Below are positions 1 to 55,717 of a stretch of DNA of 55,717 bases, piece by piece. How positions within the stretch are numbered: the first letter of the stretch is position 1; every line of letters begins with the position of its first letter. The notes beneath the pieces were generated by a model that was not told where the DNA came from, made no database searches, and was given only the letters and a program-made list of their open reading frames with translations. Source of the DNA: an uncultured Pelagibacteraceae bacterium (GTDB lineage Bacteria > Pseudomonadota > Alphaproteobacteria > Pelagibacterales > Pelagibacteraceae); contig CACOXL010000003.1 of assembly GCA_902631135.1 (NCBI GenBank), forward strand, positions 1 to 55,717. The letters run 5' to 3'. Position numbers and translations under genes: made by a program.

Positions 1-32
1 TAAAAGACGAGAATAAAGAAAAAAGCGCTTAA
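1..32 (+). CDS. dnaK: 3' end of a gene, probably dnaK (partial)
   Basis: The first bases read in frame as a short charged tail, KDENKEKSA, followed by TAA at 30-32. A charged C-terminal tail of this kind, placed 27 bases before dnaJ, is what one expects for the Hsp70 chaperone DnaK in the usual dnaK-dnaJ operon. Only about nine residues are visible, so the identity rests on neighbourhood and tail composition rather than on a domain. It could be the end of another gene. Confidence 0.5.
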   Translation, partial: KDENKEKSA

Positions 33-59
33 CTGACATCTATTTGTCCTGGTTAATAC

Positions 60-1196
60 ATGGCTAAAAGAGATTATTATGATGTCCTTGGTGTTGGAAA
101 AAACGCTTCCCCTGATGAACTTAAATCTGCTTACAGAAAATTAGCTGTAAAATATCATCCTGATAAAAATCCAGATGATAAAATAGCTGAAGATAAATTC
201 AAAGAAGCTAGTGAAGCTTACGGAGTACTTTCAGATAAATCTAAAAAAGAAAATTATGATAACTTCGGCCATGCAGCATTTGAAAATGGTGGTGGTGGGC
301 GAGGAGGTTTTGGAGGTTTTGGAGGATTTAGCGGTGCAGACTTTTCAGATATATTTGAAGATTTCTTCGGTGACTTTGGTGGAGGAAACAGAAGAAATTC
401 AAGCAGAAATTCCCATAATAGAGGGTCAGATTTAAGATATGATTTATCTATTTCTTTAGAGGAAGCTTATACAGGTAAAAAACAAAATATTCAGTTTTCA
501 ACCACTGAAAAATGCAATACCTGTAAAGGTAATGGTTTAAAACCTGGCTCTAGTCCGGACAGATGTACTTATTGTGGTGGAAATGGAAGGGTTCGAACCA
601 ATCAGGGTTTTTTTACAGTTCAACAAACTTGCCCCCAGTGTGCTGGTAGTGGAGAAGAAATAACAAATCCATGCGGTGACTGTAACGGTCAAGGTAATAA
701 ACAAACTTCAAAAAAAATATCTGTAACTATTCCCAAAGGTGTCGATGATGGAACTAGAATAAGACTTGCCGGCAAAGGAGAGGCTGGAACTAGAGGTGGT
801 ACAAGTGGTGATTTATACTTATTTATTAATGTGGAATCCCATCAGCTTTTTAAAAGATCAGATGTAAACTTATTTTTTGAATTTCCTATTTCTATAGCTG
901 ATGCAGCCTTAGGTACAAACATAGAAATACCAACTATTGATGGAGGAAAAGCAAAAATAAAAATACCAGATGGCACTCAAAATGGTAAACAATTTAGACT
1001 AAAAGGAAAAGGAATGCCTTTTATGCGTAGAGGAGACTTTGGAGATCTATATGTACAAGTTAAAACTGAAGTTCCAATATCTCTAAATAAAGAACAGAAA
1101 GAATTATTAGAAAAATTTAGAAAAATAGATAACGAAAGATCTAATCCTAGTATTAAAAAATTTTTTCAAAAAGCAAAAAATTTTTGGAAAAGTTAA
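60..1196 (+). CDS. dnaJ: Chaperone protein DnaJ (Hsp40)
   Basis: DnaJ is the co-chaperone that delivers unfolded clients to DnaK and stimulates its ATPase. The 378 residues show the full type I layout: an N-terminal J domain with the HPD motif (YHPDKNP, about residues 32-38), a Gly/Phe-rich linker (about 75-115), four CxxCxGxG zinc-binding repeats ([32 protein letters not shown]) and the C-terminal substrate-binding domains. Length matches the family. It sits 27 bases after the probable dnaK stop, implying a dnaKJ operon, and a small membrane-protein gene follows after 3 bases. No clear Shine-Dalgarno sequence is visible before the ATG. Confidence 0.98.
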
Positions 1197-1199
1197 TAG

Positions 1200-1367
1200 A
1201 TGAGTTTAGAGGAAATAATTCCAGCTTTAGCTTTAATAGCTGTATTAATCCTAGTTCTCCCAAGTTTTATAAGCTCGAATATTGAAAAAAAAACATTTTT
1301 TAAGAATCTGGTCATTTGGGGTATTATTATTTTAACACTTATGATACTTTTGTATTTTTTTCTCTAA
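1200..1367 (+). CDS. Small two-helix membrane protein (55 aa), unknown
   Basis: This ORF is too short for the supplied track. It starts at ATG 1200, three bases after the dnaJ stop, and ends at TAA 1365-1367. The protein begins MSLEEIIPALALIAVL and has two hydrophobic stretches, about residues 6-25 and 36-55, joined by a short polar basic segment (SSNIEKKTFFKN). This suggests a helical hairpin in the inner membrane. It fills the dnaJ-dapB gap almost exactly and is probably co-transcribed with both. I do not recognise a family, and no function is assigned. Confidence 0.7.
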   Translation: MSLEEIIPALALIAVLILVLPSFISSNIEKKTFFKNLVIWGIIILTLMILLYFFL

Positions 1368-1382
1368 TAGAAATTGGTAAAA

Positions 1383-2162
1383 ATGAAAACAAAAATAAAA
1401 TTAAGTATAACAGGGTGTTTAGGAAGAATGGGCAGTAAGATAATCAAATCTGCAAACTCTGATAAAAATTTTAAAATTGTTTCTTTCACTGAAAGCAAAA
1501 AAACTGATAAAAAAATAAGTGGTATAAAAATTACACAAAATACATATGAAACTTTTAAAAAGACTGATTTAATTATAGATTTCACCGTCCCAACATGCAC
1601 TTTTGAAATTTTAAAAATCGCCTCAAAATTAAAAAAGAGAGTCGTTATTGGAACTACAGGTTTTACAAAAAAAGAAGAAGATATAATAAAAAAATATTCA
1701 AAAAAAATTCCAATTTTAAAAGCTGGTAATATGAGTTTAGGGATAAATCTACTTATGTATTTAACTGAAATTACCTCTAGTGCTTTAGGAAATACTTTTT
1801 TAAGTAAAATATTTGAGATACATCATAAACATAAAAAAGATTATCCATCAGGAACTGCCTTGATGCTAGGAAAAGGTATTGCTACAGGTAAAAATAAGAA
1901 TTTTTATAATGTAATAGGGAAGAAATATCTAAATAAAAAAAACTTTCCCTATGGGAATAAGATAAATTTCAACTCAGTAAGAAAAGGTGAAATAATTGGT
2001 GAACATGAAGTAAAATTCTCTAATGGTAAAGAAATAATTACTCTTAATCATGAGGCTTTTGATAGAGCACTTTATTCAGAAGGGGCTCTTTCGGCAGCGA
2101 AATGGTTGATGGCAAAAAAGCCAGGTCTTTATTCAATGAGAGATCTTATGAAATTCAAATAA
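1383..2162 (+). CDS. dapB: 4-hydroxy-tetrahydrodipicolinate reductase
   Basis: DapB reduces 4-hydroxy-tetrahydrodipicolinate with NAD(P)H in the lysine/diaminopimelate pathway that feeds peptidoglycan. The sequence has the N-terminal nucleotide-binding motif GCLGRMG, a conserved GTTGF segment, and the catalytic stretch EIHHKHKKDYPSGTA with the His-His pair and the Lys of the active site. I prefer ATG 1383 (259 aa) over the TTG at 1374 used in the ORF track, because it lies right before the conserved beta strand. The stop codon overlaps the nth start by one base. Confidence 0.96.
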   Translation: MKTKIKLSITGCLGRMGSKIIKSANSDKNFKIVSFTESKKTDKKISGIKITQNTYETFKKTDLIIDFTVPTCTFEILKIASKLKKRVVIGTTGFTKKEEDIIKKYSKKIPILKAGNMSLGINLLMYLTEITSSALGNTFLSKIFEIHHKHKKDYPSGTALMLGKGIATGKNKNFYNVIGKKYLNKKNFPYGNKINFNSVRKGEIIGEHEVKFSNGKEIITLNHEAFDRALYSEGALSAAKWLMAKKPGLYSMRDLMKFK

Positions 2163-2815
2163 TGAATGAGGTTCAGAGATCAAAAATAGTATTAAAAAAA
2201 TTAAATAAAATATATCCAAAGATAAATGTACCTTTAAAAAGCCGGAATGTTTTCACACTTCTAATTTCAGTTCTTTTATCTGCTCAATGTACAGATGTGA
2301 ACGTAAATAATGTCACTAAAAATATATATCACAAATATTATAAACCAGTTCATTTTATAAAACTTGGTAGAAAAAAAATTGAGAAATTGATTAAAAAAAT
2401 TGGTATCTTTAGAATAAAAGCAAAAAGCATTTATAATCTCTCAAAGATATTAGTTAATGAGCATAAAGGACAAGTTCCTAAAACTTTTGAGGAACTTGAA
2501 AAATTACCTGGTGTAGGCCACAAAACAGCTAGTGTTGTTATGTCTCAAGGCTTTGGATATCCTGCATTTCCAATAGACACTCATATTCATAGATTAGCTC
2601 AAAGATGGGGACTAACAAATGGCAAAGATGTAATACAAACTGAAAAGGATCTTAAAAGACTCTTTCCAAAAAAAAATTGGAATAAACTTCATCTTCAAAT
2701 TATTTACTATGGTAGAGAATATTGTAAATCAAGAGACTGTTATGGAATAACTTGTAAAATTTGTACCAGTTGTTATCCTAATAGAAAAAAACCCATTAAA
2801 ACTAAAAAAGCTTAA
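2162..2815 (+). CDS. nth: Endonuclease III (DNA glycosylase/AP lyase)
   Basis: Nth removes oxidised pyrimidines in base excision repair. The 217-residue product has the helix-hairpin-helix LPGVGHKTA with the catalytic Lys, and the catalytic Asp in FPIDTHIHRLAQR. A Cys-rich C-terminus follows (YCKSRDCYGITCKICTSC). Its spacing does not match the usual C-x6-C-x2-C-x5-C iron-sulfur ligand pattern; five cysteines fall within 17 residues. The start is taken as ATG 2162, overlapping the dapB stop by one base. The track start at 2102 would run 61 bases into dapB and adds a non-conserved leader. Confidence 0.95.
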   Translation: MNEVQRSKIVLKKLNKIYPKINVPLKSRNVFTLLISVLLSAQCTDVNVNNVTKNIYHKYYKPVHFIKLGRKKIEKLIKKIGIFRIKAKSIYNLSKILVNEHKGQVPKTFEELEKLPGVGHKTASVVMSQGFGYPAFPIDTHIHRLAQRWGLTNGKDVIQTEKDLKRLFPKKNWNKLHLQIIYYGREYCKSRDCYGITCKICTSCYPNRKKPIKTKKA

Positions 2816-3744
2816 TGAAAATTTTAGGGATAGGTAATGCAATTATAGATGTAATTTGTAAAGTCGATGATAATTATTTATCTCAAAATAAGCTCGAAAA
2901 AGGTACAATGAAATTATTTTTTGATGAAATTGAGTTTAAGAAAATAATATCGAATCTTAAAATTGATAAAACTGTTTCTGGTGGTTCAGTTGCAAATTCT
3001 ATAGTGGGTTTGTCTCAATTAGGTAATTCAGTTGGTTTTATTGGTAAAATCTCAGATGATAACTTTGGTGCAAAATATGAAGATGGATTAAAAAAAGAAA
3101 ATGTAAATTTTTTTTATTCAAAAAAAAAAGAAAACTTACCTACAGGTATATGTTTAATTTTAATAACACCAGACTCTGAAAGGACAATGTGTACATATTT
3201 AGGAATATCAGCAAAGATAAATAAAAACGACCTTAACATTGAGTCAATAAGAAAAAGTGAAATAATTTTTCTAGAGGGATATTTATGGGATGAAGGTGAT
3301 GCTAAAGGAGCTTTTGATGAAGCAATAATTCAATCAAATAAAGTAGCAATGTCATTATCTGATAAATTTTGTGTTGATAGGCATAAACCTCATTTTTTAG
3401 AGTTAGTAAAAAATAAACTTGATATTATTTTTGCTAATGAAAATGAAATATTATCCTTAATAAATACAACAAATTTTAAAGAGGTTATTTCGTTTGCAAA
3501 AAAAATTAATAAACATCTAATTATCACGAGAGGAGAAAAAGGTGCTATTTCAGTTCATAATCATGAAGTTTATGAAATTGGATCAAAGGATAATCTCAAA
3601 ATAGTAGATCTGACAGGAGCTGGAGATTTATTTGCAGCTGGGTATCTACATGGTTTCATCAATAATTTAGACATAAAAGAGTGCTTGGCCAAAGGAACTG
3701 ATATGTCTTCAAAAATAATCCAACAAATTGGAGCTAGACTTTAA
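2815..3744 (+). CDS. PfkB-family carbohydrate/nucleoside kinase
   Basis: This 309-residue protein is a ribokinase-fold ATP-dependent kinase. It has the N-terminal PfkB signature region (GGSVANSIVGLSQLG) and the C-terminal catalytic signature DLTGAGDLFAAGYLHG, with the catalytic Asp and anion hole. The N-terminus (ILGIGNAIIDVICKVDD) and overall form resemble proteins annotated as adenosine kinase in alphaproteobacteria, so adenosine or another nucleoside is the most likely substrate. Substrate choice cannot be read from sequence alone. The ATG overlaps the nth stop by one base, placing it in the dapB-nth unit. Its 3' end overlaps the convergent ArfA-like gene by 11 bases. Confidence 0.9.
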   Translation: MKILGIGNAIIDVICKVDDNYLSQNKLEKGTMKLFFDEIEFKKIISNLKIDKTVSGGSVANSIVGLSQLGNSVGFIGKISDDNFGAKYEDGLKKENVNFFYSKKKENLPTGICLILITPDSERTMCTYLGISAKINKNDLNIESIRKSEIIFLEGYLWDEGDAKGAFDEAIIQSNKVAMSLSDKFCVDRHKPHFLELVKNKLDIIFANENEILSLINTTNFKEVISFAKKINKHLIITRGEKGAISVHNHEVYEIGSKDNLKIVDLTGAGDLFAAGYLHGFINNLDIKECLAKGTDMSSKIIQQIGARL

Positions 3745-3850
3745 CTCTTTTTTTTCTTTTAAAACTACCTTTACCTTTTTTTGGTTTTACAACTCTAGGC
3801 TTATATTTATTAGAGAAAAGATCCTTTGCAAATGAATTTTTTTTTTTCAA
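3734..3850 (-). CDS. ArfA-like ribosome-rescue peptide (38 aa)
   Basis: This ORF is absent from the supplied track. Read on the minus strand from TTG 3850 to TAG 3734 it encodes a very basic 38-residue peptide whose core is YKPRVVKPKKGKGSFKRKK. From memory this aligns without gaps over about 29 residues with the E. coli ArfA core (LFRQRVEKNKKGKGSYMRK). ArfA binds stalled ribosomes lacking a stop codon and recruits RF2. The start TTG overlaps the regulator stop as TTGA, and the upstream AAGGAGG inside the regulator can serve as ribosome binding site, so translation is probably coupled. The hydrophobic C-terminal tail of E. coli ArfA is absent. The family call is inferred from motif recall, not from a search. 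Confidence 0.72.
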   Translation of the reverse strand: MKKKNSFAKDLFSNKYKPRVVKPKKGKGSFKRKKRVKV

Positions 3851-4410
3851 ATTATAAAATATCCCTCCTTTGAACTTATTATAAATTGATCATCTTTAAA
3901 TTTTTCTTTGATTTTTTTTCTTAATCTGTGAATATGGGTTTCCACAGTATGTGTCTCTAGCAAAGATTTGTGATCCCAAACGTTTAATTGAAGTTCTTTA
4001 ATTTTTATAGGTTTTTTTGATTTATTTAAATAAACTATTGTATCAATTTCTTTTTCAGTCAATCTTAAAATGTCTTTCTTATTCGAAATAGTTCTAGAGT
4101 TAAGATCTATAAAGTATTTGCCAATAATTTGACTTGCTTGATCTTTAAAATTCAATTTCAAAAATTCAACATTTAATCTTTCAATTAATTGGATAAGTCT
4201 TATGGGCAAATTATCTAATATGAATTGATTTTCTATATTAGAAATTTTTTTTTGTGTTAAAAAAATATAATTTTGATTTTCATTATTCTTAATAAGATTT
4301 AGCTCATCTTTCTTAATATGGGAAATATTAAAATTTAAATTATCTTTTATTTCAGATAATATCTCATGAATAATTAAAGAATCATATATAATTAATTTTT
4401 GATTATCCAT
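3847..4410 (-). CDS. OmpR/PhoB-type winged-helix regulator with degenerate receiver
   Basis: The C-terminal third of this 187-residue protein is a transcriptional-regulator winged helix: LTEKEIDTIVYL opens it and the recognition helix lies in HTVETHIHRLRKKIKEKF, ending SSKEGYFI. The N-terminal part has the length and early acidic position of a receiver domain. However, I cannot find the phosphoacceptor Asp at the end of beta 3 (YIFLTQKK there), so phosphorylation control looks lost. The start is taken at ATG 4410 (MDNQKLII), because the longer ORF would run into the divergent gene. Only 11 bases separate it from the divergent L,D-transpeptidase. The ArfA-like gene is coupled to its 3' end. 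Confidence 0.8.
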   Translation of the reverse strand: MDNQKLIIYDSLIIHEILSEIKDNLNFNISHIKKDELNLIKNNENQNYIFLTQKKISNIENQFILDNLPIRLIQLIERLNVEFLKLNFKDQASQIIGKYFIDLNSRTISNKKDILRLTEKEIDTIVYLNKSKKPIKIKELQLNVWDHKSLLETHTVETHIHRLRKKIKEKFKDDQFIISSKEGYFII

Positions 4411-4421
4411 GTAAAGACAAT

Positions 4422-4916
4422 ATGTTAATTTACTTAAAAAATAAACATACTCTAAAGATAGACGATTTCTCATTTAAATGTGTAATTGGTAAAAATGGCA
4501 CGTCTATAAATAAGATTGAGGGTGATAAAAAAACTCCTAAAGGTACCTTTTGTATTGAAAATTTATATTATAGAAAGGACAGGGTAAAAAAAATACAAAC
4601 AAAATTAAAATCAATACCAATCTCTAAATTTATGGGCTGGTGTGATGATGTAAGCAATAAAAAATTATATAATAAGTTATTTAGAATAACAAAAAAAATT
4701 GGACACGAAAAACTTTTTAGAAAAGACAAAAAATATGATTTATTAATACCAATCAAATACAACTATCATAAAAGAATTAGTGGAAAAGGTAGTTGTATAT
4801 TCCTCCATCTTACAAATAATTACAAACCAACAGCAGGCTGCATAGCTTTAAATAAAAATGATTTTCTAATTATGTTAAAAATTATTAATAAAAAAACAAA
4901 AATAAAAATTAATTAA
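4422..4916 (+). CDS. L,D-transpeptidase (YkuD) family protein
   Basis: The 164-residue protein carries a YkuD-type catalytic site: His in CIFLHLT (about residue 129) and the nucleophilic Cys in TAGCIALN (about residue 140), the equivalent of the SHGC motif. An upstream segment GDKKTPKGTF is also typical of the family. Such enzymes form 3-3 cross-links in peptidoglycan or attach proteins to it, in the periplasm. No signal peptide is visible at the N-terminus (MLIYLKNKHTLKIDDF), which is odd for a periplasmic enzyme. It diverges from the pseudo-response regulator with an 11-base gap, and its 3' end overlaps convergent yggS by 4 bases. Confidence 0.85.
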   Translation: MLIYLKNKHTLKIDDFSFKCVIGKNGTSINKIEGDKKTPKGTFCIENLYYRKDRVKKIQTKLKSIPISKFMGWCDDVSNKKLYNKLFRITKKIGHEKLFRKDKKYDLLIPIKYNYHKRISGKGSCIFLHLTNNYKPTAGCIALNKNDFLIMLKIINKKTKIKIN

Positions 4917-5575
4917 TTTCTAACACCAAATATTTTAGAACCTATTCTCAAATATGTTGAACCATATTTGATTGCTAACAAATAATCATTAGACATTCCC
5001 ATGCTTAATTCTTTAAATCCTAATCTCTTTTTAATTTCAAACATTTCAGAAAAATATTTTTCAGTTTTTTCATCATTTGGTGGAATGCACATTAGACCAA
5101 CTACATCTAACCTTAATTCATTTTTACAAAAAAAATAAAGTTTTTCCAAGTTATCTAACTCTACACCACTTTTCTGACTTTCATCTCCAATATTGATTTG
5201 AAGAAATAGCTTAATGTTTTTTTTTATTTTATTTTGTTCTTCAAAGATTTTTTTTGCAAGTTTAATACTGTCTACAGAGTGAATATAATCAAAAATTTTT
5301 ACTGCATGCTTTACTTTGTTTGTTTGTAACTTACCGATCATGTGGAGATTTAAATTTTCAAATTTTTCTTTAATTTTAGTCCATTTATCCATTGCTTCTT
5401 GGACTTTATTTTCTCCAAAATCGATGTGACCGTATTCAATTAATGGATAAATTTTATTTTCTGGGAATGTTTTACTTACTGCAATGATTTTTGTTGATAT
5501 ACCTTGATCAATTTTAGAATTTTTTGAGTTTATTTCTTCTTTTATTCTTATTAAATTTGAAACAATATGATCCAT
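4913..5575 (-). CDS. yggS: YggS/PROSC-family pyridoxal phosphate homeostasis protein
   Basis: YggS-type proteins bind pyridoxal 5'-phosphate and buffer vitamin B6 and amino-acid metabolism, without a known catalytic reaction. The 220-residue sequence has the PLP-binding Lys in IIAVSKTFP (K35), the conserved HIDFGENKVQEA, HMIGKLQTNK and SMGMSNDYLLAI segments, and the terminal RIGSKIFG. Length is normal for the family. The ATG lies at 5573-5575, and the divergent ThiE-like gene starts at 5567. The two 5' ends therefore overlap as ATGATCCAT, so each promoter must lie inside the other gene. Confidence 0.95.
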   Translation of the reverse strand: MDHIVSNLIRIKEEINSKNSKIDQGISTKIIAVSKTFPENKIYPLIEYGHIDFGENKVQEAMDKWTKIKEKFENLNLHMIGKLQTNKVKHAVKIFDYIHSVDSIKLAKKIFEEQNKIKKNIKLFLQINIGDESQKSGVELDNLEKLYFFCKNELRLDVVGLMCIPPNDEKTEKYFSEMFEIKKRLGFKELSMGMSNDYLLAIKYGSTYLRIGSKIFGVRN

Positions 5576-6115
5576 AAACTTTGTTTTTATTTTATAAGTA
5601 AATTTGAAAAATCACTAATTAATAAATTAGACAAAAATATACATATTATTTATCGAAATTACGAAAAAAAATATAAAAAAAAAGAAATTTTACAAATAAA
5701 GAAAATTTGTAAGTTACAAAAAAGAAAATTTTTTTTAGCAAATAACATCAAATTGGCAAAAAATTTAAGCCTAGATGGTGTTTATATCCCCTCATTTAAT
5801 AAAAATCTAATACCTAATTATTCTAAAAACCAATCTTTTCTTATTCTTGGATCAGCCCACAATTTGAGAGAAATATCTCAAAAGAAAAAGCAAAATGTAG
5901 ATTTTATCTTTATGTCACCTTTATTTAATATAAAAAAAAGAAATTTTTTTTTAGGACCAACTAAATATAGAATTTTGAGTAATCATTTTAATATTAAAAC
6001 AATTGCTTTAGGTGGTATCAATAAAAAAAATTTAAAAATGATTAATTTAATTAATTGTTATGGTTTTGCATCAATATCTTATATAGAAAAGCATAAACTA
6101 AATGGAAAAAGATAA
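5567..6115 (+). CDS. Thiamine-phosphate synthase/TenI-like TIM-barrel protein
   Basis: The 182-residue protein resembles the ThiE/TenI fold: LDGVYIPS at the strand where ThiE has its substrate-binding HLGQ region, ILGSAHNLREI, DFIFMSPLF where ThiE has a GP(I/V)F segment, and ALGGI near the end. ThiE couples HMP-PP to thiazole phosphate. Several residues usual in true ThiE are replaced and the N-terminus is rich in Lys and Tyr, so a TenI-like or other role is possible. The ATG overlaps the yggS start codon region on the opposite strand. The 3' end overlaps the TPR-sulfotransferase by 14 bases, indicating a two-gene unit. Confidence 0.6.
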   Translation: MIHKLCFYFISKFEKSLINKLDKNIHIIYRNYEKKYKKKEILQIKKICKLQKRKFFLANNIKLAKNLSLDGVYIPSFNKNLIPNYSKNQSFLILGSAHNLREISQKKKQNVDFIFMSPLFNIKKRNFFLGPTKYRILSNHFNIKTIALGGINKKNLKMINLINCYGFASISYIEKHKLNGKR

Positions 6116-7658
6116 AATTAAAGATAAAATTCAACTTCTTGTAAATCATTACAATGCTGGAAATCTTCATTACGTAATTAAAGAAACAGAAAAATTACTT
6201 ATTAAACTTCCAAACAATATATTTTTAATTAATTTAATTGGTTCTTCCTATCAAAGGTTGGGTGATCATAAAACTGCAATTAATACTTTTTTACATATTC
6301 TAAATTTAGATAACAAAAATATTGCTGCATATAACAACTTGGGGAATACATTTAAAACAATAAGAAATTTTGAGGAAGCAAAAAAAAATTATGAGAAAGC
6401 CTTAGAAATAAATCCAGAATTTGTAAATACAATTACTAATTATGGAAACTTATTTTTTGAATTAAACAAATATGAAAACGCAATAGAAAATTTTAAAAAA
6501 GCTATCAAAATTGATAGTAAGGCAATGCAAGCATACTATAATTTAGGTTTAGTTTATCAGAGTATTGGGCAGTTTGAAAAAGCATTAGAAAATTTTGAAA
6601 AAGTTTTACAGCTAGATCAAAATAATACAAATGCCGACAAGATAATAAGTCGACTAACAAAATATTCAAAAGACCATCCGCACATAAAAAAAATGGAAGA
6701 AAAATTACATAAATCTAATCTAAATAACTTACAAAAATCTCATTTATGTTTTTCACTAGGAAAAGCATACGAAGATTTTGATGATTTTAACAACTCCTTC
6801 AAGTATATAAAACTTGGTAATGATTATAAGAGGAATACAATTAAATACGATCTTAAAGATGATTTAAAGACTTTTAGGAAATTAAAAGAATTCTTTTTAA
6901 AATATAAATTTAAATCAAATTTTACTGTTTCGAATAACAAAACAGTAATTTTTATTATAGGTTTACCTAGATCTGGAACAAGTTTGATTGAGCAAATTAT
7001 TTCCTCACACTCAAAGGTATATGGTTGTGGTGAGTTAGATTATATTACAAGAATTGTTAGTGAAAATTTTTTTGATAAAAATGTTTTAAGCATCTCAAAG
7101 CTCAATAATTTAGACCAAATTACCGCAGAAAAATTACAAAAAAAATATTTTAGCTTTTTAGAAGAATTTAGTTCAAATTCTCAATTTTATACTGACAAAG
7201 CTCCATTAAATTTTATTTGGGTTGGTATAATCAAAATTTTATTGCCAAATTCAAAAATAATCCATTGCAAAAGAAATCCTAAAGACAACATTTTATCTCT
7301 ATACAAAAATGATTTTGATGATCGCCTTAATTTTACCTATAATTTTAATGATCTAACAGAATTTTATAAGGAATATTTAAATTTGATGAGTTTATGGAAA
7401 ACAACTCTAAATGATGAAATATATGATGCTACATATGAAAATTTCATATCAAATCCTGAAGATGAAATCAAAAATTTACTTAATTTTTGTGAACTGAATT
7501 TTGAAAAGGAATGTTTAAATTTTTATGAAAATAAAAGACCTATTAAAACAGTAAGTGCAGTTCAAGCAAGACAACCATTATATAACAAATCTGTTAATTC
7601 ATATAAGAACTATGAAAATTATATGAAAGATATATTTCAAAAAATAGATAAATTATAA
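6102..7658 (+). CDS. TPR-repeat protein with C-terminal sulfotransferase domain
   Basis: The 518 residues split into an N-terminal array of tetratricopeptide repeats (about residues 10-200, with units such as AYNNLGNTFKTIRNFEEA and AYYNLGLVYQSIGQFEKA) and a C-terminal sulfotransferase domain (about 280-515). The latter has the PAPS-binding P-loop FIIGLPRSGTSLIEQI and the second nucleotide-contact region IHCKRNPKDNILSLY. This layout is like bacterial relatives of tyrosylprotein sulfotransferase. The acceptor is unknown; a protein or a surface glycan is plausible. It overlaps the ThiE-like gene by 14 bases. A hairpin shared with the convergent porin gene follows. Confidence 0.88.
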   Translation: MEKDKIKDKIQLLVNHYNAGNLHYVIKETEKLLIKLPNNIFLINLIGSSYQRLGDHKTAINTFLHILNLDNKNIAAYNNLGNTFKTIRNFEEAKKNYEKALEINPEFVNTITNYGNLFFELNKYENAIENFKKAIKIDSKAMQAYYNLGLVYQSIGQFEKALENFEKVLQLDQNNTNADKIISRLTKYSKDHPHIKKMEEKLHKSNLNNLQKSHLCFSLGKAYEDFDDFNNSFKYIKLGNDYKRNTIKYDLKDDLKTFRKLKEFFLKYKFKSNFTVSNNKTVIFIIGLPRSGTSLIEQIISSHSKVYGCGELDYITRIVSENFFDKNVLSISKLNNLDQITAEKLQKKYFSFLEEFSSNSQFYTDKAPLNFIWVGIIKILLPNSKIIHCKRNPKDNILSLYKNDFDDRLNFTYNFNDLTEFYKEYLNLMSLWKTTLNDEIYDATYENFISNPEDEIKNLLNFCELNFEKECLNFYENKRPIKTVSAVQARQPLYNKSVNSYKNYENYMKDIFQKIDKL

Positions 7659-7663
7659 AAAAA

Positions 7664-7688
7664 AAGGCCCCAATAAAATTGGGGCCTT
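7664..7688 (-). terminator. Rho-independent terminator of the porin gene
   Basis: A perfect 11-bp inverted repeat AAGGCCCCAAT / ATTGGGGCCTT with a 3-base loop lies between convergent genes. On the minus strand the stem is followed by an unbroken T run (the A run at 7657-7665), so it is a good terminator for the porin transcript. On the plus strand the trailing tract is weaker (AATATTTT) but could also stop the TPR-sulfotransferase transcript. Confidence 0.9.
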
Positions 7689-7713
7689 AATATTTTAAGA
7701 AATTATGTAATTA

Positions 7714-8694
7714 TTAGAATGCTAATAATAAACTAAGTTCTAAATGCTCATCATTCTCACCAGTTGTACCTAATAGGTTTGTAGCTTCTGAGAATGTAGC
7801 TCTTACTGTCATTGCACCTACTGTGTAAGCAGCATTGATAGCGTCAGTTGTTTCTGTAACGTTTGTTCCTGATGGTACATCGTATTCTCTGTCTTGTGTA
7901 GCAAATGAAACTTTCATTTCATCACTTACGTTGAATGCGATTGCGTATGCATCAATGTTAGTTCCGTTAGATCCACCTGTTCCATCGTGGAACTCAGCAT
8001 GTCTATAACCAACAGATATTGGACCTGTAGAGTATAAAATGTGAGCAACATTAGATGTATCATCGTTTGCAGAGCTATCAGCGAAATCTTTTGTAGACTC
8101 ACCATAACTTACTGTTAGACCATCAAGATATGGAACTGCGTAGCTTAAGTGCCAGTCAGACTGAGTCGCTGTAACACCTTCACCTTCAACTGATCCATCA
8201 CCAGTTCCAGCAGTACCACCACCAGATCTAGCTAATGAAACTGTTAGTCCCATCAATGTGTTTCTGTAACCAATTGTGTCGTTAGAAGCAGCACCGATTA
8301 CACCTGTTCCAGATACACCGTTCCATACTTCTTCGTACGCAGTTGGAAGAACGTCATCATAAGCAGTAGTTCCTTCTAAACCACCACCATTACCATCGAA
8401 TGATAATTTTCCTAAGTCACCCATATCAAGTGTTTGCCACGTTGATAAAGCTGCACCTAAGTTGTCATTAAACGTTCTTTTGATTGTAGCAGTACCAAAA
8501 CCAACATCACCAGTACCTGTGAATGCTAATGATGTATTAGATCCCCAAGCGTTACCAGTGTTACTGTTTGTACCACCTTGTGTTGTGTAAGTTACTTCAG
8601 CAGTACCTGATACACTCATTTCAACTGCGTTAGCAGAGAAAGCTACAAGTGATCCAGCTAAAGCTGTAAGACCTACTTTTTTTAAGTTTTTCAT
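7714..8694 (-). CDS. Outer-membrane porin (major, Rhodobacter type)
   Basis: The 326-residue protein starts with a classic signal peptide, MKNLKKVGLTALAGSLVAFSANA, cleaved before VEMSVSG. It continues as a Gly/Thr/Ser/Asn-rich beta-barrel sequence ending in Phe (LELSLLLAF), the C-terminal signal for outer-membrane insertion. It fits the alphaproteobacterial general porin family (Porin_4). Codon use is less AT-biased than in the neighbours, as expected for an abundant protein. A strong Shine-Dalgarno AAGGAG sits 5 bases before the ATG. It is a monocistronic unit with a strong terminator and a repeat-containing upstream region. Confidence 0.93.
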   Translation of the reverse strand: MKNLKKVGLTALAGSLVAFSANAVEMSVSGTAEVTYTTQGGTNSNTGNAWGSNTSLAFTGTGDVGFGTATIKRTFNDNLGAALSTWQTLDMGDLGKLSFDGNGGGLEGTTAYDDVLPTAYEEVWNGVSGTGVIGAASNDTIGYRNTLMGLTVSLARSGGGTAGTGDGSVEGEGVTATQSDWHLSYAVPYLDGLTVSYGESTKDFADSSANDDTSNVAHILYSTGPISVGYRHAEFHDGTGGSNGTNIDAYAIAFNVSDEMKVSFATQDREYDVPSGTNVTETTDAINAAYTVGAMTVRATFSEATNLLGTTGENDEHLELSLLLAF

Positions 8695-8699
8695 ATTTT

Positions 8700-8705
8700 C
8701 TCCTT
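8700..8705 (-). promoter_or_regulatory. Strong ribosome binding site of the porin gene
   Basis: On the minus strand AAGGAG lies five bases before the porin ATG. Many genes in this window show no clear Shine-Dalgarno sequence, so this one marks a highly translated message. Confidence 0.85.
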
Positions 8706-8721
8706 TTTATTATTAATAATA

Positions 8722-8775
8722 ATATGAACAGGTGATATTTATTGTAAATCGAAGCCAACTTGTAAAAAAAAGGCA
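8722..8775. repeat. Porin-upstream imperfect direct repeat, copy 1
   Basis: Read on the plus strand, ATATGAACAGGTGATATTTA...AAAAAAGGCA resembles the segment at 8791-8838 in the same order: TATGAA, then GTGATATTT, then a CAA-containing middle, then an A run and GGC. It lies directly upstream of the porin gene, where promoter or operator sites are expected. Function is inferred only from position and duplication. Confidence 0.55.
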
Positions 8776-8790
8776 TAAAATAACATTTTT

Positions 8791-8838
8791 TTATGAATTT
8801 GTGATATTTTTACAACACCAAATGTTATAAAAAAGGCC
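8791..8838. repeat. Porin-upstream imperfect direct repeat, copy 2
   Basis: This is the second copy, TTATGAATTTGTGATATTTT...AAAAAAGGCC, about 69 bases farther from the porin start than copy 1, with a 3-6 base length difference in the middle. Both copies lie in the 217-base gap between porin and the divergent DUF3576 gene. They may be tandem operators or a duplicated promoter. Confidence 0.55.
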
Positions 8839-8911
8839 AAAAAACAGTATTTATGAGAATTTAAGCTCAAGTTTTTATTTAAATAAAATTACAAGGATTT
8901 ATATATCTCTA

Positions 8912-9493
8912 ATGACCTCAAAAAATATAACCACATCTTTTATTAAGTTTTTTTTTATTTTTTCAATAATTTTAATTTTACAATCTTGCGGAACATTTAA
9001 TCCACCAGATGTAAAGGATAGCCCAATTAATGACGCGGATATGAGAAAAAGAAATATTGAAGAAGGTAGAGGTATTACACTTGGAGGAAAAAAAAGAGGA
9101 TCAGGAAATTTTGATTTTGCAACTTCTAACGAGATGTGGAGAGCTGCTTTAGAAATTTTAGATTTTGTTCCATTGTCAACAGCAGATTATGGTGGTGGTG
9201 TTATAATTACCGATTGGTATTCTGATAATTTAAACTCAAACGAATCCATAAAGATTATGATTAATTTCTTATCTAATGAAATTAGAGCCGATGGACTTAA
9301 TATTAAAGTTTATAAAAAAATTTGTAACCAAAGTTCAAACTGTAATACTCAATTAATAAAATCCAGTATAAATAACGATATAAAATTAGCAGTATTAAAA
9401 AAAGCAGCACAAATTAAAAAGCAGGATGGAAAAAGTAGAGCAAAGGATAACCCTTATACTGGTGGCACTTCACCGACTAGCAAAGGTGAATAG
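8912..9493 (+). CDS. DUF3576-family outer-membrane lipoprotein
   Basis: The 193-residue protein has a lipoprotein signal peptide ending in the lipobox LQSC (Cys at about residue 26). A conserved core follows: [33 protein letters not shown] recognise this core as the DUF3576 family of alphaproteobacteria. The role is unknown. The gene usually stands before leuS, as here, with a 2-base gap to leuS and followed by lptE, which hints at an envelope-assembly function. The C-terminus is polar and probably disordered ([15 protein letters not shown]). Confidence 0.85.
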
Positions 9494-9495
9494 AA

Positions 9496-12036
9496 TTGAG
9501 CAGATATAATTTTAAGCTAATTGAAAAAAAATGGCAGGACTATTGGGATAAGAATAATACTTATAAAGTAATATCAAACCCAAATAAAAGAAAATTCTAC
9601 TGTCTTGAGATGTTTCCATATCCCTCCGGAAGAATACACATGGGTCATGTAAGAAATTATACAATCGGTGATGTTTTAGCTAGATATAAGTCATTACAGG
9701 GTTTTAATGTTTTACATCCAATGGGATGGGATTCGTTTGGTATGCCCGCTGAAAATGCTGCAAAACAAAATAATTTAAATCCAAAAGATTGGACTGAAGA
9801 AAATATTAATGCAATGAAAAATCAATTAAAAAAACTCGGTTTATCAATTGATTGGGAAAGAGAAATTTCAACTTGTTCACCTAACTATTATAAACATCAA
9901 CAAAAACTTTTTTTAGAACTTTATGACAAGGGTTTAATTTATCGTAAGGAAAGCTATGTTAACTGGGATCCAATTGATAAGACTGTACTTGCTAATGAAC
10001 AGGTAATCAATGGTAAAGGATGGCGGTCAGGCGCAGTTGTAGAAAGAAAGAAATTAAATCAATGGTTTTTTCGAATTTCAAATTTTGCAGAAGAGTTACT
10101 TTCAGATTTAGACAATTTAGATCAATGGCCTGAAAAAGTAAAAATAATGCAAAAAAACTGGATTGGAAAATCTTTTGGATGCGAAATTGATTTTAAAATT
10201 GATGGTTCAGAAAAAGTAAAATCAATAAAATGTTATACAACAAGACCAGACACACTTTTTGGTTTTTCCTTTTTAGCACTTTCCGTGGATCATCCTTTAT
10301 CAAAATTATATGAAAAAGATAAAAATTTTCTCTCTTTTAGAGATGAGTGTTCAAAAACAGGAACTACAGAAGAATCGATAGCTCAAGCTGAAAAAATTGG
10401 TTTTAAAACTGAACTTTTAGCAATTAATCCTTTGAATGAAAATGAGAAAGTACCAGTATATTTTGCCAATTTTGTATTAATGGATTACGGCTTTGGTGCT
10501 GTATTTGGTTGTCCAGCTCATGATCAAAGAGACTTTGATTTTGCAAAAAAATATAATTTAGAAATTAAAACTGTTGTTAAACCATTTGATGAAACAGACA
10601 GTTTTACCGTTAACGATGAAGCTTATACTGGTTCAGGCACAATAATAAATTCTGATTTTTTAAACGGACTTAAAGTACCAGACGAGTCTATTGCAAAAAC
10701 AATTCAGATTTTAGAGGAAAAAAAAATTGGTAACAAAAAAACAAATTATAGATTAAAAGATTGGGGTGTTTCAAGACAAAGATATTGGGGATGTCCAATT
10801 CCAATTGCTTATGATGAAAAAAATCAAATACACAAAATTCCTGAAAAAGATTTACCTGTTTTACTTCCAGATCAAATAAATTTAAATACTAAAGGAAATC
10901 CACTTGATTCTGTAGACCAATGGAAGAAAATTAATATTAACGGAAAAAATTGTATAAGAGAAACTGATACATTAGATACTTTTGTGGACTCTTCATGGTA
11001 TTTTTTAAGATTTTGTTCTTCAAAAGATAATGATAATTCATTTAATAAAAATGAAATAGATTATTGGATGCCAGTAGATCAGTATATCGGTGGAGTGGAG
11101 CATGCAATATTACACCTCCTTTATTCTAGATTTTTTACAAGAGCTATTAATTTAAATAATAAAGAGTTTGAATTAAAAGAACCTTTCAAAGGATTATTTA
11201 CTCAAGGCATGGTTTGTCATCAAACTTATAAAGACCAAAATGATAATTGGTTGAGTCCTGATGATGTTTTTTCAAATAATGGTAATGATTATTTTATCAA
11301 AACTAAGCCATCAGAAAAAGTAATGGTAGGACCTTCAGAATCAATGTCTAAGTCTAAAAAAAATACTATAGATCCAGAAAAAATGATTGAAGCTTATGGA
11401 GCTGATGCTGTTAGATTATTTATATTATCTGATAGTCCTCCAGAAAAAGATATCCAATGGTCTGAAACAGGTATGACATCTGCATATAAGTTTATTCAGA
11501 AATTTTGGTCAGTCAGTCAAAATATAATAGAAATAGTTAATACTGAGTCTGATAAATCAATTAACAATGAAATTGAAATATTTACAAATCAGTCCATTGA
11601 AAAAATTAATACTGCTCTAGAAAAATTTAGATATAATGTAATTATTGCTGTATTCCACGAAATATTTAATTTCTTCAACAAAGTTTCAGAAAATAGAAAA
11701 AATTATCAAAATTTAAAAGAAAATTACAATAAAATTCTTATAGTTGTGTCTCCGGTTATACCTCATTTAGCAAATGAATGCTTAAACCTAATGGCTTCAA
11801 AAAATTTTGAATGGCCAAAAGTGAAAAAAGAATTTTTAGAAAAAGAAGAAAAAGAAATTGTTATACAAATAAATGGAAAAAAAAGAGGTAATATATTAAT
11901 TAATAAGAAAACTGAAGAAAATGAAATACTAGCAAAAATTAAGGAATTAGACATAATCCAAAAATACATAAAAGATAAAAAAATTTCTAAAACTATTTAT
12001 GTAAAAGATAGATTAATAAATATAATAATAAAATAA
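9496..12036 (+). CDS. leuS: Leucyl-tRNA synthetase
   Basis: This class I aminoacyl-tRNA synthetase charges tRNA-Leu. The 846 residues show the HIGH-type motif in [15 protein letters not shown] (about residue 45), the CP1 editing domain with TTRPDTLFG and [10 protein letters not shown], the zinc/LS-domain region, and the KMSKS motif as [12 protein letters not shown]. Length is normal. Translation starts at TTG 9496, two bases after the lipoprotein stop; TTG is supported because the family N-terminus ([14 protein letters not shown]) begins immediately afterward. The stop overlaps the lptE ATG by one base. Confidence 0.98.
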
Positions 12037-12476
12037 TGAAAAAAATTTTAATTTTATTCTTGTTATTATCTGCATGTGGTTACCAACCACTTTATAATTC
12101 TAGTGATATAAACGTTAAATTTAGCAAAATTAATTTATCTGGAGATACAAAAATAAATAGAAAAATTGTTTCATCTTTAGGATTTGTTGAAACTGAAAGC
12201 GATGATTTGAATAATGAAATTTCAATTATAAGTTCTAAAACAATTATTGAAACTTCTAAAGACGATAAAGGACAACCAGCAACATACAGAACAAATGTAA
12301 TAGTTGACGTTACTATAAAAAGTCTAGATAAGGTAATTAAATCAAGATCATTTAGTGAAAGTTTTTCCTATAAAAATATTGAAAATAAATATGATTTATC
12401 TGTCTATCAAAAAGATGTTGAAAATAATTTAATTAAAAAAATAACAGATGATATAATAGTTTTTATCAATTTATAA
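12036..12476 (+). CDS. lptE: LPS-assembly lipoprotein LptE
   Basis: The 146-residue protein has a short lipoprotein signal with lipobox LSAC, followed by GYQPLY, the hallmark start of mature LptE. LptE plugs the LptD barrel and delivers lipopolysaccharide to the outer leaflet. The context leuS-lptE-holA is the standard proteobacterial order. The ATG overlaps the leuS stop (TAATG), and the stop abuts the holA start. The sequence beyond the N-terminus is divergent, so the call rests on the GYQPLY motif, length and synteny. Confidence 0.9.
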   Translation: MKKILILFLLLSACGYQPLYNSSDINVKFSKINLSGDTKINRKIVSSLGFVETESDDLNNEISIISSKTIIETSKDDKGQPATYRTNVIVDVTIKSLDKVIKSRSFSESFSYKNIENKYDLSVYQKDVENNLIKKITDDIIVFINL

Positions 12477-13478
12477 ATGATAGTAAAAACATTTGAAATT
12501 AAAAAAAAAGAACTAAATAATTTTAAGTTTTTTCTAATTTACGGGAATAATAGTGGGCTTATAGATGAAATTATTGAAAATGATTTAAAACCCAAACTTT
12601 CAAAAAATATTTATAACTATGATGAAAATGAAATACTTCAAAACGATGAAAATTTTAAAGATGATATTTTGAGTAAATCATTTTTTGATAATGAAAAATT
12701 AATTATTATTTCAAGAACAACTGATAAAATATTCAAGTTAATTGAGGAAATAATAGATAAGAATATAAAAGACATTGTAATAATATTGAAAGCAAGCACC
12801 CTTGAAAAAAAATCTAAATTAAGGAATTTATTTGAAAAAAACAGTGATGTAATTTGCACCCCTGTTTATGAGGATAACAATCAATCTTTAAGTATGATAG
12901 TTAGAGAATTTTTAAAAAAAAATAATATTAATTTATCTCAGCAAATCATAAATATTTTAACTGAGAGAGCTAAAGGTGATAGGATAAATTTAAAAAATGA
13001 ATTAGATAAATTGAAGTATTTTTCTCAAAATAAAAGTAAGATAGAAATTGATGAAATACTTAATTTAACCAATTTAGCTGAAAATTATAATATATCTGAA
13101 TTAGTAGATAATTCTTTAGCTCAAAATAAAAAAAGGACCTTATACATATTTAATGAAAATAATTTTGTATCAGATGATTGTATATTAATTTTAAGAACTT
13201 ATTTATCAAAGTTAAAAAGATTGTTAAAATTAAAGTCAGCGATGACACAAAATAATAATTTAGATCAAGCAATATCTTCTTACAAACCTCCAATTTTTTG
13301 GAAAGAAAAAGATATTGTAAAACAACAATTAAAAATTTTGGACTTTGATGAAATTCAAGACTTAATAATGAACACCAATGAAATAGAATATCAAATAAAA
13401 AAAAATCCTGGTGTTTCTACTTTATTACTTAAAAATTTTATCTTAGAAAAAACATTAAATACTAATAATTTGCTTTAA
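12477..13478 (+). CDS. holA: DNA polymerase III, delta subunit
   Basis: HolA is the wrench subunit of the clamp loader, opening the beta clamp. The 333-residue protein follows the family outline: an N-terminal domain with FFLIYGNNSGLIDEII, a central DIVIILKASTLEKKSKLRNLFEK region typical of the AAA-like fold without a functional Walker motif, and the middle segment LTERAKGDRINLKNELDKL. It starts at the base after the lptE stop. Its 3' end overlaps convergent parB by 17 bases. Confidence 0.92.
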   Translation: MIVKTFEIKKKELNNFKFFLIYGNNSGLIDEIIENDLKPKLSKNIYNYDENEILQNDENFKDDILSKSFFDNEKLIIISRTTDKIFKLIEEIIDKNIKDIVIILKASTLEKKSKLRNLFEKNSDVICTPVYEDNNQSLSMIVREFLKKNNINLSQQIINILTERAKGDRINLKNELDKLKYFSQNKSKIEIDEILNLTNLAENYNISELVDNSLAQNKKRTLYIFNENNFVSDDCILILRTYLSKLKRLLKLKSAMTQNNNLDQAISSYKPPIFWKEKDIVKQQLKILDFDEIQDLIMNTNEIEYQIKKNPGVSTLLLKNFILEKTLNTNNLL

Positions 13479-14304
13479 TAATATCGATTATTTTATTTAG
13501 TTGATCTAAATCATGATAAAAAAAACTTATCGTTCCTTTGTTTTTTTTATTATTTTTAATGGATACAGATAAACCAATTTTTTTACTTACATTTTCCTCA
13601 AGATTTTTAATATTTGGATCAACATTACGGCTTATGGATCCTTTTTTCTTAAAAATTTTAACAAAATTTTCTGCCTGCCTAACTGACAATTTTTTTTCAA
13701 TAATCTTATTTGCTACAAATAAAGCATTATCTAGACCTACCAAAATTTTAGCATGACCAGAACTAATTTTTTTCTCTTCTACAAACTTTAGAACTTCATT
13801 CGGTAAATTAAGTAATCTCAAAGAATTGGTAATATAACTTCTGCTTTTTCCAATGAATTTAGACACTTTTTCTTGATCATAAGAAAATTCGTCTATCAAC
13901 CTTTTGTAACCTTGAGCCTCTTCTAAGGGATTTAAATCATGTCTTTGAACATTTTCAACAATGGCAAATTCAAGAGATTTAAGATCATCAGCTTGAGTTA
14001 CGACCACAGGTATTTCATGTAACCCAGCCTTTCTTGCAGCAAGCCATCTTCTTTCACCCGCAATAATTTCAAATTTAGAGTCATCGGAACTAGACTTTCT
14101 AACTATAATGGGTTGAATAACACCTCTTTCTTTTATTGATTTTGTTAAGTCATTTAAATTTTCCTCATCAAAATTTTTTCGTGGTTGAAATCTATTAGGC
14201 ACTATTTCACTTAATGATAATTTATTAGTTTTTGTTTCTACTTTAGTTTCTCCTATCAAAGATGATAAACCTCTACCTAAGCCTTTTTTAATTTTTGAAT
14301 TCAT
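13462..14304 (-). CDS. parB: Chromosome partitioning protein ParB
   Basis: ParB is a CTP-dependent clamp that loads at parS and spreads to organise the origin region. The 280 residues begin with the basic GLGRGLSSLIGE tail that stimulates ParA. They continue with the ParB/Srx N domain (GVIQPIIVR, AGERRWLAARKAGLHEIPVV, ENVQRHDLNPLEEAQGYKRL), the helix-turn-helix KFIGKSRSYITNSLRLLNLP, and a Lys-rich dimerisation domain. It overlaps parA by one base. A parS site lies in the neighbouring rsmG. Confidence 0.98.
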   Translation of the reverse strand: MNSKIKKGLGRGLSSLIGETKVETKTNKLSLSEIVPNRFQPRKNFDEENLNDLTKSIKERGVIQPIIVRKSSSDDSKFEIIAGERRWLAARKAGLHEIPVVVTQADDLKSLEFAIVENVQRHDLNPLEEAQGYKRLIDEFSYDQEKVSKFIGKSRSYITNSLRLLNLPNEVLKFVEEKKISSGHAKILVGLDNALFVANKIIEKKLSVRQAENFVKIFKKKGSISRNVDPNIKNLEENVSKKIGLSVSIKNNKKNKGTISFFYHDLDQLNKIIDIIKANY

Positions 14305-15098
14305 TAAGCCGCACTCCCTATTTTGTTTTCTTGAACAATAAATTCATCGGTAAAACTGTAATATGATTTGCTACCTACACAGCTTTTATCATATATTAAA
14401 ACTGGAACACCGTGTGATGGTGCTTCTGATAATCTTACATTTCGAGGAATTACTGTTTGATAAACTTTATCTTTAAAATAATTACGAGCTTCTTGTTCAA
14501 CTTGAGCAGACAATTTATTTCTTCTGTCATACATTGTAAGAAGTATACCCTGTATCTCTAATCTAGGATTTAAATTCACTTTTATTCTTTCGATAGTTTT
14601 CATTAACTGAGTTAATCCTTCAAGAGCAAAGAACTCTGTTTGAAGTGGAACCAACAAGGAATTTGATGACACTAACGCCATAACAGTTAATAAGCTTAAT
14701 GATGGAGGGCAATCAATTAATATATAATCATATGAAGCCCTAGAATCGTTTAAATATGCAGTTAATTTGGTCTTTAAGATGAATGCTCTATCATTATCAC
14801 CCGCCGTTTCCACTTCTAATCCTGATAAATCAACATTCGAAGTTATCAAATCAAGATCTTGAAACTGAGTTTTTTTAATTACATCAGAAATTGACATTGT
14901 TCCATTTAAAATTCCGTAAATTGTTTGGCCAGACTCCTCTGTATTTGACAATCCTAATCCTGTTGTTGCATTTCCTTGCGGATCGAGATCGATTACTAAA
15001 ATTTTTTTTCCTTGCTGAGATAAAGCAGAAGCAAGATTGATTACAGTCGTCGTTTTTCCGACCCCGCCCTTCTGATTAATTACTGAAATTATTTTCAT
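14304..15098 (-). CDS. parA: Chromosome partitioning ATPase ParA
   Basis: ParA is the ATPase that forms the gradient along which ParB-parS complexes move. The 264 residues contain the deviant Walker A KGGVGKTTT near the N-terminus, the LVIDLDPQGNATTG switch, Walker B YILIDCPPSLSLLT, and the conserved NPRLEIQGILLTMYDRRN segment. The start ATG lies inside the end of rsmG (23-base overlap), and the stop overlaps parB by one base. It belongs to the leftward mnmG-rsmG-parA-parB unit. Confidence 0.98.
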   Translation of the reverse strand: MKIISVINQKGGVGKTTTVINLASALSQQGKKILVIDLDPQGNATTGLGLSNTEESGQTIYGILNGTMSISDVIKKTQFQDLDLITSNVDLSGLEVETAGDNDRAFILKTKLTAYLNDSRASYDYILIDCPPSLSLLTVMALVSSNSLLVPLQTEFFALEGLTQLMKTIERIKVNLNPRLEIQGILLTMYDRRNKLSAQVEQEARNYFKDKVYQTVIPRNVRLSEAPSHGVPVLIYDKSCVGSKSYYSFTDEFIVQENKIGSAA

Positions 15099-15741
15099 GA
15101 AATTTTTTTTCCATTTTTTTTATGTTTAATATGAATGACTTTTCACTTGTTATGCTTTTCTTTTCCTCATAATCTAAATTCCATTCTTTAAGTGTATCAT
15201 TTAAAATTTGTCTTCCTGTGTCACCCATAAAAAAAATAATATTATTAAAATTTTTAAAATTCTCATTTATTAAACTTAGAACTACTGGCATAGGCTTAAA
15301 AGCTCTGGACATTATTGTTCCCGTTTCAATATTTTTAACTGTAAAAATATCTTTTTGTATTACTTCTGTATTCAAATTTAATTTTTTCGAAACTTCTTTT
15401 AAAAAAACGCATTTATGATAACTTTTTTCGTAAAGATTAATTTTTAGACTGTTTTTTAATTGTTTCATGACAATTGCAATTATTAACCCCGGCATTCCCC
15501 CTCCAGATCCTAAATCACAGGTTGTATTGCTATTTAAATCAACAAAATCAATGATTTGAGCAGAATCAATAATATGTCGCTCTCTTATATGGTCTTTTTC
15601 CAATGTTTTTTTACTTATTATGTTTATTTGCCTATTTTTTTCTTTAATCATTGAAATTAAGCTCTCGAGCTCATTACAAGTTTCACGTGAAACATTTAGA
15701 TTTGAAATTTTAGAGTAAGAATTTAAAATTACATTATCCAT
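15076..15741 (-). CDS. rsmG: 16S rRNA (guanine-N7) methyltransferase RsmG
   Basis: RsmG (GidB) methylates G527 of 16S rRNA using S-adenosylmethionine. The 221 residues have the leading LNVSRETCNELESL segment, the SAM-binding motif CDLGSGGGMPGLIIAI, and EKSYHKCVFLKEVSKKL. The codons for NVSRET contain a parS palindrome, a dual-use arrangement known from other bacteria. It abuts mnmG (shared base) and overlaps parA by 23 bases, the usual mnmG-rsmG-parAB order beside the origin. Confidence 0.96.
   Translation of the reverse strand: MDNVILNSYSKISNLNVSRETCNELESLISMIKEKNRQINIISKKTLEKDHIRERHIIDSAQIIDFVDLNSNTTCDLGSGGGMPGLIIAIVMKQLKNSLKINLYEKSYHKCVFLKEVSKKLNLNTEVIQKDIFTVKNIETGTIMSRAFKPMPVVLSLINENFKNFNNIIFFMGDTGRQILNDTLKEWNLDYEEKKSITSEKSFILNIKKMEKKFHENNFSN
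15679..15694. promoter_or_regulatory. parS: parS centromere site (ParB-binding) inside rsmG
   Basis: AGTTTCACGTGAAACA contains the 14-bp perfect palindrome GTTTCACGTGAAAC and differs from the 16-bp consensus TGTTTCACGTGAAACA only at its first base. It lies within the first codons of rsmG, next to parAB and about 9 kb from the proposed oriC, as expected for a chromosomal parS. I saw no second equally good copy in the window by eye. Confidence 0.93.
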
Positions 15742-17612
15742 TAAGCTATATGCTTAATAGACCTTCTTTTAACGTGTGACAACAAAATATATACAGCTGC
15801 AGGCGTAATTCCGTCAATCCTAAGGGCCTGACCCATAGTTTTAGGCTTTATTTCCTTAAATTTAGCCTTAACTTCATTAGAAAGGCCTGAAAATTGATCA
15901 TAGTCAATATTATCAGGAATTATTAAATTCTCATCCCTTTTAAAAGCTAGAATGTCAGCTTTTTGTTTTTTCAAATAACCTCTGTAATGTGAATTAATTT
16001 CAATTTGCTCATCAATATCAGTACCATGATCAAAAATTTCCGGCCATATATCTCTAATTTTGCTCATATTAACTGATTTTTGTGTTAAAATTTCTTCAGC
16101 TGATCGAAATACACCATCTTTGGCTATTTTAATTCCAAATTTCTCAGCTTTAGAGGGAGAAATACTCAAATTAGACATCTGTAGCGATATCTTACCCAGC
16201 TTTTCAAATTTATCCTCAAATATCTCTTTTCTATTATTAGAAATTAAACCAATACTAATTCCTTTATGGGTAAGTCTTAGGTCAGCATTATCTGATCTAA
16301 GGCTTAATCTATATTCGGCTCTAGATGTAAACATTCTATAAGGCTCAGCAACACCTTTGGTTACTAAATCATCAATCATAACTCCAATATATGCATCTGA
16401 CCTATCAAGGATAAAAGGCTCCATTTTTTTAAGTGAGAGGGCAGCATTTATCCCGGCTATAAGACCTTGGGATGCAGCCTCTTCGTATCCCGTGGTTCCG
16501 TTTATTTGTCCCGCAAGGTACAGATTCTTTATTTTCTTTGTCTCTAATGTTAAAAAGAGTTCTCTAGGATCAATATAATCGTATTCTATAGCATATCCAG
16601 GACGTATAATTTTAACATTCTCTAAACCATTGATATTGTTGAGTATTTCATGTTGCACAACCACAGGTAGAGATGTTGATATGCCATTTGGATAAATTGT
16701 ATAATCATTAAGGCCCTCAGGCTCCAAAAATATCTGATGTCTAGCCTTATCGGCAAATTTTACTATCTTATCTTCTATTGAAGGACAATATCTTGGACCA
16801 ACACCTTGTATACTACCAGAATACATTGCACTTTTAGATAAATTCTTTTTAATGATTTTATGAACCTTTTCGTTGGTATAGGTCATTGAACACGATACTT
16901 GTTTGTTTAGATTTTTTTTTGTTAAGAAAGAAAAAAAATAAGGATCATCATCTGCAAATTGTTTTTCTAAATTTTCAAAATTAATAGTTCTAGAATCCAG
17001 CCTTGGAGGTGTCCCTGTTTTTAATCTACCTATTTTAAAATTATATTTCTCTAACTGTTCACTTAAACCAGTGCTTGGCTTTTCATTAAATCGACCAGCA
17101 GGAGTTCTTTCATTACCAATATGAATTAAACCGTTCAAAAATGTGCCAGTTGTAAGTATTAACTTGTTACAACTTACTTTATTACCTTTTGAAGTTAAGA
17201 AACCACTTATTTCATTATTATTAAAAATAAACTTAATTACAGGATCTGAAAAAATGCTTAAATTACAGTAGTTTACAAGTTTTTTTTGCATAAATTTTCG
17301 ATATAGTGATCTATCAGATTGAGTTCTCGGCCCTCTTACTGCTGGTCCTCTACTTCTATTTAATAATCTAAACTGGATTCCAGACTTATCAGCAACCTCG
17401 CCCATAACCCCATCTAAAGCATCAATTTCCCTTACCAAGTGACCTTTTCCTAAACCACCAATAGCAGGATTACATGACATTTCTCCTATGGTATTTTTGT
17501 TGTGAGTGAATAGGGCAGTGTTAACTCCAAGTCGTGCGGATGCTGTTGCTGCTTCACACCCTGCGTGACCTCCACCGATTACTACTACATCAAAAGATAA
17601 ATCTTTTTTCAT
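15741..17612 (-). CDS. mnmG: tRNA uridine-5-carboxymethylaminomethyl modification enzyme MnmG
   Basis: MnmG (GidA) works with MnmE to install the cmnm5 group at U34 of several tRNAs, using FAD and a folate one-carbon donor. The 623 residues show the N-terminal FAD motif [13 protein letters not shown], the conserved [24 protein letters not shown] block, [12 protein letters not shown], and the C-terminal MnmE-interacting domain ending in LLSHVKRR. Length is typical. Its partner mnmE lies 117 bases upstream on the same strand. Confidence 0.98.
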
Positions 17613-17729
17613 GATGTAAACTTATATTCGATTACGATTTTTTACAAGATTTGAGTTTTATTGCTTAAATAAGCGTTATTTATCAAAGAAAAATCAAAAA
17701 AAAGAGCTAAAAATCTAAGAAATTGACGA

Positions 17730-19061
17730 TTATTTTCCAATACAAAAATCGTTGAAAATACTACCTAATATCTCCTCTACATCAACTTTTCCGACAATCA
17801 TGCCTAGTTGTCTCGTAGCAAGTCTTAAATCCTCAGCAGCCTTATCAAAATCGTTTTTATCATTCTTGTCTACAAAATTATTTAAATGATCGACACACTG
17901 AATCAAATGCTGTCTATGTCTTTCCCTAGTAATTAGGATATCTTCTTCAGATATAAATTTATTTTTTAAGTTCTCTTTTATTTTTTCAATCAACTTATCA
18001 ATATTCGAATTGTCTTTTAAAGAAATTAGAACATGATTTAATTTTTCAATTTTTGGATTTAATTTTTCCTGCAAAAGGTCAGATTTATTTATAACTAATA
18101 TGGCATCATTTTTTAAAAAATCATTCAAAAAACCGCTTAAATCAATACTTTTAGCATCAACTACAACCAGTTTCAAATCAGAATTTTCTGCCGTATTAAG
18201 AGATAACTTAATTCCTTTTTTTTCTATTTCATCTTTCGAGTCTCGTATACCTGCCGTATCTGAAATAATAACAGGGTATCCATCTATATTTAAATGTGTT
18301 TCCACAACGTCTCTAGTAGTGCCAGCAATCTCAGAAACTATAGCAACTTCTCTATTTGATAAATTATTTAATAAACTTGATTTACCGGCATTAGTAGGTC
18401 CTACGATTGCGATTTTAAAACCCTCCCGAATTATTTCTCCAACCTTTCGATCATTTAAAATTTTATTAATTTCATTTAATACATTCAATGAATCTTGTTT
18501 AATTTTTTTTAAATTATCTTCTGGTAAATCTTCTTCGGGAAAATCTATTTTAGCTTCAATAAATGATAAAAGTTTCAACAATTTTTCTCTAAGCTCATTA
18601 AATTTATCAGAAGATTTTCCATTCATTATTTTTATAGCTTGTTTTCTCTGAATTTCAGTTTCTGCCGAGATCAAGTCAGCTATACTCTCTGCTTTTAACA
18701 GATTTATCTTCCCATTTTGAAAAGCAAGCTTTGTAAACTCACCTGGTTCTGCTAATCTACAATTTTGAATTTTTAAAATCTCGTTTTGGACAGCTAAAAC
18801 TCCAGCTTTACCGCCATGTACATGTATTTCAGCCATATCTTCTCCTGTGTAGCTCTCAGGGCCAGGAAACCATATAATTATACCCTCATCTATAAGCTCA
18901 GAAGTGTTGATATTGTTTATTTTTCGAAGAGTAGCCATTCTTGGTTTTGGAATCTCTCTCGAAGTAAGCGCTTTTATGACGTTAGAAGCCTCTTGGCCTG
19001 AAATTCTAATAATTGCAACGCCTGACACTCCAGGTCCAGATGAAAGAGCGAAAATAGTCAT
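17730..19061 (-). CDS. mnmE: tRNA modification GTPase MnmE
   Basis: MnmE is the potassium-dependent GTPase partner of MnmG. The 443 residues contain the N-terminal folate-binding domain (MTIFALSSGPGVSGVAIIRISG, SYTGEDMAEIHVHGG), a helical domain, the inserted G domain with Walker A GPTNAGKSSLLN, DTAGIRD and NKSD, and the C-terminal CxGK-type motif FCIGK that carries the catalytic Cys. The 117-base gap to mnmG holds a weak GCTTAAATAAGC hairpin but no gene. Confidence 0.98.
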   Translation of the reverse strand: MTIFALSSGPGVSGVAIIRISGQEASNVIKALTSREIPKPRMATLRKINNINTSELIDEGIIIWFPGPESYTGEDMAEIHVHGGKAGVLAVQNEILKIQNCRLAEPGEFTKLAFQNGKINLLKAESIADLISAETEIQRKQAIKIMNGKSSDKFNELREKLLKLLSFIEAKIDFPEEDLPEDNLKKIKQDSLNVLNEINKILNDRKVGEIIREGFKIAIVGPTNAGKSSLLNNLSNREVAIVSEIAGTTRDVVETHLNIDGYPVIISDTAGIRDSKDEIEKKGIKLSLNTAENSDLKLVVVDAKSIDLSGFLNDFLKNDAILVINKSDLLQEKLNPKIEKLNHVLISLKDNSNIDKLIEKIKENLKNKFISEEDILITRERHRQHLIQCVDHLNNFVDKNDKNDFDKAAEDLRLATRQLGMIVGKVDVEEILGSIFNDFCIGK

Positions 19062-19109
19062 TATAAAAAGATCCTATCATAAATTTTAAAAAAATTTAGA
19101 AGAAAGTAT

Positions 19110-21062
19110 TTAATTTTGTAATATCTTTAAATAAAGCTCTTCCAAATTTTTAGTAAACTTATCAGAATCAAATAATGATGAAGTTTTAACAGAATTCTTA
19201 AGGGACTCTTTAAGTTTATTAAATTTTTCAGAATTCTTTCCTAATTCAATCGCAAGATTTTGATAATCTTTTTTGTTATTTGTAACAAGCTCTTTCATTG
19301 CAATACAATTTAGTATACTTGCACCTACTCTAGATTGAAATGAATTACCTTTTAAAGTAATGATCGGTACACCCATTCTAACTGCATCACTTGCTGTTGT
19401 GTGTGCATTGTACGGAAATGTATCTAAAAATAAGTCTGCTAATTTAATTCGTTTTAGATGTTCATCGTTTGGTAAATGATCTGCTAATATAATTCTATCA
19501 GGATTAATGCCTTTTGTTTCTGCTTCTTTTTTTAAATTTAATGTTGCTTTTTCATTTGATTTTAAAATCCACAGAACACTATTATGTACATTGTTTAATA
19601 TTTTCATCCATATCTCGAATATATCAGGGGTAATTTTATAATTATTGTTAAAGCTACAGTAAATAAATGCTTTCTCTGGAAGTCTAAAATCTTTTCGTTT
19701 AAATTCTTTCTTCGATATATCCCTAGATTTCATATTTGGCTGATAACAGTCAGGTAAAAATAAAACTTTTTCAGAGTAATATTTAAAATTTTCTTTTGGA
19801 ATAATTGTTTCATCAGCAATAATATAATCCATATAATCTGCTCCTGTCGTTCCCGGATACCCTAAATAATTAATTTGTAATGGTGCTACACGATTTGAAA
19901 AAATTCCACTTCGTGGATTTCCAGTCAATCCTGATAAATCTATCGCAATATCTAGCTCTAAATCTCTACCAATTTTAACTACTTCTCTATCAGAGATTTT
20001 ATGAATATCTTTAAATTGAGTAAAATAATTTTTTACTTCATTTCTCCACTTATCTTTCTTATCTATACCATATGATAATCCAAAAATATCAAATTTTGAT
20101 TTATCGTGATTCTTAAAAACATCCATGATCAAATGAAGAACAGGATGATTTCCAAAATCACCAGAAAAATATCCTATTCTGGGCTTTTTATGTTCATATT
20201 TTTTAAATATTGGCTCACCTTCAAAATTCTTAATTAATTTATTTTTTACATAAATTTCTGCAGCAATTTTATTATGTTCTGGATTATCTGATATTCCTAA
20301 GAGAGAAAATGGTTCTATTACTCTGTCTTTTTTATTAAGACCATTATCTATTTTTTCACTTAATGTATGAAAATTTTTCCAATCACACAAAAACATACTG
20401 AAATGCAAAACTCTACCAATAATAAATTCGTAATCAGGCTTTAACTCCATTACCTTTTTATAAATAGCAAAAGCATCCTCGTAATGTTTAAGATCTTTAA
20501 GAGCATTTCCTTTGTTATTATATGCTTCAATAAAATTAGGGTTTATCTCGATAGCTTTGTCATAACTTGCTAGAGCCTCCTCATAACGATTCAGATCTTT
20601 TAACGTAATTCCTTTGTTGCCATGTGAGAAGAAATGATTGGGATTTATTTGAATTGCAATTTCATAACTTTGAAGAGCTTCGTCATAACGCTTTATTTCA
20701 TGAAGAATAACTCCTCGATTACTATAAGCATCAGCAAAATTAGGGTTTATCTCAATAGCTTTGTCATAACTTGCTAGAGCTTCCTCGTAGCGATTGAGAT
20801 TTTTAAATGCATTACCTAAATTACTATGAGCAGAGGCATTATCATCTTTTATTAATAAAGATTTTTGTAAATATTCTATACCCAAGTTAGTTTTTCCCAC
20901 TTGAACATATGCAGTACCTAACAGAAATAAAAGTTGTGGATCTTTTTTTTTGTCAGAAATTAAATCTAAATATAAATTAATAGCTTCTTTTATTTTTCCC
21001 TTTTTGTGAAATTCTAGTGCTCTTTCAATCAAAATTTTTTGATTGTTGTCATCTGAAGACAT
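19110..21062 (-). CDS. TPR protein with O-GlcNAc transferase-like (GT41) domain
   Basis: The 650 residues start with about six tetratricopeptide repeats (residues 1-220; units such as NRYEEALASYDKAIEINPNF). A C-terminal glycosyltransferase region with OGT/SPINDLY features follows: RIGYFSGDFGNHPVLHL, QINYLGYPGTTGADYMDYII, VLFLPDCYQPN and DTFPYNAHTTASDAVRMGVP. Bacterial members glycosylate proteins or contribute to glycan synthesis; the acceptor here is unknown. Two TPR pairs are nearly identical at DNA level. It lies 6 bases downstream of rho on the same strand. Confidence 0.9.
   Translation of the reverse strand: MSSDDNNQKILIERALEFHKKGKIKEAINLYLDLISDKKKDPQLLFLLGTAYVQVGKTNLGIEYLQKSLLIKDDNASAHSNLGNAFKNLNRYEEALASYDKAIEINPNFADAYSNRGVILHEIKRYDEALQSYEIAIQINPNHFFSHGNKGITLKDLNRYEEALASYDKAIEINPNFIEAYNNKGNALKDLKHYEDAFAIYKKVMELKPDYEFIIGRVLHFSMFLCDWKNFHTLSEKIDNGLNKKDRVIEPFSLLGISDNPEHNKIAAEIYVKNKLIKNFEGEPIFKKYEHKKPRIGYFSGDFGNHPVLHLIMDVFKNHDKSKFDIFGLSYGIDKKDKWRNEVKNYFTQFKDIHKISDREVVKIGRDLELDIAIDLSGLTGNPRSGIFSNRVAPLQINYLGYPGTTGADYMDYIIADETIIPKENFKYYSEKVLFLPDCYQPNMKSRDISKKEFKRKDFRLPEKAFIYCSFNNNYKITPDIFEIWMKILNNVHNSVLWILKSNEKATLNLKKEAETKGINPDRIILADHLPNDEHLKRIKLADLFLDTFPYNAHTTASDAVRMGVPIITLKGNSFQSRVGASILNCIAMKELVTNNKKDYQNLAIELGKNSEKFNKLKESLKNSVKTSSLFDSDKFTKNLEELYLKILQN
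20532..20606. repeat. Internal direct repeat, TPR coding unit copy B
   Basis: This segment of the GT41 gene is nearly identical to 20735-20810, offset by about 204 bases, which equals two 34-residue TPR units. Only about six to seven mismatches are seen over some 70 bases. That is far closer than other TPR units in the gene, so the pair likely arose from a recent in-frame duplication. Confidence 0.75.
20735..20810. repeat. Internal direct repeat, TPR coding unit copy A
   Basis: This is the partner of 20532-20606. It encodes the N-terminal copy of NRYEEALASYDKAIEINPNF. The shared DNA core is GGGTTTATCTC(A/G)ATAGC followed by TTTGTCATAACTTGCTAGAGC. Confidence 0.75.
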
Positions 21063-21068
21063 TGAAAG

Positions 21069-22337
21069 CTATGCTGGTTTATTCATAGAGTTGAAAAATT
21101 CAGCATTATTTTTTGTATCTTTTAATTTTGAACTAATAAATTCTATTGCATCCATCGTGCCCATAGGGGCTATAATTCTTCTTAATACATTCATTTTTTG
21201 AAGATCATTTTTATCAAATAGTAATTCCTCTCTTCTCGTACCAGATTTAGTTATATCTATTGCTGGATAAATTCTTTTATCAGCAATTTTTCTATCAAGC
21301 ACAGTTTCACTATTTCCTGTTCCTTTAAACTCTTCAAAAATTACTTCATCCATTCTACTTCCAGTATCAATTAGAGCTGTTGATATAATTGTAAGCGATC
21401 CGCCTTCTTCTATATTTCTGGCAGCACCAAAAAATCTTTTAGGTCGTTGAAGAGCATTAGCATCAACACCACCTGTCAAAACTTTTCCAGAGCTTGGGAT
21501 CACTGCGTTGTATGCTCTACCTAATCTCGTAATGGAGTCTAGTAATATGACTACATCTTTTTTATGCTCAGTTAATCTCTTAGCTTTTTCTATAACCATC
21601 TCGGCAACAGCTACATGACGTTGAGCAGGTTCGTCAAATGTGGAACTTATAACCTCACCTTTTACAGTTCTTTGCATATCTGTTACTTCTTCAGGACGTT
21701 CATCAATTAACAGTACTATTAAATAACATTCTGGGTAATTTTTTGCTATTGAGTTAGCAATACTTTGTAAAATCATTGTTTTTCCAGCCTTCGGGGGAGA
21801 TATAATAATTGATCTTTGTCCTTTACCAATTGGGCTAACGAGATCTATCAATCTCGGTGTTAAATCTGGTTTTTTTTCGGTTTTAACCATCTCAACTTCC
21901 ATTACTAGCTGCTTATCTGGATAAAGAGGTGTTAAGTTATCAAATGCTATTTTATGTCTAGATTTATCTGGTTCTTCAAAATTTATTTTACTTACTTGCA
22001 ATAAAGCAAAATATCTTTCACCCTCTTTTGGTGCCCTTACTGGACCCTCCACAGTATCTCCTGTTCTTAAACCAAACTTTCTTATTTGGCTTGGACTTAC
22101 GTAAATATCATCAGGACCTGGAAGATAGTTGGATTCCATCGCTCTCAAAAAACCAAAACCATCTTGCAATAGTTGAAGAACACCCGCTCCAGTAATTTCT
22201 TCTTTTTCAGCAACTTTTTTGAGAATAGCAAAAAGGATTTCTTGCTTACGTAATGTGCTAGCATTTTCAATACCCAATTCTTCAGCTTGAGTAATAAGCT
22301 GTTCAGACGATTTGAGTTTTAATTCTTGTATGTTCAT
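21069..22337 (-). CDS. rho: Transcription termination factor Rho
   Basis: Rho is the hexameric RNA helicase that ends untranslated transcripts. The 422-residue protein has the N-terminal helical Rho_N domain ([22 protein letters not shown]), the cold-shock-like RNA-binding domain ([22 protein letters not shown]), the P-loop [12 protein letters not shown], the Walker [11 protein letters not shown] region, and the secondary RNA-binding loop [11 protein letters not shown]. Length is typical. It is probably essential here, since few hairpin terminators are visible in the window. A 64-base AT-rich gap separates it from hemJ. Confidence 0.98.
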
Positions 22338-22401
22338 GATTAAAAATTATTAAGGACTTAATAATATGATTAATATATATACTATTTAAAAAAATTCAAC
22401 C

Positions 22402-22833
22402 TCATATCGGCTTAAAAACTACTATAAAAACTATTAAAATTAACAATAAAGTTGGTATTTCATTAATATAACGATAAAATTTAGATGTCTTTTTGTTTTG
22501 ATCAATTTTGAACTGATTAAGTAATGATCCCAGATAAAAATGATAGACAGTTAAAAATACTACTAAAACTAGCTTTAATTGAAGCCATAGATTGGCTAAT
22601 TGATCAAAACCTATTTCATGAATTAAAACCAACCCAAACAACCAGCTTAAGACCATAGCCGGTGTCATAATATAATAGAACAACTTTCTTTCCATTGTTT
22701 TGAATACATTTCTAATAATTTCATTTTCATTTTCAGAGTGATAAACAAATATTCTCGGCAAATATAAAAGGCCAGCCATCCAGGAAATAACAGCTATCAA
22801 GTGTAAACTTTTAAATAACAAGTAACTATTCAT
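22402..22833 (-). CDS. hemJ: Protoporphyrinogen oxidase HemJ
   Basis: HemJ is the membrane-bound protoporphyrinogen IX oxidase of bacteria lacking HemG and HemY. The 143-residue protein is strongly hydrophobic with about four transmembrane helices. It has the conserved N-terminal LHLIAVISWMAGLLYLPRIFVYH, with a His important for heme/porphyrin binding. Position right after ferrochelatase (8-base overlap) and hemE supports the function. The family was formerly UPF0093. Confidence 0.92.
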   Translation of the reverse strand: MNSYLLFKSLHLIAVISWMAGLLYLPRIFVYHSENENEIIRNVFKTMERKLFYYIMTPAMVLSWLFGLVLIHEIGFDQLANLWLQLKLVLVVFLTVYHFYLGSLLNQFKIDQNKKTSKFYRYINEIPTLLLILIVFIVVFKPI

Positions 22834-23860
22834 AATTTAAGCATGGACATTTTTTAAATTGATTTGGGCATTGTATCTTGGGAGGAAAGAGTTCTCCATT
22901 ATAATTGTAATCTTGTTTATTAATTATTAGATCTGACATCGCTTTTATATATTTGTCATTTACACCAAGCGCTGGCACTCTAGAGTAGTTTTTACAACCA
23001 TTCTTGTCTGCTAATTCTTTGTATTCTATATCTAATTCAACCAAGGTTTCAGAATGTTCTGATACAAACGCAATAGGGACAATAATAATATGTTTTCCTA
23101 ATTTTGAATTTTTCACAATTATATCCTCAGTTGATGGCCCGATCCATTTTAAAGGTCCAACTCGACTTTGATAACTTAATATCCAGTCTAAATTTTTAAT
23201 ATTTAAAGATTTAACAATTTCGTCTACTGATCTTTCTACTTGCCACTGATATGGATCACCTTTTTTAATATTTTTTTCAGGCAAACCATGTGCAGAAAAA
23301 ATTAATTTAAAATTTGTAACATTACTAATCTTTTTTAGTATTTCATCTTTATGTGCTTCAACAAAATTTTTATCCGTAGGGTAACAACAAATTGTACTTG
23401 TTCTCACTTTAAAATTATTTTTTTTACAAGTGTCGTTCCATTCTTTAAAGGATGAGCCAGAAGTTGCGGCTGAATACTGAGGATAAAGTGGTATAAGTAT
23501 TATTTCCTCTGGGTCATAATTAATTACATCTTTAATAACATTTTCTGCTCTTGGGTGCCAACACCTCATTACTACGAAGCACCTATATTCCGATAAATTA
23601 TCTTCTTTGTTAAGTTTTAATTCCAAAGCAGAAGACTGTTCTTTGGTAAGCCTTAGGATGGGTGATGATCCTCCCAACTCTTCATAGATCTTTTTTGCAG
23701 TTGGAGCTCTTCTGTTGGCTATGAATTTTGCCAAAGGATACCTTAGAAAATTAGGTAAATTTAAAATTGCGGGGTCATTGAATAAATTAAACAAAAAAGG
23801 TTCAACGTTTTCTAATTTATCTGGACCACCTAAATTAAATAAAATAACAGCTTTTTTCAT
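22826..23860 (-). CDS. hemH: Ferrochelatase
   Basis: HemH inserts iron into protoporphyrin IX, the last step of heme synthesis. The 344 residues contain VILFNLGGPD at the N-terminus, the catalytic His in FSAHGLPEKN, the SYQSRVGPLKWIGPST segment and FVSEHSETLVELDIEY. A cluster of cysteines at the very C-terminus (CPNQFKKCPC) could bind an iron-sulfur centre, as reported for some ferrochelatases. It is adjacent to hemE with no gap and overlaps hemJ by 8 bases. Confidence 0.97.
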   Translation of the reverse strand: MKKAVILFNLGGPDKLENVEPFLFNLFNDPAILNLPNFLRYPLAKFIANRRAPTAKKIYEELGGSSPILRLTKEQSSALELKLNKEDNLSEYRCFVVMRCWHPRAENVIKDVINYDPEEIILIPLYPQYSAATSGSSFKEWNDTCKKNNFKVRTSTICCYPTDKNFVEAHKDEILKKISNVTNFKLIFSAHGLPEKNIKKGDPYQWQVERSVDEIVKSLNIKNLDWILSYQSRVGPLKWIGPSTEDIIVKNSKLGKHIIIVPIAFVSEHSETLVELDIEYKELADKNGCKNYSRVPALGVNDKYIKAMSDLIINKQDYNYNGELFPPKIQCPNQFKKCPCLNYE

Positions 23861-24862
23861 TTAATAATCTTTTACAGTTTTTACTAAATAATCCATCATA
23901 TTTGGATCTGTGTCGGGTAAAATACCGTGACCTAAATTAAAGATATAAGGATGGTCTTTGAATATATCTAAATATTTTATAATATTTTTTTTTAAATTAT
24001 TTTTATCTGTCAATAATATTTTTGGATCCAATCCGCCTTGAATAGGTATCTTTATTTCCTTACTAATTTTTATTGGATCTACTTCATAATCAATACAAAT
24101 TGCATCTGGTTTAACAATTTCACAATAATTTTTATAATTCTTTATTCCTTTGGGAAAACATATAACGGGTATTTTTAACGATTTAATATATTCAACTAAG
24201 TTTAGAGTGGGTATAAAAACGAAATTAGGTAAATCTTTTTCATTTAACAATCCTGCCCAACTATCAAAAATTTGTATTATTTCGGCTCCATTATCTATTT
24301 GATTTTTAATATGAACCTTTAAAAATTTTTCTAATATAATTAAAATTCTATTTATTAAAAAATCATCTTTAAAAAAATTATCTTTTAATTTCAACTTGGG
24401 AGATTGTTTATTTATCATATAAACTAAAAGTGTCCAAGGAGCACCGACAAAACCTATTGTAGTTTTGTTTTTAATTAATTTATTTTTACTTACTAAATTT
24501 ATAGCTTTATAAACCGGATAAATTTTCTTAACAAAATCAATTTCATCTAGTTTAGAAACTTCATCTAAATTTAAATCACCTAAAATTGGACCTAAGTTTT
24601 TCTTAAATTCAACCTTTTGATTTAAACCATATGGTAACATTAATATATCTGAAAAAATTATAGCAGCATCTAAATCAAATCTTTTTAATGGTTGAAGTGT
24701 TATTTCAGATGATAATTTTTCATTTAAACATAATTTAATAAAGTCTGGATTATTTTTTCTTATTTCTCTAAATTCAGGTAAATATCTACCCGCTTGTCTC
24801 ATTATCCATACAGGATTGATGTTGTTTTTTTTATTTATTATTACTTCTCTAATTAGTGACAT
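23861..24862 (-). CDS. hemE: Uroporphyrinogen decarboxylase
   Basis: HemE converts uroporphyrinogen III to coproporphyrinogen III. The 333 residues include the invariant VWIMRQAGRYLPEFR near the N-terminus, the conserved IIFSDILMLP with the catalytic Asp, GFVGAPWTLLVYM, and FNLGHGILPDTDP at the end. It is the gene immediately left of the proposed origin, transcribed away from it. It likely heads a hemE-hemH-hemJ operon. Confidence 0.98.
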   Translation of the reverse strand: MSLIREVIINKKNNINPVWIMRQAGRYLPEFREIRKNNPDFIKLCLNEKLSSEITLQPLKRFDLDAAIIFSDILMLPYGLNQKVEFKKNLGPILGDLNLDEVSKLDEIDFVKKIYPVYKAINLVSKNKLIKNKTTIGFVGAPWTLLVYMINKQSPKLKLKDNFFKDDFLINRILIILEKFLKVHIKNQIDNGAEIIQIFDSWAGLLNEKDLPNFVFIPTLNLVEYIKSLKIPVICFPKGIKNYKNYCEIVKPDAICIDYEVDPIKISKEIKIPIQGGLDPKILLTDKNNLKKNIIKYLDIFKDHPYIFNLGHGILPDTDPNMMDYLVKTVKDY

Positions 24863-24904
24863 ATTAATAATTAAATATATTTAGATTGTATTATTAGTGT
24901 AAAT

Positions 24905-24913
24905 TGTGAATAA
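24905..24913 (-). promoter_or_regulatory. DnaA box in oriC
   Basis: TGTGAATAA on the plus strand reads TTATTCACA on the minus strand, an exact match to the general DnaA-box consensus TTATNCACA. It is the only full match I found in this gap. Confidence 0.75.
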
Positions 24914-24948
24914 CGGTGATTATATTTAATAAACATTTTATCAACTTT

Positions 24949-24957
24949 TTATTAACA
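24949..24957 (+). repeat. oriC element TTATTAACA, copy 1
   Basis: This 9-mer differs from the DnaA box TTATTCACA at one base. It starts exactly 52 bases before the next copy, suggesting a helically phased weak DnaA or other initiator site. Confidence 0.55.
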
Positions 24958-25000
24958 TCTAGATCTTTAAATTTATTAAATATATATGAAAAAATGAAGC

Positions 25001-25009
25001 TTATTAACA
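25001..25009 (+). repeat. oriC element TTATTAACA, copy 2
   Basis: This is the second identical 9-mer, in the same orientation as copy 1 and 52 bases downstream of it. Confidence 0.55.
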
Positions 25010-25052
25010 AAACCTTCAAATTTACCTATAATACTATACATTTGGTTAAAAA

Positions 25053-25061
25053 TGTTAATAA
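25053..25061 (-). repeat. oriC element TTATTAACA, copy 3 (inverted)
   Basis: TGTTAATAA on the plus strand is the reverse complement of copies 1 and 2. It again begins exactly 52 bases farther on. Confidence 0.55.
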
Positions 25062-25145
25062 AAATCAAGTTCTACAACATTTATTTAAAAATTTTAAAAT
25101 TATAAAATATGATTTAAATAATAAATAGTTACCAACATTTAATAC

Positions 25146-25970
25146 ATGAGTAATACATATCAAATTTATCTTATTTCTGACTCTACAGGAGAAACTCTTG
25201 ATAGAATTTTTCTTGCTATAAAAGCACAGTTTAAAAATATCGAATATAAAATACACACCTGTTCTTTTACTAGAACAGAAAATCAAATATTTAAAATTTT
25301 ATCTGAAGCGGAAAAAGACTCAAATTCTATAATTTTGTATTCTATAGTGGATAGTAATTTAGCCAAATATCTTGCTAATACTAGTGATGATAAAAAGATT
25401 CCATGTTTTGGAGTTTTAGGAGACTTGATATTGAGTTTTTCTAAACTTTTAAATCAAAAAGCATCACATCAACCAAGTGGACAATATGCTTTGAATGACG
25501 AATATTATAAAAGAATTGAAGCAATACAGTTTACAATGAATCACGATGATGGAAATTTAACTAAAGAGATTGAGAAGTCGGACATTATTTTACTGGGTGT
25601 AAGCAGAACAAGCAAAACTCCAACATCAATTTATCTTGCTAATAAAGGATTTAAGACTTCAAATATTCCTTTGGTTAATGATAAATCAATTCCAGAGGTA
25701 TTAAAAGAAAATCCGCAAATTTCATGTGTTGTTGGTTTGAATACTGAACCAGAAAGACTTGCTGATATTAGAAAAAATAGAATGAACTCACTTAAAGAAA
25801 CAGAAAATAAATCTTATACTGACATTGAAAAAATAAAAAAAGAAGTTGATGAAGCAAAAAAAACATTTAAGAAATATCAATGGCCTTCGATTGACGTTAC
25901 TAGAAAATCAGTGGAAGAAACTGCAGCTTCAGTAATTAAGATATACGAAATATATAAACAAAATGGTTAA
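25146..25970 (+). CDS. ppsR: PPDK/PEP-synthase regulatory kinase-pyrophosphorylase (DUF299)
   Basis: This 274-residue protein belongs to the bifunctional family that inactivates pyruvate-phosphate dikinase or PEP synthase by ADP-dependent phosphorylation and reactivates it by phosphorolysis. The N-terminal SDSTGETLDRI motif and the P-loop GVSRTSKTPTSIYLANKG are diagnostic. Its position just right of oriC and before maf-aroE-coaE-dnaQ matches other alphaproteobacteria. Whether its target is PPDK or PEP synthase cannot be told from the window. It overlaps maf by 8 bases. Confidence 0.93.
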   Translation: MSNTYQIYLISDSTGETLDRIFLAIKAQFKNIEYKIHTCSFTRTENQIFKILSEAEKDSNSIILYSIVDSNLAKYLANTSDDKKIPCFGVLGDLILSFSKLLNQKASHQPSGQYALNDEYYKRIEAIQFTMNHDDGNLTKEIEKSDIILLGVSRTSKTPTSIYLANKGFKTSNIPLVNDKSIPEVLKENPQISCVVGLNTEPERLADIRKNRMNSLKETENKSYTDIEKIKKEVDEAKKTFKKYQWPSIDVTRKSVEETAASVIKIYEIYKQNG

Positions 25971-26547
25971 AATAATACTTGCTTCTAAAAGTAAAGTGAG
26001 AAAAGAAATACTTGATCAAAATAATATTACGAACAAAGTTGAACCTTCTCAAATAGATGAGGATGTCGTAAAAGACAGCTTAAAAAAAGAAAAAGCCTCT
26101 CCATCAATAATATCTAAAAATTTAGCCGAACTTAAGGCTAATAAAGTTAGTCAAAAATATCCTGACGAGATTGTTCTTGGTGCAGATAGTGTTATTGATT
26201 TAGATGGGCAAATAATATCAAAACCAAAAGATAGAAAAGAAGCCCTAAATATTCTTAAAAAACTTAATGGTAAAAGACATAATTTAGTCAGTTCAGTATG
26301 TATTTCTAAAAACGGAACAATGATTTGGAATTATACAGATAAAGCAGCACTAACAATGAAAAAAATGTCTGAAGAAGAGTTAAAAAAATATTTAGAAAAA
26401 ATAAGCGATGAAGCTTTATACGCATACAATGTTTATCAAATTGAAGGAGAGGGTAGATCTTTATTTTCAAAAATAGATGGAGATGAAGATACAATTATGG
26501 GACTGCCGGTTAAAAAAATCAAAGAATATTTGGACAATTATATATGA
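25963..26547 (+). CDS. maf: Maf-family nucleotide pyrophosphatase
   Basis: Maf proteins hydrolyse non-canonical or modified nucleoside triphosphates and limit their incorporation. The 194 residues have the N-terminal ILASKSKVRKEIL, the catalytic-site segment LGADSVIDLDGQIISKPKDRKEA, and YQIEGEGRSLFSKIDGDEDTIMGLP near the end. Start and stop overlap neighbours by 8 and 4 bases, so it is embedded in the ppsR-maf-aroE-coaE-dnaQ operon. Confidence 0.95.
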   Translation: MVKIILASKSKVRKEILDQNNITNKVEPSQIDEDVVKDSLKKEKASPSIISKNLAELKANKVSQKYPDEIVLGADSVIDLDGQIISKPKDRKEALNILKKLNGKRHNLVSSVCISKNGTMIWNYTDKAALTMKKMSEEELKKYLEKISDEALYAYNVYQIEGEGRSLFSKIDGDEDTIMGLPVKKIKEYLDNYI

Positions 26548-27335
26548 AAAAATACTTAGTAATTGGAAATCCAATAAATCATTCTTTGTCGCCTAAGCTT
26601 CACAACCACTGGTTAAAAGAAAATAATATTAATGCTGTTTATGATAAAAAAAAACTTGATGAAAATGATCTTAAAAATATTATTCTAGAAGTTAAAGAAC
26701 AAAAAATTAATGGTATTAATGTTACTGTTCCCTTTAAAAAATCAGTAATTCCACTTTTAGATGAATTAAGCACTGAAGCAAAAGATACTCAATCGGTTAA
26801 CACAATATATTTTAAAAACGGAAAGTTAATTGGTCATAATACCGATATAGATGGTTTCAAGTTAGCTATTAAAGCCTCAAAATTTGATGTAAGGGGGAAG
26901 AAAATTTTTATAATAGGTGCTGGTGGAGTGGTATCATCTATCATTTTTGCTCTAAGAAAAATGGGAGCATTAGAAATTACAATATCAAATAGAACTAAAA
27001 ATAAAGCCGAAGCTATAAAGAGGTTATTCGACGATTTAGCAATTGTTAAATGGGGAGAAGTACCTCATTTTGATATGGTAATTAATGCAACCAGTTTAGG
27101 CTTGAATAATAATGATGAACTTAATTTAGATTTTTCAAAAATTGAAAAAGAAAAGTTTTTTTATGATGTGATTTACAATCCAAAAGAAACGAATTTTTTG
27201 AAAAAAGCAAAGGCAAAAGGCAATAAAATAGAAAATGGAAGAAAAATGTTTATTTATCAGGCCGCCTCTGCTTTTAATATTTGGCATGATATTTATCCAA
27301 AAATTGATGATCAGTTAGATAAATTTTTAAATTGA
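26544..27335 (+). CDS. aroE: Shikimate dehydrogenase
   Basis: AroE reduces 3-dehydroshikimate to shikimate with NADPH in aromatic amino-acid synthesis. The 263-residue sequence shows NPINHSLSPKLHNHW, the catalytic Lys in NVTVPFKKSVIPLLD, the NTDIDGF substrate contact, and the nucleotide-binding GAGGVVSSI loop. It starts in an ATGA overlap with maf and overlaps coaE by one base with the preferred coaE start. Confidence 0.97.
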   Translation: MKKYLVIGNPINHSLSPKLHNHWLKENNINAVYDKKKLDENDLKNIILEVKEQKINGINVTVPFKKSVIPLLDELSTEAKDTQSVNTIYFKNGKLIGHNTDIDGFKLAIKASKFDVRGKKIFIIGAGGVVSSIIFALRKMGALEITISNRTKNKAEAIKRLFDDLAIVKWGEVPHFDMVINATSLGLNNNDELNLDFSKIEKEKFFYDVIYNPKETNFLKKAKAKGNKIENGRKMFIYQAASAFNIWHDIYPKIDDQLDKFLN

Positions 27336-27901
27336 TGAAAAGAATTGGAATTTTAGGAGATATTGGATCAGGCAAAAGTTATGTTGCTAAAAGCTTTGGA
27401 TATCCAGTTTTTAACGCTGATAAGGAAGTTTATAAATTATATAAAAAAGATAAAAATACTTTTTTTAAACTGAGAAAAATTTTACCAAAATATTTCATTA
27501 AATTTCCAATAGATAAATATAATATTATTAAAGCAATATTAGATAAGAAAAGTAATTTAAAAAAAATTACGAGAATTGTTCATTTGGAAATAAGAAAAAG
27601 TATGCATAGTTTTCTTAGAAAGAATAGAAATAAAAAAATAGTTGTTTTAGATATACCGCTTTTATTAGAAAATAAAATAAATAAAAAAAATGATATTCTT
27701 ATTTTTATTCAAGCTAAAAAATCTGATATTCTAAAAAATTTAAGAAAAAGGAAAAATTTTAATAAAAAAATATTTATAAAATTCAAAAAAATTCAACTAT
27801 CACTTGATTATAAAAAAAAAAGATCTCAATTTATAATCAAAAATGATTTTACTAAAAGAACAATTGTAAAAAACGTTAAAAATATTTTAAAACAAATATA
27901 A
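27335..27901 (+). CDS. coaE: Dephospho-CoA kinase
   Basis: CoaE phosphorylates dephospho-CoA, the last step of coenzyme A synthesis. The 188 residues begin KRIGILGDIGSGKSYVAKSFG, containing the P-loop. They continue with FNADKEVYKLYK and VLDIPLLLENK, the latter marking the substrate-binding region. The start is taken at ATG 27335, overlapping the aroE stop by one base; the ORF track uses the TTG one codon earlier. The C-terminal half is very Lys-rich, in line with the strong AT bias. Confidence 0.92.
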   Translation: MKRIGILGDIGSGKSYVAKSFGYPVFNADKEVYKLYKKDKNTFFKLRKILPKYFIKFPIDKYNIIKAILDKKSNLKKITRIVHLEIRKSMHSFLRKNRNKKIVVLDIPLLLENKINKKNDILIFIQAKKSDILKNLRKRKNFNKKIFIKFKKIQLSLDYKKKRSQFIIKNDFTKRTIVKNVKNILKQI

Positions 27902-27903
27902 TT

Positions 27904-28569
27904 ATGAAAGAAATAATACTTGATACTGAGACGACTGGTTTAAATGTAAGAGATGGACATAGAATTGTTGAAATAGGCTGTATAGAACTGGATAACCTGA
28001 TACCTACAAGAAATAATTTTCATTGTTATTTAAACCCAGAAAGAAAAGTGTCTGAAACTGCATTAAAAGTACATGGATATACAGATGAATTTTTATCTAA
28101 ACAAAAAAAATTCAAAGAGGTAGTTGATGATTTTTTATCATTTGTAAAAGATAAAAGATTGGTAATTCACAATGCAGAGTTTGATTTATCACATTTGAAT
28201 AATGAATTAAAGATAATGGGAAAAGAACCTTTAAACAATGAGATTGTTGACACTTTAACTATCGCAAGAGATAAATTTCCAGGATCTCAAATTAATTTAG
28301 ACTCGTTATGTAAAAGATATAGGATTGATAATTCAAAAAGAATTAAACATACAGCTCTTGTTGACTGTGAACTTTTGTCTAAAGTATACATAAATTTAAT
28401 TGATCAAAAAGAGCCAGTTTTAAATTTTAACAATCAAGAAATAAATAAATTTGAAACAAATGAAAAGAATGTTTCATATTTTAAAAAAATTATCAAAGCT
28501 TCTGATGAAGAAAAAAAAAGACATGAGAATTATCTTAAAACTATTTTAAAAAAGAATTATTTTAATTAA
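27904..28569 (+). CDS. dnaQ: DNA polymerase III epsilon subunit (proofreading exonuclease)
   Basis: DnaQ supplies the 3'-5' proofreading exonuclease of the replicase. The 221 residues carry the three DEDD motifs: LDTETTGL (Exo I), VIHNAEFDLSHLN (Exo II), and KHTALVDCELLSKVY (Exo III with the His and Asp). A C-terminal tail for alpha-subunit binding follows. It ends the rightward operon from the origin. The 3' end overlaps convergent secB by 8 bases. Confidence 0.96.
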   Translation: MKEIILDTETTGLNVRDGHRIVEIGCIELDNLIPTRNNFHCYLNPERKVSETALKVHGYTDEFLSKQKKFKEVVDDFLSFVKDKRLVIHNAEFDLSHLNNELKIMGKEPLNNEIVDTLTIARDKFPGSQINLDSLCKRYRIDNSKRIKHTALVDCELLSKVYINLIDQKEPVLNFNNQEINKFETNEKNVSYFKKIIKASDEEKKRHENYLKTILKKNYFN

Positions 28570-28993
28570 ATCTTTGACTATAAAGTTTTTCAAAATCAAT
28601 TTTTTTTTCAAATTTGACCTCAGGAAAGCCAGAATTATGTAGTAAATTTAGAAATGAAGTCTCAATATTAGGATAGATTTCTTTTTGCACATCACAAAGA
28701 ATTATTTTTTCAATTTCTTTTTTTTCTTTTACATCTTCATTCACCTTTATTACTGTTGAAAAAACTATTTCAAAATAAGATTTTTTATTAGTTTGTTCTT
28801 TATCCTCATATTTAAGAGTGGTATTTATCTCAACTAATTTATTCTTTAACGGTTGAGAGTTTATGTCGATGTTTAATTGATATTTTGCTATATTTTTTTT
28901 TACAAACAAAAAAGTTTCAATGTCAGGAGTTTCACTAGACATATCTTTTATATATTTTGTTAAAATTTTATATTTTTCTGTTTTTGTCATCAT
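28562..28993 (-). CDS. secB: Protein-export chaperone SecB
   Basis: SecB holds preproteins unfolded and passes them to SecA. The 143-residue sequence follows the family: YIKDMSSETPDIETFLF, the beta-sheet core KNKLVEINTTLKYEDK and EIVFSTVIKV, and the C-terminal region LCDVQKEIYPNIETSFLNLLHNSGFPEVKF. Position beside dnaQ and fxsA is the usual alphaproteobacterial order. I take the start at ATG 28993 (MMTKTEKYKI) rather than 29011, since the conserved sequence begins there. It overlaps fxsA by 26 bases. Confidence 0.92.
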   Translation of the reverse strand: MMTKTEKYKILTKYIKDMSSETPDIETFLFVKKNIAKYQLNIDINSQPLKNKLVEINTTLKYEDKEQTNKKSYFEIVFSTVIKVNEDVKEKKEIEKIILCDVQKEIYPNIETSFLNLLHNSGFPEVKFEKKIDFEKLYSQRFN

Positions 28994-29393
28994 CGATATC
29001 TTCAAATTCACCCTCTATATAGGGTTTTTTTGTAGTTGTCTCTTTTTTAAATTTTTTTAAAAATTTTCCCAAAAGTATTTTTCTTGAAAATGGAAATAAT
29101 AACAAAAACCCTAATGTATCTGTAGCAAAACCAGGTATTATTAACATCACAGCAGCAAGTGCAATCGTAGCACCAGAAATTATTTCATAAGTCGGTAATT
29201 CATTTTTAACTAATTGTGAGAAACCAGATCTCAAAGTATTCAAGCCTTCATATCGTGCATAAATTACACCCACGATAGCTGTAATGAATATTAAGGAAAT
29301 GGTGTTAAATGCTCCAATTTGACCACCTATCTTAATAAATAGATAAATTTCAATAATTGGAACTAAAATAATGCCTAAAAGAACTGTGTTCAT
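28968..29393 (-). CDS. fxsA: FxsA family membrane protein
   Basis: The 141-residue protein has about three to four hydrophobic segments: LLGIILVPIIEIYLFIKIGGQIG at the N-terminus, FNTISLIFITAIVGVIYAR, then ATIALAAVMLIIPGFATDTLGFLLLFP, a stretch diagnostic for FxsA. The C-terminus is charged and cytoplasmic. FxsA of E. coli affects exclusion of phage T7; its general role is unclear. The neighbours secB (overlapping) and the divergent Tim44-like gene match the alphaproteobacterial synteny. Confidence 0.92.
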   Translation of the reverse strand: MNTVLLGIILVPIIEIYLFIKIGGQIGAFNTISLIFITAIVGVIYARYEGLNTLRSGFSQLVKNELPTYEIISGATIALAAVMLIIPGFATDTLGFLLLFPFSRKILLGKFLKKFKKETTTKKPYIEGEFEDIDDDKNRKI

Positions 29394-29451
29394 TTGTCTT
29401 TAATGTAATTGTTAGTTGAAATTATTCAACATTGTAATTAAGTTATAATTT

Positions 29452-30048
29452 ATGAACTATAGTTTTGAGTACATAGATATAATTTTGCTTGCAATGATTG
29501 CAGGTTTTATTTTTTTAAGATTAAGAGGAATCCTTGGAAAAAGAACAGGATTTGAAGGAAAATCGGCACCTCAGTTTCAAGAAATTTTAAAAAATGTAGA
29601 TACAAAAATTAAAAAAGAACAAAATCTGAATTTTGATGAAGTTGCTCAAAAAGATTTTTTAAAAGGCGCTAAAATAGCCTACGAAACTATTATTACAGAC
29701 TTCAGTGATGACGACAATAAACTTGTAAAAAGTAAACCTTTGTTAAGTCAAAAAATACAAGAACAATTTAATCAAGCTTTAAAAGAGAGAAGTAATAAAG
29801 GTCATTTTGCAGAAATTACTTTCATTGGTGTTAATTCAGCAGATATTAAGGAACATAAAAAAACAAATAATTTACTTCAAGTGACCGTAGACTTTGTTGG
29901 TGAAGTAATAACTTGTATAAGAGACAAGGATAAAAAAATTATATCTGGTGATCCAGAAAAAATAAAAAAAATTTATGATACTTGGGTCTTTTCAAGAGAT
30001 ATGAGATCTAATAACCCGAATTGGCAATTAGTAGATATTTTAACATAA
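29452..30048 (+). CDS. Tim44-like domain membrane-anchored protein
   Basis: The 198-residue protein has an N-terminal membrane anchor (IDIILLAMIAGFIFLRLRGILGKRTG). A Tim44-like domain follows, with FLKGAKIAYETIITDFSDDD and a C-terminal sheet including EITFIGVNSADI and NNLLQVTVDFVGEVITCIRD. Alphaproteobacterial relatives are the bacterial ancestors of mitochondrial Tim44 and are placed beside secB and fxsA as here. A role in envelope protein handling is inferred. The next gene begins directly at its stop. Confidence 0.9.
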   Translation: MNYSFEYIDIILLAMIAGFIFLRLRGILGKRTGFEGKSAPQFQEILKNVDTKIKKEQNLNFDEVAQKDFLKGAKIAYETIITDFSDDDNKLVKSKPLLSQKIQEQFNQALKERSNKGHFAEITFIGVNSADIKEHKKTNNLLQVTVDFVGEVITCIRDKDKKIISGDPEKIKKIYDTWVFSRDMRSNNPNWQLVDILT

Positions 30049-30462
30049 TTGAGCAATAAAATTTCAGATAAAGATAAAAAAGATTGGGAAGATTTTTTAT
30101 CTAAAAATGAAAGTTTGCCCGATAAAGATTCCAAGTATACTAAAAAGGAAATAATAAAAACTCAAAAATTTGATTTGCATGGTTATTCTTTGGAAGAAGC
30201 GAATAGTAAAGTAGAGAGTTTAATTAATGATTCTTATAAAAAAGGCATCAAAAAATTAGTCATAATTACAGGAAAAGGACTTCATTCAGAAAATGAAAGG
30301 AACCCTTATGTTTCAAAAAATCTTGGTATATTAAAATTTTCTGTACCAGACTATATTAAAAAAAATTCTGAATTAATGAACAAAATCTTAAATATTTCTG
30401 ACGCAGAAATAGAAGACGGTGGAAGTGGTGCTTTCTATATTTTTTTAAAAAAAAAATTATAA
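30049..30462 (+). CDS. Smr-domain protein
   Basis: The 137-residue protein has a C-terminal Smr domain (about 40-135) with the LDLHG-type motif [16 protein letters not shown] and the GKGLHS loop for nucleic-acid binding. Smr domains act as structure-specific or RNA endonucleases, including on stalled-ribosome mRNA. The start is TTG 30049, directly after the TAA of the Tim44-like gene. The N-terminus ([20 protein letters not shown]) is charged and matches the family in alphaproteobacteria. Its end overlaps convergent hslU by 6 bases. Confidence 0.9.
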
Positions 30463-31830
30463 AATAAATTTTGAAAGATCAGTATCTTTTACTAAATTAT
30501 CAAGATTTTTAGAAATATATTCCTTGTTAATAATAATTTTTTCTCCAGATCTGTCAGTTGCAGTAAAACTTATATCATCTAATATTTTTTCAATTATCGT
30601 ATGTAATCTTCTTGCACCAATATTTTCAACTGTTGCATTTACTTCTGAAGCTATTTTTGCGATAGTATCAATTCCATCCTCTGAAAACTCTAAGTCGACA
30701 TTTTCAGTTTTTAATAATGCTACATACTGTTTAATCAAACTATAATCAGGTTCTTTTAAAATTCTTTTAAAATCATCACTTGTAAGAGCTTCTAACTCAA
30801 CTCTAATCGGTAATCTTCCTTGTAGTTCTGGTAATAGATCAGATGGTTTCGCTAGTTGAAATGCACCTGATGCAATAAATAATATATGATCTGTTTTAAT
30901 TGGACCATATTTTGTATTTACAGTTGTTCCCTCAATTAAAGGTAATAAATCTCTTTGAACTCCTTCTCTAGAAACATCACCGCCAACTCTATCGGTCCTT
31001 CCAGAAATTTTATCAATTTCATCTAAAAAAACTATTCCATTATTTTCGGTCGATGTCTTTGCGGCTTTAATGATCTTGTCTTGTTCAATTAATTTATCAG
31101 ACTCGTCATTTAATAAAATTTCATGAGATTCTTTCACTGTCATTTTTTTCTTTTTTTCTTTTGCGCCCATAGATTTACCAAGCATTTCTCCAATGTTTAT
31201 CATACCAACATTAGCCCCTGGCATCCCTGGTATCTCAAATGATGTGCCACTTCCCCCTGTATCACTTACCGCAATTTCAATTTCATTATCATCTAGATCA
31301 CCATTTCTTAATCTTTTTCTAAAACTTTCTCTTGTTGCTAAACTTGCTTTTTTTCCAACAAGTGCATCTAAAACTTTTTCTTCAGCTAACTTTTGCGCTT
31401 TAGCATATACTTCTTTTCTTTTTTTAACTTTTTCCATTGAAATAGCTATTTCAATTAGATCTCTTATAATTTGTTCAACATCTCTTCCAACATAACCAAC
31501 TTCTGTAAATCTTGTGGCTTCAACTTTCACGAAAGGTGCTTCAGCTAATTTTGATAATCTCCTTGAAATTTCTGTTTTTCCAACACCAGTTGGTCCTATC
31601 ATTAAAATATTTTTTGGAAGAACTTCATTTTTCATTTCACCCATTAAGGCTTGTCTTCTCCATCTATTTCTTAATGCAACTGCTACTGCTTTTTTCGCTT
31701 TATTTTGTCCTACAACAAATCTATCAAGCTCAGAAACTATTTCTCTAGGTGAAAGTGAGCTGCCTATTGAAGACTCTGAATTTTGATTTTTTTCTTTTGG
31801 ATGTAGTTTTGTAACGTTTGAATTATCCAT
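30457..31830 (-). CDS. hslU: ATP-dependent protease ATPase subunit HslU
   Basis: HslU is the AAA+ unfoldase of the HslUV (ClpQY) protease. The 457 residues include the [33 protein letters not shown] leader, Walker [15 protein letters not shown], the [23 protein letters not shown] pore region, Walker [13 protein letters not shown] and sensor 2 [13 protein letters not shown]. It ends in LSKFIL, the tail that docks into HslV. It is downstream of hslV with a one-base overlap. Confidence 0.98.
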
Positions 31831-32345
31831 TATATTTTTTCAATTTTAACATTATTATTTGTAAACACACATATTTCAGCTGCTACCTCTATTGCTTTTT
31901 TTGCAAGTTGTTCTGCGTTCATTTCTGTTCCCATCAAAACTTTTCCAGCTGCTAACGCATAGTTGCCACCAGAACCAATTCCAATAACATCACCCTCTGG
32001 TTCTAGAACATCTCCAGTACCAGAAATGATATAACTGTTTTCTTTGTCACCCACAGCCATTAATGCCTCAAGTCTTCTTAAATATTTATCTGTTCTCCAG
32101 TCTTTTGCTAGCTCAACAGCTGCTCTCGATAAGTTACCTGCATGTTTCTCTAATTTTGCCTCAAGTCTTTCAAACAATGTAAGTGCATCTGCTGTAGATC
32201 CTGCAAATCCTGCAACAACACCTCTTTTTTCAATTTTTCTAACTTTAGAAGCAGTGCTTTTAACAACAGTGTTTCCCATACTAACTTGGCCATCACCTGC
32301 TACAACTACTTCATTATTTTTTCTTACTAATACAATTGTTGTCAT
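31830..32345 (-). CDS. hslV: ATP-dependent protease proteolytic subunit HslV
   Basis: HslV is the threonine-protease dodecamer of HslUV. The 171-residue product has the catalytic Thr directly after the initiator Met ([24 protein letters not shown]), the [17 protein letters not shown] segment, and [12 protein letters not shown]. Length is typical. It heads the hslVU unit. The 91-base gap upstream separates it from divergent hisB and must carry both promoters. Confidence 0.98.
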
Positions 32346-32367
32346 AGCTTATAAATGGATATTATTT

Positions 32368-32397
32368 TTGATAGTTCAAGCCCAGGTTTAGTATTAT
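32368..32397 (+). promoter_or_regulatory. Possible sigma-70 promoter of the his operon
   Basis: TTGATA, an 18-base spacer and TATTAT resemble the housekeeping -35 and -10 boxes, 40 bases before the hisB ATG. A second candidate, TTGCCA-N17-TATACC, lies just downstream. In DNA this AT-rich, chance matches are common, so the site is only suggestive. Confidence 0.35.
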
Positions 32398-32436
32398 TGC
32401 CATAATTGAATAATATATGTATACCTGTTTTTAATT

Positions 32437-33027
32437 ATGAAGCGCAAAGGTAAAATAAGCAGAAAAACTAAAGAGACCAGCATCAGTGTTGATCTTAATA
32501 TTGATGGTAAAGGAAAGTATAAAATAGATACTGGTATAGGCTTTCTTAATCATATGTTAGAGCAATTATCTAAACATTCCTCTATTGATATGAACATAAA
32601 AGCTAAAGGTGATACCCATATTGATTTACATCACACTACTGAAGACACAGGTATTGCTATTGGTGAGGCATTAAAAAAAGCTTCAAAAAAATTTATTGGA
32701 ATTAGAAGATATGCACATGCAATGATTCCTATGGACGAAACATTAACAAGAGTAGCTATTGATGTTTCTAATAGACCTTATTTAATTTGGAAGGTTAAGC
32801 TTAAAGTAGAAAAGCTCGGTGAAATGGATACAGAATTATTTAAAGAGTGGTTTCAAGCTTTCTCGCAAGCAGCTGGAATTACCTTGCACGTTGAAAATAT
32901 TTATGGTGACAATAGTCACCACATTATTGAGTCTTGTTTTAAAGGATTAGCAAGATCATTAAGAACAGCATTGGAAATGGACCCCAGGAATAAGAAATCA
33001 ATTCCTTCTACCAAAGGTTCTTTATAA
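32437..33027 (+). CDS. hisB: Imidazoleglycerol-phosphate dehydratase
   Basis: HisB dehydrates imidazoleglycerol phosphate in histidine synthesis. The 196 residues show the manganese-binding motifs [30 protein letters not shown] and [20 protein letters not shown], a two-fold repeat of His-rich segments. It is the monofunctional form without the phosphatase domain of E. coli HisB. It heads the operon hisB-hisH-lipoprotein-hisA-hisF-hisE. Confidence 0.98.
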
Positions 33028-33032
33028 GTTTA

Positions 33033-33659
33033 ATGAACGTTACAATTGTTGATTATAATTCGGGCAATATAAGCTCGGTAATAAACTCTTTTAAAGAAGT
33101 TGCTCAAGATAAAGTAAGTATAGAAGTAACTTCAGATTTAAATAAGATAAAATCGAGTGACAAAGTAGTTTTGCCAGGGCAGGGCTCATTTAAAAGCTGT
33201 GTAGATGCTTTAAATAAAATTAATGGTCTTACAGACACATTAAATGAATTTGCAATAACTTACAAAAAACCTCTTCTTGGAATTTGTGTAGGTTTACAGA
33301 TGTTCGCGGATATTGGTTACGAAGAAACTGAAACTAAAGGTTTGGGTTGGATTTCAGGTAAAGTTTCTAAAATAGACAATCAAAATGGCAAATATAAACT
33401 TCCTCATATTGGCTGGAACGAAATCAAAATTATTAAGGAAAGCAAAATCTTTCAAAATATAAGAAATAACTCTCACATGTATTTTGTCCATAGTTATGAA
33501 TTTATTCCAAATGATAAAAATGTAATTTCAGCAACAACAGATTATTCCTCAAATATTGTTTGTTCTATTGAAAAAGAAAATATTTTTGGAACACAATTTC
33601 ATCCAGAAAAAAGTGACAAAATAGGACTTAAAATAATTGATAATTTTATTAACTTATAA
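33033..33659 (+). CDS. hisH: Imidazole glycerol phosphate synthase, glutaminase subunit
   Basis: HisH hydrolyses glutamine and channels ammonia to HisF. The 208-residue sequence has NVTIVDYNSGNISSV, the oxyanion PGQGSF, the nucleophilic Cys in GICVGLQMF, and the His-Glu pair in GTQFHPEKS. It follows hisB by 5 bases. Its partner hisF lies three genes downstream, with a small lipoprotein gene and hisA in between. Confidence 0.97.
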   Translation: MNVTIVDYNSGNISSVINSFKEVAQDKVSIEVTSDLNKIKSSDKVVLPGQGSFKSCVDALNKINGLTDTLNEFAITYKKPLLGICVGLQMFADIGYEETETKGLGWISGKVSKIDNQNGKYKLPHIGWNEIKIIKESKIFQNIRNNSHMYFVHSYEFIPNDKNVISATTDYSSNIVCSIEKENIFGTQFHPEKSDKIGLKIIDNFINL

Positions 33660-33663
33660 AATA

Positions 33664-33813
33664 ATGAAAACTAATTTCTTGATTCTAGTGTTATTAATTT
33701 TAAGTGCTTGTCAAAATATAGAAAATGGAAAGAAAATTACTTTTCCTAAAAAAGAGAAAGAAAACAACATTAATATGAATGCAACAATATCAGAAATAGA
33801 TATAAAAAATTAA
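33664..33813 (+). CDS. Small lipoprotein (49 aa) inside the his operon
   Basis: This ORF is too short for the supplied track. ATG 33664 to TAA 33813 encodes MKTNFLILVLLILSACQNIE followed by a polar, Lys/Glu/Asn-rich tail of about 30 residues. It has a basic start, a hydrophobic core and the lipobox LSAC, so the mature product would be a 34-residue lipoprotein starting at Cys16. It fits the hisH-hisA gap with 4 bases before and 1 base after, the spacing of a translated operon gene. I recognise no family and no reason for its place in a histidine operon. Confidence 0.75.
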   Translation: MKTNFLILVLLILSACQNIENGKKITFPKKEKENNINMNATISEIDIKN

Positions 33814-33814
33814 A

Positions 33815-34531
33815 ATGAAAATATTTCCTGCGATAGATATTAAAGATAAAAAGTGTGTAAGATTAGTTAAGGGAGATTTTGATAAAAAAACTGAATATGA
33901 AATGTCTCCACTTGAACAAGCTAGAAAATACAGAGATTATGGTTTTAAAAATTTACATATAGTTGATTTAGATGGAGCTTTAACTGGTGAAGCTGTTAAT
34001 CAAGATATTATCAAAGACATAGTTGTTAAATTTGATCTTAAAGTGGAAATAGGTGGTGGTATTAGAAATCTTGATAATATTCAAAAATATATTGATGTTG
34101 GTGCTGAAAAAATAATTTTAGGAAGTGCTGCAATAAAGGATAAAAATTTTTTAAAAGAAGCATGTGAAAAATTTCCTGATAAAATAGCTTTAGGTTTAGA
34201 TTCTAAAGATGGATATTTGTCAGTATCTGGATGGAAAGAAAAATCTAATCTAATGATGCTAGATTATTTAAAGGAAGTTAATGACTATGGTGTAAGTAGA
34301 TTGATTTATACTGATATTAATAGAGATGGTATGAAACAAAGCCCAAATTTTGATGAAACATTAAAAGTTGCAGAGATATCTAATTGTCCTGTGATTATAT
34401 CTGGCGGGGTTTCATCAATAGATGACATTAAAAAAGCAAAGAATTTAAAAAATGTTGAAGGTATAATAGTTGGTAAAGCTATTTATGATGGTGATATCAA
34501 ATTAGAAGAATTAGTAAAAGAAGATGCTTAA
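33815..34531 (+). CDS. hisA: HisA isomerase (ProFAR isomerase)
   Basis: HisA isomerises ProFAR to PRFAR, a half-barrel-duplicated TIM barrel. The 238 residues include [19 protein letters not shown] with the catalytic Asp, the VEIGGGIRN phosphate loop, YTDINRDGM with the second catalytic Asp, and [11 protein letters not shown]. It starts one base after the small lipoprotein gene and overlaps hisF by 8 bases. Confidence 0.98.
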
Positions 34532-35279
34532 AAATAGAATTATTCCCTGTTTGGATGTTAAAAATGGACGTGTTGTTAAAGGTATCAATTTTATTGATTT
34601 AAAGGATGCAGGAGATCCTGTAGAGCAAGCGAAAATTTATAGTGATGGTGGGGCGGATGAAATTTGTTTTTTAGATATAACTGCATCTAATGAAAATAGA
34701 GATATTATCTATGATGTTGTAAAAAAAACTTCGAAAAAATGTTTTGTCCCTTTGACAGTGGGTGGCGGAATCAGAAGTGTAGAAGATATAAATAAATTAC
34801 TTAATTGTGGTGCAGATAAAGTTTCAATTAATACTACTGCAGTTGAAAATTCAAAAGTAGTTATTGAAAGTTCAAAAAAATTTGGGTCTCAATGCATTGT
34901 TGTTGCAATAGACGCAAAAAAGAATGGAGATAAATGGGAAGTATTTACACATGGAGGAAGAAATAATAGTGGAATTGATGCCTTAGAGTATGCAAAACAA
35001 ATGGAAGAAAATGGCGCAGGAGAGTTATTAGTTACTTCAATGGATAGAGATGGAACACAAATTGGTTATGATATCGATTTAATGTCTAAAATTTCATCTA
35101 AAGTTAATATTCCATTAATTGCATCAGGTGGAGTGGGGAATTTAGATCATCTGGTTGATGGAATTCAATCAGGTAAAGCTAGTGCTGTTTTGGCAGCATC
35201 CATATTTCATTATGGAAAATATTCAGTTAAGGAAGCTAAGGAATATTTGGACTCGAAAGGAATACCTGTTAGAATTTAG
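34524..35279 (+). CDS. hisF: Imidazole glycerol phosphate synthase, cyclase subunit
   Basis: HisF uses ammonia from HisH to form imidazole glycerol phosphate and AICAR. The 251-residue TIM barrel has [16 protein letters not shown] with the catalytic Asp, [27 protein letters not shown] with the second catalytic Asp, and [11 protein letters not shown]. The AICAR it releases is a substrate of PurH, encoded elsewhere in this window. Confidence 0.98.
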
Positions 35280-35280
35280 T

Positions 35281-35562
35281 ATGTTAAGCACTCTAGAAAA
35301 TTTATTCAATCTTGCAAGAGAAAGAAAAAGATCTCCTGTTGATGGATCCTATACTAACAAATTACTCAGCGATAAATCTTTGAGCAAAGAGAAGATCTTG
35401 GAAGAAATTAATGAACTTATCGAAGCTGTAGAAAATAATTCAAACAAAATTCATGAAGCTGCAGATGTTTTTTATCATTTAATAATGTATTTAGAGGCTA
35501 ATGATGTAAAAATAGAAGATGTTATGAATGAACTGAACAAAAGAAAAAATGACTTACGATGA
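35281..35562 (+). CDS. hisE: Phosphoribosyl-ATP pyrophosphatase
   Basis: HisE removes pyrophosphate from phosphoribosyl-ATP early in histidine synthesis. The 93-residue protein has TLENLFNLARERKR, the GSYTNKLL segment, KILEEINELIEAVE and EAADVFYHLIMYLE, the MazG-like helical metal-binding site. The ORF track starts at 35155 inside hisF, but ATG 35281, one base after the hisF stop, gives the normal family length. Its 3' end overlaps the HIT gene by 14 bases. Confidence 0.95.
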   Translation: MLSTLENLFNLARERKRSPVDGSYTNKLLSDKSLSKEKILEEINELIEAVENNSNKIHEAADVFYHLIMYLEANDVKIEDVMNELNKRKNDLR

Positions 35563-35914
35563 CAATAACATTTTTGCTAAAATTTTAAGAGGAGAAATTC
35601 CTTGTAAAAAAATTTATGAAGATGACTTTGTGTTATCTTTTCATGATATAAACCCTCAAAAAAAAATTCATGCTCTAGTAATACCTAAGGGCAAATATAT
35701 GGATCTTGATGATTTTAGTGAAAAAGCTACTTCAGATGAAATGGTTGGATTGCTAAAAGGAATAAATATTGTCGCAAAAAAATTGGGTATATCGGTTAAT
35801 ACTGGCAAAGGTTATAGAGCATTGGCTAATATCAGTGAGCATGGAGGCCAAGAAGTACCTCACTTACATTTTCATTTGTTTGGGGGTGAAAAAGTTGGCA
35901 AGATGGTTGAGTGA
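35549..35914 (+). CDS. HIT-family nucleotide hydrolase (HinT-like)
   Basis: The 121-residue protein is a histidine-triad hydrolase of the HinT/PKCI branch. It has NIFAKILRGEIPCKKIYEDD at the N-terminus, VLSFHDINPQKKIHALVIPK, and the catalytic triad HLHFHLFGG near the C-terminus. HinT cleaves phosphoramidates such as aminoacyl-AMP. Overlap with hisE (14 bases) and with the following GNAT gene (4 bases, GTGA) places it in the his transcription unit, although it has no known role in histidine synthesis. Confidence 0.93.
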   Translation: MTYDDNNIFAKILRGEIPCKKIYEDDFVLSFHDINPQKKIHALVIPKGKYMDLDDFSEKATSDEMVGLLKGINIVAKKLGISVNTGKGYRALANISEHGGQEVPHLHFHLFGGEKVGKMVE

Positions 35915-36405
35915 ATAAAATAGATAGAAATTATTTAGAAATATATTCGATTAACGACTTAGTTGAGTCAACTCGTCCTTCAAAAGAATTTAATGTAGAT
36001 TTAATTGATCCACCTAATTTTCAATTAAATAGATTTTTTTATAAAAATATAGGTAAAAATCATAAGTGGGTTGATAGATTGGCTTGGAATGAAAGACAAT
36101 GGATCGATTATTCATCAAGTAAAAATGTTAAAACATATGTGTTGAAAAAGAACAATGATTTTGTGGGTTATTTTGAGCTGAACATTCATCAAGATGAAAT
36201 TGAGATAGCTTATTTAGGTTTACTTGAGGAATACCATAATAAAAAATTAGGATCCTACTTGTTATCAATAGCAATTAAAAAATCTTTTTCTAACAAACCA
36301 AAAAGAGTTTGGGTTCACACTTGTTCTTTAGATCATAAAAATGCTTTAAATAATTATATTTCAAGAGGCATGAAGGTTTTCAAAAAAGAAACAATTACAA
36401 TTTAG
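35911..36405 (+). CDS. GNAT-family acetyltransferase
   Basis: The 164-residue protein has a GNAT fold signature: VGYFELNIHQDEIEIAYLGLLEEYHNKKLGSYLLSIAIKKSF, covering the acetyl-CoA binding strand and helix, then VWVHTCSLDHKNALNNYISRGMKVFKKE. The start is GTG 35911, overlapping the HIT stop (GTGA). The substrate is unknown. Its stop is one base from the convergent lolA stop, with no room for a hairpin terminator. Confidence 0.85.
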   Translation: MNKIDRNYLEIYSINDLVESTRPSKEFNVDLIDPPNFQLNRFFYKNIGKNHKWVDRLAWNERQWIDYSSSKNVKTYVLKKNNDFVGYFELNIHQDEIEIAYLGLLEEYHNKKLGSYLLSIAIKKSFSNKPKRVWVHTCSLDHKNALNNYISRGMKVFKKETITI

Positions 36406-36406
36406 A

Positions 36407-36955
36407 TTAATTTTGAGTTGGCAGTCTGAATAAGTTTTTTTTGAATTTTTGGTTTTTTTTAATTGAATTCAAATAAGTTATACTGAGATTTTGATAAATA
36501 TCTGTAGTTTGCCAACCAATTAAATTAAAGTTTTTTTTATCAAAAAAAATATTTATTTCATTTTCATTTTCAAAAAAGATGAAATTAATGTATTTATTAT
36601 CTATATCTATTTCGCTTAAATTTTTTATTTTATCCAATAAAAATTCTTTATCTAAAATTAAATTTAGAGGTGTTTTTTCAATTGGATAAATATAAAAACT
36701 ATTAGTTGTTTTAATTACTAATGATCTACCATTAGAAACTAATTTTTTTTTATTTTTAAGATTGTAATTACAGAAAATTTTCTTTGGGTATTCAAGTTGG
36801 CAATTACCATTTTCAATTTTTCCATTTATATTTTGTTCGAAATTAAATGACAAATTTTTGATATTTTCTAAATTTTGAATTATATTTTCTTTAATAGATG
36901 CAGCTACTGGATTTGTATAAAGTAATATAAATAAAAAAAATAAATACTTTTTCAT
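36407..36955 (-). CDS. lolA: Outer-membrane lipoprotein carrier protein LolA-like
   Basis: LolA shuttles lipoproteins across the periplasm. The 182-residue protein begins with a signal peptide (MKKYLFFLFILLYTNPVAA) followed by NIIQNLENIKNLSFNFEQNINGK, the start of the LolA fold. Next come ENGNCQLEYPKKIFCNYN, SNGRSLVIKTTNSFYIYP and NLIGWQTTDIYQNLSITYLN. Divergence is high but length and order fit. It overlaps the ftsK stop by 4 bases; ftsK-lolA is a common pair. Confidence 0.87.
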   Translation of the reverse strand: MKKYLFFLFILLYTNPVAASIKENIIQNLENIKNLSFNFEQNINGKIENGNCQLEYPKKIFCNYNLKNKKKLVSNGRSLVIKTTNSFYIYPIEKTPLNLILDKEFLLDKIKNLSEIDIDNKYINFIFFENENEINIFFDKKNFNLIGWQTTDIYQNLSITYLNSIKKNQKFKKNLFRLPTQN

Positions 36956-39069
36956 TTAAGAACATCACGTTTTCCAACGTGATTTGCCTTGCTCACAATT
37001 CCATCAGCTTCCATCATGTCAATTATTCTCGCAGCACGGTTATAGCCAATTTGTAATTTTCTTTGTAAGAAAGATGTTGATGCCTTACCCTCAGATTTAA
37101 TCATTTCCACTGCAGTTTGATAAAGTTCATCTATTTCTCCTTGGTTTTTGGAACTTTCATTGATTTCTTTTTCATCTACAAAATTTAATATTTCATCTAT
37201 ATAATCAGGCTCCTCTTGTGATCTGAGAAAATTATTTATCTTTTCTATTTCATTATCGGATACAAATGGTGCATGAATCCTAACCATTCTATTCGCTGAT
37301 GACATGTAAAGCATATCACCTTTTCCTAATAATTGCTCAGCTCCTTGTTCTCCTAAAATAGTTCTACTATCTATTTTTGATGTTACTTGGAATGATATTC
37401 GTGTTGGGAAGTTTGCTTTAATTGTTCCAGTGATTACATCTACGCTAGGTCTCTGTGTTGCCATGATAATATGAATTCCAGCTGCTCTTGCCATTTGAGA
37501 TAATTTCTGAATATAATTTTCAATTTCTTTTCCAGCAACCAACATTAAATCTGACATTTCATCAACTACTACAACGATGTAGGGCATTGGGAGTTTATGT
37601 TTTGAATTATATCCATCAATATTTCTAACACCTTCTTTTGTCATTAGTCTGTATCTACTCTCCATTTCTTTGACAACCCATCCTAAAACGGAAGCAGCTT
37701 TTTTTGCTTCTGTGATTACTGGACAAAGCAAATGTGGGACACCTTCATAAGTTGATAATTCTAACATTTTTGGATCTATCAGAATAAATTTACATTTATC
37801 AGGTGAATGACGATATAGGAGGGATAGTATAATTGTATTGATACAAACTGATTTTCCTGAACCAGTTGTACCTGCAATCAATAAATGAGGCATAGATGTC
37901 AAATCTCCTATAATTGCTTTGCCAGAAATATTTTTTCCTAAAGCAATTGGTAATTTTATTTCTTTTCTTTTAAAATCAGAATTACTTAAGATTTCACTTA
38001 AATAAACATTTTCTCTAGATGAATTTGGAAGTTCTATACCAACTGTATTACTTCCAGGAATAATAGATATTCTTGCAGATTCAGAACTAGTGTTTCTAGC
38101 TATGTCGTCAGAAAGATTTATAATTTTTGATACTTTGATACCTGCAGCAGGTTCAAATTCATTTAAAGTAACTACAGGACCATGACTTACTTTTTTTATT
38201 TTTCCATTAACACCAAAATCTAAAAGTATTTTTTCTAAAAACTTTGGATCGAAATTTTCATTTTGGTTTAATTTTTCTCTTTCTTTTTTATTAGGTATTT
38301 TTAATAAATCAATTGAAGGCAAATGAAACTTTTTTTTATTTTGAGAAATAGTATTTTCTGCTTTGATAAATGGTAAATCTTCTTGTATTAAATTTTTAAT
38401 TTCTTCTTGGGGTATATATTGATTTATTAATTCATTTTTATTTGTATAATTTTTAGTCTCTTCTTTAGTGAACAATCTTTTTGTAATTCGTAGCAAATTT
38501 TTTAAATTAAGATTAATACTAAATAAAAATAAAATTGAAGTTAAAATTATTAAAAAATAATAAGCAAAATTTTCGTAAGGTTTTATTAATGAATTTATAA
38601 AAGTTTCGACTAAATAATTTCCTACAAAACCCCCATTACCATTAATGTAAAGATTAAATGACTCATCATGAAAATAATTAAAAAATAACGATCCAATCAG
38701 ACAATATAGTATTAAAAAAAATAAATTTTCAATAAATATAAAAAATTCTTTTCTTCTAAATATGTTTATTCCTGAGAAGAAAAAAGTAAGTGGAACCAAA
38801 AAAGAAATCAAACCAACAGATTGAAAAAAGAGATCTGAAGTATAGCTTCCTTGAAATCCTAAAAAATTATTAATTTCGGTATTTTCTGGAAAAATAAAAT
38901 TGGGATCGTCAGGAGAATAAGAAACCAGTGATAAAAGTAATAAAATACCTATAATTGAAATAAAAATACCTGATATTTCAATCAATCTTTTAACGATAAA
39001 AATTAGTACAGTATTAGCTAGTTTTTTTATATCCATATTAGATGAATCAAATATACCACTTTGTATCAT
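36952..39069 (-). CDS. ftsK: DNA translocase FtsK
   Basis: FtsK pumps chromosome termini across the septum and links division to dimer resolution. The 705 residues contain about four transmembrane helices (residues 20-200), a short linker (roughly 210-280, reduced compared with E. coli), the RecA-like motor with Walker A AGTTGSGKSVCIN and Walker B VVVVDEMSDLM, and the C-terminal winged-helix gamma domain (DELYQTAVEMIKSEGKASTSF). The start at 39069 is the track choice; ATG 39036 (MDIKKLANTV) is an equally good start. Confidence 0.96.
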   Translation of the reverse strand: MIQSGIFDSSNMDIKKLANTVLIFIVKRLIEISGIFISIIGILLLLSLVSYSPDDPNFIFPENTEINNFLGFQGSYTSDLFFQSVGLISFLVPLTFFFSGINIFRRKEFFIFIENLFFLILYCLIGSLFFNYFHDESFNLYINGNGGFVGNYLVETFINSLIKPYENFAYYFLIILTSILFLFSINLNLKNLLRITKRLFTKEETKNYTNKNELINQYIPQEEIKNLIQEDLPFIKAENTISQNKKKFHLPSIDLLKIPNKKEREKLNQNENFDPKFLEKILLDFGVNGKIKKVSHGPVVTLNEFEPAAGIKVSKIINLSDDIARNTSSESARISIIPGSNTVGIELPNSSRENVYLSEILSNSDFKRKEIKLPIALGKNISGKAIIGDLTSMPHLLIAGTTGSGKSVCINTIILSLLYRHSPDKCKFILIDPKMLELSTYEGVPHLLCPVITEAKKAASVLGWVVKEMESRYRLMTKEGVRNIDGYNSKHKLPMPYIVVVVDEMSDLMLVAGKEIENYIQKLSQMARAAGIHIIMATQRPSVDVITGTIKANFPTRISFQVTSKIDSRTILGEQGAEQLLGKGDMLYMSSANRMVRIHAPFVSDNEIEKINNFLRSQEEPDYIDEILNFVDEKEINESSKNQGEIDELYQTAVEMIKSEGKASTSFLQRKLQIGYNRAARIIDMMEADGIVSKANHVGKRDVLK

Positions 39070-39099
39070 CTAATTTTTATTGTTAAAATTAAAAATATT

Positions 39100-40173
39100 A
39101 TGAAAGTATGTATTTTAGGAGGTGGTCTAACTAGCTTAACTTTGGCTAAAACTTTAGTTAACCAGGGAATATATGTTGATATTTTTTCTGGAGATAACAA
39201 GCATACTCAAAATAAAATTCGAACAATAGGAATCTCGAAATCCAATATTGAATTTTTTAATGAAAATATATTAAATATTAAAAAATTATCATGGAATATA
39301 AATAGAATAGAAATTTATAGTGATAGTTTTGGTGAAGAAAAAATATTAAATTTTGACAATAATGATGATCAATTATTCTCATTAATTAAAAATAATGAAT
39401 TATCTAATTATTTGAATGATGAATTAAGAAAAAATAAACATTTCCAAATCAAGAAAACTTTTAGAAATTATGACTTAATTACCAAAAATTATGATTTGGT
39501 TTTTAATTGTGATCCAAATAATCATCTTTCAAGAAATATTTTTTATAAGAAAATTGATAAAAACTACAAAAGTTTTGCATATGCAACAATTATTCATCAT
39601 AAAAAAGTAATCAAAAACGATATTGCAAAACAGGTATTTACAAAAAATGGTCCTTTTGCGTATTTACCAATCTCTCAAACTGAAACTTCAATTGTTTATT
39701 CCGTAAAAGGTAATAAAAATGCTAATTTAGAAGAATATATAAAAAAATATAATACAAAATATTTGATAACAAAAATTGAAAAACCAATTAAATTTGAATT
39801 AAGATCATCAAATTTAAGATCATATTATCATAAAAATATTTTAGCATTTGGGGACACTTTGCATAAATTACATCCTTTGGCAGGGCAAGGTTTTAATATG
39901 TCAATAAGAGATATTAGAGAAATTTTAAAATTGATAAAATTTAGAATTAATCTTGGTTTACCATTAGATACGTCTATTTTTTCAAATTTTGAAAATAAAA
40001 CTAAGCATAAGAATTTTATTTTTTCTCAAAGCATAGATTTCATTCATGAGTTTTTTAATTTTGAAAAAGATTTTAATATTCCATTTTTAAGCAAATCTGT
40101 AAAATTTTTAGGAGAAAATAAATTATTAAACAAATCTTTTAAAAAAATAGCTGATCAAGGATTTATGATCTGA
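39100..40173 (+). CDS. UbiH/UbiF/Coq6-family FAD-dependent hydroxylase
   Basis: The 357-residue flavoprotein has the N-terminal FAD motif VCILGGGLTSLTLAKTL and the second FAD motif AFGDTLHKLHPLAGQGFNMSIRDI, the hallmark of ubiquinone-biosynthesis ring hydroxylases. Which ring position it hydroxylates cannot be read from sequence. The start is taken at ATG 39100 (MKVCILGGG), since the track start at 39061 adds a non-conserved leader overlapping divergent ftsK. It is followed after 3 bases by the DUF5672 gene. Confidence 0.9.
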   Translation: MKVCILGGGLTSLTLAKTLVNQGIYVDIFSGDNKHTQNKIRTIGISKSNIEFFNENILNIKKLSWNINRIEIYSDSFGEEKILNFDNNDDQLFSLIKNNELSNYLNDELRKNKHFQIKKTFRNYDLITKNYDLVFNCDPNNHLSRNIFYKKIDKNYKSFAYATIIHHKKVIKNDIAKQVFTKNGPFAYLPISQTETSIVYSVKGNKNANLEEYIKKYNTKYLITKIEKPIKFELRSSNLRSYYHKNILAFGDTLHKLHPLAGQGFNMSIRDIREILKLIKFRINLGLPLDTSIFSNFENKTKHKNFIFSQSIDFIHEFFNFEKDFNIPFLSKSVKFLGENKLLNKSFKKIADQGFMI

Positions 40174-40176
40174 TTT

Positions 40177-40893
40177 ATGATAGAAATTAATTGTCAAAAT
40201 TATTTAAACCAATTCATAAACAAAAAAATTACATTTAATCATAAAGATGATGCTAAAAATTTAATGTTAATTGTAGAGACAAGATTATCTCTAAATTTAA
40301 TTCTTGTGATAAAAAATGCTATTGAGAAGTTGCCAAATTTTAATTTAATGTTAGTCAGTACGAAGCCAATAATAGAATATGTTCAAAATGTTTTCGGGAA
40401 AATTTCGAATACAGCTACTATAAATAAATCAAAAATTAGTTTATTAGAATACTCTGAACTTTTAAGGAGTCCTGAATTATGGAAAAGTATCAAGGAAGAG
40501 CGTATTTTAGTTTTTCAATCAGATTCATTAATTCTTAGGAAAATTTCTGAAACAGAATTTTCAAATTTATCAATGTTGGGCCCAGTTTGTGTAAATTTTA
40601 ATGATGAAAAAAAATTTATTATGAATGGTGGATTTAGTTTTAGAGATAAAAAATTAATGCTGGAACTTTGTAAAAATGAGATAATAACTTCAAAAATTGA
40701 AGATATTTTTTTTACAGAACAAATAAGAAAATTTTATCCTGAATTAATGCCATCAATAAGTGAATGTAATGATTTTGCAATTGAATCTGGTGGAAATAAA
40801 TTTAAAGCAAAAGGAATTCACGGAACTGACAAATATTATTATTCGTATGATAATTTTAAGGAATTATTTGATATATTAAAAAATGCAAATTAA
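40177..40893 (+). CDS. DUF5672-like putative glycosyltransferase
   Basis: The 238-residue protein resembles DUF5672 proteins: LMLIVETRLSLNLILVIKNAIEKL at the start, a central EERILVFQSDSLIL with the acidic DxD-like position, LGPVCVN, and MNGGFSFRDKKLMLELC. These are features of nucleotide-sugar transferases, usually found in polysaccharide gene sets. The donor and acceptor are unknown. It follows the UbiH-like gene by 3 bases. A convergent LON-domain gene ends 7 bases away. Confidence 0.68.
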   Translation: MIEINCQNYLNQFINKKITFNHKDDAKNLMLIVETRLSLNLILVIKNAIEKLPNFNLMLVSTKPIIEYVQNVFGKISNTATINKSKISLLEYSELLRSPELWKSIKEERILVFQSDSLILRKISETEFSNLSMLGPVCVNFNDEKKFIMNGGFSFRDKKLMLELCKNEIITSKIEDIFFTEQIRKFYPELMPSISECNDFAIESGGNKFKAKGIHGTDKYYYSYDNFKELFDILKNAN

Positions 40894-40899
40894 ACTTTA

Positions 40900-41547
40900 T
40901 TATTGAATTGTAGTATTATTAAAATCATCATAAGTGTAAGTGCTTAATATTTCAGAAATTTTTGTCTTCCTAGTAGCTAAATCTTTCGATTCTAACAAAA
41001 CTTGTTTTTCCTCTAAGCTGAATGGAGATGCCATTGCTAGAGCATTAATAGTTTCATTCAAATTTTGTTTTTCGAGTGCTTTCCAATTAATAATAAAACC
41101 TCTTTTTTCAAATAGTGATTTAAGATTTTTAAAAATAAGCTCTAAGTCAGTAAATTTAATTTTTTCATTTTTTTCAGTCAAATCATCTAAGTATTCTTCA
41201 AAATTTACCTCAAATTCTCTGTATTTTTTATTTGATCCAATTTCTTTGATAGTTTTAAATCTAATTAAACCTTTTAATTCAATTAAAAACCTACCTCCTT
41301 TAATTTCTTTAAAATTTGTTATTTTGCCTAAACATCCGATTTGATGAAGATCTATTATTTTGTCATTAATATTTTTTGAAGACCTAGGTTGTATCATCCC
41401 AATAAATTTATCGTTATTCATACTATCATTAACCATATCTACATATCTTGGTTCAAATATATTTAAAGGGACGGACGTATTAGGAAAAATAATGAAATTA
41501 CTAAGAGGAAAAACTGCGATTTTTTTTGGTAAATCTTCTTTTTTCAT
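40900..41547 (-). CDS. LON substrate-binding domain protein
   Basis: The protein (215 residues from ATG 41547) is a stand-alone Lon N-terminal domain: KKIAVFPLSNFIIFPNTSVPLNIFEPRYVDMVNDSM, IGMIQPR, LHQIGCLGKITNFKEIKGGRFLIELKGLIRFKTI, and SPFSLEEKQVLLESKDLATRKTKI. There is no AAA+ or protease domain. Such proteins are common in alphaproteobacteria and their role is unclear; substrate recognition or proteostasis is inferred. The track start at 41565 adds six residues before a better placed Met. Confidence 0.9.
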   Translation of the reverse strand: MKKEDLPKKIAVFPLSNFIIFPNTSVPLNIFEPRYVDMVNDSMNNDKFIGMIQPRSSKNINDKIIDLHQIGCLGKITNFKEIKGGRFLIELKGLIRFKTIKEIGSNKKYREFEVNFEEYLDDLTEKNEKIKFTDLELIFKNLKSLFEKRGFIINWKALEKQNLNETINALAMASPFSLEEKQVLLESKDLATRKTKISEILSTYTYDDFNNTTIQ

Positions 41548-41616
41548 TTTTTTTGAATATAACATATTTAATATTACTTGAATTAAAAAAAACTTCTAAT
41601 TATATTGCAAACGTGT

Positions 41617-41691
41617 GCGGGCATAGCTCAGTGGTAGAGCGTCTCGTTGCCAACGAGAAGGTCGAGGGTTCGACCCCCTTTGCCCGCTCCA
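41617..41691 (+). tRNA. tRNA-Gly (anticodon GCC)
   Basis: The cloverleaf is complete: acceptor GCGGGCA (41617-41623) pairs with TGCCCGC (41681-41687), D arm GCTCAGTGGTAGAGC, anticodon stem TCTCG/CGAGA with loop TTGCCAA (anticodon GCC at 41649-41651), and T arm GAGGGTTCGACCCCC. The discriminator base is T and CCA is encoded (41689-41691). GCC reads GGC and GGU glycine codons. Confidence 0.98.
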
Positions 41692-41701
41692 ATTATTTAT
41701 T

Positions 41702-42613
41702 GTGATAAAATCTAAAATAATTACTAAAATATTTCAAAATTTCTTGAACAATAAAGATATTAGATCATTTAAGAGCAATCCTTTTTATTATGTAATTTTT
41801 AGAATTATAAGAAATTTTTTAGTTAACGATATAATAATTCAGATTTATAAGTTTAAAGTATTTGGAAGTATTAAAAAAAATTTTACATCATATTTTTTAC
41901 TAAAAAAATGTGAATTCGGAGATTACCATGAACTTAATACTATAAATAGACTCTCAAATTATAAAAAAATTCTTTTAGTAGACTGTGGCTGTAATTATGG
42001 TTTTTATTCATTTTACACGGCGTCAATCTCAAAAAAAAATAATGTAATATCTATAGAGGCATCAACTCATACTTCAAATGAATTTTTAAAAAATTATAAA
42101 TTAAATAATTTTAGAAATATTACTTTTATAAATAAAGCTGTTTCTGACAAAGATAATGAAGAACTTCATTTTAATGAAAGTGAAAATGATTGGGAAAGTT
42201 CTTTGACGCATGATCATTTTAATATCAAAAGTGTAAACAAAATCAAAACTATAAAAATTGATACTTTACTTCAAGCATACAACTTAAGGGATTTTTTAAT
42301 ATTCATTAAGTTAGATATTGAGGGTCATGAAATGAATGCAATAGATGGTGCACTCAATACAATTAAAAATTTCTCTCCAATAATAATCATTGAATTTTCT
42401 AAATATATTTTTGCTGATTTTAAAAATATTAATTTTTTAAAAAATTTTTTAAAAAATTATGATTATCAGATTTATAATATTCAAAAAAATAAAGTTGAAT
42501 TAGATAATGTTCTTGAAAGTATAAATAAATTGACTAAAAGACACAAAACAATTGGTAATTATTATTTAATTAAAAATTCATCTAATAATTTAAAATTATT
42601 TAAAAATGACTGA
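41702..42613 (+). CDS. FkbM-family methyltransferase
   Basis: The 303-residue protein has a SAM-dependent methyltransferase fold of the FkbM type: LLVDCGCNYGFYSFYTA (SAM-binding motif I), VISIEASTHTSNEFLKNYKLN, ITFINKAVSD, and the diagnostic IFIKLDIEGHEMNAIDGAL. FkbM proteins O-methylate sugars or small molecules, often in surface glycan sets. The start is GTG 41702, only 10 bases after the tRNA-Gly CCA end, so it may be read through from the tRNA promoter. It overlaps the pterin dehydratase gene by 8 bases. Confidence 0.88.
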   Translation: MIKSKIITKIFQNFLNNKDIRSFKSNPFYYVIFRIIRNFLVNDIIIQIYKFKVFGSIKKNFTSYFLLKKCEFGDYHELNTINRLSNYKKILLVDCGCNYGFYSFYTASISKKNNVISIEASTHTSNEFLKNYKLNNFRNITFINKAVSDKDNEELHFNESENDWESSLTHDHFNIKSVNKIKTIKIDTLLQAYNLRDFLIFIKLDIEGHEMNAIDGALNTIKNFSPIIIIEFSKYIFADFKNINFLKNFLKNYDYQIYNIQKNKVELDNVLESINKLTKRHKTIGNYYLIKNSSNNLKLFKND

Positions 42614-42950
42614 ACTTTTTAAAAAAAAATGTCTCCCATGTGAGGGAAATATCTCAGCCTTTGATTTATCAGAGATTCATAATTATCAAAAAAAAGTTGA
42701 TGGTTGGGATATTATAAAGAATAAACAAAATATTTATTATCTAGAAAAGAAATTTGTTTTTAGTAATTTTTTACAAAGTCAAAAATTTATAAATGAAGTA
42801 GGAAAAATTTCTGAAGCTGAGGGACATCATCCTGATATAAGTTTTGGTTGGGGTTATGCAAAAATAAATATATCAACACACGCTATTAAAGGTCTTTCAG
42901 AAAATGATTTTATTTTAGCAGCTAAAATTGATAAAATAATTAATGTCTAA
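42606..42950 (+). CDS. phhB: Pterin-4a-carbinolamine dehydratase
   Basis: The 114-residue protein has the PCD fold with the catalytic EGHHPDISFGWGYAKINISTHAIKGLSENDFILAAKID motif. It dehydrates 4a-hydroxytetrahydropterin and recycles pterin cofactors. No aromatic amino-acid hydroxylase is seen in the window; many bacteria keep the gene without one, and links to molybdopterin or folate salvage are proposed. It overlaps fkbM by 8 bases and convergent purH by 11. Confidence 0.92.
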   Translation: MTELFKKKCLPCEGNISAFDLSEIHNYQKKVDGWDIIKNKQNIYYLEKKFVFSNFLQSQKFINEVGKISEAEGHHPDISFGWGYAKINISTHAIKGLSENDFILAAKIDKIINV

Positions 42951-44475
42951 AATGTCTAGTCTTTGAAAAAACTAAAACAGTTCCTGTATCATTCGCATAT
43001 TGAATCACCTCTTTATCATTTTTAGAGCCTGATGGTTGTACTACAGCTGAAACACCAGATTGAATTAATTTTTCTATACCATCTACAAAAGGAAAAAATG
43101 CATCTGAGGCTGCAACAATGTTTTCTGTTGGATTAACGAATTTTTTCATTTTATTAATAGCTATTTGACAACTATCAATTCTACTTGGTTGTCCAGATCC
43201 TATACCTACAGTGCTTTCATTATGAGCTAATACAATAGCATTTGATTTAACATATCTACATACATTAAAAGCAAAAATCAAATTTTTCATTTGTTGAACA
43301 TTTGGTTTAACTTTCGAGACTACTTTAAAATTTTTAGGTGTAAATTTTATTTGATCTTCATCTTGAAATAAAATTGCGTTACTGAATGAATTAATTTTTG
43401 ATTTTTTATTTAAAACAAAAGAACTTGCATCTATTAATCTTAGATTTTTTTTCCTTTTAAGAATTTTAAGTGCATCTTTTTCAAAATTATTTGCAATCAC
43501 AACTTCTAAAAAAATCTTATTTAATTCTGAAGCTAATTTGGTATCAATTTTAAAATTGCAAGACACTATCCCACCAAAAGCGCTGATTGGATCACATGCT
43601 AGAGCGGCTTGATAACAATTTAATTTATTTTTGATTATAGATACTCCACAAGGATTAGCATGTTTAACTATTACCAAGCCTTTATTATTGGGCAGTGTTT
43701 TTGAGATTGTTAGAGCTGCATAAATATCATTAAAATTATTATAGCTAAGCTGTTTTCCATGTAATTGTTTTAGATTTAAAGAACCATCAATTGAATAAAT
43801 ACCACTTTTTTGGTGTGGATTTTCACCATATCTAAGTTGTTTAACTAATTTAGAGTGAATAATTTTTTTTATAGGTAGATGATTATAATTAATTTCATTG
43901 AAGTAGTCAGCTATTAATGAGTCATAAAATGCAGTTTCTGAAAATGTATATTGAGACATCTTTTTTCTAAACTCTAAGGAAGTTGAACCATTATTATTTT
44001 TTAATTGTTTTGCTAGATCTTTGTATTGATCAGGTGAAGTTAATACTGTTACATCATTATAATTTTTTGCGGCTGCCCTAACCAACGTAGGTCCACCAAT
44101 ATCAATAGTTTCAATAATTTTTTTGTGATCAGAAGTATTTTTGATAGTTTTTTCAAAAGGATAAAAATTAACTATTACCAAATCAATATTTTCAAGATTA
44201 TTAATTTTAACTTCGTTAATATGTTTTTTGTTATTCCTTATGTTCAGTATTCCTCCATGAATTTTAGGATGAAGAGTTTTAACTCTTCCATCTAAAATTT
44301 CCGGAGATTTTGTGAAATTAGAAACTTCTATACAATTAAATCCTAGTTTTTTGATTTCTTTAAAAGTTCCACCCGAGCTAATAATTTTTATCTTATATTT
44401 TTTTAAGATTGAGAGAAGGGTACTAAGATTTTTTTTATTTGATACAGAAATTAATGCTGTTCTAATTTTATTCAT
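42940..44475 (-). CDS. purH: Bifunctional AICAR formyltransferase/IMP cyclohydrolase
   Basis: PurH carries out the last two steps of IMP synthesis. The 511 residues show the MGS-like cyclohydrolase domain (ALISVSNKKNLSTL, ISSGGTFKEIKKLG, DGRVKTLHPKIHGG) and the AICAR transformylase domain (RYGENPHQKSGIY, VKHANPCGVSI, AFGGIVSCN, and DAFFPFVDGIEKLIQSG). It also uses AICAR made by HisF. The start overlaps the heparinase-like stop by one base. Confidence 0.98.
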   Translation of the reverse strand: MNKIRTALISVSNKKNLSTLLSILKKYKIKIISSGGTFKEIKKLGFNCIEVSNFTKSPEILDGRVKTLHPKIHGGILNIRNNKKHINEVKINNLENIDLVIVNFYPFEKTIKNTSDHKKIIETIDIGGPTLVRAAAKNYNDVTVLTSPDQYKDLAKQLKNNNGSTSLEFRKKMSQYTFSETAFYDSLIADYFNEINYNHLPIKKIIHSKLVKQLRYGENPHQKSGIYSIDGSLNLKQLHGKQLSYNNFNDIYAALTISKTLPNNKGLVIVKHANPCGVSIIKNKLNCYQAALACDPISAFGGIVSCNFKIDTKLASELNKIFLEVVIANNFEKDALKILKRKKNLRLIDASSFVLNKKSKINSFSNAILFQDEDQIKFTPKNFKVVSKVKPNVQQMKNLIFAFNVCRYVKSNAIVLAHNESTVGIGSGQPSRIDSCQIAINKMKKFVNPTENIVAASDAFFPFVDGIEKLIQSGVSAVVQPSGSKNDKEVIQYANDTGTVLVFSKTRHFRH

Positions 44476-46058
44476 TAAATTTTAGTTAGTTCCCATTTTA
44501 TATAATTATTTTGTGAATTTGTTATTCCAGAAATAAAAATATTTTGATTTTCAGTGTATTTATTTTTATCAGCAAAATAAAGACCATTATCAATATCAAT
44601 TTCGTAATCGTTACAACTAAATTTCCAGCCCTCATTCTCAAGTTCTATAAATATTGATTTATTGTCCTGTGTTTTCATTACTTTTACTGAAGGACATAAG
44701 TGAAAACGAATATCAAATTTTAAATTTGGAATTTTCTTTTTTCCTAAAATTTTTTCAGTTCCAATTAATTTATTTTGTTCAAGAAAAAATTCAATTTCTC
44801 TTCTGTATAATAAATCATATTTTTTTAGGTAACCATCATGTTCTGCAACAATTTTCCAATAATTTTTTTCATATATAATATCTTTATGTGTAATCTTTAA
44901 ACCGTTTTTAATATAGATTTCAGAATCATTTTTTTTCATAAATTTACAAGATGAATTGTCGTCAATAGTTAAAACATTATGTGACGCTGATGATCTCGAT
45001 AATTCATTTAATTTTATATTCCTTTTACTATGATAACCTGAATTAGTTATTATTTTTTTACCATTTGATATAAACTCAAATGATAAAGCACCCGCTTGAT
45101 AGTCATTAGAGAATTTTTTAATTGGAGATGGACCTGCGTCTAAAGCTATATTATTTTTTTTGTTCTTTAAGATAATATAACTTCCTAGTTCATTGTTTTT
45201 ATATTTAAAGGAATAACCAAGTCTTTTTAGATACAAATCAAAATCACTATTATTTGATTTATTATTACCGTTGAATAATAAATCAGAATTTATATTTTGC
45301 CAAAAAAACGCATAAGATTGCCCAAGATAAAATATGTTTTCATTTATAAATTCAGGGATCTCATTTTGAGATTCTCTAAACCATTCTCTAATCAAAATTA
45401 AATATTTGAGAAAAAAAATTGATGATTTAATGTTTCTTGATTTAGGAAAACCGTAGTTATCCATAAAATTTTTTATAATTTTCTTTAAATGAGCTAAGCC
45501 TCTTGAGGTGAAGTTTTTGTAATCATTGTAGCAAAGTCCAACCAAAATAATTGCCGATATGCCAACTAATTTGTTTTTATAATCTTCTATTTTTTCTATT
45601 TGGTTAATTAAATGAAAAGCCTGTTTTTGGATAATATTATCAAAATCTTTCTTATATTGTTTATTACTATCATCATAAGTAAGTTTTGAATTTGATAGCC
45701 AAGAAATAAGTCTTTTGGAGGTTGTATTAAAGTCCCAGCTTTCTGATTTATATCTATAGTTTATTTCAAGCCAATTTTTAATTATTGATTGAACTGATTT
45801 ATTAGATGATCTTAAATCAAGGCTTAAAAGCCAAAAAAAATTATTTAATTTTTTAATTTTTTTTTGATCAAGTTTTTTATTTATCCAAACACTTTCTAAG
45901 GAAAAATCATTAATATTAAATTTTTTTGTTTGAACCTTTATGATTGAAGTAAGTAGATGAACACTAGGTTTATAGTGTAAATTTTTATCAAAATTTTTTG
46001 AAATCTTTTTATCGTAAATTATAGATTTAAGATAAATTTTTCTTAAAAAATCTAGCAT
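44475..46058 (-). CDS. Heparinase II/III-like protein
   Basis: The 527-residue protein has an alpha-helical N-terminal toroid (about 1-280) and a C-terminal beta-sandwich with ALSFEFISNGKKIITNSGYHS and SRSSASHNVLTIDDNSSC, the conserved heparinase II/III segment. Typical members are polysaccharide lyases. No signal peptide is visible, so it may be cytoplasmic. The rpe-heparinase-purH order recurs in alphaproteobacteria, which hints at a core rather than a scavenging role. True lyase activity is not established. Confidence 0.82.
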   Translation of the reverse strand: MLDFLRKIYLKSIIYDKKISKNFDKNLHYKPSVHLLTSIIKVQTKKFNINDFSLESVWINKKLDQKKIKKLNNFFWLLSLDLRSSNKSVQSIIKNWLEINYRYKSESWDFNTTSKRLISWLSNSKLTYDDSNKQYKKDFDNIIQKQAFHLINQIEKIEDYKNKLVGISAIILVGLCYNDYKNFTSRGLAHLKKIIKNFMDNYGFPKSRNIKSSIFFLKYLILIREWFRESQNEIPEFINENIFYLGQSYAFFWQNINSDLLFNGNNKSNNSDFDLYLKRLGYSFKYKNNELGSYIILKNKKNNIALDAGPSPIKKFSNDYQAGALSFEFISNGKKIITNSGYHSKRNIKLNELSRSSASHNVLTIDDNSSCKFMKKNDSEIYIKNGLKITHKDIIYEKNYWKIVAEHDGYLKKYDLLYRREIEFFLEQNKLIGTEKILGKKKIPNLKFDIRFHLCPSVKVMKTQDNKSIFIELENEGWKFSCNDYEIDIDNGLYFADKNKYTENQNIFISGITNSQNNYIKWELTKI

Positions 46059-46087
46059 ATTTGAAAAAGATTATTTGAGATTATGAT

Positions 46088-46747
46088 TTACAATGATCTC
46101 AATAAATCTATATTTTTTTTGATATCTCCATCATTACTTTTGAAAATAGTGGTTCCAGATACCAATATATTGACACCAGCCTCAATAGCTAGCTTGGAAT
46201 TTTCAAAGTTAATACCACCATCAATTTCAATATCAAAATTTAAATTTTTCTCTTTACGAATATCGACAAGTTCTTTTACTTTATTTAAAACTTCAGGCAT
46301 AAATTTTTGTCCTCCAAATCCTGGATTTACACTCATTATTAAAATTAAGTCTATTTGATCTAAAAATTTTCTAATTAAATTGATTTTTGTCTCTGGGTTT
46401 AGTGAAACTCCAACTTTTTTTTTAAATTCTTTTATTTTATCAATCGAATTTTGAAGATTTTCTGTTGCCTCGGGATGAATAGTTATTATATCTGCTCCAG
46501 CATCAGCATAAGCTTCAATATATTTATGAACAGGGGAAATCATTAGATGAACATCAAATGGAATTGAGGAATTTTTTTTTAAAGCTTTTATAACAGGAGG
46601 ACCTATGGTTAAATTTGGCACAAAATGGCCATCCATGACATCTACATGAACCATATCTGCTCCCGCGTCTTCGAGTCTTTTAATTTCATCTCCAAGTTTG
46701 CTAAAATTAGCCGAGAGAATAGATGGTGAAATTTGTATTTTTTTCAT
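46088..46747 (-). CDS. rpe: Ribulose-phosphate 3-epimerase
   Basis: Rpe interconverts ribulose 5-phosphate and xylulose 5-phosphate in the pentose phosphate pathway. The 219-residue TIM barrel has ISPSILSANFSKLGDEI, HVDVMDGHFVPNLTIGP with metal ligands and catalytic Asp, HLMISPVHKYIE, MSVNPGFGGQKF, and EIDGGINFEN. It is upstream of the heparinase-like gene by 29 bases and 28 bases downstream of the YggT-like gene. Confidence 0.98.
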   Translation of the reverse strand: MKKIQISPSILSANFSKLGDEIKRLEDAGADMVHVDVMDGHFVPNLTIGPPVIKALKKNSSIPFDVHLMISPVHKYIEAYADAGADIITIHPEATENLQNSIDKIKEFKKKVGVSLNPETKINLIRKFLDQIDLILIMSVNPGFGGQKFMPEVLNKVKELVDIRKEKNLNFDIEIDGGINFENSKLAIEAGVNILVSGTTIFKSNDGDIKKNIDLLRSL

Positions 46748-46775
46748 TGATTACTAAATTTACTAGTATCAATTT

Positions 46776-47132
46776 TTAAAATTTAATTGAATTAAAAAAT
46801 TGATAAATTTGTCTCGAAATTTCACTTTCCAATGGAAAAGATAACATTCCCATAACTGAATAACCTAAAATCCAAGGCATTAAGTAAAATCTAATCATAA
46901 AGAAAAACCAAGCAACATAGAGTGGAATTAAGGGTCCGATAATAAACGAAGGTGTTATTGGTTTAAATAAAGTCATTAAAGGATTAGTAAACTTTACAAA
47001 TACTCTCATAAAAAAGAATTGAGAGTCCTCTCTTTGAAATATATTCATTGCAACTCTTCCAATTAAAGTCCACATGATTACTCCAAGAATATAATCAATT
47101 ATATAAACTATAGGATGAAAGTTAGCTGACAT
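46776..47132 (-). CDS. YggT-like integral membrane protein
   Basis: The 118-residue protein has two strongly hydrophobic regions (about 8-30 and 62-95). The segment KFTNPLMTLFKPITPSFIIGPLIPLYVAWFFFMIRFYL recalls the YggT family pattern of TNP..xPhxP.. followed by a long helix. YggT proteins are inner-membrane proteins tied to osmotic or division functions in some bacteria. The match is by pattern only. It is the first gene of the rpe-heparinase-purH run. A symporter terminator lies just upstream. Confidence 0.6.
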   Translation of the reverse strand: MSANFHPIVYIIDYILGVIMWTLIGRVAMNIFQREDSQFFFMRVFVKFTNPLMTLFKPITPSFIIGPLIPLYVAWFFFMIRFYLMPWILGYSVMGMLSFPLESEISRQIYQFFNSIKF

Positions 47133-47165
47133 TTAAAATTTATATTGGAAAAATTCAGAAATTAA

Positions 47166-47189
47166 AAGGGGCGAAATTAATCGCCCCTT
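47166..47189 (-). terminator. Rho-independent terminator of the symporter operon
   Basis: AAGGGGCGA and TCGCCCCTT form a 9-bp stem with a 6-base loop, 12 bases after the symporter stop. On the minus strand the stem is followed by TTTTAATTT. Besides the porin hairpin, this is the only strong intrinsic terminator I found in the window. Confidence 0.88.
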
Positions 47190-47200
47190 AATAAGATTAT

Positions 47201-49015
47201 TTAATGTTGCTTGCCAAGGATCGATTTACCAGATGGTACACGAACCTCATCAACCATTTTTTGTGTTGCAGCATTAGGTTCTGAAGTAATTAAACTTACA
47301 ACAACCATAGATACTAAACTAACTGCTGAACCGAAGATACCAAACGTTAACTGTGTAATTCCTAAGAATCCACTTCCGCCGTTTCTTACCCAAATTAGGT
47401 AACCAGCACCAGAAATTAATCCTAAGGCCATACCAGCTATAGCACCTTCTCTGTTAGCTCTCTTCCACCATACACCAAGTACAAGTGGGAAGAATAATCC
47501 AGACATCGCAAAGTCAAAAGCCCAGATTACTGAACCTAAGATACCTTGGATCTCCATCGCTGCAATAGTTGCTCCAGCAAAACCAATTACTACAAGTAAT
47601 ACCCTTGCAACAACTAGTCGTTTTGCAGTTTCTGCTTTTGGATCAATGATCTTGTAGTACAAGTCATGAGATAAAGCATTTGCAATTGCTAGAATCAAAC
47701 CATCAGCTGTAGACATGGCAGCAGCCATACCTCCAGCAGCAACTAGACCTGAAATTACATATGGTAATCCAGCTATTTCTGGAGTTGCTAACACTACGGC
47801 TTTACCACCCATGAAAAACTCGTTTAATTCAAGAGTTCCATTTCCGTTAAAGTCGCTTACAAACATTAAGTTTGCTTGGTTCCAGTTTTGATACCAATCT
47901 ATCGACTGAACTTCTGCAATTGATTTACCGATGATACCAGTTGGTAATGACGGGTCAATCAATGACAATTTAGACAGTGTCGCTAACATTGGAGCAGAAG
48001 AATAAAGCAGGAAGATAAAGAATAATGACCAACCTACTGATTTTCTAGCTGCTTTTACACTTGGAGTAGTGAAATATCTCATCATCACGTGCGGTAATGA
48101 AGCTGTTCCCATCATCATCGCTAGTGCTAATGAAATAAATGCCCAAGGTGTAGCGTTAACCGCTGAGTGAGCTTTAGTTATTCCAGCCAACCCTTTTGGT
48201 ACCATAGCAAGATTTTCTTTTGAATTTGCCACAAAACCAAACTGTTGTTCTAGTTCACCAATTCTAGCTACTTCATCAGCTAACATAAAGTGTGGGAAGA
48301 AACCCGCACCCATTTTGTTACTGATCCAGAATACTGGAAGTAAGTAAGCTATAATTAGCACAATGTACTGTGCAACCTGCGTCCAAGTTACTCCTCTCAT
48401 ACCACCTAACATTGAACATAATAAGATACTTATTAGTCCAACATAAACTGCGTATTGGAATGGAATATCAAGAGCAACAGATGCAATAGTACCTGTAGCG
48501 TTAATTTGTGCAGTCACATAAGTAAATGAAGCAACAGTTAAAACTATTACTGCCATTAACCTTGATAGATTACCACCGTATCTTGTACCAATAAAATCCG
48601 GAACTGTGTAACAGCCAAATTTTCTTAAGTAAGGTGCTAATAAAGATGCAACTAATACATAACCACCAGTCCAACCTACAAGTAGTGCCATATAACCGTA
48701 ACCTTTAAAGTAAATACCCCCAGCCATTGCAACGAATGATGCACCAGACATCCAGTCTGCTGCAGTCGCCATTCCGTTGAACACGGTAGGTACTTGTCTT
48801 CCAGCTACGTAATACGCATCTGCTTGAGCTGTACGTGATAGATATCCAATTATCGCGTAGATGGCTACAGTAAAGGCTACGAAACAAATTCCGATAGCTT
48901 TAGCTGACATACCCATCTGCTCAGCAATTGCCATAATGATTATGAAAGCTAAAAATCCACCTGTATAGATTCCATAAACTTTAGGCAAATTATCTATAAA
49001 ATTACCTTTTAACAT
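47201..49015 (-). CDS. Sodium:solute symporter, large subunit (SSS family)
   Basis: The 604-residue protein has about thirteen hydrophobic helices and SSS-family motifs: AQADAYYVAGRQVPTVFNGMATAADWMSGASF, GGYVLVASLLAPYLRKFGCYTVPDFIGTRYG, and AAAMSTADGLILAIANALSHD. Pairing with a DUF4212 small subunit (one-base overlap) puts it in the two-subunit branch of the family. Proximity to acs suggests acetate or related carboxylates as substrate. A soluble loop holds an EF-hand-like motif DFNGNGTLELNE (residues 388-399). Codon use is milder than in the neighbours, suggesting high expression. Confidence 0.95.
   Translation of the reverse strand: MLKGNFIDNLPKVYGIYTGGFLAFIIIMAIAEQMGMSAKAIGICFVAFTVAIYAIIGYLSRTAQADAYYVAGRQVPTVFNGMATAADWMSGASFVAMAGGIYFKGYGYMALLVGWTGGYVLVASLLAPYLRKFGCYTVPDFIGTRYGGNLSRLMAVIVLTVASFTYVTAQINATGTIASVALDIPFQYAVYVGLISILLCSMLGGMRGVTWTQVAQYIVLIIAYLLPVFWISNKMGAGFFPHFMLADEVARIGELEQQFGFVANSKENLAMVPKGLAGITKAHSAVNATPWAFISLALAMMMGTASLPHVMMRYFTTPSVKAARKSVGWSLFFIFLLYSSAPMLATLSKLSLIDPSLPTGIIGKSIAEVQSIDWYQNWNQANLMFVSDFNGNGTLELNEFFMGGKAVVLATPEIAGLPYVISGLVAAGGMAAAMSTADGLILAIANALSHDLYYKIIDPKAETAKRLVVARVLLVVIGFAGATIAAMEIQGILGSVIWAFDFAMSGLFFPLVLGVWWKRANREGAIAGMALGLISGAGYLIWVRNGGSGFLGITQLTFGIFGSAVSLVSMVVVSLITSEPNAATQKMVDEVRVPSGKSILGKQH
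47819..47854 (-). other. EF-hand-like calcium-binding loop coding segment
   Basis: Twelve codons encode DFNGNGTLELNE, which meets the EF-hand loop rule: Asp at position 1, Asn at 3 and 5, Gly at 6, a hydrophobic residue at 8 and Glu at 12. It lies in a polar stretch between membrane helices of the symporter, after NLMFVS and before EFFMGGKAV. Confidence 0.7.
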
Positions 49016-49275
49016 TAGTCGTCTCCTCTCTCACTGAAGCCGAACTCTTCATCAATTTTTTCTTGTCTATTCGCAAACCAAAAAATCAATATTACGAAAA
49101 TTCCAAGAGAACCTTGACAAGTGAACCAATAAGTTAGCGGATAACCAAATGGTCCCGTAACTTCGTTCATTTCTGCTCCAAAAAGGAAGATGCCAATTGA
49201 GAATACAAACCAAATTGCTAATGTAACCATTAACAATCCCCTGGTTTTTTCCCAGTGTTGTGCTTGTTTTGACAT
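49015..49275 (-). CDS. Symporter small subunit (DUF4212)
   Basis: The 86-residue protein has two membrane helices (LLMVTLAIWFVFSIGIFLFG and WFTCQGSLGIFVILIFWF), a connecting loop with GPFGYPLTYW, and a polar C-terminus ending in a charged tail. This matches the small partner of two-subunit sodium:solute symporters. It overlaps the large subunit by one base. A GAGAGG ribosome binding site lies 7 bases before the ATG. Confidence 0.94.
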   Translation of the reverse strand: MSKQAQHWEKTRGLLMVTLAIWFVFSIGIFLFGAEMNEVTGPFGYPLTYWFTCQGSLGIFVILIFWFANRQEKIDEEFGFSERGDD

Positions 49276-49400
49276 TTATACCTCTCTCTTTTTAGTTATA
49301 ACTGGCAAAAACCATAACCATTATGAAAGAGATTTAAAGTATTAAAATTGTTCAAATTAAGCGACTTTTTGAGGTATAAATACGCAAATTATCGCATTTT
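49276..49400. promoter_or_regulatory. Divergent regulatory region, symporter / 207-aa gene
   Basis: This 125-base gap must carry promoters for both directions. It is bounded by a 9-bp inverted pair, TTATACCTC (49276-49284) and GAGGTATAA (49371-49379). On the minus strand the first overlaps the ribosome binding site of the symporter small subunit. I could not pick confident -10/-35 boxes. No gene is seen. Confidence 0.45.
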
Positions 49401-50024
49401 ATGGCAAAATATAAGTTAACCTGGAAAGATCTTACCTGGAAAGATTTTAAGATATATTTATTTGCTTTATTTAAAGCTTTTATACCTAAAAAAAAAATTG
49501 ATAATTTCGATTCTTTAGAGGATTTTATTCAAACTAAATCAGCCTGGGTTACTCAGGTAACTCTCTATGGATATTTAAAAACAAGAATGGGAACAAGATA
49601 CGTTCTTCATTTTGAAAATGATGTATTCATGTCCTCAGTTAATCTAGCTAAATGGAATATTTATGCTGTTGCATTACAAGATTTGACTTTTTTTGCGTTT
49701 TCATACTTAAAAAAAAATTTTCAATACAATGGAGTTGAAAAGGCAAAAGAAATCTTTTTAAAAATTCTAGATGATGAAATTTCTAATAAAATGCCTTTAG
49801 ATATTATTGAAAATGCAAAGAAAAGTTTTGATGAAAGACTTAAAAATATTAATTGGGATTTATATTATGATGATCTACCATTTAATCCAAGTGCATTATC
49901 TTTGTATAAGTGGGCACCTATTGCAGAAGACTTGAAAACTTTAGACCGTAAAATTGTGTTGAACTCTGTAATTTTAAAATGGGATATTGTAAAAAAAGAA
50001 TTTAGAGAAAGAATAAAATTTTAA
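49401..50024 (+). CDS. Conserved-looking hypothetical protein (207 aa)
   Basis: I do not recognise this family. The protein starts [21 protein letters not shown] with a small LTWKD repeat. It then has a predicted alpha/beta body containing [41 protein letters not shown], a helical region around [15 protein letters not shown], and a C-terminus with [31 protein letters not shown]. No signal peptide and only weak hydrophobic segments are seen, so it is probably cytoplasmic. It sits between the symporter pair and acs, overlapping the convergent acs stop by 4 bases. A link to carboxylate use is a guess from position. Confidence 0.8.
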
Positions 50025-52114
50025 ACATTTTTTCTATTTTCCACTAAACTATCCACAACACCTGGATCAGCTAAAGTTGTTGTATCACCTAATTGAGTAT
50101 GTTCATTTGCAGCAATTTTTCTCAAAATCCTTCTCATAATTTTTCCAGATCTTGTTTTAGGTAAACCTGGTGTAAAATGTATTAGGTCAGGTGTTGCCAA
50201 TGGACCTATTTGTTTTCTAACCCACAATTTTAACTCTCTTTCAAGATCCCCAGATCCTGCTTCACCAACATTTAAAGTTACGTAGCAATATAAACCGTTC
50301 CCTTTAATATCATGCGGATAACCGACGACAGCTGCTTCAGCAACTTTAGGATGTGCAACAAAGGCACTTTCAATTTCTGCTGTTCCAAGATTATGGCCTG
50401 AAACAATTATTACATCATCAACTCTACCTGTTATCCAGTAATATCCATCTTTATCTCTTCTACAGCCATCACCTGTAAAATATTTTCCATCAAATTGAGA
50501 AAAATATGTATCAATGAATCTTTGATGATCGCCATAAACAGTTCGCATTTGCCCTGGCCATGATTGTGAAATGCAAAGTCTTCCTTCTCCAGCTCCCTTA
50601 ATTTCTTTTCCATCTTTATCAACAAGACTTGGTTTTATTCCATAAAATGGTTTTGTGGCAGACCCAGGCTTTAAAGAAATTGCTCCAGTTTGTGGCGCAA
50701 TCATTATTCCACCTGTTTCAGTTTGCCACCAAGTATCCACTATAGGGCATTTAGAGTTTCCAACGGTTTGGTAATACCACATCCAAGCTTCAGGATTTAT
50801 AGGCTCCCCAACAGTTCCAAGTAATTTAAGAGATTTTCTCGACGTCTTATTTACTGGCTCATCGCCTTCTCTCATAAGAGCTCTTATAGCTGTTGGAGCT
50901 GTATAAAATATATTAACTTTATATTTATCTACGATTTGCCACCATCTAGAACTATCAGGGTAATTAGGCACTCCTTCAAACATAATGGTTGTTGCACCAT
51001 TCGAAAGTGGACCATAAATTATATAACTATGACCAGTTACCCATCCAATATCAGCTGTGCACCAATAAATGTCTTTAGGTTTATAATTAAAAATATACTG
51101 ATGCGTCATTGAAGCATAAACCATATATCCACCAGTAGTGTGCAATACTCCTTTTGGTTTACCCGTTGATCCCGATGTGTATAGTATAAAAAGAGGATCC
51201 TCAGCATTCATTTCCTCTGGTTCACATTGATTTGAAACATCTTTAATTAAATCGTGATACCAAACATCTCTCTCATTATCCCAGTAAACATAATTTCCTG
51301 TCCTTTTTACAACAATACATTTTTTTACATCTGGACAATTAGTTAAAGCTTCATCAGTAGTAGATTTGAGAGGGATAGTCTTTCCTCCTCGCACACCTTC
51401 GTCAGCTGTAATTATGTATTCAGATTTACAATCATTCACACGACCAGAAATGGACTCAGCTGAAAAACCGCCAAAAATAATCGAATGAATTGCCCCAATT
51501 CTTGCACATGCCAACATAAGAATTGCTAATTCAGGAATCATAGTTAGATAGATCGTTACTCTATCACCTTTTTTAATTCCCAGTTTTTTTAATCCATTAG
51601 CTGCTTTTGAAACTTTTTGATGTAACTGTTTATAAGAAATTTTTTGTGTATCTTTTGGATCATCACCAACCCAAATAATTGCAGTTTTATCTTTTTTATC
51701 TTTTAAATGTCTATCAATACAGTTTGTTGATGCATTTAAAGTACCATCTTCAAACCATTTTATTCTTACCTCATCTTTACTGTATTTAACATCTTTAATT
51801 TTTTTATACGGCTTGATCCAAGAAATCCTTTTTCCCTCTTTTTTCCAAAAGGCATTATTATTTTTAATAGATTCGTTATATTTTTTTTGATAAAGAGTTT
51901 TATTAGCTAAACTATTTTTTATCCATTCCGCTTTTGTTTTAAATACTAATTCTGAGGAAGAGGATTTTTCATTTTCATTTTTTTTTGTATAAATCTTTTT
52001 TTTTATATTTCTTTTCTTTGATTTTATTTTTCCTCTTTTTGATATTTTTTTTCTAGTTTTATTTCTTCTCTTTTTTGGAAATCTTTTTTTTGATCGTTTT
52101 TTTTTTTTCGGCAT
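50021..52114 (-). CDS. acs: Acetyl-CoA synthetase with basic N-terminal extension
   Basis: Acs activates acetate to acetyl-CoA through acetyl-AMP. The 697 residues include [34 protein letters not shown]-binding motif [55 protein letters not shown], and [15 protein letters not shown] with the acetylatable Lys. The first 45 residues are an unusual tail with about 28 Lys/Arg ([19 protein letters not shown]...). No in-frame ATG, GTG or TTG is visible between codon 1 and the conserved region, so the tail appears to be translated. Codons 3-6 are a 12-A run. Confidence 0.96.
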
Positions 52115-52128
52115 ATGATATTTTTATA

Positions 52129-52548
52129 CTAAATTTTACCCATATTGATTAAAATTTTCCAGCTTTTAGGATCAATTGGCATAACAGAAAGTCGACTTTG
52201 TTTTATTAATGGTAAATGGCCCAATTCCTTGTTTTTTTTAATATTTTCTAAAGTAATTGGTTTACTCAATTTTTTAATAAATTTTACTGATACAGCAACA
52301 AACCGACCAGATTGGTCTGTTTTATCCAAATAAGCCTCCTTAATGACCTCAACAATTCCAACTATTTCTTTACCAATATTTGAATGATAAAAAAAACATA
52401 GATCACCTAACTTCATTGATTTTAAATTTTTTGCTGCTTGATAATTTCTAACCCCATCCCATGCAGCCCCTTTGGGGCCTGCTTTTTTCTGTTGTTCAAT
52501 GGACCATACATCAGGTTCAGATTTAAGTAACCAATATGATTTAGACAT
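52129..52548 (-). CDS. EVE-domain protein
   Basis: The 139-residue protein is a single EVE domain, a PUA-like fold: YWLLKSEPDVWSIEQQ at the start, WDGVRNYQAAKNLKSMKLGDLCFFYHSNIGKEIVGIVEV, and LPLIKQSRLSVMPI. EVE domains resemble YTH and PUA readers of modified bases in RNA or DNA; the bacterial role is not settled. It precedes acs by 14 bases on the same strand. Confidence 0.93.
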   Translation of the reverse strand: MSKSYWLLKSEPDVWSIEQQKKAGPKGAAWDGVRNYQAAKNLKSMKLGDLCFFYHSNIGKEIVGIVEVIKEAYLDKTDQSGRFVAVSVKFIKKLSKPITLENIKKNKELGHLPLIKQSRLSVMPIDPKSWKILINMGKI

Positions 52549-52598
52549 AATTTTTAATTATAGCTTTGTATTTATTTAAATAATATAATTTTTTCATT

Positions 52599-53441
52599 AT
52601 GATTATTTGGATAAGCTCCTATCCCAAAAGTGGAAATACATGGGTTAGAGCATTGCTTTCATCATACTTTTATTCAAAGGATGGAAATTTTCATTTTGAT
52701 TTACTTGAGCACATTAAAGAGTTTCCAAAGCATTCTGACTATTTAAATGAAATATCAGTTTATAAAAATTTAGCTGAAATAGCAAAAGAATGGATACCAG
52801 CTCAAAGAAAACTAAACTTAAAACACAATAATTCAACATTCTTCCTAAAAACTCATAGTACAATCTGCAATGTAGAAGGATCACATTTCACAAACAAAGA
52901 AAACTCCTTAGGCGCAATATACGTTGTAAGAGATCCAAGGAATGTTATTTTATCATTATCAAACCACTTTGATTTAAGTATTGAAAAAAGCTTAGAAATG
53001 ATTTGTAATAAAAAACAAATTATTACAAACCCAACAAAAGAAAATAGATATATTGGATTTACAGTGCTAAGTGATTGGCAAAACCACTATCGAACGTGGA
53101 AAAATTGTAAACTAGTTGAAGTAAAAATTGTTAAATATGAGGATTTAATACTTTCACCTAAAAATACATTTATCGGTATACTAAATTTTATTAATAAGTT
53201 TATGCAAGTTGATATTGATGAAGATAGAATAAAAAACGTTTTAATGTCTACGGAGTTTAGTAAATTACAACAATCCGAAAACAAATATGGTTTTAAAGAA
53301 TCATCTAATATGTCTGGTTTTAATAAGAAATTTTTTAACTTAGGTCCTAAAAATAATTGGAAAAATTTACTAAAAAAAGAAATTAAAGAGAAAATAGAAA
53401 ACCATTTCAAAGAAGAAATGAAAGAATTGGGATATTTATAA
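52599..53441 (+). CDS. Sulfotransferase-domain protein
   Basis: The 280-residue protein has the 5'-phosphosulfate-binding motif SSYPKSGNTWVRALLSS at the very N-terminus and the 3'-phosphate-binding segment IYVVRDPRNVILSLSNHFDLS, followed by VKYEDLILSPKNTF. It is a PAPS-dependent sulfotransferase of the Sulfotransfer_1 type. The acceptor is unknown. No TPR array is attached, unlike the sulfotransferase at 6.1-7.7 kb. It is a solitary plus-strand gene between EVE and tsaD. Confidence 0.92.
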   Translation: MIIWISSYPKSGNTWVRALLSSYFYSKDGNFHFDLLEHIKEFPKHSDYLNEISVYKNLAEIAKEWIPAQRKLNLKHNNSTFFLKTHSTICNVEGSHFTNKENSLGAIYVVRDPRNVILSLSNHFDLSIEKSLEMICNKKQIITNPTKENRYIGFTVLSDWQNHYRTWKNCKLVEVKIVKYEDLILSPKNTFIGILNFINKFMQVDIDEDRIKNVLMSTEFSKLQQSENKYGFKESSNMSGFNKKFFNLGPKNNWKNLLKKEIKEKIENHFKEEMKELGYL

Positions 53442-53465
53442 TATTTATATATTATTTTATTTTCA

Positions 53466-54539
53466 TTACAATTTTATACCTGCACCTTTAAGGAAAATTG
53501 CATTTTCATCTAAAGGCCATCTTGGTTTTGCTGGGTAATCCAAATTATTAAATTGTTTTAATTTAAATTTTTCTAAGCCAACCATGGCAATCATTGCAGC
53601 ATTATCACTACATAGTTCAATAATTGGAAAAATAGACTCATATTTTTCTTTTTTGCATAGGTTAATTAACATTTTTCTGATCTCTTTATTAGCAGCAACT
53701 CCTCCCGCAACAACAAATTTTTTTTCTTTTGGATTATTTTGTTTTTCAAATTCAGCAAAAGCTATTTTTGTTTTTTTATATAAAATTTCGATAACTGTTT
53801 TTTGAAATGATGCCGCAAGATCAAATTTTTCTTGATCAGTGTTAATTTCTTTTGAGATTTTTAATATTGCTGTTTTAAGTCCCGCGAAAGATAAATTGCA
53901 GCCACCTTTGTTAAAAATGGGTTTTGGTAAATTATATTTATTTGGATCTCCTTTTTTTGCTAAAATTTCTATTTGAGGGCCTCCAGGAAATTCTATTCCT
54001 AGAAGTTTTGCAGTTTTATCAAATGCCTCGCCGATTGCATCATCAATGGTTGTTCCTAGTCTTTTATAATTACTTAAATTTTTAACACTTAAATATTGAG
54101 AGTGTCCTCCTGAAATCAGTAAAAGTAAATAAGGATAATTTAATTTTGAATTTAATTTTGGACTCAAAGCATGACCTTCCAAATGATTTACTGCAATGAA
54201 TGGTTTATTTAATGAAGCAGCGAAAGCTTTTCCAAAACTTAATCCAACTGAAAGACATACAACTAAACCAGGACCTGCTGTTGATGCAACAGCGTCTATA
54301 TCTTTAATATTTATTCCACTATCATCAATTGCTTTTTGTACAATCCAGTCAATCTTTTCTACATGTGATCTGGCCGCAAGTTCAGGTACAACTCCACCAA
54401 ATTTTTTATGAATATCAACTTGGCTTGACACTACATTAGACATAACTATAGGATTTCCTTGATCATTTTCTGATATTATCGATGCAGCTGTTTCGTCACA
54501 ACTGGATTCTATTCCTAGAATTAAGGGTTTTTTATTCAT
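53466..54539 (-). CDS. tsaD: tRNA threonylcarbamoyladenosine transferase TsaD
   Basis: TsaD transfers the threonylcarbamoyl group to A37 of ANN-reading tRNAs. The 357-residue ASKHA-fold protein has LGIESSCDETAASI, the metal-binding NHLEGHALSP, LLISGGHSQYL, DDAIGEAFDKTAKLLG, and the C-terminal CSDNAAMIAMVG. A 56-base gap separates it from divergent hemC, the common tsaD/hemC arrangement of proteobacteria. Confidence 0.98.
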   Translation of the reverse strand: MNKKPLILGIESSCDETAASIISENDQGNPIVMSNVVSSQVDIHKKFGGVVPELAARSHVEKIDWIVQKAIDDSGINIKDIDAVASTAGPGLVVCLSVGLSFGKAFAASLNKPFIAVNHLEGHALSPKLNSKLNYPYLLLLISGGHSQYLSVKNLSNYKRLGTTIDDAIGEAFDKTAKLLGIEFPGGPQIEILAKKGDPNKYNLPKPIFNKGGCNLSFAGLKTAILKISKEINTDQEKFDLAASFQKTVIEILYKKTKIAFAEFEKQNNPKEKKFVVAGGVAANKEIRKMLINLCKKEKYESIFPIIELCSDNAAMIAMVGLEKFKLKQFNNLDYPAKPRWPLDENAIFLKGAGIKL

Positions 54540-54595
54540 TCAAATAGTTTTTAATAATTGTACAATCTGAGTACAAAAAAGAAATAAATTTATTA

Positions 54596-55513
54596 ATGAA
54601 CAGAAAAATTATTATTGGATCTAGAGGTAGTAAACTTGCCTTGCTTTATGCTCAAAAAGCTAAAGATACTATTATTGAAAAAACTGAACTTAATGAAGAG
54701 GAGATTATTATTAAAACAATAACTACAAAAGGAGATCAAATTAAAGATAAAAGATTGTCCGAATTTGGAGGAAAAGGTTTATTCTCAAATGATATTGAAA
54801 AAGAACTTCAAGATAAAAAAATTGATATAGCAGTACACGCGCTTAAAGATTTACCAGCTGTTCAAACAGCTGATTTAATAACTGAAACTTTTTTAGAAAG
54901 AAATAATCCAAAAGAAGTATTGATTTCAAAAGATAAAAAGAAATTGAAAGAATTAGAAGTGAAATCAATTGTGGGGACATCTTCATATAGAAGAGAATTT
55001 CAAATAAAAAAGATAAGACCAGATATTAATTGCAAACTTATCAGAGGCAATGTTGATACAAGAATTAAAAAATTAAAAGATGGTTTGTATGATGCAATAA
55101 TCTTATCTTATGCAGGAATAGAACATTTAAAACTTGAAGATGAAATCTCTGAGATATTTAATACTGAAGAAATAATTCCAAGTGCAGGTCAAGGAATTAT
55201 AGCTTTGCAATGTAGGAAAAATGATCAGGAGATAATTTCTATTTTGAATAAAATCAATCATGAAGAAACTTATAAAAGAGCTCATGCAGAAAGAAATATT
55301 TTGAAAATTTTAGAGGGCGATTGTGAGACTGCTATAGGAGCACATTCAATAATTAAAGGAGATAACATTGTTGTAGAAGCAGAACTTTTTTCTTTAGATG
55401 GCTCAAAAAGGTTTTATGAAAAAAAAATTGAAAAAATTGAAAAATTTAAAGAAATTGGAAATGAAATTGGTCAAATTTTAAAAACTAAATCGAATAACTC
55501 GTATAAAAGATAA
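54596..55513 (+). CDS. hemC: Hydroxymethylbilane synthase
   Basis: HemC polymerises four porphobilinogens into hydroxymethylbilane. The 305 residues include IIIGSRGSKLALLYAQKAK, the GDQIKDKRLSEFGGKGLFSNDIEKEL block, HALKDLPAVQ, GTSSYRREFQIKKIRPD, RGNVDTRIKKLKDG, and the cofactor-binding Cys in EGDCETAIGAHS. Together with hemD here and hemE, hemH and hemJ beside oriC, it gives much of the late heme pathway. Confidence 0.98.
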   Translation: MNRKIIIGSRGSKLALLYAQKAKDTIIEKTELNEEEIIIKTITTKGDQIKDKRLSEFGGKGLFSNDIEKELQDKKIDIAVHALKDLPAVQTADLITETFLERNNPKEVLISKDKKKLKELEVKSIVGTSSYRREFQIKKIRPDINCKLIRGNVDTRIKKLKDGLYDAIILSYAGIEHLKLEDEISEIFNTEEIIPSAGQGIIALQCRKNDQEIISILNKINHEETYKRAHAERNILKILEGDCETAIGAHSIIKGDNIVVEAELFSLDGSKRFYEKKIEKIEKFKEIGNEIGQILKTKSNNSYKR

Positions 55514-55514
55514 T

Positions 55515-55717
55515 ATGCATATTTTATTAACTAGACCATTAGAGGATTGTTCAGAAACGATTTTAAAATTTCAATCACTAGGTCATCAAGTTTCTCATCT
55601 TCCGTTATTAAGTATAGAAAAAATGGATTATGAAGAGATTAATTTTTTTGACTATGGTGGAATTATTTTTACGAGTGCTAATGCGATAAGATTTTTAGAT
55701 TTAAATAAATTAGATAA
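55515..55717 (+). CDS. hemD: Uroporphyrinogen-III synthase (partial, runs off window)
   Basis: ATG 55515 lies one base after the hemC stop and the frame stays open to the window end (about 67 residues). The N-terminus HILLTRPLEDCSETILKFQSLGHQVSHLPLL and the following GGIIFTSANAIRFL match the start of HemD, which closes hydroxymethylbilane to uroporphyrinogen III. hemC-hemD is the expected order. The 3' part is missing only because the window ends. Confidence 0.88.
   Translation, partial: MHILLTRPLEDCSETILKFQSLGHQVSHLPLLSIEKMDYEEINFFDYGGIIFTSANAIRFLDLNKLD

Follow-up and report, generated by a model that had tools for sequence, protein, structure and literature searches.

SAR11 bacteria are among the most abundant bacteria in the ocean, and the gap between their divergent genes hemE and ppsR raises the question of whether chromosome replication starts there and by which elements. 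The question was addressed in the window, the whole 55.7-kb stretch of DNA analyzed here, which is one contig of a 650-kb SAR11 assembly (55% complete), and in the corresponding gaps of relatives. The Caulobacter origin, which at the time of PMC1914354 was the sole alphaproteobacterial origin located by experiment, has hemE and COG1806 as its flanks, and Pelagibacter has been reported to have no ctrA (PMC2877005). A literature search returned the SAR11 origin only as a skew-predicted position and no element map; because DoriC and the BUS supplement were outside that search, we do not claim the first prediction of a SAR11 oriC.

The hemE/ppsR gap is very probably the chromosomal origin

Both flanking genes scored above their family cut-offs (hemE, 311 bits against the NCBIfam value of 302.95; ppsR, 304.7 against 225 for the PPDK/PEPS-regulator subfamily), and the gap is the intergenic region between hemE and COG1806 (ppsR) expected of an alphaproteobacterial oriC. 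From SAR11 genomes, 173 such gaps were gathered, 151 of them unique, and of these 133 belong to the genus of the window and 18 to other genera; as some genomes are present in two collections, the main counts are based on unique sequences. Across the family, gap length and DnaA-like boxes are conserved. The length falls between 281 and 283 bases in 81 of the first 108 gaps, beside which the HemE protein is often just 70-80% identical to that of the window, and the boxes hold fixed positions (box1 to C, 43 bases in 108 of 108 aligned gaps; E to F, 76 or 77), a constancy that the alignment itself tends to favor. The coordinates of all elements are collected in Table 1.

Table 1 Features of the hemE/ppsR gap and its flanks in the window. 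Fractions of 133 refer to unique gaps of the window's genus, and mismatches to the motif TTATNMACA.
Feature	Position	Strand	Support
hemE, left flank of the probable origin	23861..24862	-	TIGR01464 above cut-off
DnaA-trio-like repeat TTG TAT TAT TAG TGT, putative unwinding element	24886..24900	+	T-phase conservation
4-base spacer between trios and box1	24901..24904	.	published GC-rich gap averages 4 bases
Box1 TTATTCACA, canonical DnaA box facing the trios	24905..24913	-	≤1 mismatch in 106/133
Tandem box TAATAAACA, degenerate	24927..24935	+	≤1 mismatch in 86/133; 11-base step
Tandem box TTATCAACT, degenerate	24938..24946	+	≤1 mismatch in 102/133, mostly TTATAAACA
Perfect IHF consensus TATCAACTTTTTA, probably chance	24939..24951	+	kept in only 3 aligned gaps
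Tandem box C, TTATTAACA	24949..24957	+	≤1 mismatch in 116/133
Element D, TTATTAACA	25001..25009	+	exact box in 10/133; ≤1 mismatch in 62/133
Apparent further box in relatives, decayed in the window (CTATACATT)	25034..25042	+	≤1 mismatch in 75/133, exact in 21
Box E, TTATTAACA (written TGTTAATAA), best-kept right-hand box	25053..25061	-	≤1 mismatch in 128/133
Box F, TTACCAACA in the window, TTATTAACA in many relatives	25129..25137	+	≤1 mismatch in 110/133
ppsR (COG1806), right flank of the probable origin	25146..25970	+	NF003742 above cut-off

Enrichment of the 9-mer in the gap is real and far above chance. TTATTAACA occurs three times against 0.065 expected, a count reached by none of 5000 dinucleotide shuffles, and nowhere else in the window do two or more TTATNMACA fall within 283 bases. 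Over all 173 gaps this motif averages 3.17 per gap, compared with 0.20 in shuffles, and in the complete relative G012 no part of the 655 kb sampled has a denser box cluster than the hemE/ppsR gap. Matches to the gap sequence elsewhere in genome G000 (C8 and C9) are short and AT-rich.

GC skew, computed on stretches of two complete relatives (G012 and G063), points to the same region. In the 1.343-Mb genome of G012, ppsR lies at 1.262 Mb, inside the minimum basin of the sampled cumulative skew (about 1.225-1.315 Mb), with the maximum near 0.65-0.68 Mb, and the sign pattern of G063 agrees. The low point itself does not coincide with the gap: on a contiguous stretch of G012 its exact position is 1.291 Mb, 29 kb away. 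With a resolution of only about 100 kb in these two relatives, the skew shift fixes the origin to roughly that interval, while box cluster and synteny fix the gap as the site. The dnaA gene does not mark the origin in G012, because it lies at 1.198 Mb and the gap at 1.262 Mb; it was not found in the incomplete 650-kb assembly of the window's own genome.

Because the flanks are those of the Caulobacter and Rickettsia origins (PMC1914354), length and boxes are conserved, the box cluster is the densest in the sampled 655 kb of G012 and the skew basin includes it, we read the gap as very probably oriC, in agreement with the original prediction. The hemE-side synteny is kept even where ppsR is absent. 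The locus is of an ordinary type; it is well conserved, its elements are resolved at base level, and its putatively weakened boxes would plausibly add a twist.

A DnaA-trio-like repeat adjoins box1

The best-conserved feature of the gap, absent from the original prediction, is a trinucleotide repeat next to box1. Box1 itself had been recorded correctly as a single TTATNCACA box, that is, TTATTCACA at 24905-24913 (-). With bases numbered from box1 in the direction of hemE, the genus gaps have T at -19, -16, -13, -10 and -7 with frequencies of 0.88-0.99 and A at -15, -9 and -6 with frequencies above 0.9; all five phase T are present in 112 of the 133 unique gaps, and the phase is also visible, less strictly, in the 18 gaps of other genera. 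Just three of the five window trios, which are consecutive, have a middle A, and one in 300 shuffles attained the trio-plus-box score of the window alone. Box E itself accounts for most of a second T-phase run at 25047.

The five T-first trinucleotides and the 4-base spacer abutting box1 are arranged like a DnaA-trio/BUS unwinding element, and trio phase and spacer fit the published BUS search rules (PMC8287927). Under these rules, which allow up to two mismatches to the standard box motif, TTATTCACA has one mismatch to TTATCCACA; the spacer, which may have up to 16 bases, measures 7 when the TGT trio is counted into it, and the three 3'-NAN-5' trios required as a minimum follow with the expected polarity (TAT TAT TAG).

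The trio-plus-box pattern was matched in 29 of 101 genomes searched. Among 18 matching genomes in which ppsR was searched, 17 have the match at the ppsR gap, and in the remaining one (G038) no ppsR was located. In the sister family, L276 carries TAGTAGTAGTAGTTG upstream of hemE, with maf as neighbor instead of ppsR. Among 26 further hemE upstream regions, taken from the sister family and from other alphaproteobacteria, only a few scored clearly for trios (L276, L286, L296), and we therefore make no class-wide claim; the trios of L273 and L275 are textbook by eye, yet score no better than shuffles.

To the right of box1, at 24914-24921, lies a conserved TGGTGATTA-like block, with G nearly invariant at +10 and AT at +14/+15; it does not resemble a DnaA box.

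TTATTAACA is probably a DnaA box weakened at position 6

Boxes were scored as TTATNMACA, exact or with at most one mismatch, at each position of the 133 unique genus gaps; the median control position scored 0 and the top-scoring one, with 75 of 133, was 25034 (+). The tandem boxes are weak boxes 2 bases apart, as in an E. coli-type array, and exact left-hand boxes in relatives are spaced only 11 or 22 apart. These 11-base steps, too, were absent from the original prediction.

Changes within boxes were counted as parsimony minima on a FastTree tree of ppsR and hemE. Position 6 of box1 switches between the canonical C and A at least 8 times, TTATTCACA and TTATTAACA thus interchanging at one site; in box E, base 6 changes at least 8 times, and base 5, where the DnaA consensus TTATnCACA allows any nucleotide, changes at least 11 times. 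Domain IV of SAR11 DnaA retains intact RPRQ and NRDHTT motifs, which we take to correspond to E. coli Arg399 and residues 433-436. In DnaA, Arg399 and the helix 434-451 read the box (PMC5742627). Because of the C/A interchange on the tree and the intact recognition motifs, the most fitting reading of TTATTAACA is that of a DnaA box in which a C-to-A change at position 6 has weakened the site, and no new kind of site, which supports its earlier description as a weak DnaA-like site; its affinity for DnaA would presumably be lower. An altered specificity of DnaA was rejected because the recognition motifs are intact (the motif reads NRDHTT, compared with GGRDHTT). The recurrent C/A switch is a natural experiment on the drift of DnaA boxes in an AT-rich genome.

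Promoter, coding and exact-array readings

It appears improbable to us that the gap is an ordinary divergent hemE/ppsR promoter region whose 9-mers bind a transcription regulator, or DnaA as one, with the origin elsewhere. The two genes do diverge, DnaA has a known regulatory role in Caulobacter (PMC4468827), and promoter-like matches exist, among them an 11/12 match overlapping D with a -35-like TTAACA and a TATAAT 17 bases on. Such matches are, however, only moderately above shuffles (10 versus 5.9, s.d. 2.5), TATAAT is not the consensus at that place beside D, and the box cluster, trios, skew basin and hemE-side synteny without ppsR suit an origin better. The period-3 T pattern at 24886-24900 might also be taken for coding DNA, where such a period is typical, and for an N-terminal extension of HemE in place of a DnaA-trio element, the more so as two minus-strand frames are open through the stretch in about 127 of 173 gaps. 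We reject this reading as extremely improbable, because in most species the hemE frame has a stop between the ATG and the stretch (81 of 173 gaps at offset 19 alone); the pattern, moreover, stops at box1 with a fixed spacer, like BUS elements.

A different organization of the origin had been proposed originally, namely an exact 52-base phased array of TTATTAACA together with IHF. The reported starts at 24949 (+), 25001 (+) and 25053 (-) and both spacings of 52 are exact in the window, where the direct pair at this spacing is the single one in the 650-kb assembly, and among the 133 unique genus gaps C and D are 52 bases apart in 92 and D and E in 59. Both spacings are 52 in just 50, however, exact D boxes are as rare as Table 1 indicates, the spacing is off by a base in many relatives and whole-turn indels occur between box1 and E; by a rough estimate, equal spacing of three sites by itself would arise by chance in about 1-2% of cases, which is not very rare. 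Genes for IHF-alpha-like and IHF-beta-like proteins are present in the genome and the consensus at 24939 is indeed perfect, but its poor conservation counts against a functional site, and we regard an origin organized in this manner as very improbable. What is defensible is a rough helical phasing of the left cluster to box E, with no exact 52-base ruler. Distances from box1 to E lie near whole helical turns (126-127, 136-138, 146-149 and 157-158), with 143 and 114 as off-phase exceptions, and the three main distance classes show only four changes from one class to another; over the distinct distances outside the main classes the phasing has a chance probability of about 0.002, distances within a clade being non-independent.

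A different perfect IHF consensus is found in 15 relatives (for example L074 and L085), all sharing one pattern, at gap position ~103 between boxes C and D; the window is without it. CtrA or CcrM sites were also sought in the gap, which contains no TTAA-N7-TTAA and no GANTC. Both IHF and CtrA sites are optional in the published criteria for such origins.

Proposed mechanism and comparison with known origins

From sequence, synteny, conservation, box interchange and skew taken together, we consider it highly likely that the gap is the chromosomal origin, with DnaA acting on box1 and weaker boxes and opening occurring at the trios beside hemE. DnaA would bind box1 (TTATTCACA) and, to the right of it, the weaker TTATNAACA boxes, and would pass from box1 onto the adjoining plus-strand trinucleotide repeat, where a DnaA filament on the trios could capture single-stranded DNA and open the duplex on the hemE side. 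Collection and positioning of DnaA would be aided by the tandem boxes, spaced in 11-base steps, and by the more remote boxes E and F; a DNA loop would bring box E to the left cluster on about the same face of the helix. More tentatively, the SAR11 origin may be built mostly on boxes weakened at position 6, with a near-consensus box only beside the unwinding element, and be timed by DnaA level and helical phasing alone. If so, origin control in SAR11, which is reported to lack CtrA, would be pared down, unlike that of the CtrA-gated Caulobacter origin. With the elements mapped (trios, box1, the 11-base boxes, E and F), binding, unwinding and replication-profile work has exact targets, and growth estimates based on metagenome read depth can be anchored at base level.

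The Caulobacter crescentus Cori has the same flanking genes and likewise uses weakened DnaA boxes, the G- and W-boxes (PMC1914354, PMC4468827), although the change there is T to G and in the SAR11 gap C6 to A. Cori further contains five CtrA sites and an IHF site, whereas the SAR11 gap has no CtrA motif and no conserved IHF site. With the BUS of Bacillus subtilis and many other bacteria (PMC8287927) the gap shares a box, a short spacer and a T-A-N run in the expected polarity, but the putative SAR11 trios are mostly TAT/TTG/TAG with no pure TAG run. Escherichia coli oriC also places a high-affinity-type box beside the unwinding side, and its weak sites 2 bases apart have the same 11-base step as the SAR11 tandem boxes (PMC6727663); the latter, however, number at most three and point away from box1, and conserved IHF site and neighboring genes are not shared. 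Rickettsia, Wolbachia and Ehrlichia likewise have hemE-side origins in AT-rich alphaproteobacterial genomes (PMC1914354), but their entries are longer (385-620 bases) and most include predicted CtrA and IHF sites (PMC1914354).

Further observations

Around D, a block at 24990-25009 (consensus AAATTGAAGCTTATTA) is conserved in the clade of the window, with stronger conservation in its left half than in the box itself; it might serve as a -35-like element. Between 46000 and 51000 the window shows raised G+C, up to 0.38 against mostly 0.22-0.33 elsewhere; an Rfam search yielded no rRNA there, and the only tRNA lies at 41617-41688. In the sister family f2 (L272-L278), no ppsR match was found in the genomes examined, and hemE and maf face each other across a gap that contains trio-like repeats; the f2 origin seems to have lost its right neighbor and retained the hemE side.
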